Source of the DNA: Streptomyces beigongshangae | GTDB lineage: Bacteria; Actinomycetota; Actinomycetes; Streptomycetales; Streptomycetaceae | Direction: 5' to 3' | Length of the DNA: 64,000 bases | Assembly: GCF_019710745.1 (NCBI RefSeq) | Contig: NZ_JAHKJW010000022.1 | Location: 1 to 64,000 of the forward strand | Shown: piece by piece, positions 1 through 64,000 of the stretch | Layout of the letters: every line of letters starts with the position of its first letter | Position numbering within the stretch: the first letter of the stretch is position 1 | Program-made: the position numbers and the translations under genes | Notes under the pieces: generated by a model | Database searches by the model: none | What the model was told of the DNA's origin: nothing | The model's input: only the letters and a program-made list of their open reading frames with translations

Positions 1-1
1 G

Positions 2-145
2 CCCGGCGGGACGGGTCCGGCGCGTGACGCCGGCAGCCGGTTCGGCGCCTTCCACCGGGGCCGCCACGCCGCGGGCCCCGCCGACCCCCCCACCGCGCCC
101 GGCGGCGACGCCGGGCCGGGGGCCGGCCACCGGGCGGACGACTAG
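2..145 (+). CDS. cvnA: C-terminal tail of conservon sensor kinase (partial)
   Basis: An open frame enters from the left edge and stops at TAG 143-145. It gives 47 residues rich in Gly, Pro, Ala and Asp, containing the segment GSRFGAFHRGRHA. A low-complexity tail with an RFxxFxxGR element is what I expect at the end of the large nitrate/nitrite-sensor-type histidine kinases that open Streptomyces conservons. The next four genes are cvnB to cvnE in the usual order, which supports this. The catalytic domains lie outside the window, so the call rests on context and the tail alone. Confidence 0.7.
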   Translation, partial: PGGTGPARDAGSRFGAFHRGRHAAGPADPPTAPGGDAGPGAGHRADD

Positions 146-228
146 AGACCGGCCCCGTACAGCCCAGGGCGCTGCAAGCCCACCCGCACTGATTCGCCGC
201 ACCCCGTTGGATTGGAGGAACGGGCCGG

Positions 229-300
229 GTGACCACCACTGGTCGTGACCCGTCCCGCCCGTCATGGAGACCACTGACAACAGCCTCACCTGGCTCTTGA
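229..300 (+). other. Short GTG frame behind the only good SD in front of cvnB
   Basis: The purine-rich GGAGGAA at 214-220 sits 8 bases before a GTG at 229. The GTG frame reads VTTTGRDPSRPSWRP and stops at TGA 298-300 inside cvnB. Roadblock proteins of conservons often begin with a short Thr/Pro-rich segment like this, so it may be the true cvnB N-terminus displaced by one base (indel or read error), or a leader peptide coupled to cvnB. No homology can be claimed for so short a frame. Confidence 0.25.
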
Positions 301-683
301 TGAACCTCTTGGAGCGCACGCCGGGCACCCGCCACGCACTCGTCCTGTCACGGGACGGCCTGAAGCTGTGCTGGACGGAGCACCTGACCCTCGACCAGGC
401 CGACCAGCTGGCGGCGATCTGCTCCGGCATCCAGGCCCTGGCGCAGGGCGCGTCCGTGGAGTTCGGTGACGGAACCGGCGGTGTCCGGCACTCCATGACC
501 GAGTTCCACGGAGGTCTCCTCTTCATCGTGGAGGCCGGCCAGGGCGCGCATCTGGCGGTCGTCGCCGAGGAGAGCGCCGACCCGGGTGTCGTCGGGCACC
601 AGATGACCGAGCTGGTGGAGCAGATCGGTGAACACCTGCGGGCCGAGCCCCGCACCCCGGTCGCCAGGGGTGCCTCGGCGTGA
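264..683 (+). CDS. cvnB: Roadblock/LC7-domain protein of the conservon
   Basis: The 139-residue protein is of Roadblock/LC7 type, the family that sits with the small GTPase CvnD in conservon signalling complexes at the membrane. The N-terminus SLTWLLMNLLERTPGTRHAL followed by VLSRDGLKL is the typical first helix and strand. The middle FHGGLLFIVEAGQGAHLAVV is the second strand pair. The ATG at 264 has no clear Shine-Dalgarno sequence, and an in-frame TGA lies at 246. The good SD at 214-220 instead serves a GTG in another frame (see 229). The stop overlaps the cvnC start by four bases (GTGA), so translation is coupled. By family, it probably acts as a GTPase partner or regulator. Confidence 0.9.
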   Translation: METTDNSLTWLLMNLLERTPGTRHALVLSRDGLKLCWTEHLTLDQADQLAAICSGIQALAQGASVEFGDGTGGVRHSMTEFHGGLLFIVEAGQGAHLAVVAEESADPGVVGHQMTELVEQIGEHLRAEPRTPVARGASA

Positions 684-1036
684 GCCGCAAACCCGTGGAC
701 ATCGGCGACCCCGACCGGCTCTACACGGTCACGGGGGGACGCAGTACGGCCGACGACGCGTTCGACCTGGTCACGCTCATCGTCAGTGAGTGCGAGCCCA
801 CCGCCGGGATGCAGTCCGAGCACACCCGGATCCTCACGATGTGCCGGCACCCGACGGCGCTCGTGGAGATCTCGGCCGAGCTGGGACTGCCCATCACCGT
901 CGTGCGGATCCTCCTGGGCGACCTCCATGCCATGGGCAAGGTGAGCGCCCGCCACCCCCGCGCGGCGGAGTCCGTCGCGTCCCTCCCCGAAACCGCCCTG
1001 CTCCAGGAGGTCCTCCATGGGCTCCGCAACCTCTGA
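680..1036 (+). CDS. cvnC: DUF742 conservon protein
   Basis: The 118-residue protein matches the DUF742 family, the third member of Streptomyces conservons. It begins with GTG 680 overlapping the cvnB stop. Visible family features are the early segment RLYTVTGGRST, the helix FDLVTLIVSE and the wHTH-like region ALVEISAELGLPITVVRILL followed by LGDLHAMGKV. That region resembles a degenerate winged helix, but DNA binding has not been shown for it here. It overlaps cvnD by 20 bases, and the SD of cvnD (AGGAGG near 1005) is inside its 3' end. The conservon complex is thought to act like a eukaryotic G-protein-coupled signalling unit. Confidence 0.9.
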   Translation: MSRKPVDIGDPDRLYTVTGGRSTADDAFDLVTLIVSECEPTAGMQSEHTRILTMCRHPTALVEISAELGLPITVVRILLGDLHAMGKVSARHPRAAESVASLPETALLQEVLHGLRNL

Positions 1037-1634
1037 GCTCCCCGTCCAGCGCACGCCGCTGGGCGATGCCGCCGAGACCGGCCTGAAGATCGTCGTCGTG
1101 GGCGGCTTCGGCGTCGGCAAGACCACCCTGGTCCGCTCGGTCAGCGAGATCCGGCCGCTGAACACCGAAGAGGTGATGACGCAGGCCGGACAGGGCGTCG
1201 ACGAGACGGTGGGCGTGGAGCGCAAGACCACCACGACCGTCGCGTTCGACTTCGGGCGCATCAGCCTCAACCAGCGGATGGTGCTCTACCTGTTCGGCGC
1301 ACCGGGACAGGAACGCTTCTGGTTCCTGTGGGACCGGCTGTTCTCCGGCACCCTGGGCGCGATCGTCCTCGTCGACACCCGTCGCATGGAGGACTCCTGG
1401 TACGCGATCGACCGGCTCGAACACCACAGGACGCCGTTCGTCGTGGCCGTCAACCGCTTCGACGACGACGAGCGCCCGCACTCGCTGGACGAGATACGCC
1501 AGGCCCTCGCCCTGGGCGACCACGTGCCCATGGTCGACTGCGACGCCCGGGTCAGGTCGTCGGGCAAGGACGTCCTGATCACTCTCGTGGACCATCTCTA
1601 CGCCATGGCACTGTCCCAGGAGGGGACATCGTGA
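1017..1634 (+). CDS. cvnD: Conservon small GTP-binding protein
   Basis: The protein has 205 residues with a P-loop GGFGVGKTTLV near residues 26-36, a G3-type element LFGAPGQERF near 92-101 and a G4-like VAVNRFDDD near 142-150. These are the signatures of the prokaryotic Ras-like or MglA-like GTPases that form the fourth gene of conservons. The ATG is preceded by AGGAGG with 6-base spacing. The gene overlaps both neighbours (20 bases with cvnC, GTGA with the P450), which points to one polycistronic unit. It is expected to cycle between GDP and GTP under control of the Roadblock protein and the kinase CvnA at the membrane. Confidence 0.93.
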   Translation: MGSATSELPVQRTPLGDAAETGLKIVVVGGFGVGKTTLVRSVSEIRPLNTEEVMTQAGQGVDETVGVERKTTTTVAFDFGRISLNQRMVLYLFGAPGQERFWFLWDRLFSGTLGAIVLVDTRRMEDSWYAIDRLEHHRTPFVVAVNRFDDDERPHSLDEIRQALALGDHVPMVDCDARVRSSGKDVLITLVDHLYAMALSQEGTS

Positions 1635-2896
1635 GTGACACCACCGGTTCGCCGTCCCCGGGCACGCCCCCACCGGGCTGCCCCGCGCACGCGAACGCCG
1701 TGCACCTGGGCGGTCTGGAGTACCAGCAGACACCCTCGCAGCTGTACCGCGCCATGCGCCGGGAGCACGGGGCGGTGGCGCCGGTGCTGCTGGACGGCGG
1801 CATCCCGGCCTGGCTCGTGCTCGGCTACCCCGAGGTCAGCTACGTGACCGGTCACGACGAGCTGTTCGCACGGGACTCCCGGCGGTGGAACCGGTGGCCG
1901 GACATCCCGGCGGACTGGCCGCTGCTGCCGTTCGTCGGCTACCAGCCCTCCGTGCTGTTCACCGAGGGCCAGGAGCACCAGCGCCGGGCCGGTGTCATCA
2001 CCCAGGCGCTGGAGGGGGTGGACCAGTTCGAGCTGGCCCGCGAGTGCCAGTCGATCGCCGAGCAGCTGATCGACTCGTTCGCCGGCAGCGGTCAGGCCGA
2101 GCTGATGAGTGCGTACGCGCACGCCCTGCCGGCCCGTTCGGTGCTGTGGATGTGCGGTATGCCGCAGGACAGCGCGGACACCGACCGGCTCGTCGACGAC
2201 CTGCGGATCTCGCTCGACGCCGGTGAGGGCGACGACCCGGTGGCGGCGTACACGCGCGTCGGGGAGCGCATCATGCAGCTGGTGAAGGAGAAGCGGGACC
2301 GTCCCGGCCCCGACGTCACCTCCCGGATGCTGCAGGACCCGGCGGGTCTCGGCGACGAGGAGATCGTGCAGGACCTGATCTCCGTCATCGCCGCGGCGCA
2401 GCAGCCGACCGCCAACTGGATCTGCAACACGCTGCGGCTGCTGCTGACCGACGAGCGGTTCGCGGTCAACGTCTCCGGCGGCCGGGTCAGCGTCGGCGAC
2501 GCGCTGAACGAGGTGCTCTGGCTGGACACGCCGACGCAGAACTTCATCGGCCGCTGGGCGGTGCGCGACACACAGCTCGGCGGACGGCTCATCCGGGAGG
2601 GCGACTGCCTGGTCCTCGGCCTCGCGGCGGCCAACACGGACCCGCAGATCTGGCCCGAGTCGCACGTCGGCGCCGAGAACTCCGCCCACCTGTCCTTCAG
2701 CAACGGCGAGCACCGCTGCCCCTATCCGGCGCCGCTCCTGGCCGACGTGATGGCGCGTACGGCGGTGGAGACCCTCATGGAGCGCCTGCCCGACCTGGTG
2801 CTGGGCGTCGACCCGGCGGAGCTGACCTGGCGCCCGTCCATCTGGATGCGCGGACTGGAGTCCCTGCCGGTGCAGTTCACCCCGGCGGTGCACTGA
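1631..2896 (+). CDS. cvnE: Conservon cytochrome P450, CYP157-like, without EXXR
   Basis: The start is GTG 1631, overlapping the cvnD stop, giving 421 residues. The haem loop reads FSNGEHRCPYP, with the Cys ligand near residue 362, but the usual Gly two residues after Cys is Tyr. The K-helix position where P450s have EXXR reads EVLW (near 293-296) in NEVLWLDTPTQN. The I-helix reads IAAAQQPTANW, without the acid-alcohol pair. Loss of EXXR is documented for the CYP157 family, whose genes end conservons, and this protein fits that family. Classical monooxygenation may therefore be altered or absent, and its role in the GTPase complex is unknown. The extended frame upstream of 1631 is only cvnD read out of frame. 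Confidence 0.9.
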   Translation: MSDTTGSPSPGTPPPGCPAHANAVHLGGLEYQQTPSQLYRAMRREHGAVAPVLLDGGIPAWLVLGYPEVSYVTGHDELFARDSRRWNRWPDIPADWPLLPFVGYQPSVLFTEGQEHQRRAGVITQALEGVDQFELARECQSIAEQLIDSFAGSGQAELMSAYAHALPARSVLWMCGMPQDSADTDRLVDDLRISLDAGEGDDPVAAYTRVGERIMQLVKEKRDRPGPDVTSRMLQDPAGLGDEEIVQDLISVIAAAQQPTANWICNTLRLLLTDERFAVNVSGGRVSVGDALNEVLWLDTPTQNFIGRWAVRDTQLGGRLIREGDCLVLGLAAANTDPQIWPESHVGAENSAHLSFSNGEHRCPYPAPLLADVMARTAVETLMERLPDLVLGVDPAELTWRPSIWMRGLESLPVQFTPAVH

Positions 2897-3016
2897 CGGT
2901 CGGCGGCCGGTGGGCCGGGGCTTTCCGGCGGGGCCGGGGAGCCCCGACCTCGTTCCGCGCGTGCCGAGGAGGGGCTTCCCGGTACGCGCGGGACGGAGGT
3001 CGGCGCCGGGCCGCGC

Positions 3017-4243
3017 TCAGGCGGTGACCGGGGTGAAGCGCACCGGCAGCGACTGCGGGCCGCGGGTGAAGACGCCCTGCTCGACGGGGTCGTAGCCGTC
3101 GGCGAGACGCAGGTCGGGCATGGCGTCGAGCAGCTGGTTCAGACCGGTCTCCACCTCCGCCTTGGCGAGCAGCGCGCCGACGCAGAAGTGCCGTCCCAGC
3201 GCGAAGGCCAGGTGGTCGGCGGCGGCCGAGAACGCGGAGGCCGTGCTGAGGTCGTCCCGGAAGATGTCGAAGCGGTCGGGCTCGCGGTAGCGGCGCTCGT
3301 CCCGGTTGGCGGCCCCGATGAGGCACGTCACGGTGGCGCCCCGCGGGATGGTGCCGCCGGAGACCTCGACCTCGGTGGCCGCCTGCCGCATGATCATGTG
3401 GACCGGCGGGGTGTACCGCAGGGTCTCGGCGAAGGCCGCGGCGATCAGGCTCCGGTCCTCGCGGACCGCGGCCAGCTGCTCGGGGTGCAGCAGCAGGTTG
3501 GCGAGGATGCCGGCGATCGCCTTGTCGGTGGTCTCCCCGCCGGCGGCGAGCAGCAGGCTGCAGAACGCCTTGATGTCCTCGTCGGTCATCCGGACGCCGT
3601 CGACCTCGGCGGCGCAGAGCGTGGACAGCAGGTCGTCGCCCAGGTTGTCACGCCGGTCGCGGATGACCGGGATCATGTACTCGGCGAACTCCCTGCGGGT
3701 GCGCTCGCCGTCGGCGGTCACTCCGGGGTCACCGGAGAGGTTGCCGAGAAAGGCGATGACGGCCGTGTACCAGCCGTGGAAGCGGGCGTGGTCGGCCTTG
3801 TCCAGGCCCAGCATGTCCGCGATGACGTTGACCGGGAAGCGGGTCGCGTAGTCACCGACTATGTCGGCGGAGCCGGAGTGCCGGAAGCCGTCGATGAGTT
3901 CGCGCGAGTTGCGCTCGATGACCGGGAGGAACTTGTCCTGCAGGTCGCTGCCGCGGAAGGCGGGGGCGACGAGTGCGCGCCGCACCGCGTGCTCGCGGCC
4001 GCTGAGCTGGAGGATCGTCTTGCCGTGGACCGGTTCCAGCTGCCAGTCGTAGTTCTCGGTGGTGAATTCGGACTTCTTGTCCTTGAAGACGCGTTCGACG
4101 TCGTCGTAGCGGGAGATGATGTAGCTCTGAGTGGCCTCGTGCCAGATCAGGGGGTTTTTCTCGCGCATCGCCGCGTACGCGGGATAGGGATCCGCGGCGA
4201 ATTCGGGCGAGAGGATGTCGGGCGCCTGCTGGGCAGTTGACAC
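3017..4243 (-). CDS. Cytochrome P450 (canonical bacterial class)
   Basis: This 408-residue soluble P450 has all the classical elements: the I-helix LLAAGGETTDKA (AGGETT at 234-239), the K-helix ETLR at 273-276 and the haem loop FALGRHFCVG with Cys 354. It would take electrons from a separate ferredoxin and hydroxylate a small organic substrate that I cannot name. The start is GTG at 4243 with AGAGGAG five bases upstream. It converges with the conservon P450 across a 120-base gap and lies downstream of the FAD monooxygenase on the same strand, 311 bases away, so it probably has its own promoter. No ferredoxin gene is adjacent. Confidence 0.92.
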   Translation of the reverse strand: MSTAQQAPDILSPEFAADPYPAYAAMREKNPLIWHEATQSYIISRYDDVERVFKDKKSEFTTENYDWQLEPVHGKTILQLSGREHAVRRALVAPAFRGSDLQDKFLPVIERNSRELIDGFRHSGSADIVGDYATRFPVNVIADMLGLDKADHARFHGWYTAVIAFLGNLSGDPGVTADGERTRREFAEYMIPVIRDRRDNLGDDLLSTLCAAEVDGVRMTDEDIKAFCSLLLAAGGETTDKAIAGILANLLLHPEQLAAVREDRSLIAAAFAETLRYTPPVHMIMRQAATEVEVSGGTIPRGATVTCLIGAANRDERRYREPDRFDIFRDDLSTASAFSAAADHLAFALGRHFCVGALLAKAEVETGLNQLLDAMPDLRLADGYDPVEQGVFTRGPQSLPVRFTPVTA

Positions 4244-4436
4244 GGAACTCCTCTGGTAGATGCGTGCCGTCGGAAGCCAGGTTAATGATCTTTCGATGGC
4301 GCAAACAGCTTAGTCCTGGCCGAAGTTGAACACCTGGCCGTACCGAGCCGGACCTGCCCTTCCCCTTCTCCCCGCCGCGGTCGCTTCCGGAAATCGACTG
4401 CTCCCGGCCGTGCACCGGCACCCCTGTGCGGTGACC

Positions 4437-4484
4437 GCGGCGCGGACTCCTCGCGGCGCGGACTCCTCGCGGCGCGGACTCCTC
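4437..4484. repeat. Three tandem 16-bp repeats in the P450/FAD gene gap
   Basis: The 16-base unit GCGGCGCGGACTCCTC is present three times with no mismatch, followed by a partial fourth that diverges. It lies in the 311-base stretch (4244-4554) between the P450 start and the FAD monooxygenase stop. Nothing else but the likely P450 promoter area near 4280-4330 was seen there. The repeat could be an expanded regulator site or a slippage product. Confidence 0.85.
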
Positions 4485-4554
4485 GCGACGCGGTCGGCCT
4501 CGGAGAACCTCCGTACCGACAAACCGCGCCGCGGGGCTCCGTCCGCGCCCGCGG

Positions 4555-5778
4555 CTAGTCGGGCGCGGGCGGCCGCGGGTGCGACCCGCCGGAAGGCGGG
4601 CCGGGACCGGCGGCGCGGTCGCCGGTGTCGGGCGCCCACGCGGCGGCCTGCGGCATGAACCCGTGCTCGGCCGCGTACGCCGCCATGCGGGCGTTGCGGG
4701 CCCGGGCCCCGGGGCCGTCCGGGAGGTGGAAGTCCTCGCCCGCCCGCGCGGCGCCGGCCTGCACGTCCGTGGCGGTCGCCAGCCGCCGGCGCACGTACCG
4801 GTCGAGGGCTCCCGGAACCTCGGCCGGCGTCGCGTCCCCGAGGACGTCGCCGAGCACGGCCGCGTCCATGAGAGCCTGTGCCGCGCCCTGTGCCAGGAAC
4901 GGCACCATCGCATGGGCGCTGTCGCCCAGCAGGGTCACGCGTCCGACGTTCCACCGCGCGAGCGGGGCACGCGCGTGGATGCCGTGGCGGAACACCTGTC
5001 CCGCGCGTTCCAGGACGCGGAGCACCCGGGGGTCCCACCCCGCGAACTCCCGCAGCTGCGCCCCCGGTTCGGCCCGGGCGGTCCACGACTCCGGTGCCGC
5101 CCCGGCCGTGAACACGGCCACCGTGTTGAGCAGTTCCCCGCGGCGCACCCGGTAATGGACGAAGTGCCGGCCGGGTCCCATCCAGACGGCGAGCTCCGGC
5201 AGTTCCAGATCGGCCACCTCGCCGGCGGGCAGCAGCGCCCGGTAGGCGGCCGTCCCCGAGAAGAGCGCCTCGTCCGCGCCGAAGAGCCACCGGCGGGCCG
5301 CGGACCGTATCCCGTCGGCCACCACCACCAGGTCCGCGGTCAGCCGTTCCCCGCCCGCCGTGGTCACCCAGGCGGTCCTGTCGTCCTGGCCCATGCCCAC
5401 GACGGTGGTGTCCAGGCGGACCGAGCCGGCCGGTACCGAGGCCGCCAGCACCCCGTGCAGGTCGGCCCGGTGGAGGAGCAGGTAGGGCGCCCCGAACTCC
5501 TCCTCCGCCGCACGCCCCAGCAGGTAGCGGCAGACCTCGGACCCGTCGGACCAGGTGCGGAAGGACATGTGGGAGGGGCGTACGGCCCGGGCCGCGACCT
5601 CGTCCAGCAGGCCCAGTCCGCGCAGCACCCGCGTGGCGTTGGGCGCTAGCTGGACACCGGCGCCGACCTCGGTGAACCGCGGTGCCCGCTCGACCAGCGT
5701 CACCTCGTGGCCCGCCCGGCGCAGACTCAGTGCCGCCGCCAGGCCGCCGATCCCCGCCCCCATGACGATCGCCCTCAC
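4555..5778 (-). CDS. FAD-dependent aromatic-type monooxygenase
   Basis: This is a single-component flavoprotein monooxygenase of the PheA/TetX/salicylate-hydroxylase group, 407 residues from the GTG at 5778 (a 417-residue form would start at ATG 5808). The N-terminal Rossmann motif is MGAGIGGLAAALSLRRAGHE, the DG motif is VVVADGIRSAARRW and the GD motif is LLGDSAHAMVPFLAQGAAQA. I prefer the GTG because the protein then begins directly at the beta strand of the FAD fold, as most relatives do; neither start has a strong SD. It would hydroxylate an aromatic or polyketide-like substrate using NAD(P)H and O2. The substrate is unknown. The neighbouring P450 on the same strand suggests a shared oxidative role, but this is inference. 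Confidence 0.88.
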   Translation of the reverse strand: MRAIVMGAGIGGLAAALSLRRAGHEVTLVERAPRFTEVGAGVQLAPNATRVLRGLGLLDEVAARAVRPSHMSFRTWSDGSEVCRYLLGRAAEEEFGAPYLLLHRADLHGVLAASVPAGSVRLDTTVVGMGQDDRTAWVTTAGGERLTADLVVVADGIRSAARRWLFGADEALFSGTAAYRALLPAGEVADLELPELAVWMGPGRHFVHYRVRRGELLNTVAVFTAGAAPESWTARAEPGAQLREFAGWDPRVLRVLERAGQVFRHGIHARAPLARWNVGRVTLLGDSAHAMVPFLAQGAAQALMDAAVLGDVLGDATPAEVPGALDRYVRRRLATATDVQAGAARAGEDFHLPDGPGARARNARMAAYAAEHGFMPQAAAWAPDTGDRAAGPGPPSGGSHPRPPAPD

Positions 5779-6020
5779 GCCCCGCCACCCCGTTCCCGAC
5801 AGCCGCATGACGAGGATGGTGCACATCGGCCGGTACGGGAACACCCCCGGCCCGCTCTCCCCGTGCGCGGCGGGCGCCGCGGCGGGTCTTCCGGCAATGA
5901 CCGGTTCAGTGATGAACCTTTGCGTTCTCCGCTCCGTCTTGATGGTTGAGGCGGAACTGCGACGAGAGACGACTCGTGGTGCCGCCGAGGCGCATGAACG
6001 TTCACAGGAAGGCTGTCGGA

Positions 6021-6650
6021 GTGGTGTCAGTGGAGCAGAGGGCGGGACGGATCGGCCCGGTCGCGGGAATCGCGATGGCGGCCGTCGTGGCCCTCGCGGG
6101 CTGTTCGGACGACGCGGAGCCCGCCGCGGACAAGAACCCGTCCGTGAGCGGCTCGTCGGCGGCCGGGGCGGAGAGGCCGGCGGAGGAGTCCCCGGCGCCG
6201 GCGGGGGCCTCGCAGGTGGACCGCTCCACTGCCGAGGCCGCTGTCGCCGCATGGGTCACCGCGGTCGTCAAGGGCGAGGCCGAGGATGCCTGTCTCGTGA
6301 TGGCGGAGCCGGCCGCCGGCTCCGGGCCCGCCCGGGTCGGCAGTGCCGAGACGTGCGGTGACGGCGCGCCCGAGCGGAAGCAGATGGAGAAGAGCATCGG
6401 GCAGTTCCGGGAGTCGTTCACGCCCGAACCGCCCACGGACGACCCGAAGGTGGAGGTCGCGAAGACCCCTGCCACCGGCGACGAGGTGAAGATCCCCGCC
6501 GACAGGATCACCGTCGACGGCCAGCCGCTCGACAAGATCGTCCTGTCCCACTCCACCGGGGTGGAGGAGGGCCTGCTGGACATCAAGGTGGAGTCCAGCA
6601 GGATCGAGGACCTCTGGTACGTGACGAACCTCGACTTCGACATCGGCTAG
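6021..6650 (+). CDS. Putative secreted lipoprotein
   Basis: The 209-residue protein has an N-terminal hydrophobic segment GPVAGIAMAAVVALAGC that ends in a lipobox VALAGC, so it should be lipid-anchored at the outer face of the membrane. An Ala/Pro/Ser-rich linker follows (to about residue 60), then a globular domain with two further Cys (CLVM and ETCG) and a C-terminal segment ending in LWYVTNLDFDIG. This layout is common in uncharacterised Streptomyces lipoproteins. The start was set at GTG 6021 because AGGAAGG lies 8 bases before it; GTG 6030 is an alternative. It reads divergently from the FAD monooxygenase. Its function is not recognised. Confidence 0.8.
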   Translation: MVSVEQRAGRIGPVAGIAMAAVVALAGCSDDAEPAADKNPSVSGSSAAGAERPAEESPAPAGASQVDRSTAEAAVAAWVTAVVKGEAEDACLVMAEPAAGSGPARVGSAETCGDGAPERKQMEKSIGQFRESFTPEPPTDDPKVEVAKTPATGDEVKIPADRITVDGQPLDKIVLSHSTGVEEGLLDIKVESSRIEDLWYVTNLDFDIG

Positions 6651-6728
6651 CGCCCCGGTGTGAAGTGAAGCCTGGCCGTGGGTACCGGCACGCCCTGGGG
6701 AGCGCGCCGGCCCGACGCACGGTCAGGA

Positions 6729-6772
6729 GGCCCGGCCGGAGTCGCTGCGGCGGCAGGACGTCCGGCCGGGCC
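6729..6772 (+). terminator. Stem-loop behind the lipoprotein gene
   Basis: GGCCCGGCCGGA (6729-6740) and TCCGGCCGGGCC (6761-6772) form a perfect 12-bp stem with a 20-base loop, followed by CATCCCTTT. It lies about 80 bases after the lipoprotein stop and probably ends that transcript. Confidence 0.6.
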
Positions 6773-7085
6773 ATCCCTTTCGGTGCGGGCCCCGGCCCGG
6801 GTCGGACGCTCCGTCCCCCACGCCCCGCCGGGTACGCCGCGTCCGGCGGGAGGTCCGCACACGGCCGGGTGGAGCACCCGGCGACGCGCTTACGTTCGAG
6901 CGGGCCGGGCACTCGGTGGCCTGTACGCCCCCGGCCCCCGGCCCTCGAACCCAAGGACGGCACCGCGATGACCGAGCACGAACGTTCGCACCCCGGGTCG
7001 GCGCGGTCCGGGGCCGGAACCGGGACCGGGGCCTGGCACGGGCCGCACCGTGCCGCGGTCGTCCCGCCCGCGGTCTGAGCACGCC
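6773..7085. other. Gap with no convincing gene
   Basis: This stretch between the stem-loop and the small Cys protein holds one short frame at 6968-7078 (36 codons, ATG, preceded by AGGACGG) that is Gly/Ala/His-rich and unlike any family I know. Promoter signals for the downstream genes are probably here, but none is clear by eye. Confidence 0.4.
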
Positions 7086-7397
7086 GTGGCACGCGTCAGA
7101 CGGTACGCAGTCGCCGCTTCCGGACAGTGGACGTCCGACGACGACGAAGGCCGTCGGCGGCTGCCCGCGGGCGAGGTCCACGCCTGGGAACCGGGCATGA
7201 ACCAGACCGTCTGCGGTCTGTCCCTCTCCCGCTCCCAGCTGGCCCGCTTCCCGCACGTCACCTGGCTGGACACCTTTCCGGAGTCCGGCGGCGCGGCCGA
7301 CCGGGTGCGGCGCCGGTGTCCGCGCTGCGCCTCCGTCGCCGGTCGCCGCGGCGGTGACGCGCGCCCCCGGTGGCACCGCACCGACCCCCGGCCGTGA
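7086..7397 (+). CDS. Small conserved-type Cys protein before the RecQ-like gene
   Basis: This 103-residue protein starts at GTG 7086. The centre reads MNQTVCGLSLSRSQLARFPH and is followed by WLDTFPESGGAADRVRR and a CPRC element near residues 78-81. The Cys at position 41 with the late CPRC could form a small metal-binding or zinc-ribbon-like site; this is inference. Proteins with the same CGLSLSRSxLxRFPHV core are, as I recall, annotated as hypothetical in other Streptomyces. It lies 86 bases upstream of the helicase gene on the same strand and may be co-transcribed with it. The SD is weak, so the start is uncertain. Confidence 0.6.
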   Translation: MARVRRYAVAASGQWTSDDDEGRRRLPAGEVHAWEPGMNQTVCGLSLSRSQLARFPHVTWLDTFPESGGAADRVRRRCPRCASVAGRRGGDARPRWHRTDPRP

Positions 7398-7483
7398 GCG
7401 ACCCACGACCGACCCCGGCAAATGGGCCGGGACGTTCCGCGCGCCCCGTGAACGGGCAGAGCCCTCGAGAAAGAGATGTGTAC

Positions 7484-9178
7484 ATGCCGGATGAAAGCGA
7501 ACTCGGCACCGCGGACCGGCTGAAGCGCGCCGCCGCCGACGTGTTCGGCTGGCAGGAGCTGCGTACCGGGCAGCTGGAGGCGATGGAGTCGGTCATGGCG
7601 GGGCGCGACACCCTGGCGGTCATGCCGACCGGCGCGGGGAAGTCGGCGGTGTACCAGGTGACCGGTTCCCTGCTGCCCGGTCCCACCGTCGTGGTGTCCC
7701 CGCTCATCGCCCTGCAGCGGGACCAGATAGCGGGTCTGCTGCGCCGCGGGGCGGCGGAGGCCGTCGCGGTCAACTCCGCCCAGTCGGCCGCGGAGACGGA
7801 GGCCGCCTGGACCGCGGTGCGGCAGGGCGACGCCGGCTTCCTGTTCCTCTCCCCCGAGCAGCTGGCCAAGGACGAGGTGGTCGAGCGCCTGGCCGAGGCG
7901 GCGCCCTCGTTGTTCGTCGTCGACGAGGCGCAGTGCGTGACGGGCTGGGGCCACGACTTCCGCCCCGACTATCTGCGCCTGCCCCAGGTGGTGCGGAGGG
8001 TCGGCGGGCCCACGGTCCTCGCCCTGACGGCGACGGCCGCTCCGCCCGTGCGCGAGGAGATCGTGCAGCGGCTGGCCATGGCGGACCCCGCGCTGGTCGT
8101 GGCCGGTTTCGACCGGCCGAACATCACCCTGGAGGTCCGGCGCTTCCTGGACGACGCGGACAAGCGCCGGGCGGTGGTGGAGCGCGCGGCGGCGGAGGCC
8201 AAGCCGGGCATCGTCTACGCCGCGACCCGCAGGAACGCCGAGGAGTACGCGGCCGAGCTCAGCGAACTGGGCCTGCACGCCGCCGCGTACCACGCCGGGC
8301 TGACCGCCGACGAGCGCTCCCGGACGCACGACGCCTTCCTGGCGGGCGAGACCGACGTGGTGGTCGCCACCTCCGCCTTCGGCATGGGCATCGACAAGGA
8401 GGACGTACGGTTCGTGCTGCACGCCTCCGTGCCCGGCTCCCTCGACGCCTACTACCAGGAGATCGGCCGGGCGGGCCGCGACGGCGCCCCGGCGGTCGCC
8501 GTCCTGCACTACCGGTCCGAGGACAGCGGCCTGCAGAACTTCTTCGCCGCCCGCGCGCCCGACGAGGAGACCCTCGGCGAGGTCGCGGAGCTGATCCACG
8601 AGCACGGCGGCCCCGTCGCCCTGGACGACGTGAGCGAGCGGGCGGACCTGACGCGCCGTCGCGTCACGGCGGCGAGCAACCTCCTGGAACAGGCGGGCGC
8701 CGTACGGACCGAACCCGACGGCCGGGTGCGTCCCGAACCGGGTGTCACGGCGGAGGAGGCCACCGAGCGGGCCGCGCGGGAGGCGGAGTCCCGGCGGCGG
8801 CTGGAGCGGTCCAGGCTGGAGATGATGCAGGGGTACGCCGAGACCACGGGGTGCCGCCGCCGTTTCCTGCTCGGCTACTTCGGTGAGCCGTACGACGGCC
8901 CGTGCGGCACCTGCGACGTGTGCTCGCCGCCCGGGGGCGGCGAGACGGTCGTCGGAGGAGCGGGGGACACGGGTGAGGAGCGGCCGGCCCATCCGGCGGC
9001 CGCCTCCTACCCGCCGGGCACCCCGGTGCGCCACAGTTCCTGGGGCGATGGCACGGTGATGAGCGAGGACGGCGACCGGATCACCGTCCTGTTCGACTCC
9101 ATGGGGTACCGCACTCTGTCCCTGGCCTCGGCGGTCGGGAACGGCCTGCTCACGACGGTCACGGATCCGGTGGGCTGA
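7484..9178 (+). CDS. RecQ-type ATP-dependent DNA helicase
   Basis: The 564-residue superfamily 2 helicase should unwind DNA 3'-5' using ATP. Visible motifs are Walker A MPTGAGKSAVYQ (near 45-56), box II DEAQC (instead of DEAH), TATA in motif III, and motif VI EIGRAGRDGAP. A four-Cys RecQ zinc module follows in CRRRFLLGYF...CGTCDVC near 465-487. The HRDC domain of full RecQ is absent. The last 60 residues instead form a small beta-rich domain beginning YPPGTPVRHSSWGDGTVM, a type seen at the end of actinobacterial RecQ-like proteins. ATG 7484 is preceded by GAGAAAGAG. The gene ends before a strong stem-loop at 9188-9228. Confidence 0.92.
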   Translation: MPDESELGTADRLKRAAADVFGWQELRTGQLEAMESVMAGRDTLAVMPTGAGKSAVYQVTGSLLPGPTVVVSPLIALQRDQIAGLLRRGAAEAVAVNSAQSAAETEAAWTAVRQGDAGFLFLSPEQLAKDEVVERLAEAAPSLFVVDEAQCVTGWGHDFRPDYLRLPQVVRRVGGPTVLALTATAAPPVREEIVQRLAMADPALVVAGFDRPNITLEVRRFLDDADKRRAVVERAAAEAKPGIVYAATRRNAEEYAAELSELGLHAAAYHAGLTADERSRTHDAFLAGETDVVVATSAFGMGIDKEDVRFVLHASVPGSLDAYYQEIGRAGRDGAPAVAVLHYRSEDSGLQNFFAARAPDEETLGEVAELIHEHGGPVALDDVSERADLTRRRVTAASNLLEQAGAVRTEPDGRVRPEPGVTAEEATERAAREAESRRRLERSRLEMMQGYAETTGCRRRFLLGYFGEPYDGPCGTCDVCSPPGGGETVVGGAGDTGEERPAHPAAASYPPGTPVRHSSWGDGTVMSEDGDRITVLFDSMGYRTLSLASAVGNGLLTTVTDPVG

Positions 9179-9187
9179 CACCGCGGG

Positions 9188-9228
9188 CCCCCGGCCCGCA
9201 CGACTGTAGTGATCATGCGGGCCGGGGG
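9188..9228 (+). terminator. Strong stem-loop after the helicase gene
   Basis: CCCCCGGCCCGCA (9188-9200) pairs perfectly with TGCGGGCCGGGGG (9216-9228) across a 15-base loop. It sits 10 bases past the helicase stop. Confidence 0.8.
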
Positions 9229-9305
9229 TACTCAGGGCAGCCGGAGGACATCGGGCACGCCAGTGGCAGGCGGGGCGCCCTCCGGCCCCGCCGGACGGGA
9301 CGGTC

Positions 9306-10163
9306 ATGCCGCGGACGAGGGACGACGCCACCGACGGCGAGGTCGAACTCCACTTCATCGGGAACGCGACCGTACTGCTGCGCTACGGCGGCCTGACCCT
9401 GCTCACCGATCCCAACTTCCTCCACCGCGGCCAGTACGCCTACCTGGGATACGGACTGCTGAGCCGCCGGCTGACGGAACCGGCCGTCGACGTCCGCGAC
9501 CTCCCCCGTCCGGACGCGATCGTCCTGTCCCACCTGCACGGCGACCACTGGGACCGCCGGGCCCGCCGGCACCTCGACCGCGGGGTGCCGGTGCTGACCA
9601 CACCGCACGCGGCCCGCCGGCTGCGAGCGGTGCACGGTTTCCGGCGCGCGGAGGGACTGCGCACCTGGCGCGGATCCACGCTCCGGCACGGCGGCGCCGG
9701 GGTCCGGGTCACGGCCCTGCCGGGCCGGCACGCCGGTCACCGCCTGCTGCGCGGGATGCTGCCGCCGGTGATGGGCAGCATGCTGGAGTTCGGTCCGGCG
9801 GGCGGACCGGTCCGGCTGCGGCTGTACGTCTCGGGCGACACTCTTCTGTACGACGGCCTCGACGAGATCACCCGGCGCTTCCCGCGTGCGGACCTGGCCG
9901 TCCTGCACCTGGGCGGGACGCGCCTTCCCGGCGGCTTCGTGGTGACCATGGACGGCGCGCAGGGCGCGGAACTGTCCCGGCGCCTCGACCCGCGCCTGAT
10001 CCTGCCCGTCCACTACGGCGACTACACCGTGATGCGCTCGCCCGTGTCGGCCTTCCTCGCCGAGGCCGAGGCCCTCGGGCTGGGCGATCGTCTCGTGCAC
10101 TGCGGTCACGGCCGGCGCGCGCGGATCAGCGCCGTGCCGGGCACGGCACCGACGGTCCTGTGA
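9306..10163 (+). CDS. Metallo-beta-lactamase-fold hydrolase, UlaG-like
   Basis: The 285-residue soluble protein has the MBL-fold metal motif SHLHGDHWD near residues 76-84, an early strand VELHFIGNATVLLRYGG, a metal-bridging Asp in YVSGDTLLYDG, and a late His in LPVHYGDYTVM. This arrangement is that of the UlaG/YtnP-like or L-ascorbate-6-phosphate-lactonase-like hydrolases. The real substrate cannot be read from the sequence. ATG 9306 follows a GGACGG element. It lies between the terminator of the helicase gene and the convergent MarR gene, with only 11 bases to the latter. Confidence 0.88.
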   Translation: MPRTRDDATDGEVELHFIGNATVLLRYGGLTLLTDPNFLHRGQYAYLGYGLLSRRLTEPAVDVRDLPRPDAIVLSHLHGDHWDRRARRHLDRGVPVLTTPHAARRLRAVHGFRRAEGLRTWRGSTLRHGGAGVRVTALPGRHAGHRLLRGMLPPVMGSMLEFGPAGGPVRLRLYVSGDTLLYDGLDEITRRFPRADLAVLHLGGTRLPGGFVVTMDGAQGAELSRRLDPRLILPVHYGDYTVMRSPVSAFLAEAEALGLGDRLVHCGHGRRARISAVPGTAPTVL

Positions 10164-10174
10164 CCCCGGTCCCC

Positions 10175-10654
10175 TCAGTGTTCGCCGGCCAGTTCGCGGT
10201 TCAGGGCACGCAGGAAGTCCGCGATCGTCTCGCGCTGCTCCGGGGTGAACTGCTGCCGGGCGGCCTCCGTGCTGCGCGCCAGCGGGCTGAAGTACTGGCG
10301 GGCCAGGGCGCGGGCGCCCTCGTTGTAGGAGAGGTGCACCACCCTGCGGTCGGCGCTCTCGCGCGTGCGGCTGATGTGGCCGGCGCGCTCCAGCCTGTCC
10401 AGGCAGGCGGTGACGGCCCCGGAGGTGAGGTTCAGGCGTTCCCGCAGGCGCGAGGGTGTCATGGGTTCGCCGTCGGTCGCCGACGCGTCCAGGATCGCGG
10501 CCAGCGCGTTGACGTCGGTGGTGTGCAGTTCGTGCGCCTGGGCGAACGAGTGGGCGATCCGGTTGAACTCGCTGTTCAGCGTACGCAGCAGGACGGCGTA
10601 TGCCTGAAGGTCGCTTGCGGGGCCTTCACGGCTCTCCGAACGGTTGGGCTGCAT
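10175..10654 (-). CDS. MarR-family transcriptional regulator
   Basis: The 159-residue winged-helix protein has a recognition region PSRLRERLNLTSGAVTACLD followed by the wing RTRESADRRVVHLSYNEGAR, which is typical of MarR. Members repress a divergent exporter or redox gene until a ligand is bound. It is transcribed away from the MMPL exporter, with 86 bases between the starts. That gap contains TATCTC/GAGATA half-sites (10668-10704) overlapping the start regions of both genes, so autoregulation together with control of the exporter is likely. Confidence 0.92.
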   Translation of the reverse strand: MQPNRSESREGPASDLQAYAVLLRTLNSEFNRIAHSFAQAHELHTTDVNALAAILDASATDGEPMTPSRLRERLNLTSGAVTACLDRLERAGHISRTRESADRRVVHLSYNEGARALARQYFSPLARSTEAARQQFTPEQRETIADFLRALNRELAGEH

Positions 10655-10667
10655 GGGACAAGAATAA

Positions 10668-10704
10668 TATCTCTCGATGGTTGAGATACTTTCTCTTTGA
10701 GATA
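10668..10704. promoter_or_regulatory. Probable MarR operator
   Basis: TATCTC at 10668-10673 and GAGATA at 10683-10688 form a perfect 6-bp dyad spaced by nine bases. A second GAGATA follows at 10699-10704, with a partial TCTC partner. Both lie in the AT-richest part of the gap between the marR start and the exporter start. The size and position fit a MarR dimer site. Confidence 0.7.
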
Positions 10705-10740
10705 CCTTTGCGGTGTCCCCCTACGTCCGTTAGGTACTCC

Positions 10741-12849
10741 ATGAACACCGTGCGCCGACCGGCCCGCTGGCTGGTCCCCCTGGTTCTCGTCGTCGTGTGG
10801 CTCGGCCTCGGCGGCGCGTTCGGCTCCTACGCAGGCAAGCTCGGGGAGGTCTCCACCAACGACCAGGCGGCCTTCCTGCCGCGGAACGCCGAGTCCACCA
10901 AGGTCATCGAGCAGCAGAAGGCCTTCGACCGGCAGGAGACCCTGCCGGCGATCGTCGTCTGGACCGCCGACGGCGGCGGCGAGGTCTCCGCCGCCCAGCA
11001 GGAGTCCGCCACCCGGGTCCTGGACTCGCTCGCCGCCGTCGAGGGGGTGGAGGGCAGGCCCTCCCCCGCCCTGCGGTCGGAGGACGCGAAGGCGCTGCAG
11101 GGCGTGGTCCCCCTGAGCCCGGAGCTGGGCGACCGGCTCGGCGAGGTGCTCGACGAGCTGGAGAGGTCCGCCGGCACGGTACCCGGCACCCGCGCCCGGA
11201 TCGCGGGCCCCGCCGCCACCCAGGGCGACCTCGGCGAGGCGTTCGCGGGCATCGACGGCATCCTGCTCGGGGTGGCGCTGGCGGCCGTCCTGCTCATCCT
11301 GCTGCTGGTCTACCGCAGTGTCCTGCTGCCCTTCACGATCATCATCAGCGCCGTGTTCGCCCTCGGTGTCGCCTGCGCCGTCGTCTACGTACTGGCCGAC
11401 CACGACATCGTGCGCGTGGACGGCCAGGTGCAGGGCATCCTGTCCATCCTCGTGATCGGCGCCGCCACCGACTACGCGCTGCTGCTGACCGCGCGCTTCC
11501 GCGAGGAACTCGCCCACAGCGGCGACCGTGTCCTGGCCGCCCGGACGGCGCTGCGCGAGTCCTTCGGCGCGATCACCGCCAGCGCCGCGACCGTCGCCCT
11601 GGGACTTCTCGCGCTGCTGCTCAGCGACCTGACCAACAACCGGGCCCTGGGACCCGTCGGGGCGATCGGCATCGTGTGCGCGGTCCTGACGACACTGACG
11701 TTCCTGCCCGCCGTGCTCGCCCTGACGGGCAGGGCGGCCTTCTGGCCCGCCAAGCCCCGTTCCGCCGACGCGGAGACGGGCGGGCACGGCATCTGGCGGC
11801 GCGTCGCCCACCGGGTGGACACGCGCCCCCGGCAGCTCTGGATCGCCACGGCCGTCCTGCTCGTGGCGGGAGCGGCGTTCTTCCCCGCCCTGCAGTCGAA
11901 GGGGGTGCCGCTGGACGAGCTCTTCGTCGACGACGCGCCGTCCGTCGCGGCACAGGAGACCCTCGGCAGGCACTTCCCGGGCGGCTCGGGCCAGCCGGTC
12001 GTCGTCATCGCCGACGCGGACCGGCGTACGGAGGTCACCCGCACCGCCGCCGCGACGCGGGGCGTCGCCGGGGCGCGGGCCGCGACCGCCTCGGGCCGGC
12101 CGGACGGAGAGCCGCTGGTGGTGGACGGCCGGGTGCGCGTCGACGCCGTCCTCGCCGCCGCGCCGGACAGCGACGCGGCCAAGGACACGGTGCAGCGGCT
12201 GCGCGACCGGCTGCACGCCACCGACGCGGACGCGCTGGTCGGCGGCTACTCCGCCCAGCAGTACGACACCCAGCGCACCGCGGCGCACGACCGGACGCTG
12301 ATCATCCCCGTCGTCCTCGCGATCATCCTGCTCATCCTGGTCGCCCTGCTGCGCAGCCTCCTGCTGCCCGTGCTCCTGGTCGCCACCGTGGCGCTGAACT
12401 ACCTGGCGACGCTCGGTGTCGCGGGCCTGGTGTTCCAGCACGGCTTCGGCTTCTCCGGGACCGACGCCTCGGTGCCGCTGTACGGGTTCGTGTTCCTCGT
12501 GGCCCTCGGTGTCGACTACAACATCTTCCTCATGTCACGCGTACGCGAGGAGACGGCGCGCCTGGGCACCCGGCAGGGCGTGCTGCGCGGCCTGGTCGCC
12601 ACCGGCGGTGTGATCACCTCCGCGGGAGTGGTGCTGGCCGCCACCTTCGCGGCCCTGATCGTCATCCCCCTCGCGTTCCTCGCGCAGATCGCCTTCATCG
12701 TCGCCTTCGGCGTCCTGCTCGACACCGTCGTCGTGCGCTCGCTCCTGGTCCCGGCCCTGGTGCGGGACATCGGCCCGGCCGTCTGGTGGCCCGGCCGCCC
12801 CGGCGGCCACGAGGACGGTGCCCTCCCCGGCGCGGGCACCGGCCGCTAG
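10741..12849 (+). CDS. MMPL/RND-type membrane exporter
   Basis: The 702-residue membrane protein is built as two halves, each with one N-terminal helix, an extracellular domain and a block of helices, as in the MMPL family of proton-driven exporters. The family motif with the proton-relay Asp-Tyr pair appears twice: GAATDYALLLTARFREEL near residues 240-257, and ALGVDYNIFLMSRVREE near 588-604. Streptomyces MMPL proteins of this size export lipids, antibiotics or other hydrophobic compounds; the substrate here is unknown. The neighbouring divergent MarR regulator and the operator between them suggest induction by the exported compound. Confidence 0.92.
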   Translation: MNTVRRPARWLVPLVLVVVWLGLGGAFGSYAGKLGEVSTNDQAAFLPRNAESTKVIEQQKAFDRQETLPAIVVWTADGGGEVSAAQQESATRVLDSLAAVEGVEGRPSPALRSEDAKALQGVVPLSPELGDRLGEVLDELERSAGTVPGTRARIAGPAATQGDLGEAFAGIDGILLGVALAAVLLILLLVYRSVLLPFTIIISAVFALGVACAVVYVLADHDIVRVDGQVQGILSILVIGAATDYALLLTARFREELAHSGDRVLAARTALRESFGAITASAATVALGLLALLLSDLTNNRALGPVGAIGIVCAVLTTLTFLPAVLALTGRAAFWPAKPRSADAETGGHGIWRRVAHRVDTRPRQLWIATAVLLVAGAAFFPALQSKGVPLDELFVDDAPSVAAQETLGRHFPGGSGQPVVVIADADRRTEVTRTAAATRGVAGARAATASGRPDGEPLVVDGRVRVDAVLAAAPDSDAAKDTVQRLRDRLHATDADALVGGYSAQQYDTQRTAAHDRTLIIPVVLAIILLILVALLRSLLLPVLLVATVALNYLATLGVAGLVFQHGFGFSGTDASVPLYGFVFLVALGVDYNIFLMSRVREETARLGTRQGVLRGLVATGGVITSAGVVLAATFAALIVIPLAFLAQIAFIVAFGVLLDTVVVRSLLVPALVRDIGPAVWWPGRPGGHEDGALPGAGTGR

Positions 12850-12919
12850 GGCGGGGTCGCCGAAGCACGGCGGTGCGTCGAGGACGCCGTGGCGGGGCGG
12901 TCTCCGGGAGGCCGGCGGG

Positions 12920-15361
12920 TCAGGGGGTCCCGGCGCGGGAGCGGAGCATCCGGCGTACCTCGTCCGAGCGTTCCAGGACCGTGTTGCGGACCACCGGGGG
13001 TGCCCCGCGGACCGCCCGCCGGGCCTCGTCGAGGTACGCGGCGTCGACGGCGTACGGCGGGAAGAGGTGGCCCGCGAAGGCCATCGCCGGGATCATTCCG
13101 CCCCGGTGCAGCCCGGGTACCAGCTCCAGGTAGCGCTCGGCGTACGGCGCCAGGAGGGTCTCCTGGGCGGGCCGCCAGAACGCCGTCGCCACCTGGCGGA
13201 CCGAACTGACGGGGACCGCCCGGTCCACCGCCAGCTTCCGGTACGTCTCCGCCTTCGCGGCGGGGTCCGGCAGCGCGGCCCGTACGGCGAGGGCCCGCAC
13301 CCAGGCGTCGGGGTCCGGGTCGCGGCGCAGCAGGCGGCCGGCCTCCGACGAGACGTCCCCGCCCAGTTCGGCCTCGCGGACCAGGGTGCGCCAGAGCAGG
13401 TCCACGTCGCCGGCCGCCTGCGCGCGCAGCCAGGCCAGGTCGTCCGGGTCCGTGGCCGTGCGGGCCAGGCCGCGCAGGGCGACCTGGCGGCGGCCCGGGT
13501 CCGCGGCCAGCTGCCGGCAGGCCGCCGCGACCGCGGCGGTGAGGGCGGCGCGGTCGCCGTCCGGCGCCCACAGGTCGGCGATGTCCGCGGCGAGCGTCAG
13601 CCAGGGTTCGATCACCGCGTCGGACGTCTCGGCCGTCAGGACGGCGGTGACGCACCGGCCGGCCTCCGCGGCCGTGGCCTCGCCGGTGACCAGCATGTCC
13701 CACGCGGTCGCCGTGGCCACACCCCGGGAGATGGGCGTGGGCAGCCGTGCCGCCGAGCGCAGGAACGCGTCCCTGGCCGCGGGGTCGGGCCGGGCCGTGG
13801 CGAAGGTCAGGTCCTCGTCGTTGATCAGCAGGACGTCGGTGTCCGCCGCGGACGGCAGGCCGGTGACCGGTGTGCGGGTCCCCGTCACCTCGACGCGTAC
13901 CAGCGCCGTGCGCTCCAGCGCCTCGCCCTTCCTGCCGTACGCGCCCACCGCCAGCACCTGCGGACGCGGAGGCCCCGCGGCCACCAGCGTGACGGTGTCT
14001 CCGTCCCGTTCCAGGGAGAACCGGTCGGTGCCCGCCGTCGCGAGCCATGCCTCGCGCCAGGCGTCCAGGTCCCGCCCGGCGGCCTCGGAGAGGGTGTCGA
14101 TCAGGTCCTGGAGCGTGGCGCTGCCCCACGCGTGGCGGGCGAAGTAGGCGGTCATGCCGGCCCGGAAACGCTCTTCCCCGACGTACGTCATGAGCTGCTG
14201 GAGGACGGACGCGCCCTTGGGGTAGGTGATGTTGTCGAAGATCGACGCGGCCTGCGCGACATCGTGGATGGGCTGGTGGATGGGGTGCGAGGCGGGACCC
14301 TGGTCGGACAGGTACGCCTCCAGTTTGTCGCTCGCCAGGTGCCCCGCCCAGGCGTCGGTGTAGCGGGTGGCGCGCTCGGCCGCCCAGTGGCAGGCGAACT
14401 CCGCGAACGCCTCGTTCAGCCAGAGGTCGTCCCACCAGCGCATGGTGACGATGTTGCCGAACCACATGTGCGCCATCTCGTGCAGCAGCACCTTCGCGAG
14501 CAGCTCGCGCTCGGCGGGCGTCGGCACGGCCCGCCGCAGGAAGGTGTCCGACCAGGTCACACAGCCGTAGTTCTCCATCGCCCCGCCGAACTCCGGCACG
14601 AACACCTGGTCGTACGTGCGCTGCGGGAACGGCATCGCGAAGGTTTCCCCGAAGAACGCGAGGCCCTGGCGGGTGAGGGTGAACAGTTCGTCGGCGTCGC
14701 GTTCGAGGACCGCGGCGAGGGAGCGGCGGCTGTAGAGGCCCAGGTCGTGGCCGTCGGCCTCGCGGCGGATCTCGTGGAAGGGGCCCGCGTTGACGACGGT
14801 GTTGTACACGGACAGGGGCGGGGTGTCCGGGAAGGTCCACCGGCGGGCCGAGTCCAGTTCCTCGACGACCGGGCCGCCGGAGTTGCCGGTGACGGTCCAG
14901 CCGGGCGGGGCCGTGACCGTGAAGGCGTGCGGGGCCTTGAGATCGGGCTGGTCGAAGCACGCCCAGACGAACCGGGCCTCGTCCGGTTCGAAGCTCATCC
15001 AGACATAGACCTCGCCGTCCGCGGGATCGGTCGCCCGGTGCACGCCCTCGCCCGTGTCGGTGTCCGCCTGGACGCTCTCCACGCGCAGCACGTTGTGCGC
15101 GGCGAGCGCGGGCAGGGGTATCCGGCCGTCCCGGCCGGGCGGGAGCGGGTCGCCGTTCAGCGTCGCGCCCAGCACCCGTGCCGCGCAGTCGACGAAGCTC
15201 TCCGCGCCCGGCTCGTGACAGGTGAAGGTCACGGTGGAGACGCACCGCACCTCCGGTCCGTCGGGCAGGGCGGTCAGGTCGATGTCCACGTCGTACCGCT
15301 CGACGGTCAGCAGCGCGCCCCGGCGCTCGGCCTCGGTGCGGGTCAGGCTCCGGATCCCCAT
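12920..15361 (-). CDS. pepN: Aminopeptidase N (M1 metallopeptidase)
   Basis: The 813-residue cytosolic zinc exopeptidase has the exopeptidase signature GGAMENYG near residues 262-269, the zinc site LLHEMAHMWF near 296-305 and NEAFAEF about 20 residues on, which supplies the third zinc ligand. The long C-terminal helical domain, from about 520 to the end, is of ERAP/DUF3358 type. It removes N-terminal residues from peptides. The length is close to the usual 830-870 of actinobacterial PepN. It starts at ATG 15361 and converges with the MMPL gene across 70 bases. A 1386-codon frame lies antisense to it and is an artefact of GC-rich coding. Confidence 0.95.
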   Translation of the reverse strand: MGIRSLTRTEAERRGALLTVERYDVDIDLTALPDGPEVRCVSTVTFTCHEPGAESFVDCAARVLGATLNGDPLPPGRDGRIPLPALAAHNVLRVESVQADTDTGEGVHRATDPADGEVYVWMSFEPDEARFVWACFDQPDLKAPHAFTVTAPPGWTVTGNSGGPVVEELDSARRWTFPDTPPLSVYNTVVNAGPFHEIRREADGHDLGLYSRRSLAAVLERDADELFTLTRQGLAFFGETFAMPFPQRTYDQVFVPEFGGAMENYGCVTWSDTFLRRAVPTPAERELLAKVLLHEMAHMWFGNIVTMRWWDDLWLNEAFAEFACHWAAERATRYTDAWAGHLASDKLEAYLSDQGPASHPIHQPIHDVAQAASIFDNITYPKGASVLQQLMTYVGEERFRAGMTAYFARHAWGSATLQDLIDTLSEAAGRDLDAWREAWLATAGTDRFSLERDGDTVTLVAAGPPRPQVLAVGAYGRKGEALERTALVRVEVTGTRTPVTGLPSAADTDVLLINDEDLTFATARPDPAARDAFLRSAARLPTPISRGVATATAWDMLVTGEATAAEAGRCVTAVLTAETSDAVIEPWLTLAADIADLWAPDGDRAALTAAVAAACRQLAADPGRRQVALRGLARTATDPDDLAWLRAQAAGDVDLLWRTLVREAELGGDVSSEAGRLLRRDPDPDAWVRALAVRAALPDPAAKAETYRKLAVDRAVPVSSVRQVATAFWRPAQETLLAPYAERYLELVPGLHRGGMIPAMAFAGHLFPPYAVDAAYLDEARRAVRGAPPVVRNTVLERSDEVRRMLRSRAGTP

Positions 15362-15525
15362 ACGTCCTCACGTCCTCCCTCGTCGGACAACGGGCGTCAG
15401 CGTATGACGGACGGTGACGCCCGGCGCAGGGGTTTTCCGGGGGCTTCGGGGTGCCGTCCCCGTCCTCGCCGGGCAGCTCACCGCACCGTCGTCCGGTCTG
15501 CGGGGACAGTCCGCCGTCTGCGAGG

Positions 15526-15702
15526 ATGTTTCGTATGGACGTACGACACAGGGACCAGGTGACGGTCACCGGGCGGCCCGGCGGGCCGCCCGTGCCGCCG
15601 GTGCACGGGTCCGGGTGCGACCAGCACGGGGGGCGCGTGGCGGTACCGGCGCCGGAGGGGGCCGCGGCCGCGATCGCCCCGTTCGCGGAAGCACCCGCAT
15701 GA
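15526..15702 (+). pseudogene. Remnant of an RsbQ-like alpha/beta hydrolase
   Basis: A 55-58 residue frame (ATG 15526 or 15535) reads MDVRHRDQVTVTGRPGGPPV and then PPVHGSGCDQH. This matches the first strand and oxyanion loop (HGxGCDQ) of RsbQ-type hydrolases, which are about 270 residues long. The rest, including the nucleophile Ser and the Asp and His of the triad, is missing, and the last 25 residues degrade to Ala/Pro-rich sequence. The stop overlaps the ATG of the RsbP-like phosphatase gene (ATGA), as an intact rsbQ-rsbP pair would. I read it as an internally deleted rsbQ that still carries the translational coupling. It may still be expressed as a short peptide. Confidence 0.6.
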
Positions 15703-17039
15703 CGGGCCGGACGAGCGGGGACGAGGAGGGCGGACCCTCCGAGCACCCCGGGGACGGCGGGGAGCACCCCGGGGACGGCGGGCCGGCCGACGAGCAGGCC
15801 CAGTTCTCCGCGCTGCTGGAGGACAGTGCCGAGGACCTGTACGAGCACGCGCCCTGCGGTTACCTCTCCAGCCTGCTCGACGGCCGGATAGCGAAGATCA
15901 ACACCACCCTGCTGAACTGGCTCGGCTACGAGCGCGACGACGTCCTGGGCCGCATCTCCTTCTCCGACCTGCTGACCGCCGGCGGCCGGCTGTACCACGA
16001 GACCCACTACGTCCCCCTGCTGAGGATGCAGGGCGAGGTGCGCGGTATCGCGCTGGAGCTCAGGGCCGCCGACGGCACCCGGCTGCCGGTCCTGGTCACC
16101 TCGGAGGTGCGGACCGGCGGCGACGGACAGCCGCTGCTGATCCGCACCACCGTCTTCGACGCCCGGGACCGCCGCGCCTACGAGACCGAGTTGCTGCGCG
16201 CCCGCAAGGAGGCGGACCGGGAGCGCGAGCGCCTGCAGCGCCTGGCCACCACCCTGCAGCGGACACTGCTGCCGCCGGCCCTGGCCAACGTGCCCGGCCT
16301 GGACGTCTCCGCGTACTACCACATCGCCTCCGTCGACGAGGTCGGCGGCGACTTCTACGACCTGTTCCCGCTGGCCGACGGCGCCTGGGGACTGTTCCTC
16401 GGCGACGTGTGCGGCAAGGGCGCCGCCGCCGCGGCCGTCACCTCCCTGACCCGCTACACCCTGCGGGCCGCCGCCGTGTACGACCCCGGTCCCGTCGCCG
16501 TCCTGCGCAACCTCAACACGGTCCTGAACCACGAGTACAACGGCGACGACCCCAGGTTCTGCACCGTCGTCTTCGGCCTGCTCACCCCCGACCACGACCG
16601 GGGCGGCTTCCACATCACCCTGGCCAGCGGCGGGCATCCACCCGCCCTGCTGATGCGCGCCGACGGCACCACCGACCTCCTCCCCACCCCCGGCGGGCAG
16701 CTCATCGGCGTGCTGCCGGACGCCCACATAGCCGCCACCACCGTCCGGCTGGCCCCCGGCGACACCCTGCTGCTGCACACCGACGGGCTCACCGAGGCCC
16801 ACGTCAACTCCACCGCCGGCACCGGAAGCGACGGTCACGGCGGTGTCACCGGCGGTGGCGACGCCCGCTACGGTGACGACGCCCTCCTGGACTTCGCCCG
16901 TGCTCTCGCGCCGACCACCGCGTCGGACACCGTCGGCGCGATCCGCGACCTGCTCGACACCCTCGGCAGCGGCGTGGACGACGACACCGCCGTCCTCGCC
17001 ATCCATGTGCCCCGACCTCCGAGTGGAGAGCAGCAGTGA
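15699..17039 (+). CDS. RsbP-like PAS-PP2C serine phosphatase
   Basis: This 446-residue regulator has an acidic Gly-rich N-terminus carrying an exact 21-bp tandem duplication (15741-15782), a PAS domain (about 35-155, with YEHAPCGYLSSLLDGRI and LNWLGYERDDVLGRISFSDL), a short coiled coil (about 165-190) and a PP2C/SpoIIE phosphatase domain. The metal-binding acidic motifs DEVGGDFYD, LGDVCGKG and DDTAVLAI are present. In the RsbQ-RsbP system the PAS domain senses energy stress with RsbQ and the phosphatase activates a STAS antagonist, freeing a sigma factor. Here a STAS gene overlaps the stop, but rsbQ is reduced to a remnant. Confidence 0.9.
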   Translation: MTGRTSGDEEGGPSEHPGDGGEHPGDGGPADEQAQFSALLEDSAEDLYEHAPCGYLSSLLDGRIAKINTTLLNWLGYERDDVLGRISFSDLLTAGGRLYHETHYVPLLRMQGEVRGIALELRAADGTRLPVLVTSEVRTGGDGQPLLIRTTVFDARDRRAYETELLRARKEADRERERLQRLATTLQRTLLPPALANVPGLDVSAYYHIASVDEVGGDFYDLFPLADGAWGLFLGDVCGKGAAAAAVTSLTRYTLRAAAVYDPGPVAVLRNLNTVLNHEYNGDDPRFCTVVFGLLTPDHDRGGFHITLASGGHPPALLMRADGTTDLLPTPGGQLIGVLPDAHIAATTVRLAPGDTLLLHTDGLTEAHVNSTAGTGSDGHGGVTGGGDARYGDDALLDFARALAPTTASDTVGAIRDLLDTLGSGVDDDTAVLAIHVPRPPSGEQQ

Positions 17040-17398
17040 CCCAGCCGCCCCTGACCCTCCGTATCCGCACCGCTCCCGCCGGCGCGGTCGTCGAACTCGC
17101 CGGGGAGCTGGACCATCAGACCGCCCCCGGGGTCCGCGCCGCGCTGCCCGGGCTGGAGCTGCTCCCCGGGCAGCAGCTCGTCCTGGACCTCGGAGGCGTC
17201 GAGTTCTGCGACTCCAGCGGCATCACCGTGCTGATCGCCGCCCGCAACCACGCCCTGGCGGCCGGCGCCGGCATCGCCCTGGCGGCGGTCCCCGAGCACG
17301 TCAGCCGGATCTTCCGCGTCGTCGGCCTGGACCAGGTCTTCCCGGCCCACCCGACGGCCCGGGCCGCCGAAGCGGCGTGGCGGTCCACCGCGAGCTGA
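17036..17398 (+). CDS. STAS-domain anti-anti-sigma factor
   Basis: The 120-residue single-domain protein has the STAS core VVELAGELDHQTAPGVRAAL and the phosphoacceptor loop FCDSSGITVLIAARN, where the Ser of DSSG would be phosphorylated by an anti-sigma kinase and dephosphorylated by the upstream PP2C. GTG 17036 overlaps the phosphatase stop (GTGA), so the two are made together. The target anti-sigma factor is not in the window. This pairing gives a partner-switch module whose output probably includes stress genes, perhaps the operon that follows at 17642. Confidence 0.93.
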   Translation: MTQPPLTLRIRTAPAGAVVELAGELDHQTAPGVRAALPGLELLPGQQLVLDLGGVEFCDSSGITVLIAARNHALAAGAGIALAAVPEHVSRIFRVVGLDQVFPAHPTARAAEAAWRSTAS

Positions 17399-17641
17399 AC
17401 CGGCCCGGCCGCGCCGGGGGACCGGCGGTCTTCCCGCGGCCCCTCCGTGCCCGGATCTCCTCCTCCGGCTGCGGATGACCGAATTCATCCGCCCCGTACA
17501 CGTGTGAAAGTCCGCTGAGCAGCCACTCGTGCGGAGACCCCCGTCCTCACGGGGCACGGTGCGGGACGCCGGAGACATCGGCGGGCGGCTTCCGTGCCAC
17601 GTGGGCGAAGGGACCGACGAGCGCGAGTGGAGGAGGGGCTG

Positions 17642-18382
17642 ATGAGCGAGTCCGTGCAGGGCGGCACCGGAAAGGTGCAGCAAACCGGTGAGACGGCCAA
17701 GGCAGAGGCCTCGGCGACGGCCGAGAAGGCCAAGCAGGCGGCGGGCGAGGTGGCCGGCACCGCCGCGGACCAGGCCAGGGCCGTGGCGGGCGAGGCACGG
17801 CAGCAGGCGGGAACGGTCGTACGCGACCTGCGGGAGCGCGCCCTGAACGAGGTCGAGGGACAGACCGCGCGGGCCGCCGACGTCCTGCACCAGTGGGCGG
17901 ACGACCTGGCGGGGCTGGCGGAGAACGCCCAGAACGACTCCCCCGCCCGCGGCCTGGCGGCCCATGCCGCCGACAGCGGACACCGCGCGGCCGACTACCT
18001 GCAGAAGCAGGGAGCCGAAGGCGTGGTCTCCGACCTGCAGAGTTTCGCCCGCAGGCGTCCCGGGGCCTTCCTCGGCGGCGCGCTCCTGGCCGGGCTGGCC
18101 GTGGGCCGGCTGGCCAAGGTGGCGAGCAAGGCGAGCCAGACGTCCGGCAGCGGACAGCACGGGTCCGACGTGGCCGTGGAACGGCAGCCGGGACTTCCCG
18201 AGCCGACGCCCGGGACGCTCCCGCCGGCGCCGCCGGTGACCGCCCCGCAGGAACCCGTGCCGGTGACCGGCCAGGATCCCGCTCCGGTGATACCCCCTGT
18301 GCCGCCCGCGCCGCCGGCCGCCCCGCCGGCCGTCGGCACGCCTCCGGGCACGGTGCCCGGCCGCCCGTACCCGGAGGTGTGA
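17642..18382 (+). CDS. Ala/Lys/Glu-rich helical stress-type protein with Pro-rich tail
   Basis: The 246-residue protein has residues 1-110 made of Ala/Lys/Glu/Gln heptad-like sequence (for example KAEASATAEKAKQAAGEVAG), resembling LEA-like or apolipoprotein-like coiled coils. A Gly/Ala hydrophobic stretch FLGGALLAGLAVGRL near 140-154 could touch or cross the membrane. The last 60 residues are Pro-rich (PPAPPVTAP, PPVPPAPPAAPP). It is the first gene of an operon with a holin-X protein (1 base gap) and a DUF3618 protein. Such trios in actinobacteria are associated with the cell envelope and stress, but no activity is known. ATG 17642 follows GGAGGGGCTG, a good SD. Confidence 0.8.
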   Translation: MSESVQGGTGKVQQTGETAKAEASATAEKAKQAAGEVAGTAADQARAVAGEARQQAGTVVRDLRERALNEVEGQTARAADVLHQWADDLAGLAENAQNDSPARGLAAHAADSGHRAADYLQKQGAEGVVSDLQSFARRRPGAFLGGALLAGLAVGRLAKVASKASQTSGSGQHGSDVAVERQPGLPEPTPGTLPPAPPVTAPQEPVPVTGQDPAPVIPPVPPAPPAAPPAVGTPPGTVPGRPYPEV

Positions 18383-18383
18383 G

Positions 18384-18800
18384 ATGTCCTCGGTGTCCCC
18401 CGGACCCGTGGGGTCGCAGGGCCAGGACAGGTCCGTCGGCGAACTGCTGTCCGCCGTGACCTCCGACGTGCAGACCCTCTTCCGCCAGGAAGTGGAACTG
18501 GCCAAGACCGAGATCCGCGAGGAGGCGACCAAGGCGGGCAAGGCCGCGGGCATGTACGGCGGCGCGGGATTCGCCGGCTACATGACGCTGCTGTTCCTGT
18601 CCCTGGCCGCCGTGCTGGGACTCGCGAACGTCATGGACGCGGGCTGGTCGGCCCTGATCGTCACCGTCGTATGGGCCGTCGTCGCGGCCGTGCTGTACCA
18701 GCGGGGCCGCACGCAGATGCGCACCGTGTCGCCGAAGCCCGAGCACACCGTCGAAAGCATGAAGGAGAACGCGGAATGGGCACGTCACCCGACCAAATGA
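18384..18800 (+). CDS. Actinobacterial holin-X / DUF1469 membrane protein
   Basis: The 138-residue protein begins with a cytosolic amphipathic helix (SVGELLSAVTSDVQTLFRQEVELAKTE, written here in two parts: SVGELLSAVTSDVQTL and FRQEVELAKTE). Two membrane segments follow near residues 63-83 and 90-108 and a basic tail. This is the holin-X (Phage_holin_3_6) family, which despite its name is a chromosomal membrane protein of actinobacteria with unknown role, usually beside a DUF3618 gene as here. It ends 25 bases inside the next gene, which suggests translational coupling. No phage genes are nearby. Confidence 0.87.
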   Translation: MSSVSPGPVGSQGQDRSVGELLSAVTSDVQTLFRQEVELAKTEIREEATKAGKAAGMYGGAGFAGYMTLLFLSLAAVLGLANVMDAGWSALIVTVVWAVVAAVLYQRGRTQMRTVSPKPEHTVESMKENAEWARHPTK

Positions 18801-19453
18801 GGGCCGAGATCGACGCCACTCGGGAGCGGTTGTCCGCGGACGTCGACGAGCTCGCCGACCAGGCCAGCCCCCGACGCATCGTGCGCCGCCGCACCGACCG
18901 GATGCGTGGTGCCGTCACCGGCGTCCGGGAGCGGATCATGGGATCCGCCCAGCAGGGCGTCCATGGGACCAGGCAGACCGCGCAGTCCGTGGCGGGTTCG
19001 CTGCAGGACGGCACCGGACAGGCGGCCGGCACCGCGCAGGAGGCGGTCGGCCAGGCAGGGCAGGCGATCAGGGAGGTGCCGGACCGGACCATGCAGAAGA
19101 CGCAGGGAAATCCTCTGGCCGCGGGTCTGATCGCGTTCGGCGTCGGTGTGCTGGCGTCCTCGCTGCTGCCCGCCTCCCAGACCGAGCAGCGGAAGGCCGC
19201 CGACCTCATGGAGCGCGGTGGTGAGGCCCTGGAGCCGGTGAAGCAGGCGGCGCTCGAATCCACGCAGCACCTCAAGGAAGGTGCCATGGAGGCGGCGCAG
19301 AGCGCGGTCCAGGAAGTGAAGGGCACCGCGGCGGACGCGGCCCGGACCACCCAGGACGAGGCGCGGACCCAGGCGGGTCACGTCACCGAGCAGGCCCGCG
19401 ACTCGGGCAGGCAGGTGGCCGACGAGACCCGGCGGCAGGCCGGACAGGGCTGA
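18776..19453 (+). CDS. DUF3618 family membrane-associated protein
   Basis: The 225-residue protein opens with the DUF3618 signature DQMRAEIDATRERLSADVDE and then LADQASPRRIVRRR. A long Gln/Ala/Gly-rich helix follows, with a hydrophobic segment GLIAFGVGVLASSLLP near 120-135 and an Ala/Glu/Gln repeat region to the end. The family is an envelope-associated actinobacterial group of unknown function. ATG 18776 was chosen because AAGGAG lies 10 bases upstream within the holin-X gene. The gene is the last of the operon and is followed by a perfect 44-base palindrome that should end transcription. Confidence 0.85.
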   Translation: MGTSPDQMRAEIDATRERLSADVDELADQASPRRIVRRRTDRMRGAVTGVRERIMGSAQQGVHGTRQTAQSVAGSLQDGTGQAAGTAQEAVGQAGQAIREVPDRTMQKTQGNPLAAGLIAFGVGVLASSLLPASQTEQRKAADLMERGGEALEPVKQAALESTQHLKEGAMEAAQSAVQEVKGTAADAARTTQDEARTQAGHVTEQARDSGRQVADETRRQAGQG

Positions 19454-19508
19454 GCGGCCCGAACGGCCCGAACCGCTCGAACGATCTGAGCGGTCACGCG
19501 TTCAGAAG

Positions 19509-19552
19509 AACCCGAAGCGGGCTCCGGACATGTCCGGAGCCCGCTTCGGGTT
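19509..19552. terminator. Perfect 44-base palindromic terminator
   Basis: Bases 19509-19530 are the exact reverse complement of 19531-19552, giving a 22-bp arm with no unpaired centre other than the turn (stem core CCGAAGCGGGCTCCGG). It is 55 bases past the DUF3618 stop and 67 bases before the acyl-CoA dehydrogenase start. It is one of the longest perfect hairpins in the window. Confidence 0.85.
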
Positions 19553-19619
19553 GTCGGCCCACCGGCCCGCCATCGACGTTTCCGTGCATCCTGCAAGCAG
19601 ATCGTGGAAGAAGGCGGCT

Positions 19620-20813
19620 ATGAGATCTTCCATGGATGACGGGCTCGTGGCCGACTTCTACGACTTCGAGGCCGCGCTGCCGGACGACGAACGCAAGATC
19701 CTGCTCAGGACGCGTTCGTTCATGCACGACGCGGTGAAGCCGCTGGTGAACGAGAACTGGGCCGGGGGCACCTTTCCCAGGGAGCTGATCGAGCGGTTCC
19801 GCGAGAGCGGCCTGGTCGGGCTGTCGTACGAGGGGTACGGCGAGCACCGCCCCGCCGTGAGCCACCTGCTGACGGGGATGATGGCGATGGAGATGAGCCG
19901 GGTGGACGCCTCGGTCGCCACGTTCTTCGGTGTGCACAACGGACTGGCCATGTACTCCGTCCAGGCCGGCGGCAGCCAGGAGCAGCGGGACCGCTGGCTG
20001 CCGGACATGGCCTCCATGGCGAGGATCGGGGCCTTCGCCCTGACGGAGCCGCTCGACGGGTCCGACGTGGCGGCCGGTATGCGCACCACCGCCGAGCGCC
20101 GCGGCGACACCTGGGTCCTCGACGGCGCCAAGCGCTGGATCGGCAACGCCACCTTCGCCGACCTCGTGGTGGTCTGGGCCCGGGACCTTGCGGACGACCA
20201 GGTCAAGGGCTTCGTCGTCGACAAGGGCACACCGGGTTTCGTCGCCGAGAAGATCGAGAACAAGATCTCCCTGCGCATCGTCGAGAACGCGGACATCACA
20301 CTGACCGGTGTCAGGGTGCCGGAGGCCGACCGGCTGCAGAACATCGCGTCGTTCCGCGATGTCGCGGAGATCCTGCGCGCCACCCGCAGCGGGGTCGCCT
20401 GGCAGGCGCTGGGCGTGATGATCGGCGCGTACGAACTCGCGCTCGGGTACGCCACCGAGCGCGAGCAGTTCGGCCGGCCGCTCGCGGGCTTCCAGCTCGT
20501 CCAGGACCTCCTGGTCAGGAGCCTCGGCAACATCACCGCCTGCTGGGGCATGCTGCTGCAGCTCGCCCGGCTGCAGGACTCGGGGGTGTTCAAGGACGAG
20601 CACTCGTCGCTGGCCAAGGCGTACGTCACGGCACGCATGCGCGAGGTGGTCGGCTGGGCCCGGGAGATCTTCGGCGGCAACGGGATCGTGCTGGACTACG
20701 ACGTGGCCCGCTTCTTCGCGGACGCGGAGGCCATCTACTCCTTCGAGGGAACGCGGGAGATGAACACGCTCATCGTCGGCAAGGCGGTCACCGGGCAGAG
20801 CGCGTCCGTCTGA
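19620..20813 (+). CDS. Acyl-CoA dehydrogenase, glutaryl-CoA-dehydrogenase-like
   Basis: The 397-residue FAD enzyme introduces an alpha-beta double bond in an acyl-CoA. Visible landmarks are the helical N-terminus, the FAD-binding strand FALTEPLDGSDVAAGM near 138-153, WIGNATFADLVVVWAR, the helix TEREQFGRPLAGFQLVQD, and the C-terminal YSFEGTREMNTLIVGKAV, where the Glu of YSFEGT is in the position of the catalytic base of the glutaryl-CoA/short-chain group. ATG 19620 is behind GAAGAAGG. It stands alone, with no CoA ligase or electron-transfer flavoprotein gene next to it, so the pathway is not clear. Confidence 0.92.
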   Translation: MRSSMDDGLVADFYDFEAALPDDERKILLRTRSFMHDAVKPLVNENWAGGTFPRELIERFRESGLVGLSYEGYGEHRPAVSHLLTGMMAMEMSRVDASVATFFGVHNGLAMYSVQAGGSQEQRDRWLPDMASMARIGAFALTEPLDGSDVAAGMRTTAERRGDTWVLDGAKRWIGNATFADLVVVWARDLADDQVKGFVVDKGTPGFVAEKIENKISLRIVENADITLTGVRVPEADRLQNIASFRDVAEILRATRSGVAWQALGVMIGAYELALGYATEREQFGRPLAGFQLVQDLLVRSLGNITACWGMLLQLARLQDSGVFKDEHSSLAKAYVTARMREVVGWAREIFGGNGIVLDYDVARFFADAEAIYSFEGTREMNTLIVGKAVTGQSASV

Positions 20814-20837
20814 GCGCGTCCGTCTGAGCGCGTCCGC
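20799..20837 (+). repeat. 14-bp tandem repeat spanning the dehydrogenase stop codon
   Basis: The unit AGCGCGTCCGTCTG occurs at 20799-20812 and 20813-20826, and partially at 20827-20837. The stop codon TGA of the acyl-CoA dehydrogenase gene lies across the first boundary. It looks like a short replication-slippage duplication just after the reading frame. Confidence 0.8.
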
Positions 20838-21045
20838 ATGCGCCGGGCCCGGGAGGACCTCCGCGTCCTACGGGCCGCCGCCGGGCGGCAGCACCGACGC
20901 GTGCGGTTCCGGCCCGGTGGCGAAGCCGCCCACGACGGCGAACCGCTCCGGGCCGACGGCGGCGACCCGGCCCGTGGCCGGCTGCGACACGTACGCCACC
21001 GGGGCCGGCGGGGCCACCGGGAACGGCGTGCGTGATACTCGCGTA

Positions 21046-21552
21046 ATGAACAGGAGCATTACGGGCGGGAGCGGAGCGGTCCCGGTCCGGCGGGCCGTCG
21101 CGCGGGACGCCAAGCGGCTCACGCGGCTCGTGCGCGGCTCGCGCGCCTACGAGGGGCAGTACGCGGCCATGGTCGGGGGGTACCGGGTGGGCCCCGACTA
21201 CATCGAGGCCCACCGGGTCTTCGCGGCCACCGAAGGGCACGACGGACCCGTCATCGGCTTCTACTCGCTCGTCCTCACCCCGCCGGAGCTCGACCTGATG
21301 TTCGTCGCCGACCGGGCGCAGGGACGGGGGATCGGACGGCTGCTCGTCGCCCACATGCGATCCCAGGCGCGTGCCGCCGGGCTCGACCGGGTCCGGGTGG
21401 TGTCGCACCCGCCCGCCGAGGGGTTCTACCGCAGCGTGGGCGCGGTGCCGACCGGGACCGCGCCCGCCACCCCGCCCGCGGTGGTGTGGGACCGGCCCGA
21501 GCTGGAGTTCCGCATCCCCGCCGGCGTGCGGGTCCCGATCGGCACGGAGTAG
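21046..21552 (+). CDS. GNAT-family N-acetyltransferase
   Basis: The 168-residue GNAT protein has the acetyl-CoA pyrophosphate loop AQGRGIGRLLVAHMRS, the preceding strand LDLMFVADR and a C-terminal FYRSVGAVPTG, where the Tyr is in the usual general-acid position. The target cannot be read. ATG 21046 has no SD. A -10-like GATACT (21034-21039) lies six bases before the ATG, so a leaderless transcript is plausible. The 232-base gap after the dehydrogenase gene holds the 14-bp repeat and this promoter. The SRPBCC gene follows 56 bases downstream. Confidence 0.85.
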   Translation: MNRSITGGSGAVPVRRAVARDAKRLTRLVRGSRAYEGQYAAMVGGYRVGPDYIEAHRVFAATEGHDGPVIGFYSLVLTPPELDLMFVADRAQGRGIGRLLVAHMRSQARAAGLDRVRVVSHPPAEGFYRSVGAVPTGTAPATPPAVVWDRPELEFRIPAGVRVPIGTE

Positions 21553-21608
21553 GCTTGTTACTTTCCAGTAGGTCGTCGGCGGGTCCGGTGACCGGGGAGG
21601 GAGCGGCC

Positions 21609-22121
21609 ATGCCCCGTACGTTCACCGTCACCCGCAGCATCCTGGTCGAGGCGTCACCGTCGTCGGTGTACGAGCAGGTCGCCCGGCCCGCCCGGATGGG
21701 CCGCTGGAGCCCGGAGAACCTCGGCGCGACCCTCCCCGGCGGGGACGACGGGCCGGCCCGCGTGGGCCTGGTCTTCGAGGGACACAACAGGCGCGGCCGC
21801 TTCCGCTGGACCACCCGCTGCACGGTCACCGCGGCGGATCCCGGCCGGCGCTTCGCCTTCCGCGTCCACGCCATCGGATTCAGGCGGCCGCGCCTGAAGG
21901 GCCCGATCGCCACCTGGGAGTACCGGTTCGAGGCCGAGGGCACCGGCACACGGGTGACGGAGACCTGGACGGACGACCGGCGCTCCTGGCCCGCGCCCGT
22001 GGCGAACGCCTTCGACCGCGTGGTCACGGGCGGCAGGACGTTCGCCGTCTTCCAGGCCGGCAACATCGACAGGACCCTGCGCAACCTCAAGCGGGAACTG
22101 GAGACACCCGCCCGGCCCTGA
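21609..22121 (+). CDS. SRPBCC-family (polyketide cyclase/START-like) protein
   Basis: The 170-residue protein has the helix-grip beginning RTFTVTRSILVEASPSSVYE and then VARPARMGRWSP, followed by beta strands FRWTTRCTVTAADPGRRFAF and a C-terminal helix NIDRTLRNLKRELE. This fold binds hydrophobic ligands in a deep cavity. Many stand-alone Streptomyces members have no known substrate. ATG 21609 follows GGGGAGGGAG, a strong SD. It is on the same strand as the GNAT gene and converges with the DUF6328 gene. Confidence 0.85.
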   Translation: MPRTFTVTRSILVEASPSSVYEQVARPARMGRWSPENLGATLPGGDDGPARVGLVFEGHNRRGRFRWTTRCTVTAADPGRRFAFRVHAIGFRRPRLKGPIATWEYRFEAEGTGTRVTETWTDDRRSWPAPVANAFDRVVTGGRTFAVFQAGNIDRTLRNLKRELETPARP

Positions 22122-22134
22122 CCCCGGCCCGCGC

Positions 22135-22725
22135 TCAGGCGGCCTCGGCGCGCGCCGAGCGGTGCCGCAGCCAGAGCGGCAGCGCGTACCAGCACACGGC
22201 GAAGTGCAGCATCACCCCGGCCGCCAGGAGCTCCGCGACGATGCCCGGCAGGACGACGCGCAGTATCAGCAGCAGGGTCGACCCGATGGTCAGGGCGAGC
22301 AGGACCATGCCGAACATCATCAGCCGGTGGGCGATCTCCACCAGCTCCCCCTTCATCTGCTGTCCGGAGAGGAAGCGGTGGATGGAGACCGGGGCGATGA
22401 GGGAGCCCGTGGCCGCCCCGCCGAGGACGACGGTGGTGACGTAGATCGCCCGGTCGACGGTGCCCAGTTCCTCGAAGCCGGCGGTGAACGCCACGCTGAG
22501 CAGGAAGCCGAAGAGGATCTGCACGCCGGTCTGCGCGACCCGGGTCTCCTGGAGGATCTCGTTCCAGCGCCGGTTGACCCGCTCCTGGGGGGTCTCCGAC
22601 CCGTCCTGGAAGTCCTCGTCGCGGGGACGGGCGGCACCGGAACCGCCCTGCGGGCCGGAGTCCTCCGCCGGTGTCTTTCCGCTTCGGGAGGCCACCGCGG
22701 GGGCGGATGGGTCCGTCACTGCCAT
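22135..22725 (-). CDS. DUF6328 integral membrane protein
   Basis: The 196-residue protein has a hydrophilic, acidic N-terminus (about 55 residues), the family core ERVNRRWNEILQETRVAQTG, and then four hydrophobic segments near 68-88, 97-115, 134-155 and 160-180. This matches the actinobacterial DUF6328 family of small four-helix membrane proteins of unknown function. It is transcribed leftward and converges with the SRPBCC gene, leaving 13 bases between the stops. The next gene upstream on the same strand, the OYE reductase, is 78 bases away, so the two might be co-transcribed. Confidence 0.8.
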   Translation of the reverse strand: MAVTDPSAPAVASRSGKTPAEDSGPQGGSGAARPRDEDFQDGSETPQERVNRRWNEILQETRVAQTGVQILFGFLLSVAFTAGFEELGTVDRAIYVTTVVLGGAATGSLIAPVSIHRFLSGQQMKGELVEIAHRLMMFGMVLLALTIGSTLLLILRVVLPGIVAELLAAGVMLHFAVCWYALPLWLRHRSARAEAA

Positions 22726-22803
22726 GATGTCCTCCAGGAAGATGCGTGGTAAACAACGAAGAGCCGGATACCCCGCGCGACCCGCGGCACGCCTGCCACT
22801 GTG

Positions 22804-23877
22804 TCAGGCGCCGTACCGGTAAGCCGAGTAGGTCAGGTAGCCCTCGTCGCCGCCCTGGTAGTAGGTCGTCTCGTCGACGGGGGCGAGGGGGACGCCCGTG
22901 CGCAGACGTTCCACCAGGTCGGGGTTGGCGATGAAGGCGCGGCCGAAGCCGATCAGGTCGGCGCCCAGGCCGAGCCAGTGGTCGGCGTCCGACCTGCCGG
23001 TCTGCTTGGGTCCCATCGGGAGGGCCGGGTTCATGACGAGGGTGCCCGGCCAGGCGCGGCGGAGCGCCACCAGCACCTCCTCGTCGGCGGTCGCCTCAAG
23101 GTGCACGTACGCCACCTCCAGCCGCGCCAACTCGCCCAGCAGGGCGGTGTAGAGCTCCGTGACCTCCGTCTCCCGCACCCCCCAGAAGGTGCCGCCCGGG
23201 GAGAGCCGGATGCCGGTGCGCGCCGCGCCGACCGCGTCGACGGTCGCGGACACCGCCTCGACGGCGAACCTGATCCGGTGGGCCACGGAACCTCCGTAGC
23301 GGTCCGTGCGCAGGTTGGCGTTGGACGAGAGGAACTGCGAGATCAGATATCCGTTGGCGCCGTGGAGTTCCACCCCGTCGAAGCCGGCGTCCACTGCCCG
23401 GCGCGCGGCCTCGGCGTACGAGCGGGCGTGCTCGGGCACCTCCGCCGTCTCCAGGGCGCGCGGCACCGGGGCGGGCCGGGGCCCGGTCGGCGTGAACACC
23501 TCACCGGCCGCGGCGACGGCCGACGGGCCGACCGGCCGCATGCCCGTGGTGTCGGGGTGCGAGACGCGTCCTCCGTGCATGAGCTGGGCGAAGATCCGCC
23601 CGCCGTTGGTGTGCACGGCGTCCGTCACCGGCCGCCAGGATGCCTGCTGTTCCTCGGTGTGCAGGCCCGGGGTGCCCGGGTTGGACTGCCCGGCCAGGCT
23701 CGGCTGCACGCCCTCCGACACGATCAGCCCGGCGGTCGCGCGCTGGGCGTAGTAGGTCGCCATCGACGGCGTCGCCAGACCGCCGGCGGCGGCCCGTACG
23801 CGGGTCATGGGGGCCATCACGACCCGGTTGGGCAGGGTGAGGCCGCCGAGCTGGTAGGACTGGAACAGGCTGGTCAC
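22804..23877 (-). CDS. Old-yellow-enzyme alkene reductase
   Basis: The 357-residue FMN enzyme is of the OYE/NADH:flavin oxidoreductase family (TIM barrel). Landmarks are the N-terminal LFQSYQLGGLTLPNRVVMAP with MTRVRAAAGG, the FMN-region FAQLMHGGRVSHPD, the substrate pair in VELHGANGYLISQFLS, the phosphate loop TDRYGGSVAHR and the late GFGRAFIANPDL. It reduces activated C=C bonds with NAD(P)H, often in electrophile detoxification. GTG 23877 is seven bases behind AAGGAG. It is divergent from a MerR gene whose probable operator sits in its over-long promoter spacer (23925-23956). Confidence 0.93.
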   Translation of the reverse strand: MTSLFQSYQLGGLTLPNRVVMAPMTRVRAAAGGLATPSMATYYAQRATAGLIVSEGVQPSLAGQSNPGTPGLHTEEQQASWRPVTDAVHTNGGRIFAQLMHGGRVSHPDTTGMRPVGPSAVAAAGEVFTPTGPRPAPVPRALETAEVPEHARSYAEAARRAVDAGFDGVELHGANGYLISQFLSSNANLRTDRYGGSVAHRIRFAVEAVSATVDAVGAARTGIRLSPGGTFWGVRETEVTELYTALLGELARLEVAYVHLEATADEEVLVALRRAWPGTLVMNPALPMGPKQTGRSDADHWLGLGADLIGFGRAFIANPDLVERLRTGVPLAPVDETTYYQGGDEGYLTYSAYRYGA

Positions 23878-23924
23878 TTCGGACTCCTTCGCGATCCGTC
23901 ACCCGGGTTCCGGGTACGGCGGTT

Positions 23925-23956
23925 ACGCTAAAACCTGACACTGATGTCAGAGGCAA
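23925..23956 (-). promoter_or_regulatory. MerR-type promoter with dyad in a 20-bp spacer
   Basis: On the minus strand a -35-like TTGCCT (23951-23956) and a -10-like TAGCGT (23925-23930) are separated by 20 bases. The spacer contains the dyad CTGACA-N4-TGTCAG (23935-23950). A long spacer with a central dyad is the hallmark of promoters that MerR regulators activate by DNA distortion. It would drive the OYE gene and lies between it and the merR gene. Confidence 0.7.
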
Positions 23957-24002
23957 GTCCTGTGACGCGGATAACAGCACGAACGACAGCGGGGAGAACG
24001 GC

Positions 24003-24392
24003 ATGCGTATCGGAGAGCTCGCCGAACGGGCCGGAGTCAGCGTCAGATCACTGCGCTACTACGAGGAGCAGGGTCTGCTGCACAGCACCCGCAGTGCCAG
24101 CGGACAGCGGCACTACACCGAGGACAAGATCGAGCGCGTCAGGTTCGTCCAGCGGCTCTACGCGGCGGGCCTGTCGAGCCGGACCGTGCTCGGACTGCTC
24201 CCCTGCGTCGACTCGCCCAGCGAGGAGAACTCCGACGCCGCCCTCGAACGCATGGCCAAGGAGCGCGACCGGCTCGACGCGCACATCGCGGAACTCGTCC
24301 GGACGCGCGAAGCCCTCGACGGACTGGTGGCCACGGCCCGGGCCTACCGCGAGCAACTGGGGACGACCGCGGCCACCTGCGCGGCCGCCTGA
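24003..24392 (+). CDS. MerR-family transcriptional regulator
   Basis: The 129-residue regulator has the MerR winged helix MRIGELAERAGVSVRSLRYY followed by EEQGLLHSTRSASGQRHY. A dimerisation helix (about 80-118) follows, with a C-terminal Cys (TCAAA) but no metal-binding Cys cluster, so it probably senses an organic electrophile or redox signal rather than a metal. The divergent OYE reductase and the dyad in its promoter spacer support a regulator-target pair. The gene converges with the aminotransferase gene, with 25 bases between their stops. Confidence 0.92.
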   Translation: MRIGELAERAGVSVRSLRYYEEQGLLHSTRSASGQRHYTEDKIERVRFVQRLYAAGLSSRTVLGLLPCVDSPSEENSDAALERMAKERDRLDAHIAELVRTREALDGLVATARAYREQLGTTAATCAAA

Positions 24393-24417
24393 CGGAAGGA
24401 CGGCCCTCCCCCGGACC

Positions 24418-25623
24418 TCAGAGGGTCAGGAACTCGCCCAGGCCCGCCAGGAGCCGTTCGACGTCCTCGATGTCGTTGTAGGGGGCGAGGCCGATGCGCA
24501 GGCCGCCGGTGTCGCCGAGACCGATCCGGCGGGATGCCTCGATCGCGTAGAAGGACCCCGCCGGTGCGTGGACACCGCGCTCCGCGAGGAAGCGGTACGC
24601 GTCCGCCGCCGGGCGGTCCTCGAACGTGACCAGCAGGGTGGGGGTGCGGTGGGCCGCCCTGGAGTGGACCTGGACCCCCTGGAGGGCGGACAGGCCCGCG
24701 TCGATCGGTTCGCGCAGGGTCCTCTCATGTGCTTCGAGTGCGGTGAACGACGAGGCCAGGCGCTCCCGGCGCGTCCCCGCCGCGTCCGTGTCGAGACCGG
24801 CGAGGAAGTCGACCGCCGCTTCCGTGCCGGCGAGGAACTCGTAGGGCAGGGTGCCCAGTTCGAAGCGTTCCGGGACCACGTCGGTGGAAGGGAGGAGTTT
24901 GTCCGGCCGCAGTGTCTCCAGCAGTTCCGGCCGGGCGGCGAGCACCCCGTGGTGCGGGCCGAAGAACTTGTACGGGGAGCAGACGAAGAAGTCCGCGCCG
25001 AGGTGCTCCAGGTCGACCGGCCCGTGGGCGGCGTAGTGGACGCCGTCGACATGGACGAGCGCGCCGGCCTCGTGCGCCAGGCGGGAGATCTCGGCGACCG
25101 GGGGGATCGTGCCGATCAGGTTGGAGGCGGCGGTCACGGCCACGAGCCGGGTGCGCGGGGACAGCACGGCGCGGATGTCGTCGGCGGTCAGTTCTCCGGT
25201 GGCGGGGTCGAAGTCGGCCCAGCGCACGGTGGCACCGGCCCGGGCGGCGGCCTGGACCCAGGGGCGGATGTTGGCGTCGTGGTCGAGCCGGGTGACGACC
25301 ACCTCGTCACCCGGTGCCCAGTCCCGGGAGAGGGTGCGGGAGAAATCGTAGGTGAGCTGGGTGGCGCTGCGGCCGAAGACGATCCCCGCCGGGTCCGCCG
25401 CCAGGAGGTCGGCCATGGCCCGGCGCGCCCCGGTGACGATGGCCTCGGCGTTCCTCTCCCCCGGCGTCAGCGGCCCCCGGATGGACAGGGGCCGTGCCAG
25501 GGCGTCGGCGATGGCCTGGATGACGGGCTGCGGGGTCTGGGTGCCGCCGGGACCGTCGAAGTGCGCGACTCCTGTGGACAGCGCCGGGAACCGGGCACGG
25601 AGGGCGTCGATGTCGTACGTCAA
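24418..25623 (-). CDS. Class V aminotransferase, cysteine-desulfurase-like
   Basis: This 401-residue PLP enzyme has fold-type I landmarks: FDGPGGTQTPQPV near the N-terminus, the substrate region VHVDGVHYAAHGPVDL and the PLP lysine in VCSPYKFFGPHHG near 205-217. The PLP-stacking His and active-site loop resemble the cysteine-desulfurase-like subgroup, but no SUF/ISC genes are near. The start is TTG at 25623, since AGGAG lies five bases before it and no ATG or GTG is in a fitting place. The long frame beyond it toward 26010 is Arg/Pro-rich and not homologous. The physiological substrate is unknown. Confidence 0.87.
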   Translation of the reverse strand: MTYDIDALRARFPALSTGVAHFDGPGGTQTPQPVIQAIADALARPLSIRGPLTPGERNAEAIVTGARRAMADLLAADPAGIVFGRSATQLTYDFSRTLSRDWAPGDEVVVTRLDHDANIRPWVQAAARAGATVRWADFDPATGELTADDIRAVLSPRTRLVAVTAASNLIGTIPPVAEISRLAHEAGALVHVDGVHYAAHGPVDLEHLGADFFVCSPYKFFGPHHGVLAARPELLETLRPDKLLPSTDVVPERFELGTLPYEFLAGTEAAVDFLAGLDTDAAGTRRERLASSFTALEAHERTLREPIDAGLSALQGVQVHSRAAHRTPTLLVTFEDRPAADAYRFLAERGVHAPAGSFYAIEASRRIGLGDTGGLRIGLAPYNDIEDVERLLAGLGEFLTL

Positions 25624-25909
25624 GAGAACTCCTGTGAAGTGCCTGCCGGAGCAGCCGGCCGAGCTGTGCGTGCGGCCCCGCTCATGGAGCCGGTTGCCCC
25701 TGCATCGTGATCGTTCACCTCTTCCGCCACAAGAGGCGCACCCGGCACCCGGCGTGTCGGCCCGTGCGCCGGCCGTCGGCGGGACGGGCGCGGACCGGTT
25801 CCGGTGAACCTTCGGCGGCGCCCGTGCGTTGTCCTCACGGACCGGCACACCGACCGGTGACCAGTGCACCGAGGAACGCGGTCGAGTGCGGGCAAGGGGG
25901 GAGCAGCAC

Positions 25910-26410
25910 ATGGCACAGCCGGCCCGTGCGGTCCCGGTCTCCCCCGCCCGGAACCGGGCCCCCGCCGACCGGGGGCCCGTCACCCGCATGCTGCTGGCGA
26001 CGCTGTTCACCGTCCTCGGCGTGCTCGGTCTGCAGGGCGGTCCCGCCGGGGCCCTCCCCGGCGCACCGGCGCCGGTCGCCGTCGCCGCGCACCAGGGCCC
26101 CGCCCCGGCCGCGTACGGCTCCCCGGCCGCTCACACAGCCACCGCGCCCACCGCGCCCACCGCCACCGGCAGTACCCGCAGCGCCGACGACACCTGCACC
26201 GCCCCCTGCGGCCGGCCGCCCCGCGCGGGGCGGGCCGCTCCCGCCGAGTGGCACGTCCCGCCCCCGGGCGGCGTGTGCGTCCCGCCCGGCCTCCTCCTTC
26301 CGCTGCCGGAGCCCGGGCCGCCGCTGCCCGCCGCACCCGGCGCCTTCACCCCTCCCCAGCACTGCGCGCACCACAGCGGGCGCGGCCCGCCGCCTCCGAC
26401 CGGTAGCTGA
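25910..26410 (+). CDS. Proline-rich exported or membrane-anchored protein
   Basis: The 166-residue protein has a short basic N-terminus, a hydrophobic stretch MLLATLFTVLGVLGLQG near residues 25-41 (signal or anchor) and then a very Pro/Ala/Thr-rich body with two Cys pairs (TCTAPC and GVCVPPG). The sequence PPGLLLPLPEPGPPLP is typical of uncharacterised Streptomyces exported proteins. The ATG follows AAGGGGGGAG, a strong SD. It ends 64 bases before the fused SecDF gene and may be in one operon with it. A role with the secretion machinery is only suggested by position. Confidence 0.65.
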   Translation: MAQPARAVPVSPARNRAPADRGPVTRMLLATLFTVLGVLGLQGGPAGALPGAPAPVAVAAHQGPAPAAYGSPAAHTATAPTAPTATGSTRSADDTCTAPCGRPPRAGRAAPAEWHVPPPGGVCVPPGLLLPLPEPGPPLPAAPGAFTPPQHCAHHSGRGPPPPTGS

Positions 26411-26474
26411 CGTCAACCGGTCCATCCCTGCCGCGCCCCGGTCCGCGGGCGCGGCATGCCTGCTGGAGGCATCC

Positions 26475-28760
26475 TTGACACGCGCCGTCCGCGTGCGGGC
26501 GTTCTTCGCCCTGTCCGTACTCGCCCTGTCCCTCTACATCACCCTGACCGTGCCGGTCCGCCTCGGGCTCGACCTGCGCGGCGGTACCCGGATCGTCCTG
26601 GAGACCCGCGACTCCCCCACCATCGAGGCCGGTCCCGAGGCCACCGGGCGCACGGTGGAGGTGCTGCGCCACCGCATCGACGCGCTCGGCGTCACCGAGC
26701 CCGGCATCACCCGTTCCGGGGACCACCGGATCATCGTCGAACTGCCCGGCGTCCAGGACCCGCGCGAAGCGGCGGACGTCCTCGGCCGCACCGCCCAGCT
26801 CACCTTCCACCCCGTCCTCGGCACCGCCGACACATCTGACACCTCCGACACCGCCGACACCGGTGAGGCCGCGGCCCGGCCGGGCGGACGCGTCCTGCCC
26901 GACGAATCCGGGCGCCCCGTGCGCCTGGGCCCGCCGGCGCTCACCGGCGCGGACGTCGACGGTGCCGAGGCACGCGTCGACCGGCAGAGCGGTGCCGGCT
27001 GGTACGTCGGCGTCGAGTTCGAGGGGGCCGGCGACGCCTGGGCCCGGCTGACCGGTGAGGCCGCGTGCCGTCCGGCCGGTGATCCGGCCCGCCGTGTCGC
27101 CATCGTCCTGGACGACCAGGTCGTCTCCTCCCCCGCGGTCGACCCGTCCGTCGCCTGCCGTACGGGCATCACCGGCGGCGCCACCCGGATCACCGGCTCC
27201 TTCAGCCGGGAGGAAGCACGCGAACTGGGCCTGCTCATCAACGGCGGAGCCCTGCCGGTGCCGGTCGAGACCGTGGAACAGCGCACCGTCGGGGCGACCC
27301 TGGGCGCCGCGGCCGTCGAGGCAAGCGCCCGGGCCGCCGTCATCGGCACCGTGCTGACCTCCCTGTTCATCATCGGCGTCTACCGGCTGCTCGGCGCCTT
27401 GGCCACCGTGGCCCTGGTCTGTCACGGAGTCATCTCCTACGCGGCCCTGGCCGCGCTCGGCGCCACCCTCACCCTCCCCGGGCTGGCGGGCCTCGTCCTG
27501 GCCGTCGGCATGGCCGTCGACGCCAACGTGCTCGTCTTCGAACGGGCCCGCGAGGAGTACGCGGCGCGCCGGAAGGGCCTGCGCCCGGCCCTCGCCGCCG
27601 GCTTCCGCAACGCCTTCAGTGCCATCGCCGACTCCAACATCACCACCCTGATCGCCGCGGGCCTGCTCTTCCTCCTCGCCTCCGGACCCGTCCGCGGCTT
27701 CGGCGTCACCCTGGGCATCGGCGTCCTCGCCTCCATGGTGAGCGCCCTGGTCGTCACCCGTGTCCTCGCCGAGCACGCGGTCGCCCGGCGGGCCGTGCGG
27801 CGCCGCCCGCGGCTCACCGGCATCGCGGACACCGGCAGGGTCCGCGACTGGCTCGGCCGCCGCGACCCCGGCCTGATGCGGCGCGGGCGCACCTGGCTGG
27901 CGGTGTCCGCCGCCGGCCTCGTCCTGGCCACCTCCGGGATCGCGGTCCGGGGGCTGGACCTCGGCGTCGAGTTCACCGGCGGACGGCTCATGGAGTACTC
28001 CACCTCCGCCCCGGTCGACGCCGACCGGGCCCGGGACACCCTGGCCGACGCGGGCATGCCCCGGGCGGTCGTCCAGACCTCCGGCGACAGCGGCCTCACC
28101 GTACGCACCGGCCGGCTGTCCGACGCCGAGGCGGCGGAGGTGGACAGGGCGGTCGGCGACCTCACGGGCCGTGCCGAGAAGGTCCGTGACGAGTTCATCG
28201 GCCCCAGCCTCGGCGACGAACTGCGCCGGGGGGCCCTCATCGCCCTCGCCACGGCGCTGGCCGCGCAGCTGCTGTACCTCGCGGTGCGCTTCCGCTGGAC
28301 CTTCGGCGTGTCCGCGGTCGTGGCGATGGCCCACGACACCCTGATCCTCGTCGGGGTCTTCGCCTGGCTCGGCAAGCCGGTCGACGGGGTCTTCCTCGCG
28401 GCGCTGCTGACCGTGATCGGCTACTCCGTCAACGACTCCGTGGTGGTCTTCGACCGGATCAGGGAACTGTCCGCCGGCGACCGGAAGACCCCTTTCGCGG
28501 ATCTCACCGACGCGGCGGTCCTGCAGACCCTGCCCCGCACCGTCAACACCGGCATGGGAGCCGTGTTCATCCTCAGCGCCCTCGCCCTCCTCGGCGGCGA
28601 CTCCCTGGCCGACTTCGCCCTCGCCCTGCTCGTCGGCATCGTCGTCGGCACCTGCTCCTCGGTGTTCACCGCCGCGCCCCTGGCCGTCGAGCTGCACGCC
28701 CGCAGCGCCCCGCCGCCCGCGGCGCGGCGGACGGCGGGGCGGAAGGGAGCCGTGGTCTAG
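26475..28760 (+). CDS. Fused SecD-SecF protein-export membrane protein
   Basis: The 761-residue protein joins SecD and SecF in one chain. The SecD half shows LGLDLRGGTRIVLE near 22-35, a P1-like periplasmic domain to about 260 and the membrane motif AVGMAVDANVLVFERAREE near 345-363. The SecF half shows LGVEFTGGRLMEYS near 496-509 and GYSVNDSVVVFDRIRE near 650-665. SecDF uses the proton gradient to help release exported proteins. Streptomyces usually carry separate secD and secF by the ruv genes, so this fused form is probably an additional copy. The start is TTG 26475, with GGAGG five bases before. A strong hairpin terminator follows the stop. Confidence 0.93.
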   Translation: MTRAVRVRAFFALSVLALSLYITLTVPVRLGLDLRGGTRIVLETRDSPTIEAGPEATGRTVEVLRHRIDALGVTEPGITRSGDHRIIVELPGVQDPREAADVLGRTAQLTFHPVLGTADTSDTSDTADTGEAAARPGGRVLPDESGRPVRLGPPALTGADVDGAEARVDRQSGAGWYVGVEFEGAGDAWARLTGEAACRPAGDPARRVAIVLDDQVVSSPAVDPSVACRTGITGGATRITGSFSREEARELGLLINGGALPVPVETVEQRTVGATLGAAAVEASARAAVIGTVLTSLFIIGVYRLLGALATVALVCHGVISYAALAALGATLTLPGLAGLVLAVGMAVDANVLVFERAREEYAARRKGLRPALAAGFRNAFSAIADSNITTLIAAGLLFLLASGPVRGFGVTLGIGVLASMVSALVVTRVLAEHAVARRAVRRRPRLTGIADTGRVRDWLGRRDPGLMRRGRTWLAVSAAGLVLATSGIAVRGLDLGVEFTGGRLMEYSTSAPVDADRARDTLADAGMPRAVVQTSGDSGLTVRTGRLSDAEAAEVDRAVGDLTGRAEKVRDEFIGPSLGDELRRGALIALATALAAQLLYLAVRFRWTFGVSAVVAMAHDTLILVGVFAWLGKPVDGVFLAALLTVIGYSVNDSVVVFDRIRELSAGDRKTPFADLTDAAVLQTLPRTVNTGMGAVFILSALALLGGDSLADFALALLVGIVVGTCSSVFTAAPLAVELHARSAPPPAARRTAGRKGAVV

Positions 28761-28765
28761 AGCCG

Positions 28766-28795
28766 GGTGCCGGGGGCCGCCCGGCCCCCGGCACC
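28766..28795. terminator. Bidirectional hairpin between secDF and the UvrA-like gene
   Basis: GGTGCCGGGGGCC (28766-28778) pairs perfectly with GGCCCCCGGCACC (28783-28795) over a four-base loop. The two flanking genes converge, so it can end both transcripts. Confidence 0.85.
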
Positions 28796-28800
28796 GTCGC

Positions 28801-31197
<2,397 letters not shown>

Positions 31198-31331
31198 CGA
31201 GTCTCCATCCGTCGCGCGGGGTTGCCGTCGCGCCCCCGTCGGCATCTCCGGCCCGATCCAACCAGTTCCGGGCGGTCCGTCCGGTGCTGATGCCTCTTTT
31301 GTGCGAACTGCTGTGCGCGTCGGCTCTGTTG

Positions 31332-31367
31332 CGCCTGTCGGGTCTGTCACGCCTGTCGGGTCCGCCG
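31332..31367. repeat. Two 18-bp direct repeats in the leader of the UvrA-like gene
   Basis: The 13-base core CGCCTGTCGGGTC occurs at 31332-31344 and 31350-31362 with an 18-base period. It lies in the 300-base stretch 31198-31497 between the UvrA-like start and the tetR stop. This AT-richer region otherwise holds only the presumed promoter of the UvrA-like gene. Confidence 0.55.
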
Positions 31368-31497
31368 CGCCGGGATCGTCGTGCGGGAGGCGGCTCGCGT
31401 GAGGGGTGGCGTCCATGGCGACCACGCTAGGGGGGCCACGGGGCCGTGCGCTTCTCGATTCCTGACCGGTCCCCGATCGGTCCCCGTGCGGGCTCGG

Positions 31498-32046
31498 CTA
31501 CCCGCTCGTCGTGGTGATGCGCCTGACGGCCTCGCGGGTCAGGGCGCGGTCGTGGGGTTCGTTGTCCAGGGCCCGGTGGAGGGTCAGCCCTTCGATCAGG
31601 GCGTCGAGCTGGCGGGCGGTGTCCGGGTCGAAGTGCTTCTCCAGGTGGACGCGGCTGCGGGCCATCCACTCGTGGGTGAGTTCCCGGTAGGCGGGCCGGC
31701 GCGCGGCGAGGGTGTAGAGCTCCTGGGTGAGGACGAGGTCGCGCGGGCTCCCCTCGGACAGGGTGTGCACCAGGTCCGTCACCGCCTCACGGGCCTGGTC
31801 GCGGTCGGCCGGGGCGGCGAGGTGGGCGTCGAACACGGCGACGATGTGGTCGGCGAAGCGGGTGAACGCCTCGCGGAGCAGCTGGTCGATGCCGTCGAAG
31901 TGGTAGGTCATCGATCCCAGCGGAACGCCGGCACGCGCGGCGATCTTCCGGTGGGACACCTGGGCGGTCCCCTCCTCGGCGATGAGGTCGAGGGTCGCGG
32001 CGAGGATGCGTTCGCGGCGCTGCGGGTCGGTGTGTCCGGTGGCCAT
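31498..32046 (-). CDS. TetR-family transcriptional regulator
   Basis: This 182-residue regulator has the TetR helix-turn-helix ILAATLDLIAEEGTAQVSHR followed by KIAARAGVPLGSMTYHFDGI. The C-terminal ligand domain has no recognisable ligand signature. ATG 32046 is 11 bases after the acetyltransferase stop, so it is the last gene of a leftward operon MFS-acetyltransferase-TetR. Near-identical 17-bp palindromes lie in front of the first two genes of this unit (32640 and 33971) and are its probable operators. It would repress both and be released by the exported or modified compound. Confidence 0.93.
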   Translation of the reverse strand: MATGHTDPQRRERILAATLDLIAEEGTAQVSHRKIAARAGVPLGSMTYHFDGIDQLLREAFTRFADHIVAVFDAHLAAPADRDQAREAVTDLVHTLSEGSPRDLVLTQELYTLAARRPAYRELTHEWMARSRVHLEKHFDPDTARQLDALIEGLTLHRALDNEPHDRALTREAVRRITTTSG

Positions 32047-32057
32047 GGCGTGCGCCC

Positions 32058-32639
32058 TCAGAGGGTGCGGACCGGACGGGCGGGGTTGCCGACGGCCACG
32101 ACACCGGCGGGCACGTCCTTCGTCACCACCGCACCCGCGCCGATGACGGAGTCGTCCCCGACGGTCACACCGGGCAGGATGACGGCGCCTCCCCCGAGCC
32201 ACACGTTGTCGCCGACGGTGATCGGGCGGGCGGCCTCCAGTTTGTCGCGCCGGGGCCCGGGTTCCAGGGGGTGCGTGGGGGTGAGCAGCTGGACGTTCGG
32301 CCCGATCTGGCAGTCCTCGCCGATGACGATCGGGGCCACGTCCAGCGCGGTCAGGTTGTAGTTGACGAAGGTGCGCGCGCCGATCGTGATGTTGCTGCCG
32401 TAGTCGACGTACAGCGGCGGCCGCACCTGTGCCTCCTCGCCCAGGGCGCCCAGCAGTTCGGCGAGGAGCGGCCGGGCCGCTTCCGCGTCCTGCGCGTAGG
32501 CGGCCTGGTAGCGGGCGGCCAGGCGCACGGCGTGCTGCTGCCGGCGGGCGATCTCGGGGTCGTCGGCGATGTAGAGGTCGCCCGCCGCCATGCGTTCGAG
32601 GTTCGTACGGGGATCCTGCGCGAAGTGGTCGGTCGGCAT
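32058..32639 (-). CDS. Maltose/galactoside-type O-acetyltransferase
   Basis: The 193-residue protein is of the LacA/Maa hexapeptide-repeat family. It has the N-terminal helical cap NLERMAAGDLYIADDPEIAR, left-handed beta-helix repeats (IGARTFVNYNLTALDVAPIV; IGEDCQIGPNVQLLTPTHPL; ITVGDNVWLGGGAVILPGVT; VIGAGAVVTKDVP) and the catalytic His in LLTPTHPLE. It transfers acetyl from acetyl-CoA to a sugar or thiogalactoside, often as detoxification. The start at ATG 32639 leaves a palindrome directly upstream (32640-32656), so transcription from here may be leaderless or repressor-blocked at the start codon. It lies between the MFS and tetR genes. Confidence 0.9.
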   Translation of the reverse strand: MPTDHFAQDPRTNLERMAAGDLYIADDPEIARRQQHAVRLAARYQAAYAQDAEAARPLLAELLGALGEEAQVRPPLYVDYGSNITIGARTFVNYNLTALDVAPIVIGEDCQIGPNVQLLTPTHPLEPGPRRDKLEAARPITVGDNVWLGGGAVILPGVTVGDDSVIGAGAVVTKDVPAGVVAVGNPARPVRTL

Positions 32640-32656
32640 GCGTACGATCGTACACT
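32640..32656. promoter_or_regulatory. TetR operator candidate before the acetyltransferase
   Basis: GCGTACGATCGTACACT contains the perfect 12-bp palindrome GTACGATCGTAC (32642-32653). It differs at one base from the site at 33971-33987 in front of the MFS gene. Confidence 0.7.
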
Positions 32657-32707
32657 CGACGTCGGTCCGCGGCCGGTGGAGCGGGATGTCCGCCAAGGGC
32701 CTTTCGC

Positions 32708-33949
32708 CTACCGGCGCTTGGGTTGCAGCACCCCGGCCAGCAGGAGCACGAGCAGTCCGGCGAGGGGGACGACCAGGAGGCCGGCCCGCAGGCTCGCCGC
32801 GTCCGCGACCAGTCCGACGACCGGCGGGGAGAGCAGGAAGCCCAGGCGCATCAGCCAGGAGACGATGGCCAGCCCCGAACCGGGCTTGAGACCGGGCAGT
32901 TCGTCGGCCTCGTGCATCGCCGCGGGGACCAGCGTCGCCACCCCGAACCCGGCGGCGGCGAAGCCGAGGATCGTCCCGGGCACCGTGGGCACGGCCAGCG
33001 CCAGGCCCATTCCGGCCACGACGACGAGACCGCCGGCTCTGGCCACCGTGCGCTGGCCGAACCGGTCGACGAGCCGGTCACCGATGGTGCGGCCGACGAA
33101 CTGGGCGCCCACCAGGGCGATGTAGCCGGAGGCGGCGAGGGTCACCGACGCGGACAGCACGTCGGAGAGGTAGAGGGCGGCCCAGGAACTGCCCGCGTCC
33201 TCGACGAGCGTGCCGGCCGTGGCGATGAGCACGAGCGCGGCCAGCACGTACGCGGTGCGCCGGCCCGCCGCCGGGAGTCCGTTCCGCCCCGCGCCGTCGC
33301 GGTCGGACCCGGGCTCCGCACCCGGCCCGGTCCGCGCGGAGTCGCTCTCCGCCGTCGGCTCGACCTCGGGGCCGGTCAGGCAGAACCGCAGGGCGACGCA
33401 GGCCGCGACCGCGAAGACGATCCCCGAGATCGCCAGGTGCTGCCCCCGGGAGAGGCCGAGCGCTATGGCCGCGGCGGCCATGGACCCGCCGACGACGGCG
33501 CCGATGGACCAGACGGCGTGGAAGGAGTTGATGATCGAGCGCCCGTAGCGGCGCTGCACGCGCAGTCCGTGGGCGTTCTGCGCGACATCGGTGATCGCGT
33601 CCATCGCCCCGGCCACGAACAGGGCCGCCGCGAAGAGCAGCACCGAGTCGGCGAGGCCCGCGACCAGGATCCCCCCGCCGGTCAGCAGGGTGCCGGCCAC
33701 CGCCGCCCGCGCCGAACCGAGCCGGCGGATGGCCACGCCCGCCGCGAGACCGGCCGCGATGGCGCCCGCCGGGAAGGCCGCGACGGCCAGGCCGTAGGCC
33801 GCGTTGCCGATGCCGAGGTCCGCCTTGATCTGCGGATACCTGGGCAGGAGGTTCGCGAACAGGGCCCCGTTGGTGAAGAACAGCACGGCCACGGCCGCAC
33901 GGGCCCGCCGCTCGGCGGGCGCGGGTCGGCGCAGTACATCGACACTCAT
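32708..33949 (-). CDS. MFS transporter, probable drug or sugar efflux
   Basis: This 413-residue integral membrane protein has about twelve hydrophobic segments in two halves joined by a polar loop near 215-245. N-terminal features are LFFTNGALFANLLPRYPQIK and, after the second helix, the cytosolic basic loop AIRRLGSARAA, typical of MFS proteins. The match is to the NsrX/YbjJ-like group of DHA-type efflux pumps. ATG 33949 lies behind a palindrome (33971-33987) that is almost the same as the one in front of the acetyltransferase gene. The tetR gene at the end of the operon is the likely regulator. The substrate is unknown. Confidence 0.9.
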   Translation of the reverse strand: MSVDVLRRPAPAERRARAAVAVLFFTNGALFANLLPRYPQIKADLGIGNAAYGLAVAAFPAGAIAAGLAAGVAIRRLGSARAAVAGTLLTGGGILVAGLADSVLLFAAALFVAGAMDAITDVAQNAHGLRVQRRYGRSIINSFHAVWSIGAVVGGSMAAAAIALGLSRGQHLAISGIVFAVAACVALRFCLTGPEVEPTAESDSARTGPGAEPGSDRDGAGRNGLPAAGRRTAYVLAALVLIATAGTLVEDAGSSWAALYLSDVLSASVTLAASGYIALVGAQFVGRTIGDRLVDRFGQRTVARAGGLVVVAGMGLALAVPTVPGTILGFAAAGFGVATLVPAAMHEADELPGLKPGSGLAIVSWLMRLGFLLSPPVVGLVADAASLRAGLLVVPLAGLLVLLLAGVLQPKRR

Positions 33950-33970
33950 GCGCCCGACCCTACAGATAGA

Positions 33971-33987
33971 GCGTACGAACGTACACT
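33971..33987. promoter_or_regulatory. TetR operator candidate before the MFS gene
   Basis: GCGTACGAACGTACACT (core GTACGAACGTAC at 33973-33984) is the near-twin of the site at 32640-32656, with a single base different. It lies about 22 bases upstream of the MFS start codon, where RNA polymerase would bind. Confidence 0.75.
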
Positions 33988-34119
33988 CCTGGTCACCGGC
34001 GTCCTCCGCACACCGGGACCCGCGCGGGACGCGCGGGTGCCGCGCTTCCGGAACGGGAAGCGGACGGCGCTGACACGTGTCGGCACCGCCCGGCCCGTCC
34101 CGGCTCCCCGCCGCGTGCC

Positions 34120-34704
34120 CTACTTGCTCGCGGCGAAGCGCATCAGGGCCTGCTCGTCGCCCTGCTTGACCTTGCCGGTCTCATTGATCACCTGGAGCTT
34201 CCAGACGCCGCCGACCCGGATCGCCTTGGCCACGGCACAGCCGTTGTCGTTGCTGAGCAGGCTCGGCCAGACGTCCGCGACCTGCTGCGTGGAGCCGCCG
34301 CTCGCGTCGTACACCTTGAAGCTGATGTTGCGCGCCTTCTGGAAGGAGCTGCCCTTCTTGTAGGCCGCGGCGACGAAGACGATCGAGGTGATGTTCTGCG
34401 GGACGCGGGCGAACTCGACGGTCACCGTCTCGTCGTCACCGGCGCCCTTGCCGGTCTGGTTGTCGCCGCTGTGCACCAGCGAGCCGTTGCCCAGCGGGTC
34501 CAGCGAGTCCAGGCCCGCCAGGCGCACCGGGTCGGCACCCTGCATCGCGATGGCGATCAGGTCGAGGTCCGTGCCCGTCTTCTGGCGCAGCTTGCCGATC
34601 AGTCCCCCGCTGGCACCGACGGTCGGGTCCCAGGACACCCCGATCGACAGGTGGGTCACTCCGTCGAGATCCGCCGGGCCGTCTTCCTTCGTAAGCGTGA
34701 TCAT
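34120..34704 (-). CDS. TerD-family stress protein
   Basis: The 194-residue protein has the TerD core VTHLSIGVSWDPTV, DLDLIAIAMQG, the calcium-site segment LVHSGDNQTGKGAGDDETVT and FVAAAYKKG. TerD proteins bind Ca2+ and are linked to tellurite resistance and, in Streptomyces, to differentiation and stress. They occur in multiple copies. The TerD ATG is at 34704, with AGAGGA before it; the long frame running on to 35571 is antisense to the GntR gene and is not coding. No other ter genes are adjacent. Confidence 0.93.
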   Translation of the reverse strand: MITLTKEDGPADLDGVTHLSIGVSWDPTVGASGGLIGKLRQKTGTDLDLIAIAMQGADPVRLAGLDSLDPLGNGSLVHSGDNQTGKGAGDDETVTVEFARVPQNITSIVFVAAAYKKGSSFQKARNISFKVYDASGGSTQQVADVWPSLLSNDNGCAVAKAIRVGGVWKLQVINETGKVKQGDEQALMRFAASK

Positions 34705-34844
34705 GCTTTTTCCTCTTGATCGTGGAATTGCCTGTATGCAGTGTGCCTGGCCCATGCCCCACCACACAGCCCGGGACCCGTACGAATCACCAGAACCCCG
34801 CCTCACTCCGGGCACACTCGTCCCATCTGCCGACGCGGGAGCGC

Positions 34845-35684
34845 TCACGGCGCCGCCTGGATGTCCCCCCGCGTGGAGGACGCGATGGTCTCGCGGTGGG
34901 CGAAGTCGCCCGGGGGGATGCCGGGGTGGTGCCCGGGACCGGCCGGCGGGGCGGTGGCCGAGGGGTCGAGGGTGAGCCGGGAGACGATGCGGTAGCGGTC
35001 GCCCCGGTAGACCGAGTGGACGTACTCGACGGGCCGCCCCCCGGTGTCCGAGGTGAGCCGCTCGAAGAGCAGCGCCGGGGACAGCTCGGGGACGTCGAGG
35101 AGGTCGGCCTCCGCGCGGGTGACGACGGTCGGCTCGATCGCCTGCACGGCCTCCTGGACGTGCACGCCGTGCTGTTCGCGCAGGTGCTCGTACAGATCGC
35201 CGGCCTCCAGCTCCCGCGCGGACAGGGCCGGGACCAGGTCGGCCCTGATGTGCAGGTGCTCGATGGCCATCGGGACGCCGTCGACCAGGCGCAGCCGCGC
35301 CACGTACACGATCTCGGCGGCGGGCGACATGCGCAGCTTGCGGCCCACGCGCGCGCCGGCCGGGAAGGTGGTGAACTCCAGCAGGCGGCTCGACCAGGTT
35401 CCGGAGGCCCGGGGCGCCGTCATGGCCTGCCGTCCGGAGACGAGCTCCTGGGTGATCTTCTCGGGCGCCACGAACATGCCGCGGCCGTGCTCCCGCACCA
35501 GGAGGCCCGCGGCGACGAGTTCGTCGACCGCCGCCCGCAGGGTCGGGCGGGACACCTCCAGGCGGGCGCACAGGGAGCGTTCGGAGGGGATCGCGTCCCC
35601 CGGACGCCGCGACTCGACGAGATCGAGGATGAAGTCGCGCACCCGCTCCCGCTTGAGCACCGCCCCCGGCGCGTCGCCCTTCAC
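34845..35684 (-). CDS. GntR/HutC-family regulator, DasR-like
   Basis: This 279-residue regulator has the GntR winged helix DAIPSERSLCARLEVSRPTL followed by RAAVDELVAAGLLVREHGRG, and a UTRA ligand domain with VYVARLRLVDGVPMAIEHLH, PTVVTRAEADLL and PVEYVHSVYRGDRYRIV. The last segment closely follows the end of DasR, the GlcNAc-6-phosphate sensor, but the N-terminus differs, so it is a paralogue rather than DasR itself. GTG 35684 is behind AGGGGG. It reads away from a DasABC-like importer; CCAGT/ACTGG half-site dyads lie in the gap (35739, 35873, 35917), which suggests repression of both directions. Confidence 0.88.
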   Translation of the reverse strand: MKGDAPGAVLKRERVRDFILDLVESRRPGDAIPSERSLCARLEVSRPTLRAAVDELVAAGLLVREHGRGMFVAPEKITQELVSGRQAMTAPRASGTWSSRLLEFTTFPAGARVGRKLRMSPAAEIVYVARLRLVDGVPMAIEHLHIRADLVPALSARELEAGDLYEHLREQHGVHVQEAVQAIEPTVVTRAEADLLDVPELSPALLFERLTSDTGGRPVEYVHSVYRGDRYRIVSRLTLDPSATAPPAGPGHHPGIPPGDFAHRETIASSTRGDIQAAP

Positions 35685-35738
35685 CCTGTGCCCCCTCGTA
35701 CGCGCATGGTGCGCCCCCTCGTACACGACATCCCCTTT

Positions 35739-35933
35739 ACCAGTTGACCAGTGGCCGCCCCCGGGCGCGTTCCTGGTCGCGCGAAGTGTAACCGCTGTCC
35801 CGCGGTGATCGTCCGGGTCCCGACCGGATTGGACGCCAAAAAACGGTGCTGCAAGGGGGGTTGACGCCCCTGATTGGTCTATGCCAGTTTCATCCCCGCA
35901 TCGAGAGGTGAGCTGTCCAGTGGACTTCACTGG
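35739..35933. promoter_or_regulatory. Three candidate GntR operators in the divergent gap
   Basis: ACCAGTTGACCAGT at 35739-35752 is near the gntR start. ATTGGTCTATGCCAGT at 35873-35888 resembles the dre site of DasR (ACTGGTCTAGACCACT, 12 of 16 bases the same) and follows a -35-like TTGACG at 35861-35866. CCAGTG-N5-CACTGG at 35917-35933 is a perfect 6-bp dyad. All share the CCAGT/ACTGG half-site, which supports one regulator binding to both promoters. Confidence 0.65.
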
Positions 35934-35968
35934 TCAGGTGGTTGGCTCATGTCCTCCAGAGGTGAACC

Positions 35969-37225
35969 GTGAAGTTCCGCTTGTTTGCCGGTGTGTCCGC
36001 GCTCGTCATGACCGCTGGGCTGAGTGCCTGCGGCGGTTCTTCCGGCGCCTCCGACGGGAACACCACGATCGACGTCTGGCTGATGCGCGACAGCGTCTCG
36101 GACCGCTTCCGGAAGGACTTCGTCGAGGGGTTCGAGGCCGCGCACCCCGACATCGACGTCAAGGTGCAGATCCAGGAGTGGGACGGCATCGGCGAGAAGG
36201 TGACCGCGGCCCTCGCCGGCAGCGACGCACCGGACGTCATCGAGACCGGCAACACCCAGGTCGCCCAGTACGCGCAGAGCGGGGGCCTGCTCGACCTCAG
36301 CGACAAGGTCGGCGAACTCGGGGGCGAGGACTGGCTCGAGGGACTCGCCGAGCCGGGCGCCTACGAGGGCAAGCAGTACGGCATCCCTTTCTACGCGGCG
36401 AACCGCGTCGTCGTCTACCGCACCGACCTCTTCGAGAAGGCCGGCGTGGACGCGGCCGGCATCAGGACCCGCGACCAGTGGATCGCCGCGACGAGGAAGC
36501 TCGACACCGACGGCACGCAGGGCATCTACCTGCCCGGCCAGAACTGGTACACCCTCGCGGGCTTCGTCTGGGACGAGGGCGGCGACCTCGCCGTCGAGTC
36601 CGGGGGGAGGTGGAAGGGCGCCCTGGACACCCCCGAGGCCATCCGCGGCATGGAGTTCTACCGGAAGCTCCAGGCCCTCGGCCGGGGCCCGAAGGACTCC
36701 GACGAGGCCAACCCCCCGCAGGCGGACGTCATGGCCAGGGGAAAGGTCGCGCAGATCGTCTCGGCGCCGGGCGGCGCCACCACGGTCGTCGGGAACAACC
36801 CCGCGTTGAAGGGCAAGCTCGGCTTCTTCCCGATCCCCGGCAAGACCGCCGACGCACCCGGCGCGGTCTTCACCGGCGGCTCCGACCTCGTCATCCCCAC
36901 GGCCTCCGCCGAACAGGACGCGGCCTACACCTTCGTCAAGGAACTCACCGGCGACGCCTGGCAGAAGAAGCTGGCCGTCGCCATGAGCTACGTGCCGAAC
37001 AAGACCACCCTGGCCGGCGCGGTCGCCTCGGACCCGGGCGCCTCGGCCATGGCGGCCGGCGCCGCGGAAGGGCACGCGACGCCCAACACCCCGGGCTGGG
37101 CCGCCGTCGAGGCCAAGAACCCGATCAAGGACTACCTGACCGCCGTACTCACCGGAGGCGATGTGCGCAAGGAGGCCGCGGCGGCGTCCGAGGCCATCAC
37201 CACGGCGATGAACTCCGGTTCCTGA
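35969..37225 (+). CDS. DasA-like sugar-binding lipoprotein of an ABC importer
   Basis: The 418-residue extracellular solute-binding lipoprotein has a signal peptide ending in a lipobox LSAC (Cys about 21). The mature protein follows the SBP family 1 layout with IDVWLMRDSVSDRF, VQIQEWDGIGEKVTAAL, APDVIETGNTQVAQYAQSGG, the conserved IYLPGQNWYTLAGFV and GGSDLVIPTAS. The string APDVxExGNTQxxxYA and the LPGQNWY element are also in S. coelicolor DasA, which binds N,N'-diacetylchitobiose. A chito-oligosaccharide substrate is likely. GTG 35969 lies behind AGAGGTG. The GntR regulator upstream and permeases and a GH20 enzyme downstream complete the module; no ATPase is encoded in it, which suggests a shared MsiK-type ATPase. 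Confidence 0.9.
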   Translation: MKFRLFAGVSALVMTAGLSACGGSSGASDGNTTIDVWLMRDSVSDRFRKDFVEGFEAAHPDIDVKVQIQEWDGIGEKVTAALAGSDAPDVIETGNTQVAQYAQSGGLLDLSDKVGELGGEDWLEGLAEPGAYEGKQYGIPFYAANRVVVYRTDLFEKAGVDAAGIRTRDQWIAATRKLDTDGTQGIYLPGQNWYTLAGFVWDEGGDLAVESGGRWKGALDTPEAIRGMEFYRKLQALGRGPKDSDEANPPQADVMARGKVAQIVSAPGGATTVVGNNPALKGKLGFFPIPGKTADAPGAVFTGGSDLVIPTASAEQDAAYTFVKELTGDAWQKKLAVAMSYVPNKTTLAGAVASDPGASAMAAGAAEGHATPNTPGWAAVEAKNPIKDYLTAVLTGGDVRKEAAAASEAITTAMNSGS

Positions 37226-37254
37226 ACCGTCCGCACACCGCCAGGAGGAGTGCC

Positions 37255-38253
37255 GTGACGGCCGTCCGAGAGCAGACCGTGTCCCAGCCCGTACCGAACA
37301 CCCGGCGGATCCGGCGGACCCGGCGCCCGGCCGGCCCGGGACCGCGGCCCGCGCCGCAGGACCGCGGCCACGGGATCTGGCCGTACGTCCTGATCGCGCC
37401 CGCCGTCCTCGGCACGCTCTACCTGCTGGTCTACCCCCTGGGCCGGGCCGTGGTGATCTCACTGCAGGACTTCGGCCTGCGCCAGCTCGTCCTGGGCGAC
37501 GCGCGGTTCGTCGGGTTCGACAACTACCGGACGCTGCTGGGCGACAGCCGCTTCTGGGAGGTGGTGCGCCGCACCTTCCTCTTCATGGCGGTCGACGTCG
37601 TCCTGATCATGGTGCTGTCCACCCTGGTCGCGCTGATGATCGAGCGCCTGGGCCGGTTCGGCCGGACCGCGGTCCTCAGCGCACTCGTACTGACCTGGGC
37701 GATGCCCGTGATCGCGGCGACCACGGTCTTCCGGTGGCTGTTCCACTCGGAGTTCGGCATCGTCAACGCGGTCCTGACCGACCTGGGGTTCACGTCGTTC
37801 GAGCGCTACGCCTGGTTCGCGCACGGACCGGCCGCCTTCGCCATCCTGATCGCCCTCGTCGTGTGGCAGTCCGTGCCGTTCGCGGCGATCACCCTCTACT
37901 CGGCCCTCACCACCGTCCCGGTCGAGCTGTACGAGTCGGCGCGGCTCGACGGGGCCTCGGGGCCGCGGATCTTCCGGTCCGTCACCTTCCCGGTCGTGCG
38001 GCCGATGTTCCTGCTGGTGTTCTCCCTCGAAGTGATCTGGACGTTCAAGGCGTTCGTCCAGATCTGGGTGATGACCAACGGCGGGCCCGGTGACGCGACC
38101 ACGATCCTGCCCGTGTACGCGGTGCAGACCGCCCTGTCGAGCCAGCGCTACGACCTCGGGTCGGCGGCCTCCATGGTCACCGTCGTCCTGATGTCGGGCG
38201 TGCTCGTCCTCTACTTCCGCCAGATGTTCCGCCAGGAGGACGAGCGCGCATGA
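37255..38253 (+). CDS. Sugar ABC importer permease (MalF/DasB-like)
   Basis: The 332-residue membrane protein has an Arg/Pro-rich N-terminus and six hydrophobic segments. The cytoplasmic EAA-type coupling loop is LYESARLDGASGPRIFRSVT, near residues 222-241, which docks with the ATPase. GTG 37255 is behind AGGAGGAG. It sits 29 bases after the binding protein gene and overlaps the next permease gene by four bases. It is expected to carry chito-oligosaccharide with its partner. Confidence 0.93.
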   Translation: MTAVREQTVSQPVPNTRRIRRTRRPAGPGPRPAPQDRGHGIWPYVLIAPAVLGTLYLLVYPLGRAVVISLQDFGLRQLVLGDARFVGFDNYRTLLGDSRFWEVVRRTFLFMAVDVVLIMVLSTLVALMIERLGRFGRTAVLSALVLTWAMPVIAATTVFRWLFHSEFGIVNAVLTDLGFTSFERYAWFAHGPAAFAILIALVVWQSVPFAAITLYSALTTVPVELYESARLDGASGPRIFRSVTFPVVRPMFLLVFSLEVIWTFKAFVQIWVMTNGGPGDATTILPVYAVQTALSSQRYDLGSAASMVTVVLMSGVLVLYFRQMFRQEDERA

Positions 38254-39089
38254 GCACCGTACGGCCCCGCATCCGCCGCCTGCCGCTGAACGCCGCCGCC
38301 GCCGTCACGGTCGTGCTGTGCCTGTTCCCGGTCTACTGGATGGTCGCCACCGCGTTCACACCGAACCGCGACATCCAGTCCGCCGATCCCGGCCTGTTCC
38401 CGCGCGCCTGGACGCTCGACCACTTCCGCACCGCCGTGGGCGCCGACGGCTTCGGCCTGTTCTGGCGCAACAGCGTCCTCGTCACCCTGGGCGCCGTCCT
38501 GCTCTCCCTGCTCATCGCGCTCGGCGCCGCCTACGCGGTGGCCCGGATGCGGTGGAGGGGCCGCCGGCAGTTCATGCTGATGGTCTTCATCGCCCAGATG
38601 GCGCCCTGGGAATCACTGATCATCCCGGTCTACATCATCTCCCGGGACACCGGCATGCTCGACCGGCTGCCGACCCTGACCCTCGTCTACTTCATGATGA
38701 CGCTGCCCTTCACCGTCATCGTCCTGCGCGGCTTCATCGGCACGATCCCCCCGGAGCTGGAGGAGTCCGCCCAGGTCGACGGCTGCACCCGGCTCGGCGC
38801 GTTCCGGCACATCGCGTTCCCGCTGCTGGCGCCGGGGCTCATGGCCACCTCGCTGTTCGGCTACATCACCGCCTGGAACGAGTTCGCCTACGCCAACTTC
38901 CTCATCATCAAACAGCAGGACAGCCGCACGCTGCCCGTGTGGCTGTCCTCCTTCCAGAACGTCTTCGGCACCGACTGGGGCGCCACCATGGCCGCCTCCG
39001 CCCTCTTCGCCGCCCCGGCGCTCGTGGTGTTCCTGCTGCTCCAGCGCCATGTCAGCGCGGGCTTCGCCGCCGGCGCGGTCAAGGGCTGA
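38250..39089 (+). CDS. Sugar ABC importer permease (MalG/DasC-like)
   Basis: The 279-residue membrane protein has six hydrophobic segments, with NREIQ-like NRDIQ early and the EAA loop PPELEESAQVDGCTRLGAFR near 166-185. ATG 38250 overlaps the previous stop (ATGA), so it is translationally coupled with its partner permease. It forms the heterodimeric channel of the importer. The GH20 gene starts 67 bases downstream. Confidence 0.93.
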   Translation: MSTVRPRIRRLPLNAAAAVTVVLCLFPVYWMVATAFTPNRDIQSADPGLFPRAWTLDHFRTAVGADGFGLFWRNSVLVTLGAVLLSLLIALGAAYAVARMRWRGRRQFMLMVFIAQMAPWESLIIPVYIISRDTGMLDRLPTLTLVYFMMTLPFTVIVLRGFIGTIPPELEESAQVDGCTRLGAFRHIAFPLLAPGLMATSLFGYITAWNEFAYANFLIIKQQDSRTLPVWLSSFQNVFGTDWGATMAASALFAAPALVVFLLLQRHVSAGFAAGAVKG

Positions 39090-39156
39090 ACCCTTCGCGC
39101 ACCGTCCGCACCTCCCCCGTGCACTTCCCCCGCGACCGCAGTTCCGGAGGCGATCC

Positions 39157-40689
39157 GTGCCCGCACAGGCATCCGTACCGACCCTCGTCCCCCGTCCCGC
39201 CGAGGCCGTGTTCCGGCCGGGGCACTTCACGCTCGACGCCGGCACCGCACTGCGTATCGGCGAAGGCGCCGGACCGGCCGCGGACCTGCTGCGCACCCTG
39301 CTGGCGCCCGCCACCGGGCTGCCCCTGCCACCGTCCCCGGACGGGCGGTTCGCCCTCGCGCTCGACACCGGATCCGGCAGCCTGGGCGAGGAGGGGTACG
39401 CGCTCACCGTCGACCCGCACGGCGTGCTGCTGCGCGCCGCGCACCCCACCGGCCTCCTGCGCGGCGTCCAGACGGTCCGCCAGCTCCTGCCGCCGCACGC
39501 CCTGTCGGCGGCTCCCCGGCGCGGCACCCGATGGTCGCTGCCGTGCGCCGACATCACCGACGTGCCCCGGCACCCCTGGCGCGGCGCGATGCTGGACGTG
39601 GCCCGCCACTTCCAGCCCGTCTCCTACCTGCGCCGGTACGTAGACCTGCTCGCCCTGCACAAGATCAGCGTGTTCCACCTGCACCTAACGGACGACCAGG
39701 GCTGGCGCATGCCGGTGGCCGCCCTCCCCCGGCTCACCGAGGTCGGCGGCCGGCGCGCCGAGTCCCAGAAGGGCCCGGACGGCAGCGGCGCGTACGACGG
39801 CGTCCCGCACGGCGGGGCGTACACGCGGGCCGAACTGACCGGGCTGGTCGAGTACGCCGCCGCCCGCGGTGTCACCGTCGTGCCGGAGATCGAGATGCCC
39901 GGGCACGTACGCGCCGCCCTCGCCGCCTACCCGCACCTGGGCAACCACCCGGAGCGCACCCTCGACGTCTGGACACGCTGGGGCGTGTGCGACACCGTGC
40001 TCGGCGTCCACGACGAGGCGCTCGACTTCTGCCGCACCGTCCTCGACGAGGTCATGGACGTCTTCCCCTCGCCGTACGTCCACATCGGCGGCGAGGAGTG
40101 CCCCACCACCGAGTGGACGCACAGCGCCCTCGCCCGGGAGCGGGCGGCGGCGGAGGGCCTGCCGGACCCCGGGGCGCTGCACGGCTGGTTCCTGGGGAGG
40201 ATCGGCGAGCACCTCGTGCGGCACGGCCGGCGACCGGTCGGCTGGGCCGAGACCGGGACCGAACTGCCCCGCGACTTCACGGTGATGACGTGGCGCGATC
40301 CGGCCCACACCCTGACGGCGGCCCGCCGCGGGCACCCCGTGGTCAACGCCCACCACCGGGCCACCTACCTCGACTACGCCCGGAGCGAAGCCCCGCACGA
40401 GCCGCCCGCCCAGCCCGGGGCCGTCGTCGGTCTGCGCGCCGTCCACGCCCACGACCCCGTGCCCGAGGGGGCGGACGACGAGGCGGCCGGGCGGGTGCTG
40501 GGCACCCAGGCCCAGCTGTGGACCGAGTTCGTCACCACGCCCGCCCACATCGAGTACCTCACCTATCCGCGGCTCTGCGCCCTCGCCGACCGCGGCTGGA
40601 GCGGCGCGGGCGACTGGGCCGACTTCCGGACCCGGCTCGACGGGCACACGGTCCGGCTCGACGCGCTCGGCGTCCCCCGCCGCCCCTGA
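39157..40689 (+). CDS. GH20 beta-N-acetylhexosaminidase with EE instead of DE
   Basis: The 510-residue enzyme has a GH20b-like N-terminal domain (1-145) and a TIM barrel with HLHLTDDQGWRMPVAALPRL (near 170), VVPEIEMPGHVRAAL and the late aromatic residue in GTQAQLWTEFV. The catalytic motif is VHIGGEECPTTEW near 309-321: the acid/base Glu is kept, but the preceding Asp that normally assists the 2-acetamido group is Glu. No signal peptide is seen, so the enzyme is probably intracellular and splits imported chitobiose to GlcNAc. GTG 39157 has GGAGG before it. The order binding protein-permease-permease-GH20 is that of the das locus (dasABC-dasD). Confidence 0.92.
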   Translation: MPAQASVPTLVPRPAEAVFRPGHFTLDAGTALRIGEGAGPAADLLRTLLAPATGLPLPPSPDGRFALALDTGSGSLGEEGYALTVDPHGVLLRAAHPTGLLRGVQTVRQLLPPHALSAAPRRGTRWSLPCADITDVPRHPWRGAMLDVARHFQPVSYLRRYVDLLALHKISVFHLHLTDDQGWRMPVAALPRLTEVGGRRAESQKGPDGSGAYDGVPHGGAYTRAELTGLVEYAAARGVTVVPEIEMPGHVRAALAAYPHLGNHPERTLDVWTRWGVCDTVLGVHDEALDFCRTVLDEVMDVFPSPYVHIGGEECPTTEWTHSALARERAAAEGLPDPGALHGWFLGRIGEHLVRHGRRPVGWAETGTELPRDFTVMTWRDPAHTLTAARRGHPVVNAHHRATYLDYARSEAPHEPPAQPGAVVGLRAVHAHDPVPEGADDEAAGRVLGTQAQLWTEFVTTPAHIEYLTYPRLCALADRGWSGAGDWADFRTRLDGHTVRLDALGVPRRP

Positions 40690-40737
40690 CCCCCTCCTCC
40701 CCTGCTCCCTCCTCTCTTTCTCCCCCCACCCGTCCGA
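40690..40737 (+). other. Pyrimidine tract upstream of the GH16 gene
   Basis: The coding strand is almost purely C and T for 48 bases; the only purine is G40704, and 40705-40737 is uninterrupted C/T. It lies directly after the GH20 stop and 37 bases before the GH16 start. Such a tract could favour an unusual DNA structure, a Rho-type site or simply be drift; no role is shown. Confidence 0.6.
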
Positions 40738-40773
40738 TTCCGGGAACCACCCCACCTTTCTGGAAGGAACACC

Positions 40774-42189
40774 ATGAGACTCACCAGGAACCGGCTGCGC
40801 GCCACCGCCCGCACCGCCGTCGCGCTGGCCATGGGCGCCGCCGCGCTCACGGCACTCCCCGTCACCGCGAGCGCCGCCGCCGACGGACTGAGCGTCCAGT
40901 ACCGTACGAGCGCCACCGGAGCCCGCGCCGACCAGGCCGAGCCCTGGTTCAGGGTGAAGAACACCGGCACGGCGAGCGTGCAGCTCAGCGGCGTCAAGGT
41001 GCGCTACTACTTCAAGGCCGACTCGGCGGGCGCGGACTACCGCTTCGCCTGCTCCTGGGCCGTCAAGGGCTGCGCCAACGTCACGGGCACCTTCGGCACA
41101 CCGGCCAACCCCACCGCCACGGCCGACCGCTACCTGGAGATCGGCTTCACCCCCGGCGCCGGCTCGCTCGCCCCGGGCGCCGACACCGGCGACCTCCAGC
41201 TGCGCTTCCACCAGTCGAACTGGGCGTCGCTGAACCAGGGCGACGACTACTCCTTCGGCGGCTCCCAGACGTCCTACGGCGACTGGTCCAAGGTCACGGC
41301 GCACCTGTCCGGCGCCACCCTGTGGGGTCAGGCCCCCGGGGGCAACGGGCCGACGGACCCGCCCACCGACCCGCCGGCCGACGCCGCCACGCTGTTCGAC
41401 GACTTCAACTACAGCGGTCACACCGACCCGAGGATCCCGGCGAACGGCTGGAGCGTGCGCTCCAACCCCGGCGGCCCCGGCGTGCCCGGCGCCACCTGGG
41501 CGCCCGAGAACGTCACCTTCGCCACCACGGGCGGCAACTCCCTCATGACCCTGGAGACCTCCACCGCCGGCACCGCGGCGAGCACCGAGCAGACCGAGAT
41601 CCTCACCAGGGCGACGAAGTTCAAGAACGGCACCTACGCCGCCCGGGTCAGGTTCAGCGACGCGCCCAAGTACGGCCCGGACGGCGACCGCCTCGTCCAG
41701 ACGTTCTTCACCATCAACGACCTCAAGGCGCCGATGGCGGACGACTACGCCGAGTACGACTTCGAGTACCTGCCCAACGGCGGCTGGGGCGAGCCGGCCA
41801 ACATCCTCTACACGACGTCCTGGGAGACCTACCAGGCCGACCCGTGGGTGGCGGTCAACCAGCACAGCGAGGTCCGCCAGAGCTACAGCGGCTGGCACGA
41901 CCTGGTGCTGACCATCGACGACAGCAGCATCAAGTACTACGTCGACGGGCAGCTCTTCGGCACGCACGGCGCCGCGTACCTCCCGGAGCGGCCGATGTCG
42001 ATCAACTTCAACCAGTGGATGATCGACCTCGCGGGCCAGACCAGCACCACCCCGCGGGCGTACGACCAGCAGGTCGACTACGTCCTGCACGTCAAGGACC
42101 AGGTGCTGACCCCGGCACAGGTCACCACCAGGCTCAACGCGTTCCGCAGCGCGGGCACCACGTTCCAGGACACCGTCCCGGGCAGCTGA
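40774..42189 (+). CDS. Secreted CBM3-GH16 carbohydrate-active protein
   Basis: The protein has 471 residues. Residues 1-35 are a signal peptide (TARTAVALAMGAAALTALPV then ASAA). Residues 36-185 form a family 3 carbohydrate-binding module (VKVRYYFKADS; CSWAVKGCANVTGTFG; the surface HQSNWASLNQGDDYSFGG) that normally binds crystalline cellulose or chitin. A Pro/Asp/Thr linker (186-203) joins it to a GH16 domain with the ExDxE catalytic motif AEYDFEYLPNGGWG near 326 and the aromatic strand YYVDGQLFGTHG. It should hydrolyse or transglycosylate a beta-glucan outside the cell. ATG 40774 is behind GGAAGGA. The preceding das-like genes and this enzyme suggest polysaccharide breakdown, but the promoter region is separate. 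Confidence 0.9.
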   Translation: MRLTRNRLRATARTAVALAMGAAALTALPVTASAAADGLSVQYRTSATGARADQAEPWFRVKNTGTASVQLSGVKVRYYFKADSAGADYRFACSWAVKGCANVTGTFGTPANPTATADRYLEIGFTPGAGSLAPGADTGDLQLRFHQSNWASLNQGDDYSFGGSQTSYGDWSKVTAHLSGATLWGQAPGGNGPTDPPTDPPADAATLFDDFNYSGHTDPRIPANGWSVRSNPGGPGVPGATWAPENVTFATTGGNSLMTLETSTAGTAASTEQTEILTRATKFKNGTYAARVRFSDAPKYGPDGDRLVQTFFTINDLKAPMADDYAEYDFEYLPNGGWGEPANILYTTSWETYQADPWVAVNQHSEVRQSYSGWHDLVLTIDDSSIKYYVDGQLFGTHGAAYLPERPMSINFNQWMIDLAGQTSTTPRAYDQQVDYVLHVKDQVLTPAQVTTRLNAFRSAGTTFQDTVPGS

Positions 42190-42207
42190 CCGGCTCCGTG
42201 CGGTGAA

Positions 42208-42243
42208 CCCCGTCCGCGGCGCCCCCGGGTGCCGCGGACGGGG
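42208..42243 (+). terminator. Hairpin after the GH16 gene
   Basis: CCCCGTCCGCGGC (42208-42220) pairs perfectly with GCCGCGGACGGGG (42231-42243) around a ten-base loop, 18 bases past the stop. Confidence 0.8.
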
Positions 42244-42357
42244 CGCGGCGGACCGGTGGCCCGTGGACCTCGGAGGTACGTCCCGGGGACTACGTGCCGC
42301 CCGGATTTCCACCACGGGTCCGATGACGACCGCCGGGTGCCCCTCAAGAGTGGGGGC

Positions 42358-44835
42358 ATGAGTGGATCCAGAATTCCGGCGTTACGCCGAAGACGCTCCG
42401 TGAAGGGCCGGTTGACCGCGGTCGTGGTCTCTCTCTGCCTCGCCTCGGCCACCGTGGCCCTGCAGCCCGCCGCCCCCTCCGCCGCGGCCGGAGCCGACGG
42501 CGAGCGGGTGGCCGGGGGCGAACGGGTGGCCGGGGGCGGGCGCGCGGCCCACATCAGCCGGACCGGGTACGGCGTCCCGCACATCAGGGCGCAGGACTTC
42601 GACGGGCTCGGCTACGGCTACGGCTACGCGTTCGCGCAGGACAACGTGTGCGAGCTCGCCGACCAGGTCGTCACGGTGCGGGGCGAGAGGTCCCGGTTCT
42701 TCGGTGCCGACGGGGAGGACGGCGAGGGCTCCAACCTGGCGAGCGACACCTACTACCGGGGGCGGCTGCATGAGGGCACCGTCCGGCGGCTGCTCGCCCG
42801 CAAGGCGCCGCTCGGGCCGACGGCGGAACTGCGCCGCATGGTCGAGGGGTACGCGGCCGGGTACAACCGCCATCTGCGGGAGACGGGCGCCGACCGGCTG
42901 CCGGACCCGCGCTGCAAGGGCGGGGCATGGGTACGGCCGATCACCCCGCTCGACCTGTGGGGCCTCGTGTACGACCTGAACGCGGCGAGCGGAACGCTGC
43001 CCCTGGTGCCGGCGATCGGCGACGCGAAGCCCCCGGCGGCGGACGGCAGCGGCACGGCGACAGCGACCACGACCGCCGGAAGCCCCGCCTCGGCGGCCGT
43101 GGCGGCCGTCGTCCAGGGCTCCCGCGGCTCCCGGGGCGGGCAGGGTCCCGCCGCGGCCGCTCCCGCGAGCAACGGCTGGGCGCTCGGGCGGGACGCCACC
43201 CGCAGCGGCAACACGATGGTCCTCGCCAACCCGCACCTCCCCTGGACCGGCGGCACCTTCCACTTCTACCAGGTGCACCTGACGATCCCCGGCACCCTGG
43301 ACGTGGCCGGCGCCGGCCTGTACGGCACCCCCCTGGTCCTGATCGGCCACAACCGGGACGTCGCCTGGACGCACACCGCGAGCGACGCGCAGCACGCCAC
43401 GTTCTACGCGCTGAAGCTCGTGCCCGGTGACCCGACCGGCTATGTGGTCGACGGCAGGACCGAGCGGATGGAACGCCGCACGGTCCCGGTCACCGTGCGC
43501 GACGGCGACGGCGGCCTGTCGACCGTCGAGCGGACCCTGTACTCCTCACGCTTCGGACCCGTCCTGTCCTTCGGCTGGAGCGCGGGGACCGCCTACGCCG
43601 TACGGGACGCCAACGCCGACAACCTGCGTTCCATGAACACGTGGCTGGCCATGGGCAAGGCCGAGAACCTCGCTCAGGTACGTGCCGCCCAGGACACGTA
43701 CCAGGGCATCCCCTGGACGTACACCCTGGCGGCCGACACCGGTGGCACCACGTACTTCACCGACTCCTCCCTGGTCCCGCGCCTGACCGACGAGCAGCTC
43801 GCGCGCTGTGTCCGCCCGGGCGGCAAGGAGGGACCGTCCGCGCTGGACGGTTCGACGTCGGCCTGCGCCTGGAGCAGTGCCCCCGACGCGCTCGTGCCGG
43901 GCGTCCACGGCCCGTCGGACCGGCCGGAGCTGACCCGCACGGACTACGTCGCCAACTCCAACAACGGGCCCCGGTACACCAACCCCGAAGCCCCCCTCAC
44001 CGATGTCCCGGGCACCTACGACGCCGAACCGCGCCTCGACCAGCGTGCCCAGCTCGGCCTCCGCATGATCGCGGAACGCCTGGCGGGTACGGACGGGCTC
44101 GGCGGCCCGGGCTTCACCCTGCGCACCCTGCGCGCCTCGATGTCCGGCAACCGCGTCCTGTCGGCCGAGACGGGCCGCGACGACGTGGTCGGCATGTGCC
44201 GTGCCCACCCGCGCCCGACGGCCACGGACGGCGAGGAGGTCGACGTACGGGATGCCTGCGCGACCCTCGCCCGCTGGGACACCCGCGCCGGCACCGGCAG
44301 CCGGGGCGCCGCGCTCTGGAACGCCTTCCTCGGCACTCTCCTCGAAGCCGGGCCGCCGGACACCTGGCACCGCGTCCCCTACGACCCGGCGCACCCCCTC
44401 ACCACACCACGCGGTGTCGACGGCGACGACGTGCGCGTCCGGCGGGCCCTGGCCGACGCCGTGCAGCACTTCGACGCCGAGGACCTCCCGGTCGACACCG
44501 AGCTCGGTGCCGTACAGAAGTGGGCCGGTGTCCCGCTGCCCGGCTGCGGTGGTGAGAAGGGCTGTTTCAACGTCCTGGAGGCGGGCCCGGACTCGGGCAC
44601 CGGCACACCGGCCGCGGGGGCGTTCGGCAGCAGTTTCCTGATGGCCGTCGAGCTGACTCCCGGGGGGCCGCGCGCCAGCACACTCCTCACGTACGGTCAG
44701 TCGACCGACCCGTCCTCGCCCCACCGCACGGACCAGACCCGTCTCTTCTCCCGCGGGCGGTGGGTCACCGAACGCTTCACCGCGGCGGAGATCGCGGGCG
44801 ACCCGGACCTGGAGGTGACGGTCCTGCGCGACTGA
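42358..44835 (+). CDS. Penicillin-acylase-family Ntn hydrolase (secreted)
   Basis: The precursor has 825 residues. A signal peptide (about 1-45) precedes the alpha chain from RTGYGVPHIRAQDFDGLGYG. The autocatalytic cleavage site is in AAAPASNGWALGRDATRSGN, where Ser near 271 becomes the N-terminal nucleophile of the beta chain (SNxW). Downstream are GTFHFYQVHLTIPGTLDVAG, the His in LIGHNRDVAWTHT and the YVANSNNGPRYTNPEAPLTD region typical of the family. Relatives cleave acyl side chains from penicillins, acyl-homoserine lactones, aculeacin or cyclic lipopeptides; which applies is open. The ATG at 42358 lacks a strong SD. It is followed by the mraY paralogue after 180 bases. Confidence 0.9.
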   Translation: MSGSRIPALRRRRSVKGRLTAVVVSLCLASATVALQPAAPSAAAGADGERVAGGERVAGGGRAAHISRTGYGVPHIRAQDFDGLGYGYGYAFAQDNVCELADQVVTVRGERSRFFGADGEDGEGSNLASDTYYRGRLHEGTVRRLLARKAPLGPTAELRRMVEGYAAGYNRHLRETGADRLPDPRCKGGAWVRPITPLDLWGLVYDLNAASGTLPLVPAIGDAKPPAADGSGTATATTTAGSPASAAVAAVVQGSRGSRGGQGPAAAAPASNGWALGRDATRSGNTMVLANPHLPWTGGTFHFYQVHLTIPGTLDVAGAGLYGTPLVLIGHNRDVAWTHTASDAQHATFYALKLVPGDPTGYVVDGRTERMERRTVPVTVRDGDGGLSTVERTLYSSRFGPVLSFGWSAGTAYAVRDANADNLRSMNTWLAMGKAENLAQVRAAQDTYQGIPWTYTLAADTGGTTYFTDSSLVPRLTDEQLARCVRPGGKEGPSALDGSTSACAWSSAPDALVPGVHGPSDRPELTRTDYVANSNNGPRYTNPEAPLTDVPGTYDAEPRLDQRAQLGLRMIAERLAGTDGLGGPGFTLRTLRASMSGNRVLSAETGRDDVVGMCRAHPRPTATDGEEVDVRDACATLARWDTRAGTGSRGAALWNAFLGTLLEAGPPDTWHRVPYDPAHPLTTPRGVDGDDVRVRRALADAVQHFDAEDLPVDTELGAVQKWAGVPLPGCGGEKGCFNVLEAGPDSGTGTPAAGAFGSSFLMAVELTPGGPRASTLLTYGQSTDPSSPHRTDQTRLFSRGRWVTERFTAAEIAGDPDLEVTVLRD

Positions 44836-45016
44836 CACCCCGGGGGCCGCCCCCTGGGCTCGACGCGGCGGGTCGCCCCGTCCCCCACCTGGTACGGCGT
44901 CAACTACCCACCGGAGCACGGTGATCGCGCTTGTGCATAGGGTGTGGGTCGGGACGGCCGCCCGGTCGGGAGGCGGTCCCGCACGGGAACGCAGCCGAGG
45001 GGAAAACCGCCGTCCG

Positions 45017-46084
45017 ATGAACCAGATCCTGTTTGCCGGGGCCATAGGCCTGTTCCTGACACTCGGCGGGACACCACTGCTGATCAAGCTGCTGGCCCGC
45101 AAGGGCTACGGTCAGTTCATCCGCGACGACGGCCCCCGCGGCCACCACGGCAAGCGCGGTACCCCCACCATGGGTGGCATCGCCTTCATCCTGGCCACGC
45201 TCGCCGCGTACGTCCTGACCAAGGTGATCACCGGTGAGGGTCCGACGTTCCCCGGTGTGCTGGTGCTGTTCCTGATGGCGGGCATGGGGGTGGTCGGGTT
45301 CCTCGACGACTACATCAAGATCGTCAAGCGGCGTTCACTGGGGCTGCGGGCCGGGGCGAAGATGGCCGGCCAGCTGGTCGTGGGCAGTCTGTTCGCCGTC
45401 CTGGCCATCCGGTTCGCGGACGACCGCGGTCAGACACCGGCCTCCCTCAAACTGTCCTTCCTCAGCGACTTCGGCTGGACCATCGGGCCGGTGCTCTTCG
45501 TCGTATGGGCCCTGTTCATGATCCTGGCGATGTCCAACGGCGTGAACCTGACGGACGGTCTGGACGGCCTGGCGACCGGCGCGTCGGCCATGGTGCTCGG
45601 CGGGTACACCTTCATCGGCCTGTGGCAGTTCCAGAACTCGTGCGCCAACGCGATGAACCTCACCGACCCCGGTTCCTGCATCGAGGTACGCGATCCGCTC
45701 GACCTCGCCGTCGTCGCCTCCGCGCTGATGGGGTCCTGCATCGGGTTCCTCTGGTGGAACACCTCGCCCGCCAAGATCTTCATGGGTGACACCGGATCGC
45801 TCGCCCTCGGCGGTGCGCTGGCGGGCCTGGCCATCTGCTCGCGCACCCAGCTGCTGCTCGTCCTGCTGGGCGGGCTCTTCGTCCTGATCACCCTGTCCGT
45901 GGTCATCCAGGTCGGCTCGTTCAGGCTGACCGGCAAGCGGGTCTTCAAGATGGCCCCGCTGCAGCACCACTTCGAGCTCAAGGGCTGGTCCGAGGTCCTG
46001 GTGGTGGTCCGCTTCTGGACGATCCAGGGGATCTGCGTGATCGTCGGGGTCGGTCTGTTCTACGCGGGGTGGGCGGCGGGCTGA
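45017..46084 (+). CDS. mraY: MraY paralogue (phospho-MurNAc-pentapeptide transferase)
   Basis: The 355-residue polytopic membrane enzyme has about ten hydrophobic segments and all the family signatures: HGKRGTPTMGG near 42-52, GFLDDYIKI near 94-102, SNGVNLTDGLDGLATG near 171-186, FMGDTGSLALGG near 254-265 and APLQHHFELKGWSE near 313-326. It transfers phospho-MurNAc-pentapeptide from UDP to undecaprenyl phosphate, the first membrane step of peptidoglycan synthesis. The dcw genes (murE, murF, ftsW) that normally flank mraY are absent; its neighbours are an acylase and a UvrA-like gene. It is therefore probably an extra copy, perhaps giving tolerance to an MraY inhibitor; if this strain has only this copy the gene has moved. 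Confidence 0.92.
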   Translation: MNQILFAGAIGLFLTLGGTPLLIKLLARKGYGQFIRDDGPRGHHGKRGTPTMGGIAFILATLAAYVLTKVITGEGPTFPGVLVLFLMAGMGVVGFLDDYIKIVKRRSLGLRAGAKMAGQLVVGSLFAVLAIRFADDRGQTPASLKLSFLSDFGWTIGPVLFVVWALFMILAMSNGVNLTDGLDGLATGASAMVLGGYTFIGLWQFQNSCANAMNLTDPGSCIEVRDPLDLAVVASALMGSCIGFLWWNTSPAKIFMGDTGSLALGGALAGLAICSRTQLLLVLLGGLFVLITLSVVIQVGSFRLTGKRVFKMAPLQHHFELKGWSEVLVVVRFWTIQGICVIVGVGLFYAGWAAG

Positions 46085-46215
46085 CGGGGAGGGCGGTGGG
46101 GACGGCCCTTCCGCGGCCGTCCCCGTCGCGGACGCGCTGTCTCGTCGAGGGCGCACCGCCCTGCCGCCCGGCCCCGTCACCCGGTCCCGCCGCCCGGTCC
46201 CGTCATCCGGTCCCG

Positions 46216-48711
46216 TCAGGAACCCGCCAGGTGGCGCGCCAGGTAGGGCGCCGTGGCGCTGCGCCGGGATCTCGCCACCTCGGCGGGAGGACCCTCGGCC
46301 ATCACCCGGCCGCCGGCGTCCCCGCCGCCCGGCCCCAGGTCGATGATCCAGTCGGCGGTGGCGATCGTGTCGAGGTCGTGCTCGACCAGGACGACGGTGC
46401 TGCCCGCGTCGACGAGCCGGTGCAACTGCCGCAGCAGCAGGTCGACATCGGCGGGATGGAGCCCGGTCGTCGGCTCGTCGAGGAGGTAGAGCGCGTGTCC
46501 GCGGCGGGCCCGCTGCAACTCCGCGGCCAGCTTGATGCGCTGGGCCTCGCCGCCGCTGAGCTCCGTCGCCGGCTGCCCCAGTCCCAGGTAGCCGAGTCCC
46601 ACCTCCCGCAGCGTCTGCAGGCTCCCGGCGGCGGCCGGGACGTCGGCGAGGAACCCGGCGGCCTCGTCCACGGGCATGGCCAGCACGTCCGCGACGCTCT
46701 TCCCGCGGTACGTCACTTCGAGCGTCTCCGCGTTGTACCGCGCCCCGTGGCAGACCGGGCACGGGGCGTACGTCCCGGGCAGGAACAGCAGCTCGACCTC
46801 GACGAACCCCTCACCCTGGCATGTTCCGCACCGTCCCTCCGCGACGTTGAAGGAGAACCGCCCCGGCGTGTACCCGCGGGAGCGTGCCTCGTCCGTCGCC
46901 GCGTACAGCTTGCGGACCGCGTCGAACATGCCCGTGTAGGTGGCCAGGTTGGACCGGGGTGTCCGGCCGATCGGCCGCTGGTCGACCCGTACCAGGCGGT
47001 CGAAGGACCCGGACCCCGACACGTCCTGGAAGTCGATCACCGGCTCCGCCCCCGGGGCGTCCCCGGCGGCACCGGCGTTCTCCGTACCGTCCGCCTCCTG
47101 CCCGAGGTGGCCGCGTACGGCCTCGGCGAGCACCTGCGTCACCAGTGTCGACTTCCCGGAGCCGGACACGCCGGTCACCACGGTCAGCACCCGCAGCGGC
47201 ACGGCGACCGAGACGTCCCGCAGGTTGTGGCGGGAGACGCCGCTCAGGCGCAGCCAGCCCCGCGGCTCGCGGAGCCGGTGCCCGACCGGCCCGGCGCGCC
47301 CGGACAGCCGGCGCCCGGTGGCCGACTCCCCGACCCGGCCGAGTCCGGACACCGGACCGCTGTACAGGACGCGGCCACCGCCCTCCCCCGCCCCGGGGCC
47401 GATGTCCACCACCCAGTCCGCCCGCCGCACGACCTCCATGTCGTGCTCCACGACGAAGAGCGAGTTGCCCGCCGCCTTGAGCCGGTCCAGCACGTCCAGC
47501 AGGGGCTCCGCGTCGGCGGGGTGCAGTCCGGCGGAGGGTTCGTCGAGGACGTAGACGACCCCGAACAGGCCCGAGCGGAGCTGGGTGGCGATGCGCAACC
47601 GCTGCGCCTCGCCGGGCGACAGGGTCGTCGAGCGGCGGCCCAGCCCGAGGTAGCCGAGTCCCAGGCCGAGCAGCACCTCGATACGGGCGACCAGGTCCGC
47701 GCAGATCCGTACCGCGGCCTCGTCCGCCTCCCCCGCCCGGTCCGTCGTGGTGGCCGCTCCGGCCCCGGGCATCTCCGCGACCGGCCGCAGGAACGCGGCG
47801 ACCTCGGTGAGGGGGAGCGCGTTGACCTCGGCGAGGGAAAGACCGCCGAAGGTCACCGCGAGCGCCTCCGGGCGCAGGCCGCTGCCTCCGCACACCGGGC
47901 AGGACACGCTCCGGACGAAGCGCAGCGCCCGGGCGCGCATCCGCTCGCTCCTCGATTCGGCGAGGACGTGCATCACATGGGCGCGGGCACTCCAGAACTT
48001 CCCGTGGTAGCCGTGGTCGACGCGGCCGGGCTCCGGCTCGATCAGGACGGACGGCTGTTCGTCCGTGTGGAGCAACCAGTCGCGGTCCCTCTTGCGGAGC
48101 CTGTGCCACGGCCTGTCGATGTCGATGCCCAGGCCGCTGACGACACTGCGCAGGTTGGCGCCCTGCCAGGCCCCCGGCCAGGCCGCGATGGCGCCGTCGC
48201 GGACGGAGAGCGAGGGGTCCGGTACGAGCAGGTCCTCGGCCACGTCGACGGTGACGCCCAGCCCGTGGCAGCGCGGGCAGGCTCCGGCCGCGGTGTTGGG
48301 CGAGAACGCCTCCGCGGCGAGCCGGGCCGCCCCGGGCGGGTGGGTACCGGCACGCGAGTACAGGATGCGCAGCAGGTTGGACAGGGTGGTGAGGGTACCG
48401 ACCGTCGATCGTGAGCCGGGGGCGCCGTGGCGCTGCTGCAGGGCCACGGCGGGCGGCAGTCCGGAGATCTCCTGGACGTGCGGCGCGCCGACCTGCTGGA
48501 GCAGCCGGCGGGCGTACGGCGCGACGGACTCGAAGTACCGGCGCTGGGCCTCGGCGTAGAGCGTGCCGAAGGCCAGCGAGGACTTGCCCGAGCCGGAGAT
48601 CCCGGTGAAGGCGACGAGGGCGTCGCGGGGCACGTCCACGTCGACGTTCTTCAGATTGTGCTCACTGGCGCCTCTGACATGCACGAACCGGTCGGACGCG
48701 GCATGGTCCAC
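46216..48711 (-). CDS. Second UvrA-like ABC ATPase
   Basis: The 831-residue twin-ABC protein has two Walker A loops (FTGISGSGKSSLAFGT; VVTGVSGSGKSTLV), two signatures (LSPGEAQRLRI, with Pro in place of Gly, and LSGGEAQRIKL), Walker B boxes (VLDEPSAGLHPAD; LLDEPTTGLHPAD) and zinc-binding Cys pairs (CPRC, CPVC, CGTC, CPVC). It differs widely from the UvrA-like protein at 28801, so the two are not a recent duplication. It is shorter than housekeeping UvrA and belongs to the UvrA2-like class reported in resistance and damage tolerance. The gene is divergent from the toxin-antitoxin pair, across 265 bases, and converges with the mraY copy. Confidence 0.88.
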   Translation of the reverse strand: MDHAASDRFVHVRGASEHNLKNVDVDVPRDALVAFTGISGSGKSSLAFGTLYAEAQRRYFESVAPYARRLLQQVGAPHVQEISGLPPAVALQQRHGAPGSRSTVGTLTTLSNLLRILYSRAGTHPPGAARLAAEAFSPNTAAGACPRCHGLGVTVDVAEDLLVPDPSLSVRDGAIAAWPGAWQGANLRSVVSGLGIDIDRPWHRLRKRDRDWLLHTDEQPSVLIEPEPGRVDHGYHGKFWSARAHVMHVLAESRSERMRARALRFVRSVSCPVCGGSGLRPEALAVTFGGLSLAEVNALPLTEVAAFLRPVAEMPGAGAATTTDRAGEADEAAVRICADLVARIEVLLGLGLGYLGLGRRSTTLSPGEAQRLRIATQLRSGLFGVVYVLDEPSAGLHPADAEPLLDVLDRLKAAGNSLFVVEHDMEVVRRADWVVDIGPGAGEGGGRVLYSGPVSGLGRVGESATGRRLSGRAGPVGHRLREPRGWLRLSGVSRHNLRDVSVAVPLRVLTVVTGVSGSGKSTLVTQVLAEAVRGHLGQEADGTENAGAAGDAPGAEPVIDFQDVSGSGSFDRLVRVDQRPIGRTPRSNLATYTGMFDAVRKLYAATDEARSRGYTPGRFSFNVAEGRCGTCQGEGFVEVELLFLPGTYAPCPVCHGARYNAETLEVTYRGKSVADVLAMPVDEAAGFLADVPAAAGSLQTLREVGLGYLGLGQPATELSGGEAQRIKLAAELQRARRGHALYLLDEPTTGLHPADVDLLLRQLHRLVDAGSTVVLVEHDLDTIATADWIIDLGPGGGDAGGRVMAEGPPAEVARSRRSATAPYLARHLAGS

Positions 48712-48797
48712 GATCCCTCCTCACGGTCTGCCCGTCACGGCCCGCTCAGCGCGACGGCGGTCCGGCGGCCGGGAGCGGCGCGGGAAACAGGCCCCGA

Positions 48798-48842
48798 CAC
48801 CTCCGGGACCTCCGGGACCTCCAGGACCTCCAGGACCTCCAG
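48798..48842. repeat. Five tandem 9-bp repeats in the UvrA-like/TA gap
   Basis: The unit GACCTCC(G/A)G occurs five times in series. The gap around it (48712-48976) is rich in such GGACCTCC strings and otherwise holds only the toxin-antitoxin promoter at its right end. Confidence 0.75.
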
Positions 48843-48942
48843 CGTGCCCCTTTCGCCCCGTTCGGGCACCCGGGGCGCAGCGAAACCCGCACAGCCCTCA
48901 AGCAGGGGCGCGGCCCTCCTCCCCGGAAGGGCGGAGGCGACT

Positions 48943-48971
48943 TGCCCACCCGGTACCTACTAGGTACCATC
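48943..48971 (+). promoter_or_regulatory. Toxin-antitoxin promoter with operator palindrome in the spacer
   Basis: A -35-like TTGCCC (48943-48948) and a -10-like TACCAT (48966-48971) are 17 bases apart. The palindrome GGTACCTA-C-TAGGTACC (48953-48969) fills the spacer and the start of the -10. The antitoxin ATG follows five bases after the -10, so the transcript is probably leaderless. An antitoxin dimer bound here would block RNA polymerase. Confidence 0.75.
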
Positions 48972-48976
48972 CCCGC

Positions 48977-49216
48977 ATGCCGTCCTTGAACATCACCTAC
49001 AGTGACGAGGAGATGGAGGAGCTGCGAGCCGCCGCGGCCGCCGCGGGCACCTCCCTCAAGCAGTACGTGCACGACCTGTCACTGCGCGAGCGCCAGCGCC
49101 TGCAGTTCCTGCGCTACGCCATCTCCTGGGGAGAGCTGCACCGCGACGAGTTCGACGAGGCATTCCCGGACGAGGTCCCGCCGGCCGGCCGCCGACAGGG
49201 AGCCGAAGCCGCCTGA
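48977..49216 (+). CDS. RHH-type antitoxin
   Basis: This 79-residue protein has a beta strand PSLNITYSDEEM and two helices (EEMEELRAAAAAAG and TSLKQYVHDLSLRERQRLQF) that make a ribbon-helix-helix fold, followed by an acidic tail (ELHRDEFDEAF) that would cover the toxin. The start codon is a few bases behind a palindrome that overlaps its promoter, as expected for an autorepressing antitoxin. It overlaps the toxin start by one base (TGATG), so the pair is translationally coupled. The family is widespread in Streptomyces, where it is paired with this type of Fic-like toxin. Confidence 0.8.
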   Translation: MPSLNITYSDEEMEELRAAAAAAGTSLKQYVHDLSLRERQRLQFLRYAISWGELHRDEFDEAFPDEVPPAGRRQGAEAA

Positions 49217-49587
49217 TGCTGCACGTCGACATCGCATGGCTGCTCGACATCCAGGAGCAGGCCGTCCCCGAGGACGTGACGGTCGGGGACTACTCCGCCC
49301 TGGTGGCGGCGGTCGCCCGCCACAAGACCCGTATCCCGCGTCCCGGCATAGCCGCGCCGGACGCGGCCTGGCGGGCGGCGGCCCTCCTCCACACGATCGT
49401 CCGGCTGGAGCCCCTGCCGTACCGTAACTCCCTGTACGCCTGTCAGGTCGCCGTCGCCTACATGCACACCTCCGGCGAGGGCATCGATCCGCCCTACGGG
49501 GCGCTGGTCGAGCTGGTGCGCGACATCCAGGCCCGCAAGGCCACCGTCTACCAGGCGGCCGACCGGATCCGCGCCTGGCGCATCTGA
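49216..49587 (+). CDS. Fic/Doc-like toxin with degenerate active site
   Basis: The 123-residue protein follows the Doc/Fic small-toxin layout: an N-terminal helix HVDIAWLLDIQEQAVPEDVT, the segment GDYSALVAAVARHKTRIPRP, a helix AAWRAAALLHTIVRLEPL and a C-terminal helical bundle. Active Fic proteins have HxFxxGN(K/G)R after the ALLHxIV helix. Here the same place reads EPLPYRNSLYACQ, with no His and no Gly, so AMP- or phosphate-transfer may be lost. It could be an inactive or differently acting toxin. A strong hairpin ends the unit at 49627-49670. Confidence 0.7.
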   Translation: MLHVDIAWLLDIQEQAVPEDVTVGDYSALVAAVARHKTRIPRPGIAAPDAAWRAAALLHTIVRLEPLPYRNSLYACQVAVAYMHTSGEGIDPPYGALVELVRDIQARKATVYQAADRIRAWRI

Positions 49588-49626
49588 CCGCCCGGGCCGC
49601 GGACACGGCGGACGGCAGACAGGCCG

Positions 49627-49670
49627 GGGCCGCCCGGCGGGCGGCGGGGAGGCGTCCCGCCGGGCGGCCC
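49627..49670. terminator. Strong bidirectional hairpin
   Basis: GGGCCGCCCGGCGGG (49627-49641) is the exact complement of CCCGCCGGGCGGCCC (49656-49670), with a 14-base loop. It separates the toxin gene from the convergent pseudogene. Confidence 0.85.
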
Positions 49671-49686
49671 GGATGTCACCCGGGTG

Positions 49687-51152
49687 TCAGACGCAGCCCG
49701 CGGGCGTCGGCCGGGACACGTCCTCGATCAGGGACTCGTGGGCCGCCGCGAGCCGCCGCACATCGGGCTTGACGACCGCGCGGTCGTACGTGAGCAGCCC
49801 GTTCAGCTCGCCCTCGACGTCCGCGATCCGGGTGTACACCGCGCCGTTGCCGCCCCGGCAGGCCAGCGCGCGCACCTCGTCCAGCTTGGTCGCGCTCGTA
49901 GGCGGCGCGGGCGGTGGCGGACGGGTTCACGCCCGCGGTCATGGCCGGCATGTCCTGCCACACCAGCAGGCCGAGCCTGTCGGCCCGGTGGAACCACCGG
50001 TCGGGTTCGACCTTGATGTGCTCGCGCACCGAGTTGAAGCCCATCGCCTTGTGCATCCTGAGGTCGTGCGCGAGGGCCTCGTCACTCGGGGCGGTGTGCA
50101 GGCCGTCGGGCCAGAAGCCCTGGTCGAGGGTGGCCATCATGAAGACCGGCTCGCCGTTGAGGACCGTTCTTCCACTCGTCGCGGGTGAGCTGGGGCCTCG
50201 GGTACTCGCGGTGGGCGCCGGCCGGTGTGACGTCCTCGCCCCAGCGGGTGCCCAGCCGGTGGGTGGACTTGTTGGCGCCGCTGCTCCAGAAGGACCTGAC
50301 GACGTCGCCGTCCCTGCCGGAGAGGCCCCCTGCCCCGTCGTAGCGCACATCGGCGGAGCCGCGCGCGGTGCCGTCCTTGTTGTCGACCACGGGCTCCTTG
50401 AGCGCGACCAGCAGCGAGGCGGGGCCGGCCGGGTCCAGCCGTGCCCTCCCGAGCGGCCAGGCGGCTCCGCCCATCACGGTCCGCAGGTGGTCGGTGGGTC
50501 CGGCCGGGGGCGCCTTGAGCTCCTGGGCGAAGTCGAGCCGGAGCGTACGGCCGTCCTTGAGCACCGTGGTGGCGACGGCACCGTCGTAGTCGTAGCCGGC
50601 GGGGAGCAGGAACGTTGACTGCGGTACGGCGGTCCTGGTGCCGCCGGGCGGCGTCCAGCGCACATGGAGGTCGGAGCCCCCGTAGTGCTCGAAGTACTCG
50701 ATCCTGATGCCGTACGCCTTGCCCGCGGTCAGCTCGACCGGTTCGGCACTCTGTTCGCGGTCCCAGTCGTCGACCCAGTGGTCGATGACGAGCTTCCCGT
50801 CCGCCCGGAGACGGAAGCCGTTGTCCCCGACGACCGAGAAGGTGGTGGGGCCGGTCCTCTCCGGCACGATCCGGCCGGTCCAGCGGACGCTGACGTCGTC
50901 CGACCGGCCGGTCGCGGAGCGCAGGCGGGACTCCAGGTCGTCGAAGTCGACCTGTGGGTCGAAGGCGGTGGCCTTGAGTTCGTGGAAGTCGAAGGCGCCG
51001 GGGGCGGACTGGGTGTAGTACTCGCCCTTGAGGCCATGGATTCCGGGGGTGTCCTCCACGGCTGTCGCGACCGGCGCGGCGGCCAGTCCCGCGGCGCCCA
51101 GTGCCGCTGCGACGAACAGCGCGAGCCGGTCTCTGAGGGGTCTGATGCACAC
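49687..51152 (-). pseudogene. PA14-GH2 glycoside hydrolase with two internal deletions
   Basis: The start (MCIRPLRDRLALFVAAALGA...) is a secreted-protein signal. A PA14 module follows at about residues 38-175 (LKGEYYTQSAPGAFDF; VGDNGFRLRADGKLVIDHWV; GSDLHVRWTPPGG). The frame then holds the GH2 beginning EYPRPQLTRDEWKN. At about 50170 it jumps to another frame, RTVLNGEPVFMMATLDQGFW and GFNSVREHIKVEPDRWFHR, the start of the GH2 barrel. At about 49890 it jumps again, to DEVRALACRGGNGAVYTRIA at the C-terminal part. The whole GH2 sandwich domain and the catalytic acid/base region are gone. The promoter side, upstream of the LacI gene, appears intact. This looks like a formerly complete galactosidase-type enzyme now inactive. 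Confidence 0.85.
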
Positions 51153-51197
51153 GAATCCTCCTGGGGTGAGGAAGGGTGGCGGCTCGGAGCTTCAGTC

Positions 51198-51213
51198 TGT
51201 ACAACGTTGGAAG
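51198..51213. promoter_or_regulatory. Candidate LacI operator before the GH2 pseudogene
   Basis: TGTACAACGTTGGAAG contains the perfect 8-bp palindrome CAACGTTG (51202-51209). It lies 46 bases upstream of the pseudogene start. CCAACGATGTAAA before the ABC operon (52686-52698) matches the same pattern in part. Confidence 0.5.
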
Positions 51214-51583
51214 CAAAGGCAGTTGGCATGAGAGCACGGGCTCGCGCCGGCTGTCCAGTGCTGTGCCGGACCCGGCCCGCCCGTCGGGCGGCGGTGTCCG
51301 GTACGGACTTTCGGGAGTCCCCCGCGCCGGGGGCCGGGAGCGTCGGCCGGAGCCGGAAGGCCGGGCGAAAGCCCTGGTCACGGACTGTCCGGGCGCCGGC
51401 TCGTGCGAGGAGCGGGGGCGGAGCAGGAACGGAGCGGGGACGGAGCCGGGAGCGGGAAGGAGCCGCGGCCCCGGGCGGACACGCTGCGCACCGCGACAGG
51501 GCGGGCGCCGCCCGTCACCGTGCTGGAATCATGGGAAAAACGAGCTCCGGTCGCGGAGTTCCCGTCGATGCCGAGGAGATCCC
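51214..51583. other. LacI upstream region with no gene
   Basis: This 370-base stretch is GC- and Arg-codon-rich in all frames and shows no protein family. It holds an SD (GAGGAG at 51573-51578) and the presumed lacI promoter (AT-rich part near 51530-51545), plus the operator to its left. Confidence 0.5.
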
Positions 51584-52597
51584 TTGCGGGTCAGCCTGAA
51601 GGACGTGGCCGAACGGGCCGGCGTCTCGATCAAGACCGTTTCCAACGTCGTGAACAACTACCCCCACATCACACCGGCGATGCGGGCCCGGGTCCAGGAG
51701 GCCATCGACGAACTCGGCTACCGGCCGAACCTCACCGCGCGCCATCTGCGCAAGGGCCGTACGGGCATCATCGCGCTCGCCGTCCCCGAGCTCGGCAATC
51801 CTTATTTCGCCGAGCTCGCGGGAGCGGTGATCGACGCCGCCGCCGAGCACGAGTTCACGGTCCTGCTCGATCACACGCGGGGGGAGCGCGAGCAGGAACT
51901 GCTGGTCAGCCAGGGCTTCCGGGCCCGGGTGATCGACGGACTGATCCTCAGCCCGCTGGAGCTGGAGGCCGAGGACCTGCAGGGCCGGGCCGGCGACGTG
52001 CCCCTGGTGCTGCTCGGCGAGCGCGAGTACGGTCTGCCGTTCGACCACATCGCGATCGACAACGTGTCGGCCGCGCGGGCCGCGGTGCGCCATCTGCTCG
52101 ACCGGGGCCGGACCCGGATCGCCTACCTCGGCACCCGCACCGACTCCGCCAACCGCCCCGCCCATCTGCGTCTCGACGGCTGGCGCGCGGAGCTGACGGC
52201 CGCGGGCCTGCCGGTGGACGAGGACCTGATCGTGCCCGTCGGCGGCTGGGACAGGGACGACGGCGCCCGCGCCATGGCGCGGCTGCTGGACGCCGGCCTG
52301 CGTCCCGACGCGGTCTTCGCCTTCAACGACCTCATCGCCATCGGCGCCATGCGGGTGCTGCACGAGCGCGGGCTCAGGGTGCCGTGGGACATCGCCGTGG
52401 TGGGCTTCGACGACATCGCCGAGAGCCGGTTCGGAGCCGTCTCGCTGACCACCATCGCGCCGGACAAACAGGCGATCGCCCGGCTCGCGGTGGCCTCGCT
52501 GCTGCGCAGCCTGTCGGGCCGGCAGGACCCGGGCGGACGTGAGCTCACGGCGGAGTTCCGGCTGGTGGAGCGGGAGAGCACCCTGGGACGCCGCTGA
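51584..52597 (+). CDS. LacI-family transcriptional regulator
   Basis: The 337-residue regulator starts at TTG 51584, after GAGGAG. It has the HTH SLKDVAERAGVSIKTVSNVV and the hinge helix YRPNLTARHLRKGRTGIIAL, followed by a periplasmic-binding-protein-like ligand domain with IDNVSAARAAVRHLLDRG and VVGFDDIAESRFGAVSLTTI. It sits between the GH2 pseudogene and the sugar importer genes. CAACG-type sites are found before both, so it probably senses the sugar that the importer carries, with release on binding. Confidence 0.93.
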   Translation: MRVSLKDVAERAGVSIKTVSNVVNNYPHITPAMRARVQEAIDELGYRPNLTARHLRKGRTGIIALAVPELGNPYFAELAGAVIDAAAEHEFTVLLDHTRGEREQELLVSQGFRARVIDGLILSPLELEAEDLQGRAGDVPLVLLGEREYGLPFDHIAIDNVSAARAAVRHLLDRGRTRIAYLGTRTDSANRPAHLRLDGWRAELTAAGLPVDEDLIVPVGGWDRDDGARAMARLLDAGLRPDAVFAFNDLIAIGAMRVLHERGLRVPWDIAVVGFDDIAESRFGAVSLTTIAPDKQAIARLAVASLLRSLSGRQDPGGRELTAEFRLVERESTLGRR

Positions 52598-52671
52598 CGA
52601 CGGGCCCGGGAGGAACCCGAGACGGGCCCGAGACGGACCCGGGGAATCGGTCGAGATTTCGGACGGAGGGG

Positions 52672-52698
52672 TTTACAGCGTCTCTCCAACGATGTAAA
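52672..52698. promoter_or_regulatory. Candidate LacI operator before the sugar importer
   Basis: TTTACA (52672-52677) and TGTAAA (52693-52698) form a dyad. Between them, CAACGATGTAAA differs at one base from the half CAACGTTGTAAA of a LacI-like site. A further ACGTTG occurs at 52714-52719. These are the only AT-rich elements in the 214-base gap before the importer genes. Confidence 0.5.
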
Positions 52699-52811
52699 AA
52701 CCTGCCCTGAAAGACGTTGCACGCCGCGTAGACCGTCAAAGTGCCGAACAAAAAGTGCCGAACCACCCGGGAGCGTTCTCAGCTCCGGGGCCGCGCCGTC
52801 TGGGGATTTCC

Positions 52812-53903
52812 ATGAAGCCGATCGCATCTCCTCGCCGCACCACCGTACGCGCCCTCCTCGCCACCGGCCTCCTCACCGGCCTGGCGCTGACCGGGTGCAC
52901 CAAGTCCGAGGACTCCTCCGACGACAAGGCAACCGGGCAGCAGGCCGACGCCGGCCAGGAGGTCTCCTCCCCGGGCGCCGACGCCGGACCCGCCTGCACC
53001 CTGGAGACGTACGGGGGCGAGAAGCTCGACCTGAAGAACGCCACCGTCGGGTTCTCCCAGTCCGAGAAGGAGGCCAACCCCTTCCGGATCGCCGAGACCG
53101 CCTCGATCAGGGCGGAGGCGAAGAAGCGCGGGATCAAGCTCCTCACCGCCAACGCCCAGTCGCAGTTCTCCAAGCAGATCAGCGACGTCCAGGACCTCAT
53201 CGCCAAGGGCGCCGACGTGCTGGTCGTCGCACCGCTCAACTCGGACGGCTGGGAGCCGGTCCTGCGGACGGCGGCGGCCAAGCACATCCCGATCGTCACG
53301 GTGGACCGCAAGATCAACGCCGAGCCGTGCAAGGACTACGTGAGCTTCATCGGCTCCGACTTCGTGGAGCAGGGCAAGCGGGCCGCCGACCAGATGATCG
53401 AGGCGACGGGCGGCAAGGGCGAGATCGCCATCCTGCTCGGCGCGGCGGGCAACAACGTCACCACCGAGCGCACCAAGGGCTTCGTGGACCAGATCAAGGC
53501 GGAGGCACCCGGGCTCGAGGTGGTGTTCCAGCAGACCGGTGAGTTCGCCCGCGAGAAGGGCCAGTCGGTCACCGAGAACCTCATCCAGTCCAAGCCCGGC
53601 ATCAAGGGCATCTACGCCGAGAACGACGAGATGGGCCTCGGCGCCGTCAACGCCCTCAAGGGCGCGGGCAAGAAGCCGGGCGACGTGAAGATCGTGACCA
53701 TCGACGGCACGCGCAACGCCGTCCAGGGCATCGTGGACGGCTGGATCAGCGGTGTCATCGAGTCCAACCCGCGCTTCGGGCCGCTCGCCTTCCAGACGCT
53801 CGACGCCTTCACCAAGGGCGAGGAGGTCGCGCAGGACATCGTCATCAAGGACAGCGCGTACACCGGGGCGAACGCCGAGTCGGACCTCGGCAAGGCCTAC
53901 TGA
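52812..53903 (+). CDS. YtfQ-like sugar-binding lipoprotein
   Basis: The 363-residue SBP family protein (periplasmic-binding type 1) has a signal peptide ending in LALTGC (Cys about 33). Landmarks are ATVGFSQSEKEANPFRIAET, VQDLIAKGADVLVVAPLNSD, GWEPVLRTAAAKHIPIVTVD, VTTERTKGFVDQIK, AENDEMGLGAVNALKGAG and TIDGTRNAVQGIVDGW. These follow YtfQ, the galactofuranose-binding protein of E. coli, better than the ribose- or xylose-binding proteins. ATG 52812 is behind GGGGA. The LacI gene is just upstream, and ATPase and two permease genes follow, so it is the first gene of a four-gene importer operon. Confidence 0.9.
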   Translation: MKPIASPRRTTVRALLATGLLTGLALTGCTKSEDSSDDKATGQQADAGQEVSSPGADAGPACTLETYGGEKLDLKNATVGFSQSEKEANPFRIAETASIRAEAKKRGIKLLTANAQSQFSKQISDVQDLIAKGADVLVVAPLNSDGWEPVLRTAAAKHIPIVTVDRKINAEPCKDYVSFIGSDFVEQGKRAADQMIEATGGKGEIAILLGAAGNNVTTERTKGFVDQIKAEAPGLEVVFQQTGEFAREKGQSVTENLIQSKPGIKGIYAENDEMGLGAVNALKGAGKKPGDVKIVTIDGTRNAVQGIVDGWISGVIESNPRFGPLAFQTLDAFTKGEEVAQDIVIKDSAYTGANAESDLGKAY

Positions 53904-53904
53904 G

Positions 53905-55485
53905 ATGCTCTCCGTCACCGGCGTCTCCAAGCTCTTCCCTGGCGTGAAGGCGCTGTCCGGTGTGGACTTCACCGCCCGCGCCGGGGAGGTGCACGCCCTC
54001 GTCGGCGAGAACGGCGCGGGCAAGTCGACCCTGATCAAGGTGCTCACCGGCGTCTACCAGCCGGACGCGGGCGAGATCGTCCACGACGGCACGCCCGTCC
54101 GCTTCACCACACCCCTGCAGGCCCAGCAGGCGGGTATCTCCACCATCTACCAGGAGGTCAACCTCGTCCCGCTGATGAGCGTGGCCCGCAACCTCCTCCT
54201 CGGCCGCGAGCCCCGCAACCGGCTGGGCCTGATCGACTTCCGCCGCATGAACCGGCAGGCGCAGGAGGCCCTGCACGGGCTCGGCATCCGGGTCGACGTG
54301 AGCCGTCCGCTGCGCGAACTCGGCGTCGGCGCCCAGCAGATGGTGGCCCTGGCGCGTGCCGTCGCCATCGACGCGCGTGTCGTGATCATGGATGAGCCCA
54401 CCTCCTCGCTCGAACCGCGCGAGGTGCGCACCCTGTTCGACGTGATCGGGATGCTGCGCGAGCGCGGTATCGCCGTGGTCTACGTGAGCCACCGCATGGA
54501 CGAGCTGTACGAGATCTGCGACGCCGTCACGGTGCTGCGCGACGGCCGTGTGGTGCACACCGGCCGGCTCGCCGACCTCGAACGCCTGCGGCTGGTCTCG
54601 CTCATGCTGGGCCGCGAGATCGGCGAGGTCCGCAGCGAGGGCCTGACCAAGTTCAGCGGCTCGCACCGGGCGGCGGCCGAACCGGTACTGCAGGCGGAGG
54701 GGCTGACGATCCGCCATCAGCTGAGGGACGTGTCTCTCACCATCCGCCCGGGCGAGGTCGTGGGCCTCGGCGGGCTGCTCGGCTCGGGCCGCAGCGAGAC
54801 CGCCAAGGCGATCGCCGGAGCGCTGCCGACGGACGCGGGCCGGGTCTCGGTCGGCGGCGTGCCCGTGCGCGCCGGATCCACCCCGGCCGCGATCCGCGCC
54901 GGCATCAGCCTGCTGCCGGAGGACCGCAAGGCCGAGGGCATCTCGCCCGGTCTCTCGGTGCGGGAGAACATCGCGCTCGCCGCGCTCCCCCGGTTGTCCC
55001 GGTTCGGGCTGGTGGACAACGCCCGCGTCGACCGGATCGTCGACACCTTCGTGAAGCGGCTGCGCATCAAGTCCGCGGGCCCGCACCAGAAGGTCGGCGA
55101 ACTCTCCGGCGGCAACCAGCAGAAGGTGCTGCTGGCCCGCTGGCTCGCCCTGCACCCGAAGGTGCTGCTCCTCGACGAGCCCACCCGGGGCATCGACGTG
55201 GGCGCCAAGGCGGAGGTGCAGGCACTCATCGACGAACTCGCCGACGACGGACTCGCCGTGCTGCTGATCTCCTCCGACACCGAGGAACTGATCGAGGGCA
55301 GCGACCGGATCGTCGTCCTCAAGGACGGCGCGGTCGTCGACGAGCTGACCGGCGACGCCGTCACCGAGGACGCGCTGATGCGGGCCATCGCCACCGAGCC
55401 CTCGACGTCCTCGACGTCCTCGACGTCCTCGACACCTTCAGCATCCCCGCAATCCGCAGAATCCGTCGGGAGCACCCATGACTAG
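53905..55485 (+). CDS. YtfR-like duplicated sugar ABC ATPase
   Basis: The 526-residue protein is built of two ABC domains. The first has GENGAGKSTLIKVLTG, the signature LGVGAQQMVALARA and VIMDEPTSSLEP. The second has a degenerate Walker A (GLLGSGRSETAKAIAG), signature LSGGNQQKVLLARW and LLDEPTRGIDVGAK. That pattern is usual for ribose/galactose-type importers (RbsA, MglA, YtfR). The ATG is two bases after the binding protein stop. The C-terminal tail has an exact 9-bp tandem repeat (TCGACGTCC, three copies, 55402-55428), giving STSSTSSTS, which is not part of the catalytic core. Confidence 0.93.
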   Translation: MLSVTGVSKLFPGVKALSGVDFTARAGEVHALVGENGAGKSTLIKVLTGVYQPDAGEIVHDGTPVRFTTPLQAQQAGISTIYQEVNLVPLMSVARNLLLGREPRNRLGLIDFRRMNRQAQEALHGLGIRVDVSRPLRELGVGAQQMVALARAVAIDARVVIMDEPTSSLEPREVRTLFDVIGMLRERGIAVVYVSHRMDELYEICDAVTVLRDGRVVHTGRLADLERLRLVSLMLGREIGEVRSEGLTKFSGSHRAAAEPVLQAEGLTIRHQLRDVSLTIRPGEVVGLGGLLGSGRSETAKAIAGALPTDAGRVSVGGVPVRAGSTPAAIRAGISLLPEDRKAEGISPGLSVRENIALAALPRLSRFGLVDNARVDRIVDTFVKRLRIKSAGPHQKVGELSGGNQQKVLLARWLALHPKVLLLDEPTRGIDVGAKAEVQALIDELADDGLAVLLISSDTEELIEGSDRIVVLKDGAVVDELTGDAVTEDALMRAIATEPSTSSTSSTSSTPSASPQSAESVGSTHD

Positions 55486-56440
55486 CCTGACGCTGACCCG
55501 CGGCCAGGTGGACCGGGAACGACTGCTGCGCCTGCTCCAGGAGTACGGCGTCTACGCGGGCGTGGTCGTCCTGCTCGTCTTCAACTTCGTCTTCACCTCG
55601 AACTTCGTCTCGACGGAGAACTTCCGCACCCAGGCCGTCCAGGTCGCGCCGGTGCTCGTCGTCGCGCTCGGCATGGCGCTGGCGATCGGCACCGAGGGCG
55701 TCGACCTGGCGGTGGGCTCGGTGATGGCCCTGTCCACCTCGCTGCTCTCCCTCTACCTCGGCTACGGCCCGTGGACGGCCACCCTCATGGCGGTGGCGGG
55801 CGGCATCGCGGTGGGGCTGGCGAACGGGTCGCTGATCGCCTTCCTGGGCGTCCAGCCCATCGTCGCCACGCTCGCCCTCATGGTCGCCGCACGGGGTCTG
55901 GCCCTCGTGCTGCTCCCCCAACTGGAGGACGTCCGCGACCCGGGCATGGCCTCGCTCGGCTCCGGCGACGTGCTGGGCGTGCCGTACCTCGTCCTGATCG
56001 CCGCGGCCCTGGCGCTCCTCGTGGCCTTCGTGGTGCGCCGCACCACCTTCGGGCGGCAGCTGCTCGCGATCGGCGACAGCAGGCCCGCGGCCCGGCTGGC
56101 CGGCCTGCCGGTCCGCCGGGTCCTCGTCGTGGTGTACGCGTGCTCCGGCGCCCTGGCCGCGATCGCGGGCGTCCTGGCCACCGCCCGGCTGACGGCCAGC
56201 GACCCCACCTCACTGGGCACCCTGATGGAACTGTCGGCGATCACGGCCGTGGTCGTCGGCGGCACGCCCCTGTCCGGGGGCCGCATCCGCATCGGCGGCA
56301 CCGTCGCCGGGGCCGTGCTGATCCAGCTGCTGACCACCACGCTCATCAAACACGACCTGCCGCCGTCGTGGACGCAGATGGCCCAGGCCGTGGTGATCGT
56401 CGCCGCCGTCTACGCGGCCCGTGAACGGGGGAAGCGATGA
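55478..56440 (+). CDS. YtfT-like sugar ABC permease
   Basis: The 320-residue membrane protein is of the BPD_transp_2 (ribose/galactose) type with eight to ten hydrophobic segments. Landmarks are VGSVMALSTSLLSLYLGYGP, GVQPIVATLALMVAARGLAL and VVVGGTPLSGGRIRIGGTVAG near the C-terminus, which is the characteristic GGxxLxGG...G loop. ATG 55478 overlaps the ATPase stop by eight bases. It forms a channel with the next permease, and its stop overlaps that gene's start by four bases. Confidence 0.92.
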   Translation: MTSLTLTRGQVDRERLLRLLQEYGVYAGVVVLLVFNFVFTSNFVSTENFRTQAVQVAPVLVVALGMALAIGTEGVDLAVGSVMALSTSLLSLYLGYGPWTATLMAVAGGIAVGLANGSLIAFLGVQPIVATLALMVAARGLALVLLPQLEDVRDPGMASLGSGDVLGVPYLVLIAAALALLVAFVVRRTTFGRQLLAIGDSRPAARLAGLPVRRVLVVVYACSGALAAIAGVLATARLTASDPTSLGTLMELSAITAVVVGGTPLSGGRIRIGGTVAGAVLIQLLTTTLIKHDLPPSWTQMAQAVVIVAAVYAARERGKR

Positions 56441-57468
56441 CCACCGGAACCAAGGAGGCCGGGACGGAGCCGGCCGTCGTCCCCGAGGACGTCGAGCAGG
56501 ACGGCGGGCCGGGCCGCGGCGAGCGCTTCAGTGCCCTGGCCCAGCAGCACGGCGCCCTGGTCACCCTCGTGGTGGCGATGGTGGCGGCGTCGCTGAGCTT
56601 CGACACCTTCCTGACCGGCGACAACCTGGAGAACATGGCGCTGTCCTCGGCGTTCCTCGCCGTGGTGGCGCTCGGCATGACGTTCGTCATCGTCACCGGC
56701 GGGATCGACCTGTCGGTCGGTTCGCTCTTCGCCCTCGGCGGAGTGCTGGCGGCCTGGGGCTCCCAGTACGGCACGGTGGTGGCCCTGCTGCTCCCGCTCG
56801 CGGTGTGCGGGCTGATCGGCGTGGTCAACGGGCTGCTCATCGCCCGGTCGGGGCTGGCCCCCTTCATCGTCACCCTCGCCGCCATGCTCGGGGCACGCGG
56901 CATCCTGCTGGCGGTCACGGACGAGGGGTCGCGGACGTACCTCGTGGACAAGGACTCGTTCTTCGCGACGCTCGGGCAGGGCTCGCTGCTCGGCATCGGG
57001 GTGCCGATCTGGATCACGGTGGTGCTGTTCGTGCTGGGCGCCGTCGTGCTGCGGCGCACCCGGTTCGGGCAGTACGTGTACGCGGTCGGCGGCAACGAGG
57101 ACGCGGCGGCCCTGATGGGTGCCCCCGTGGCCCGTACGAAGATCGCCGTGTACGCCCTGTCGGGCCTGTGCGCCGGTCTGGCGGGCGCGCTCAACGCGGC
57201 CTGGCTGGTGTCGGGCGTGACGATCCTCGGGACGGGCATGGAACTGGAGGCCATCTCGGCGGTCGTCATCGGCGGCACCCTGCTCTCCGGCGGCTTCGGC
57301 TTCGTCAGCGGCGCTCTGGTCGGCGTGCTCCTGCTGAAGGTGATCCAGAACGTCATCAACCAGATCGGCTCGCTCGACTCCGCCTACCAGCAGGTCGTCA
57401 GCGGCGCCTTCCTGGCGGTCGTGGTGGTGGCGCAGACCTGGCTGGGGCGCCGGCGACGGGTGCTGTGA
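56437..57468 (+). CDS. YjfF-like sugar ABC permease
   Basis: The 343-residue second permease of the same type has GGIDLSVGSLFALGGVLAAW, GLAPFIVTLAAMLGARGILL and SAVVIGGTLLSGGFGFVSGA. Both permeases are full length, so only the glycosidase of this module has decayed. The operon of four genes ends here. The stretch to 57671 contains the APH promoter repeats. The E. coli homologue set YtfQRT-YjfF transports galactofuranose; a related furanose or galactose-type sugar is the best guess. Confidence 0.92.
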   Translation: MTTGTKEAGTEPAVVPEDVEQDGGPGRGERFSALAQQHGALVTLVVAMVAASLSFDTFLTGDNLENMALSSAFLAVVALGMTFVIVTGGIDLSVGSLFALGGVLAAWGSQYGTVVALLLPLAVCGLIGVVNGLLIARSGLAPFIVTLAAMLGARGILLAVTDEGSRTYLVDKDSFFATLGQGSLLGIGVPIWITVVLFVLGAVVLRRTRFGQYVYAVGGNEDAAALMGAPVARTKIAVYALSGLCAGLAGALNAAWLVSGVTILGTGMELEAISAVVIGGTLLSGGFGFVSGALVGVLLLKVIQNVINQIGSLDSAYQQVVSGAFLAVVVVAQTWLGRRRRVL

Positions 57469-57608
57469 GGGTTCTGCCCGGGCGGCGCGCGGACGCCGCC
57501 CGGGCGCCGCTCCCACGGGGCGGCAGGCCGCGGACGACGGGACCGGCGACCGGCACATCCCCGCGCGCCCGGGCGGAACAGGTTCCCGAGCGGACAGGTT
57601 CCCGGCCT

Positions 57609-57656
57609 GGTGGGTCACCGATCCGGTGGGTCACCCATCCGGTGGGTCACCGATTC
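57609..57656 (+). repeat. Three tandem 16-bp repeats before the APH gene
   Basis: GGTGGGTCACCGATCC, GGTGGGTCACCCATCC and GGTGGGTCACCGATTC follow without spacing. Each contains the dyad GGTG-N3-CACC. The third ends 15 bases before the GTG start codon at 57672, so they lie where the promoter or a regulator site must be. Confidence 0.85.
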
Positions 57657-57671
57657 GATAGGTTGGCGGCC

Positions 57672-58490
57672 GTGAGCGAATTATCGGCCGTCCACCGCAT
57701 GTTGCTGCACGCACACCTGGACGACGGCGTCTGGGAACCCGTCACGGACGGGGAGTCCGGTGCCGTCGTCCTGCGTTCCGGTGACGGGTCGCGGTACGCC
57801 AAGTGCGTCCCCGCCGGACACGTCGCCGCGCTGGAGGCGGAGCGGGACCGCGTCGACTGGCTCGCCGCACAGGACGTACCCGGTCCACGGGTCCTCGACT
57901 GGCACGCCGGCGCCGACGGTGCCGTACTGGTGACCGACGCGGTCCGCGGGGTCCCCGCCGACCGTGTCCCGGCACCGGACCTCGCGGCGGCCTGGGAGCC
58001 GATCGCGGACGCCGTGCGCCGGCTGCACGACCTGCCACCGCGGCGGTGCCCCTTCACCCGAGACCTCACCACGATGTTCGCCACGGCCCGCGAGGTCGTC
58101 GCACGCGGTGCGGTGAACCCCGACTTCCTCCCCGACGACCAGCGGCGGACACCTCCCGACGAGCTGCTCGGGCGTCTCGTACCGCAGCTCGGGCACCGGC
58201 TGGCGCAGGAGGCCGCGGAGACGGTCGTCTGCCACGGGGACCTGTGCCTGCCCAACATCGTCCTCGATCCGGACACCCTGACCGTCGCGGGCTTCGTCGA
58301 CCTCGGGCGCCTGGGACGGGCCGATCCCTGTGCCGACATCTCCCTCCTGCTCGCCAACGCCAGGGAGACCTGGGCCGACGAACGGCGGGCGAGTGCCGCG
58401 GACGAGGCGTTCGCCCGCCGGTACGGCACCGTCCTCGACCACGAGCGCCTGCGGTTCTATCTGCACCTCGACCCTCTCACCTGGGGCTGA
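57672..58490 (+). CDS. Aminoglycoside 3''-phosphotransferase, APH(3'')-type
   Basis: The 272-residue kinase-like protein has the ATP lysine in YAKCVPAGHV, the catalytic loop VVCHGDLCLPNIVLDPDTL near 187-205 (Asp as catalytic base) and the metal loop FVDLGRLGRADPCADISLLL. The C-terminus FYLHLDPLTWG and the loop LGRLGRAD match the APH(3'')-I enzymes StrA and AphE, which modify streptomycin, more closely than other APH classes. Length (267-272) also agrees. Whether it gives resistance here is inference. The gene stands alone: no streptomycin biosynthesis genes are adjacent. The start is GTG 57672, just behind three 16-bp repeats. Confidence 0.87.
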   Translation: MSELSAVHRMLLHAHLDDGVWEPVTDGESGAVVLRSGDGSRYAKCVPAGHVAALEAERDRVDWLAAQDVPGPRVLDWHAGADGAVLVTDAVRGVPADRVPAPDLAAAWEPIADAVRRLHDLPPRRCPFTRDLTTMFATAREVVARGAVNPDFLPDDQRRTPPDELLGRLVPQLGHRLAQEAAETVVCHGDLCLPNIVLDPDTLTVAGFVDLGRLGRADPCADISLLLANARETWADERRASAADEAFARRYGTVLDHERLRFYLHLDPLTWG

Positions 58491-58700
58491 GCGGACACCT
58501 GCCGGTGGTGAAAAACCCACCGGGTGTCCACCCCCCGTTCCAGGGCATGTGCATTCCGGGAGGACGGACCGCAGGCCGCGAAGGCCGACGGGGCCGGACG
58601 GCCGCAGCACGGACGCGGTCCCCGGAGGAGCGGTCGGCCTCCGCCTCCCCGGTATCTTCCTGTCGTTGCCCGCAACGACCTGTACGAGAGGCTTTGTCAC

Positions 58701-59789
58701 GTGCGTACCGTGGGTGTGGAAGAAGAACTCCTCCTGGTCGATCCCGAGACCGGAGAGCCCCAGGCCCTGTCCGCCGCGGTACTCGCCCGTGCCGCCAGGG
58801 ACGACCCGTCGGAGGAGACGTTCGAGAAGGAGCTGCACAACCAGCAGCTGGAGTTCGCCACCCATCCGCAGGCGGACATGACCGAGCTCGGCGCGGAGAT
58901 CGTCCGCTGCCGCAAGGAGGCCGCGCGCGTCGCGGGGGAGATCGGGACCACCGTCGTGGCGCTCGCCACGTCACCGCTGCCGGTCAGGCCGTCGGTCAGC
59001 ATGAACTCCCGGTACCAGTGGATGGCCCAGGAGTTCGGTCTGCCGACCCTGGAGCAGCTCGTCTGCGGCTGCCACATCCACGTGTCGGTCGAGTCCGACG
59101 ACGAGGGCGCCGCGGTGCTCGACCGGATCCGCCCCTGGCTGTCCGTGCTGACGGCCCTCAGCGCCAACTCACCCTTCTGGCAGGGCAAGGACAGCCTCTA
59201 CAGCAGTTACCGCAGCCGGGTGTGGGTGCGCTGGCCGATGGCCGGCCCCACCGAGCTCTTCGGTTCGGCCGACGCCTACCACCGGCGGGTCGACGACATG
59301 GTGGCCACCGGCGTGCTGCGGGACAGGGGCATGGTGTACTTCGACGCGCGGATCGCCGAGCGGTACCCCACGGTCGAGATCCGCGTCTCGGACGTCTGCC
59401 TGGAGGCGAGCACCGCCACCCTGCTCGCCACCCTCACCCGTGGTCTCGTCGAGACGGCGGCGCGCGAGTGGCGCGAGGGGGTCGCCCCGGCGGGACACAC
59501 CGTGGACCTGCTGCGCCTGGCCTCCTGGCGGGCCGCCCGGTCGGGACTGGAGGACGACCTCCTGCACCCCCTGTCCATGACCCCGGCGCCGGCCGGGGAC
59601 GTGGTACAGGCCCTCCTGGAGCACGTCGGCCCGGCGCTGGACGACAGCGGGGACACCGACCGCGTGCACAAGGCCGCCGCGGAACTGCTGCGCCACGGCA
59701 ACGGCGCCCGTGTCCAGCGCGAGATCCTGGAGCGTACCGGCAGCCTGGGTGACGTGGTCACGGAGTGTGTGCGGCGCACCCAGAGCTGA
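58701..59789 (+). CDS. YbdK-type carboxylate-amine ligase (GCS2)
   Basis: The 362-residue enzyme of the glutamate-cysteine ligase 2 family begins VRTVGVEEELLLVDPETGEP and contains ELHNQQLEFATHPQADMTEL, PTLEQLVCGCHIHVSVESDD and YPTVEIRVSDVCLEASTATL, all conserved in YbdK-like proteins. E. coli YbdK has weak glutamate-cysteine ligase activity; actinobacterial members have unknown or variable substrates. GTG 58701 has GAGAGG 9-10 bases before. The gene converges with the ABC exporter gene (10 bases apart). The 210-base gap to the APH gene shows nothing else. Confidence 0.9.
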   Translation: MRTVGVEEELLLVDPETGEPQALSAAVLARAARDDPSEETFEKELHNQQLEFATHPQADMTELGAEIVRCRKEAARVAGEIGTTVVALATSPLPVRPSVSMNSRYQWMAQEFGLPTLEQLVCGCHIHVSVESDDEGAAVLDRIRPWLSVLTALSANSPFWQGKDSLYSSYRSRVWVRWPMAGPTELFGSADAYHRRVDDMVATGVLRDRGMVYFDARIAERYPTVEIRVSDVCLEASTATLLATLTRGLVETAAREWREGVAPAGHTVDLLRLASWRAARSGLEDDLLHPLSMTPAPAGDVVQALLEHVGPALDDSGDTDRVHKAAAELLRHGNGARVQREILERTGSLGDVVTECVRRTQS

Positions 59790-59799
59790 GGCGCCGGGT

Positions 59800-61614
59800 T
59801 CAGCGCGCTCCGGCCGGTGCGGGGCCCTCGTCCAGAAAGCCTCCGGACTGGTGCTGCCACAGTTTCGCGTAGGCACCGTCCGAGGCGAGCAGCTCCTGGT
59901 GGGTGCCCTGCTCGACGATCCGTCCGCGGTCGAGGACGACGAGCCGGTCCATGGTGGCCACCGTACTCAGCCGGTGCGCCACCACGAGCGCCGTCCGCCC
60001 CTCCATGAGCTTCCACAGCGCCTCCTGGACGAGGAGTTCGCTCTCGGAGTCCAGGGCGCTGGTGGCCTCGTCGAGCAGCAGGATCGGCGCGTCGCGCAGG
60101 ACCGCCCTGGCGAGCGCGACCCGCTGGCGCTGTCCGCCGGACAGCTTCACACCGCGCTCGCCCACCATGGTGTCGAAGCCGTCCGGCAACGCGTCGGCGA
60201 ACTCCGTGACGTGCGCGACGCCGGCCGCGCGGCGGATCTCCGCGTCGGTGGCGCCCGGCCGGGCGAAGGCGATGTTGTCCCGCAGCGTGCGGTGGAACAT
60301 CGCCGGGTCCTGCGGCACGTACGCGATGAGGCCGCGCAGGTCGCTCTGGCGCAGCCTGCTGATGTCCTGTCCCCCGATCAGGATCCGCCCGGCGTCCAGG
60401 TCCGTCATCCGCAGCAGCAGCCGGCCGAGGGTCGTCTTGCCGCCGCCGGACCGGCCGACGAGACCGATCCTCGTCCCGCTGGGCACCTCCAGGTCGAGTC
60501 CCCGGAAGAGGGGACCGGCTCCCTGGTGGGCGAAGGTCACGCCCTCGAAGCGGACGTCGGCGGCCCGGGGGCGCAGGGGTTCCGGCGGTACCGGGTCCAG
60601 CACGGTCGGGGACGTCAGCAGCAGTTCGGTGAACTGCGCGGCCTCCGTCATCGAGCTCTCCAGACGGCGGTAGATCTGGTTGAACTCGAACATGATCCGC
60701 GTGGCGTTCGTGTAGTACGTGAAGGCGACCACCACCGCCTCCACCCCGTGCCCGCCACCGGCCAGCGCGACCGCCAGCAGCAGGCCGAGCACGTTGGTGA
60801 GGACGGACATGGGTGCGATGAGGGTGTCGATGCGCAGGTTGCCGTAGTCCCAGGACAGCAGCATCAGCCGCCGTGACTCCGCGACCCGGGTGCGGTGCTC
60901 GGCGGCCTCCCGCTCCTCGGCCGCGAACGCCCGCACCGTGTCCATGTTCGTCAGGCTGTCGGCGACGTGGCCCGACACCCGCGCGATCGCCTCCTCACGC
61001 TTGTCGACCAGTGCCTGACGGCGGCGGATGAGGGGCACCACGCACAGCGCGGTCAGCGCGATCATCGTCAGCAGTCCGACGACGAGCAGCGGTTCGTAGC
61101 GCCAGAGCACCACCGATCCGAAGACCAGCGGTACGAGACTGCCCACGATCTGGAACGCCAGAGTGTCGACGAACGCCTCGAACCGGGAGGCGAAGCTCAG
61201 TACGCGCTTGGTCAGCGACCCGGCGAAGTTGTCGTGGAAGAAGGCGGCGTCCTTGGCGAACAGCTCGTCCATGCCGATCAGGTACAGGCTCTCGATGCCA
61301 CGGGCACCCAGACGGTTCAGGCAGTGCAGGCCCAGGCGCCACAGCGTCTCCGCGAGCAGCAGGACGCCGGCGAAGCCGAGGACGTAGGGCAGGGCCCCGG
61401 CGACGGTGATGCCGCCGTCGCCGGCGATCCTGCCGACGAGTTTCGCGACGATCAGCGGCGCGACGTAGTTGACGCCGATGTTGCCCAGCGCGGGCAGCAG
61501 CATCGCGGGGACGGAGAACAGCCGGAACCGGACCAGCTGCCGTACGTAGTGGCGGAGGGCGAGCAGTACCGCGCCCTTGCGCGGCTGGACCCTGCGTGTC
61601 TGCGGTGATCCCAT
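59800..61614 (-). CDS. ABC exporter with fused membrane and ATPase domains
   Basis: The 604-residue half-size exporter has a six-helix membrane domain (about 25-310) and a nucleotide-binding domain (about 345-590) with GRSGGGKTTLGRLL (Walker A), IAYVPQDPAMFHRTL (Q-loop), KLSGGQRQRVALARA (signature), ILLLDEATSALDSES (Walker B) and VVAHRLSTV. It probably acts as a homodimer to export a lipid or drug, since no second half is adjacent. ATG 61614 was chosen; an alternative ATG at 61653 adds 13 residues. It is divergent from a FAD monooxygenase gene, with a duplicated 18-bp element in the gap. Confidence 0.9.
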   Translation of the reverse strand: MGSPQTRRVQPRKGAVLLALRHYVRQLVRFRLFSVPAMLLPALGNIGVNYVAPLIVAKLVGRIAGDGGITVAGALPYVLGFAGVLLLAETLWRLGLHCLNRLGARGIESLYLIGMDELFAKDAAFFHDNFAGSLTKRVLSFASRFEAFVDTLAFQIVGSLVPLVFGSVVLWRYEPLLVVGLLTMIALTALCVVPLIRRRQALVDKREEAIARVSGHVADSLTNMDTVRAFAAEEREAAEHRTRVAESRRLMLLSWDYGNLRIDTLIAPMSVLTNVLGLLLAVALAGGGHGVEAVVVAFTYYTNATRIMFEFNQIYRRLESSMTEAAQFTELLLTSPTVLDPVPPEPLRPRAADVRFEGVTFAHQGAGPLFRGLDLEVPSGTRIGLVGRSGGGKTTLGRLLLRMTDLDAGRILIGGQDISRLRQSDLRGLIAYVPQDPAMFHRTLRDNIAFARPGATDAEIRRAAGVAHVTEFADALPDGFDTMVGERGVKLSGGQRQRVALARAVLRDAPILLLDEATSALDSESELLVQEALWKLMEGRTALVVAHRLSTVATMDRLVVLDRGRIVEQGTHQELLASDGAYAKLWQHQSGGFLDEGPAPAGAR

Positions 61615-61770
61615 TCCCACCCCGTGTCGTCGTACGGCGGCCGTCATCCTCATGTGCCTGCCGGAGCGGGCACGGTGGCGGAGCCCTCCACGCGGCGCAC
61701 ACCGCTGCCCCGGGTGCGTACGAGCGGGCCGGAACGTCCATGGTCCCGCGCCGCGGACCGGGGAGTCCAA

Positions 61771-61806
61771 GCGTTTTACGGACCCGCGGCGTTTTACGGA
61801 CCCGCG
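61771..61806. repeat. Exact 18-bp tandem duplication in the exporter/FAD gene gap
   Basis: GCGTTTTACGGACCCGCG is present at 61771-61788 and again at 61789-61806 with no mismatch. It is in the 279-base gap between divergent genes. The TTTTACGG part is the most AT-rich sequence in the gap and may be a -10 or an activator site. Confidence 0.85.
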
Positions 61807-61893
61807 CGGAACCCGGACGTGCGGTCCGGCGTTCTTCCGGTGTCCGGTGCCCGTGCGAGCGACGGGCCGTACGTCTGCGAGTGGGGACACGAC

Positions 61894-63108
61894 ATGGCGC
61901 ACATCCTGGTCATCGGCGGCGGCATCGCCGGTACGGCCGCCGCGCTGGCCCTGCACCGGGCGGGGTCGGACGTCACCGTGCACGAGGCGCACCCCGAGTC
62001 GGCCGGGGACATCGGCGCGTTCCTCACCCTCGCGAGCAACGGCATGCGGGCCCTCGCCCAGCTCGACGCGTCCGCCGCGGTCACGGCGGTCGGCTTCCCG
62101 CTGCGTTCGATGCGCGTCCTCGACGGCTCGGGTGCGGAGGTGGCCCGCGTACCGCTCGGCGAGGCCGCCGACCCGCTCCTGCGCTACCGCTGCCTGCCCC
62201 GCGGCGACCTGGCCGCCGCCCTCCAGGCGGAGGCCGCCCGCCGGGGCATCGGCATCCGGCACGGAGCCCGCCTCGCGTCCGTCCGGGACACCCCCGACGG
62301 GGTCACCGTGCACTTCACCGACGGCAGTACCGCGACGGGTGACCTCCTCGTCGGCGCCGACGGCCTGAACTCCGTCGTACGGCGGGGGACCGCCCCCGGC
62401 GTGGAGCCCCGGTACGCGGGGCAGCGCGTCTTCTACGGCTTCACCGACGCCCCGGTCCCGGCCGGGACGGACGCCGGCGACAGCGAGTGCATCACCATGG
62501 TGCGGGGCAGCGCGGCCGCCTTCGGCTACGCGGTGTCGCCGGACGGGGGGACGTACTGGTTCGCCCGGGTCGCCGGTGAGCCCCTGACCGCCGACGAGAT
62601 CGGCCACGGCACGCCCGCCCACTGGCGCGGGCTGCTCCTGCCGCTGCTGCGCGCGGACACCACACCCGCCGCGGACATCGTCACGGCCACCACCGACCGT
62701 GTCATGGTCACCAACGCCACCGAGGTGCCGACGGGCACACCCTGGCGCTCCGGCCGCACCCTGACCATCGGTGACGCCGCCCACGCCGCCTCCCCCGCGA
62801 CCGGGCAGGGGGCGTCGATGGCGCTGGAGGACGCCGTCGTCCTCGCGAAGGCATTGCGCGACGCGCCCGGCACCGACAGCGCGCTCTCCCTGTACGAGTC
62901 ACTGCGCCGGCCGCGCGTGGAGGAGAACGTCACCGTCAGCGGCGGCATCTCCCGCGGCACGCACCGGCCGCCGTCCCCTCCTGCCCGGGGATCCGCCGCG
63001 CCGGCCGCCCGCCTCGGCGACGGCGAACTCGTCCGGCACCTGGAGTGGCACGCCGACCTGTGGGCCGAGTTCGGCGCGCCGGGCCCCGGGGACCGGCGGA
63101 CCCGGTGA
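61894..63108 (+). CDS. FAD-dependent monooxygenase
   Basis: The 404-residue flavoprotein monooxygenase has the N-terminal Rossmann motif VIGGGIAGTAAALALHRAGS, the DG motif LLVGADGLNSVVRR and the GD motif LTIGDAAHAASPATGQGASM followed by ALEDAVVLAKAL. It resembles the zeaxanthin-epoxidase/PHBH group and may hydroxylate an aromatic compound or act in drug inactivation. The ATG at 61894 is behind GGGGA. It is divergent from an ABC exporter; a shared promoter region with an 18-bp duplication suggests coordinated control, as in export-plus-modify resistance pairs. The GD-region Ala/Ser variations do not alter the FAD-binding residues seen. Confidence 0.9.
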   Translation: MAHILVIGGGIAGTAAALALHRAGSDVTVHEAHPESAGDIGAFLTLASNGMRALAQLDASAAVTAVGFPLRSMRVLDGSGAEVARVPLGEAADPLLRYRCLPRGDLAAALQAEAARRGIGIRHGARLASVRDTPDGVTVHFTDGSTATGDLLVGADGLNSVVRRGTAPGVEPRYAGQRVFYGFTDAPVPAGTDAGDSECITMVRGSAAAFGYAVSPDGGTYWFARVAGEPLTADEIGHGTPAHWRGLLLPLLRADTTPAADIVTATTDRVMVTNATEVPTGTPWRSGRTLTIGDAAHAASPATGQGASMALEDAVVLAKALRDAPGTDSALSLYESLRRPRVEENVTVSGGISRGTHRPPSPPARGSAAPAARLGDGELVRHLEWHADLWAEFGAPGPGDRRTR

Positions 63109-63479
63109 GCCGTCGGCCGCAACTCCCTTGTACGTCAGCGCACTCACCCACTTCCGCTGTCCGTCCACCCGGGTGCACCTGGAGCGCCCGGCCCGTGACG
63201 GGTGACTCATGTCGTCCATGAGCGCAAAGGAAGGGTTGCAGGGGCAACAGGAGTTCGACGGCCGGTCCGGACCGCGACGACGCAGCGGTCACAGTCGACT
63301 GGGCGCGCACCGGGAACATCCCGCTCCTCTCGTGCGTACTATCTCTACACTGGCGCAAAGCGCGCAGTTGTGTCCTTCGGACGGATCAGCCCCGACAGAC
63401 AGCACTCCGCTCACCACGCGTGCAGGGACGTGTCCCTCCTTCCCGCACCTGTGCCGTCGGATCGAGAAAGGCTCCAGTC
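63109..63479. other. Intergenic region before the Lys/Ala-rich regulator
   Basis: This 371-base stretch is AT-richer than its surroundings near 63330-63370. A -10-like TACACT at 63347-63352 lies in it, so the promoter of the last gene is probably here. Short frames in it have no family resemblance. No hairpin terminator was seen by eye for the FAD gene. Confidence 0.4.
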
Positions 63480-64000
63480 ATGCCTGAGAACCAGACCTCC
63501 ACCACCGAACTCACCTCGCAGTACGTCGCGCAGGTGACGGGCGACCTCGAACGCAACGTCAAGGAGCAGGAGCGTATCGCCGCGGACATCGCGTCCCTGC
63601 AGGAGCGGTTGCTCGCCCTGCAGCACGACCGGAAGGTCCTGGTGACCATGCGGGAGGCGCTCGGTGGCGGGCGGCCCGCAGCCGCGGAGACGGCCACGGC
63701 CGTGCCGTCGGTCCCGAAGCAGAAGAAGGCACCCGCCGCGACCGCGAAGAAGACCCCCGCCAAGAAGACCACCACCTCCAGGAAGACCACCGCCGCCAGG
63801 AAGACCAGCGCCGCCAAGGAGGCTGCCGGCAAGGGGACCTCCGACAAGGGGACGGCCGGCAAGAAGTCCGCCGGCGGCAAGGACACCGGTGGGAAGGACA
63901 CCGGTGGGAAGCCCGCGGCGAAGACACCAGGGATCCCCGCCCGGCCCAGCCTCGTGGACCTGATCCGCACCCACCTCGAAGAGCAGAAGGAACCGCGCTC
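63480..64000 (+). CDS. Lys/Ala-rich DNA-associated regulator (partial at right edge)
   Basis: The frame is open to the window edge (173 codons seen). The first 60 residues form a coiled coil (LERNVKEQERIAADIASLQE and RLLALQHDRKVLVTMREALG). A Lys/Ala/Thr/Gly-rich segment then resembles histone H1 tails (KKTPAKKTTTSRKTTAARKT), with GGKDTGGKDTGGK as a short repeat. The end begins a domain LVDLIRTHLEEQKEPR, the type that starts HARE-HTH or winged-helix domains in actinobacterial proteins. ATG 63480 is preceded by GAGAAAGG. It may be a nucleoid-associated or transcription regulator. The C-terminus is outside the window. Confidence 0.75.
   Translation, partial: MPENQTSTTELTSQYVAQVTGDLERNVKEQERIAADIASLQERLLALQHDRKVLVTMREALGGGRPAAAETATAVPSVPKQKKAPAATAKKTPAKKTTTSRKTTAARKTSAAKEAAGKGTSDKGTAGKKSAGGKDTGGKDTGGKPAAKTPGIPARPSLVDLIRTHLEEQKEPR

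Follow-up and report, generated by a model that had tools for sequence, protein, structure and literature searches.

A Doc-like toxin family of Streptomyces without the Fic motif, encoded in a likely leaderless and self-regulated gene pair

The gene pair at positions 48977-49587 of the analyzed stretch of DNA (the window, 64,000 nucleotides of Streptomyces beigongshangae) encodes a probable ribbon-helix-helix antitoxin and a homologue of the toxin Doc in which the Fic catalytic motif is lost. We read the pair as a mobile, self-regulated module of the toxin-antitoxin type, the toxin of which would act without Fic chemistry, and we give this reading a probability of about one half. The two-gene pair is real; its orthologs in Streptomyces reach 96% identity, and in the window as well as in the orthologs the stop codon of the antitoxin gene and the start codon of the toxin gene overlap as TGATG. 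The genome with the window comprises 9.13 Mb in 212 contigs.

Features of the gene pair and its upstream region. Columns: feature; position: position in the window; strand; remarks: characteristics of the respective feature.
Feature	Position	Strand	Remarks
Putative -35 box TTGCCC	48942-48947	+	found by eye; TNNCC columns partly kept in 36 copies
Candidate operator palindrome, GGTACC half-sites around TACTA (GGTACCTACTAGGTACC)	48952-48968	.	present in 36/36 copies
Putative -10 box TACCAT (TANNNT)	48965-48970	+	final T 36/36; matches the S. lividans leaderless consensus
Antitoxin gene	48977-49216	+	79 aa; ATG at 48977, stop TGA at 49214-49216; probable ribbon-helix-helix protein
Toxin gene	49216-49587	+	123 aa; ATG at 49216, stop ends at 49587; predicted Doc fold, Fic motif absent
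Degenerated motif loop	49408-49434	+	codons E65-L73 (EPLPYRNSL) at the place of HxFxxGNKR

The pair adjoins a gene for a UvrA-like ATPase (831 aa, 46216-48711, minus strand; recognized by eye), and between the two lies a 9-base unit, ACCTCCAGG, that is repeated in tandem (4.9 copies with 97% matches, 48799-48842). Downstream of the pair, a glycoside-hydrolase-like coding sequence (49676-51152, minus strand; likewise recognized by eye) has its pieces in different frames, which is due either to a frame shift or to an assembly error.

The first-pass annotation of the window had called the second protein a Fic-like toxin, and its Fic/Doc-like character is borne out by profile homology to Doc and by the predicted fold. 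As a single sequence, the toxin found nothing useful in Pfam, NCBIfam and the PDB (no Doc was found in the PDB), and in PHROGs a Doc-like family was reached only at E 0.022. Comparison of a profile of 25 motif-less members with a profile of nine canonical Docs gave 99.65% and E 4e-25 over 125 columns, and the motif-less profile matched the Doc structures 9vzc, 3k33, 3dd7 and 3kh2 in the PDB with E from 1.8e-5 to 2.4e-4. The Pfam Fic family (PF02661) was matched by none of the 25 motif-less members at E ≤1 and by all nine canonical members at E ≤0.01; NCBIfam DOC_P1 gave weak matches to three of the 25 (best E 0.0097). PADLOC left the window pair and two motif-less relatives unmatched, and the canonical Doc of locus L046 matched its models PDC-S23, PDC-M59B and PDC-S05. 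A model of the toxin with pLDDT 88.7 and pTM 0.84 was obtained with an alignment that includes canonical Docs from viral contigs, and the model from close orthologs alone was poor (pLDDT 64.1, pTM 0.57); the predicted fold thus rests partly on the kinship with canonical Docs. The best structural match of the predicted model is Doc 3dd7 (Z 16.3, rmsd 2.3 over 119 residues, TM 0.80), a crystal of Doc with His66 changed and bound to Phd. AvrB (1nh1) reaches Z 8.9 and is level with the Fic proteins, which follow at 8.9 and below, and in BFVD two unnamed viral proteins were found with E <0.001. By profile comparison and modelling, the window toxin is a Doc homologue with a predicted Doc-like fold.

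Doc is a kinase of EF-Tu. Its chemistry, phosphorylation using ATP, is described in part of PMC10866546. In the window toxin E65-P-L-P-Y-R-N71-S-L73 aligns with HxFx(D/E)GN(K/G)xR, and only the Asn is kept, Asn on Asn; the motif His, Asp/Glu, Gly, Lys and Arg are all replaced. It had been noted at the outset that PLPYRNSLY replaces the motif, which is correct as to the replacement, but the register was off by one, since EPLPYRNSL (residues 65-73) is the segment that aligns. The loss of the catalytic motif itself stands, as profile alignment, column comparison and fold match all failed to reveal a hidden Fic motif in the window toxin. Because these residues are replaced, His-dependent phosphoryl or AMP transfer, as it is known, is unavailable to the toxin.

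With the window toxin as query, 144 family matches were gathered. Eight of them were dropped: both matches of L086, where the gene is spread over two frames; L039 and L066, which carry an internal stop and resemble each other in the part shown; the fragments L037 and L038 from contig ends; L046, the same gene as in L143; and a second Fic-like ORF of L130. This left 136 family members including the window copy, 115 of which lack the motif; this proportion, like the counts by genus, is biased against canonical Docs by the motif-less query. The 67 non-redundant rows consist of 18 with DGN(K/Q)R, 15 of these with the His, and 49 without. Among the 49 motif-less rows the Asn is kept in all 49 and Asp25 and Arg35 in 48 each. 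The place of the His is taken by Pro (23), Arg (18), Glu (5), Gln (2) or Asp (1), that of Asp/Glu by Arg (16), His (12), Ala (7), Tyr (5), Ser (5), Asp (3) or another residue (1). A survey of conserved residues had been proposed for the family, and in the alignment it did yield positions specific to the motif-less rows: Trp8 (43/49; canonical Docs have Asp/Glu in 16/18), His36 (42/49; canonical Pro in 17/18 and His in 0/18), Tyr82 (48/49; canonical Phe in 18/18), Arg119 (43/49 vs 7/18) and Trp121 (45/49 vs 7/18).

Such positions might be taken to mean that other residues stand in for the lost ones and preserve Fic chemistry, with H36 or E65, say, in the role of the His, and that the toxin still phosphorylates or AMPylates a target. 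The exchange of Pro for His36 in 42 motif-less rows and the invariant motif Asn fit this idea, but Gly, Lys and Arg are gone from the window toxin too, and position 65 varies between Pro, Arg, Glu, Gln and Asp, so that we regard such a rescue as very improbable.

In an unrooted tree computed with a quick method from 126 columns, the motif columns being removed, the 49 motif-less rows fall on one side of a branch (98%). This is consistent with a single loss of the motif, and the count is one change if L121, L125 and L141, which have DGN(K/Q)R without the His, are taken as canonical and four if the His is required. These three (RALLDGNQR, PALVDGNKR and RPLVDGNKR, respectively) are Docs of other genera in which the His is replaced and most of the motif kept; from their sequences they are separate partial losses. 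In the motif-less subgroup with L077 and L108 the loop carries one extra residue (PALESPMNEF), and L077 has the longest branch of the tree.

Both genes are under constraint, with a median dN/dS of 0.16 for the toxin (666 pairs) and 0.25 for the antitoxin (467 pairs), determined by simple counting over pairs that are not independent. In six motif-less subgroups, two of which have just 6 rows, residues 66-75 (the old loop and the start of the next helix) rank 8, 19, 10, 12, 12 and 10 in conservation among 114 windows along the protein, and residues 39-48, which correspond in position to the Fic flap, rank 102, 93, 113, 83, 63 and 77; in canonical Docs the loop ranks 2 and residues 39-48 rank 20. 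Judged by these ranks, the old motif loop still matters in the motif-less toxins and the flap region probably has a different function in them. In Fic proteins the flap binds the target. Doc is said in PMC2686095 to lack the flap hairpin itself; any role for segment 39-48 here is a guess. The constraint data already contradict the view that the pair is a decaying, functionless pseudogene pair. Broken relatives do exist (L039 and L066 with an internal stop, L086 in two frames), but dN/dS is low, operators and start spacings are kept in 36 of 36 copies (see below) and the motif loop is conserved in each subgroup, which makes decay scarcely credible.

Upstream of the antitoxin gene, the -35 and -10 boxes are separated by a spacer of 17 nt. 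The first-pass annotation had the palindrome filling this spacer; it does span most of it, and it extends over the first four bases of the -10 box as well. The antitoxin ATG is located 6 bases downstream of the -10 box and not five, as had been counted before. A scan with the promoter consensus reported no site (the window promoter scores 8/12, with a limit of 9), and the promoter call therefore rests on conservation. Altogether, 38 operator copies were examined (window, L001-L036 and L040) and 36 were used, the window and 35 orthologs: L014 was left out with its antitoxin out of frame, and L022 was missed by the script though its sequence has TGATG. In one locus the nearer palindrome was taken over another one 45 bases away. 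GGTACC-N5-GGTACC and the terminal T of the -10 box are present in all 36 copies, and the -35-like TNNCC has its T in 26, its first C in 32 and its second C in 27. From the palindrome to the start codon there are 8 bases in 28 copies, 9 in seven and 7 in one, corresponding to 6, 7 and 5 bases past the -10 box, and 35 copies start with ATG and one with GTG.

According to sections of PMC8079986, 17% of the transcripts in S. lividans are leaderless, their -10 box is TAnnnT and the mean distance from the -10 box to the start site is 6.3 nt. The leaderless architecture claimed for the window pair agrees with these promoters, and with the 6-base spacing and the TAnnnT so alike, the most natural assumption is a transcript that starts at the ATG or right beside it. 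Since palindrome, -10 T and the spacing of 5-7 bases recur in 36/36 copies, the operon is likely to be leaderless and self-regulated.

Residues 1-38 of the antitoxin match ParD (PF09386) with E 3e-5 and 24.8 bits, which is below the cut-off of 27.3, and a sequence search of the PDB with the antitoxin gave no match. Since the assignment is based on this weak ParD match, the antitoxin is termed a ribbon-helix-helix protein with the qualification "probably." A profile was grown from the window antitoxin, and an ORF matching it immediately precedes 110 of the 115 motif-less and 19 of the 21 canonical toxins (weakest E 5e-7). In the control, one of 153 other ORFs of similar size matched, and this one is the displaced antitoxin of L074 itself. 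Five motif-less toxins are exceptions: in L043 and L074 the antitoxin is located further upstream, in L014 and L105 it is out of frame or shortened, and L129 shows none. No antitoxin is visible in the 3.4 kb locus of L129, the toxin of which is intact, and L105 has only the shortened one; this hints that some of the toxins are harmless or cross-neutralized. In L074 (224-1863) roughly 1 kb separates the antitoxin, which ends at 445, from the motif-less toxin, which begins at ~1450, and a long open frame between them resembles, by eye, a PP2C-type phosphatase. Among 121 same-genus genomes, 21 have a window-type antitoxin (E ≤1e-10) and all 21 have the toxin, adjacent in 20 and split between contigs in one. 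The broken toxin of L086 keeps an intact antitoxin; for those of L039 and L066, the part shown has no visible antitoxin.

Searched with the toxin, 296 genomes of the class gave matches in 50. Members were fetched from 31 genomes of the same genus, each of which has one or more motif-less copies, and from 19 of other genera, which have canonical ones; an extra Fic-like ORF in G067 was scored motif-less by the pattern, yet its sequence is HPFHNGNKR. Canonical Docs were fetched from one of the 31 same-genus genomes, with a query ill suited to find them. The genome with the window has five motif-less and two canonical copies (L046 with HALIDGNKR and L047 with HPLVDGNKR). An eighth, weak match in the window genome, L048, was rejected as a family member. 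The presence of both kinds in one genome, together with the ORFs matching one ribbon-helix-helix profile in front of both, would suit a function in immunity or antagonism, in which the motif-less Doc and its antitoxin counter canonical Doc pairs or invaders, for instance by antitoxin titration or anti-addiction. However, the motif-less toxins have closely linked antitoxins and palindromes of their own, and canonical Docs come from a single same-genus genome, albeit with the unsuited query; we consider such a function improbable.

Close orthologs of the toxin are patchily distributed: 5 of 121 genomes have one with ≥80% identity along its whole length, and there are besides fragments at contig ends in G333 (82%) and G396 (79%). 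In 40 loci with flanks of up to 3 kb, the UvrA-like gene and the two hydrolase-like neighbors of the window recur only in L001 and L002, and the LacI-like neighbor has a single match of 38%, in L034. Family members are present in 156 of 72,556 plasmid records (E ≤0.01), ten of them with 80-90% identity; among the 40 of these 156 matches that were listed, 28 are annotated "toxin Doc," four are hypothetical proteins and eight have no annotation. Phage records contained no toxin match at E ≤1. Searches of IMG/VR with the motif-less relatives L043 and L056 returned nothing, and canonical queries returned 1 and 15 loci. The pairs are mobile, and their distribution is patchy and mostly non-syntenic. 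The impression that the window pair is an exceptional case is not supported: the family is genus-wide, most of the plasmid copies listed bear the Doc name, and leaderless starts are ordinary in Streptomyces.

The combined pattern of operator and start codon matched once in the window and never in 100 shuffles. GGTACCN5GGTACC occurs, as an exact match, at only two sites in the 9.13 Mb genome. The second site was rejected as an operator of the same type: it is located inside a longer, terminator-like inverted repeat with outer GGGCCC arms, and no family gene follows. The exact operator with ATGCC is found in this genome at the pair locus only. In the 121 same-genus genomes, the palindrome with a spaced ATGCC, a pattern that takes exact half-sites only and favors the family by its ATGCC, gave 14 matches, and the control gave 0. 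Thirteen of the 14 are located at family antitoxins and the 14th (G404:C52) lies ~260 bases before a toxin match, at a place where a family antitoxin would be expected. Eight of the 21 genomes with a window-type antitoxin have no exact operator match at the antitoxin gene, and thus operators vary in more distant pairs. In the motif-less subgroups with L045, L109, L114, L091 and L056, the antitoxin start is closely preceded by palindromes particular to the subgroup, examples being GGTAACAGCTGTTACC, GCTAGC...GCTAGC and GTACCGGAGCGGTACC; operator specificity seems to have diverged together with the pairs.

Since no further exact operator precedes a start codon, the pair appears to regulate only itself. 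This bears on the main rival of our reading, in which the Doc-like protein is a non-toxic co-repressor, kept only to stabilize or tune the antitoxin repressor, which would make the pair either a regulator or a remnant that regulates itself. Doc-type toxins are co-repressors of their antitoxins, so a function of this kind would be in keeping with the family. It would agree with the loss of nearly all catalytic residues, with the variable residues 39-48 of the motif-less subgroups and with the intact toxin of L129 and that of L105, which have no visible and a shortened antitoxin, respectively. The 3dd7 mutant of Doc, with His66 changed, is reportedly non-toxic, and loss of catalysis therefore need not leave a toxin. 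Against this, an exact operator in front of a start codon was found nowhere else in the genome and, in the 121 genomes, nowhere outside the family; moreover, mobility, multiple copies and subfamilies with differing palindromes are not explained by self-repression alone. We regard a pure co-repressor as a serious contender, though on balance an unlikely one. A module with an effect in trans is the best reading, because control is confined to the pair itself, the pairs are mobile, the genes are closely linked and the loop is under constraint.

The pair resembles Phd-Doc and ribbon-helix-helix-Doc systems in the predicted fold (Z 16.3), the length, the adjacent upstream antitoxin and the palindrome near the start codon, and the canonical actinobacterial pairs L046 and L122 have a similar layout. 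It differs from them in that its toxin is without the Fic motif and that the motif-less members have conserved W8, H36, Y82, R119 and W121 and are variable in 39-48. Among motif-less relatives in the Fido fold, AvrB is named in part of PMC2686095, and it is described as a rhamnosyltransferase in part of PMC10866546; a Fido protein without the motif can thus be another enzyme. The window family shares with AvrB the (predicted) Fido fold and the absence of the Fic motif, and the Arg at the Asp/Glu place in 16 of the 49 motif-less rows may be compared with R266 of AvrB. In contrast, AvrB carries an extra lobe and is a plant effector that is secreted, and where it has the Arg for the donor beta-phosphate, at the motif Asp/Glu place, the window toxin has Tyr69.

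The Doc annotation, variants of the Fic/Doc motif and the motif-less AvrB are already known. A Fic/Doc survey has, in the portions available of PMC4454073, clades F3 and D1 without crucial residues that are thought to be possibly inactive; one change is named there for the Doc clade D1, Asp to Asn, whereas in the window family nearly the whole motif is replaced. The main text of PMC4454073 does not contain the word "Streptomyces." Papers on toxin-antitoxin systems of Streptomyces deal, in the parts accessible, with RelBE, with YoeB/YefM and with a pair whose proteins, 90 and 83 aa long, have no Pfam domain, the last known here by its description (PMC4989188, PMC6521030). In the open-licence literature we found no prior description of a motif-less Doc group.

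In the course of events that we infer for leaderless transcription, repression, toxicity and mode of action, a dimer of the probable ribbon-helix-helix antitoxin would bind the GGTACC palindrome over the -10 box and shut off the leaderless operon. The C-terminal part of the antitoxin would hold the Doc-fold partner, which would also tune repression. If the antitoxin runs short, the operon would open and free toxin would act, either by non-catalytic binding of a target or by a different chemistry on the Fido scaffold, as AvrB does. More specifically, a large Streptomyces toxin group may have left Fic catalysis for a new activity on this scaffold, be it an AvrB-like transfer from a nucleotide sugar or of another group, or the stoichiometric binding of a target. 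The motif loop, H36, W8, Y82, R119 and W121 would then have been rebuilt around the kept Asn; this proposal is tentative, and we hold it with less confidence than the module as such.

The name "toxin Doc," and with it the implied EF-Tu kinase activity, is passed on by databases to proteins incapable of the known chemistry, and the sampled same-genus genomes have one to several such pairs. If the motif-less proteins are toxic, they would add to the Fido fold one more activity outside Fic chemistry, one that comes with a ready antitoxin control and would be easy to find. If they are non-toxic, they would clearly exemplify the conversion of a toxin into a co-repressor.
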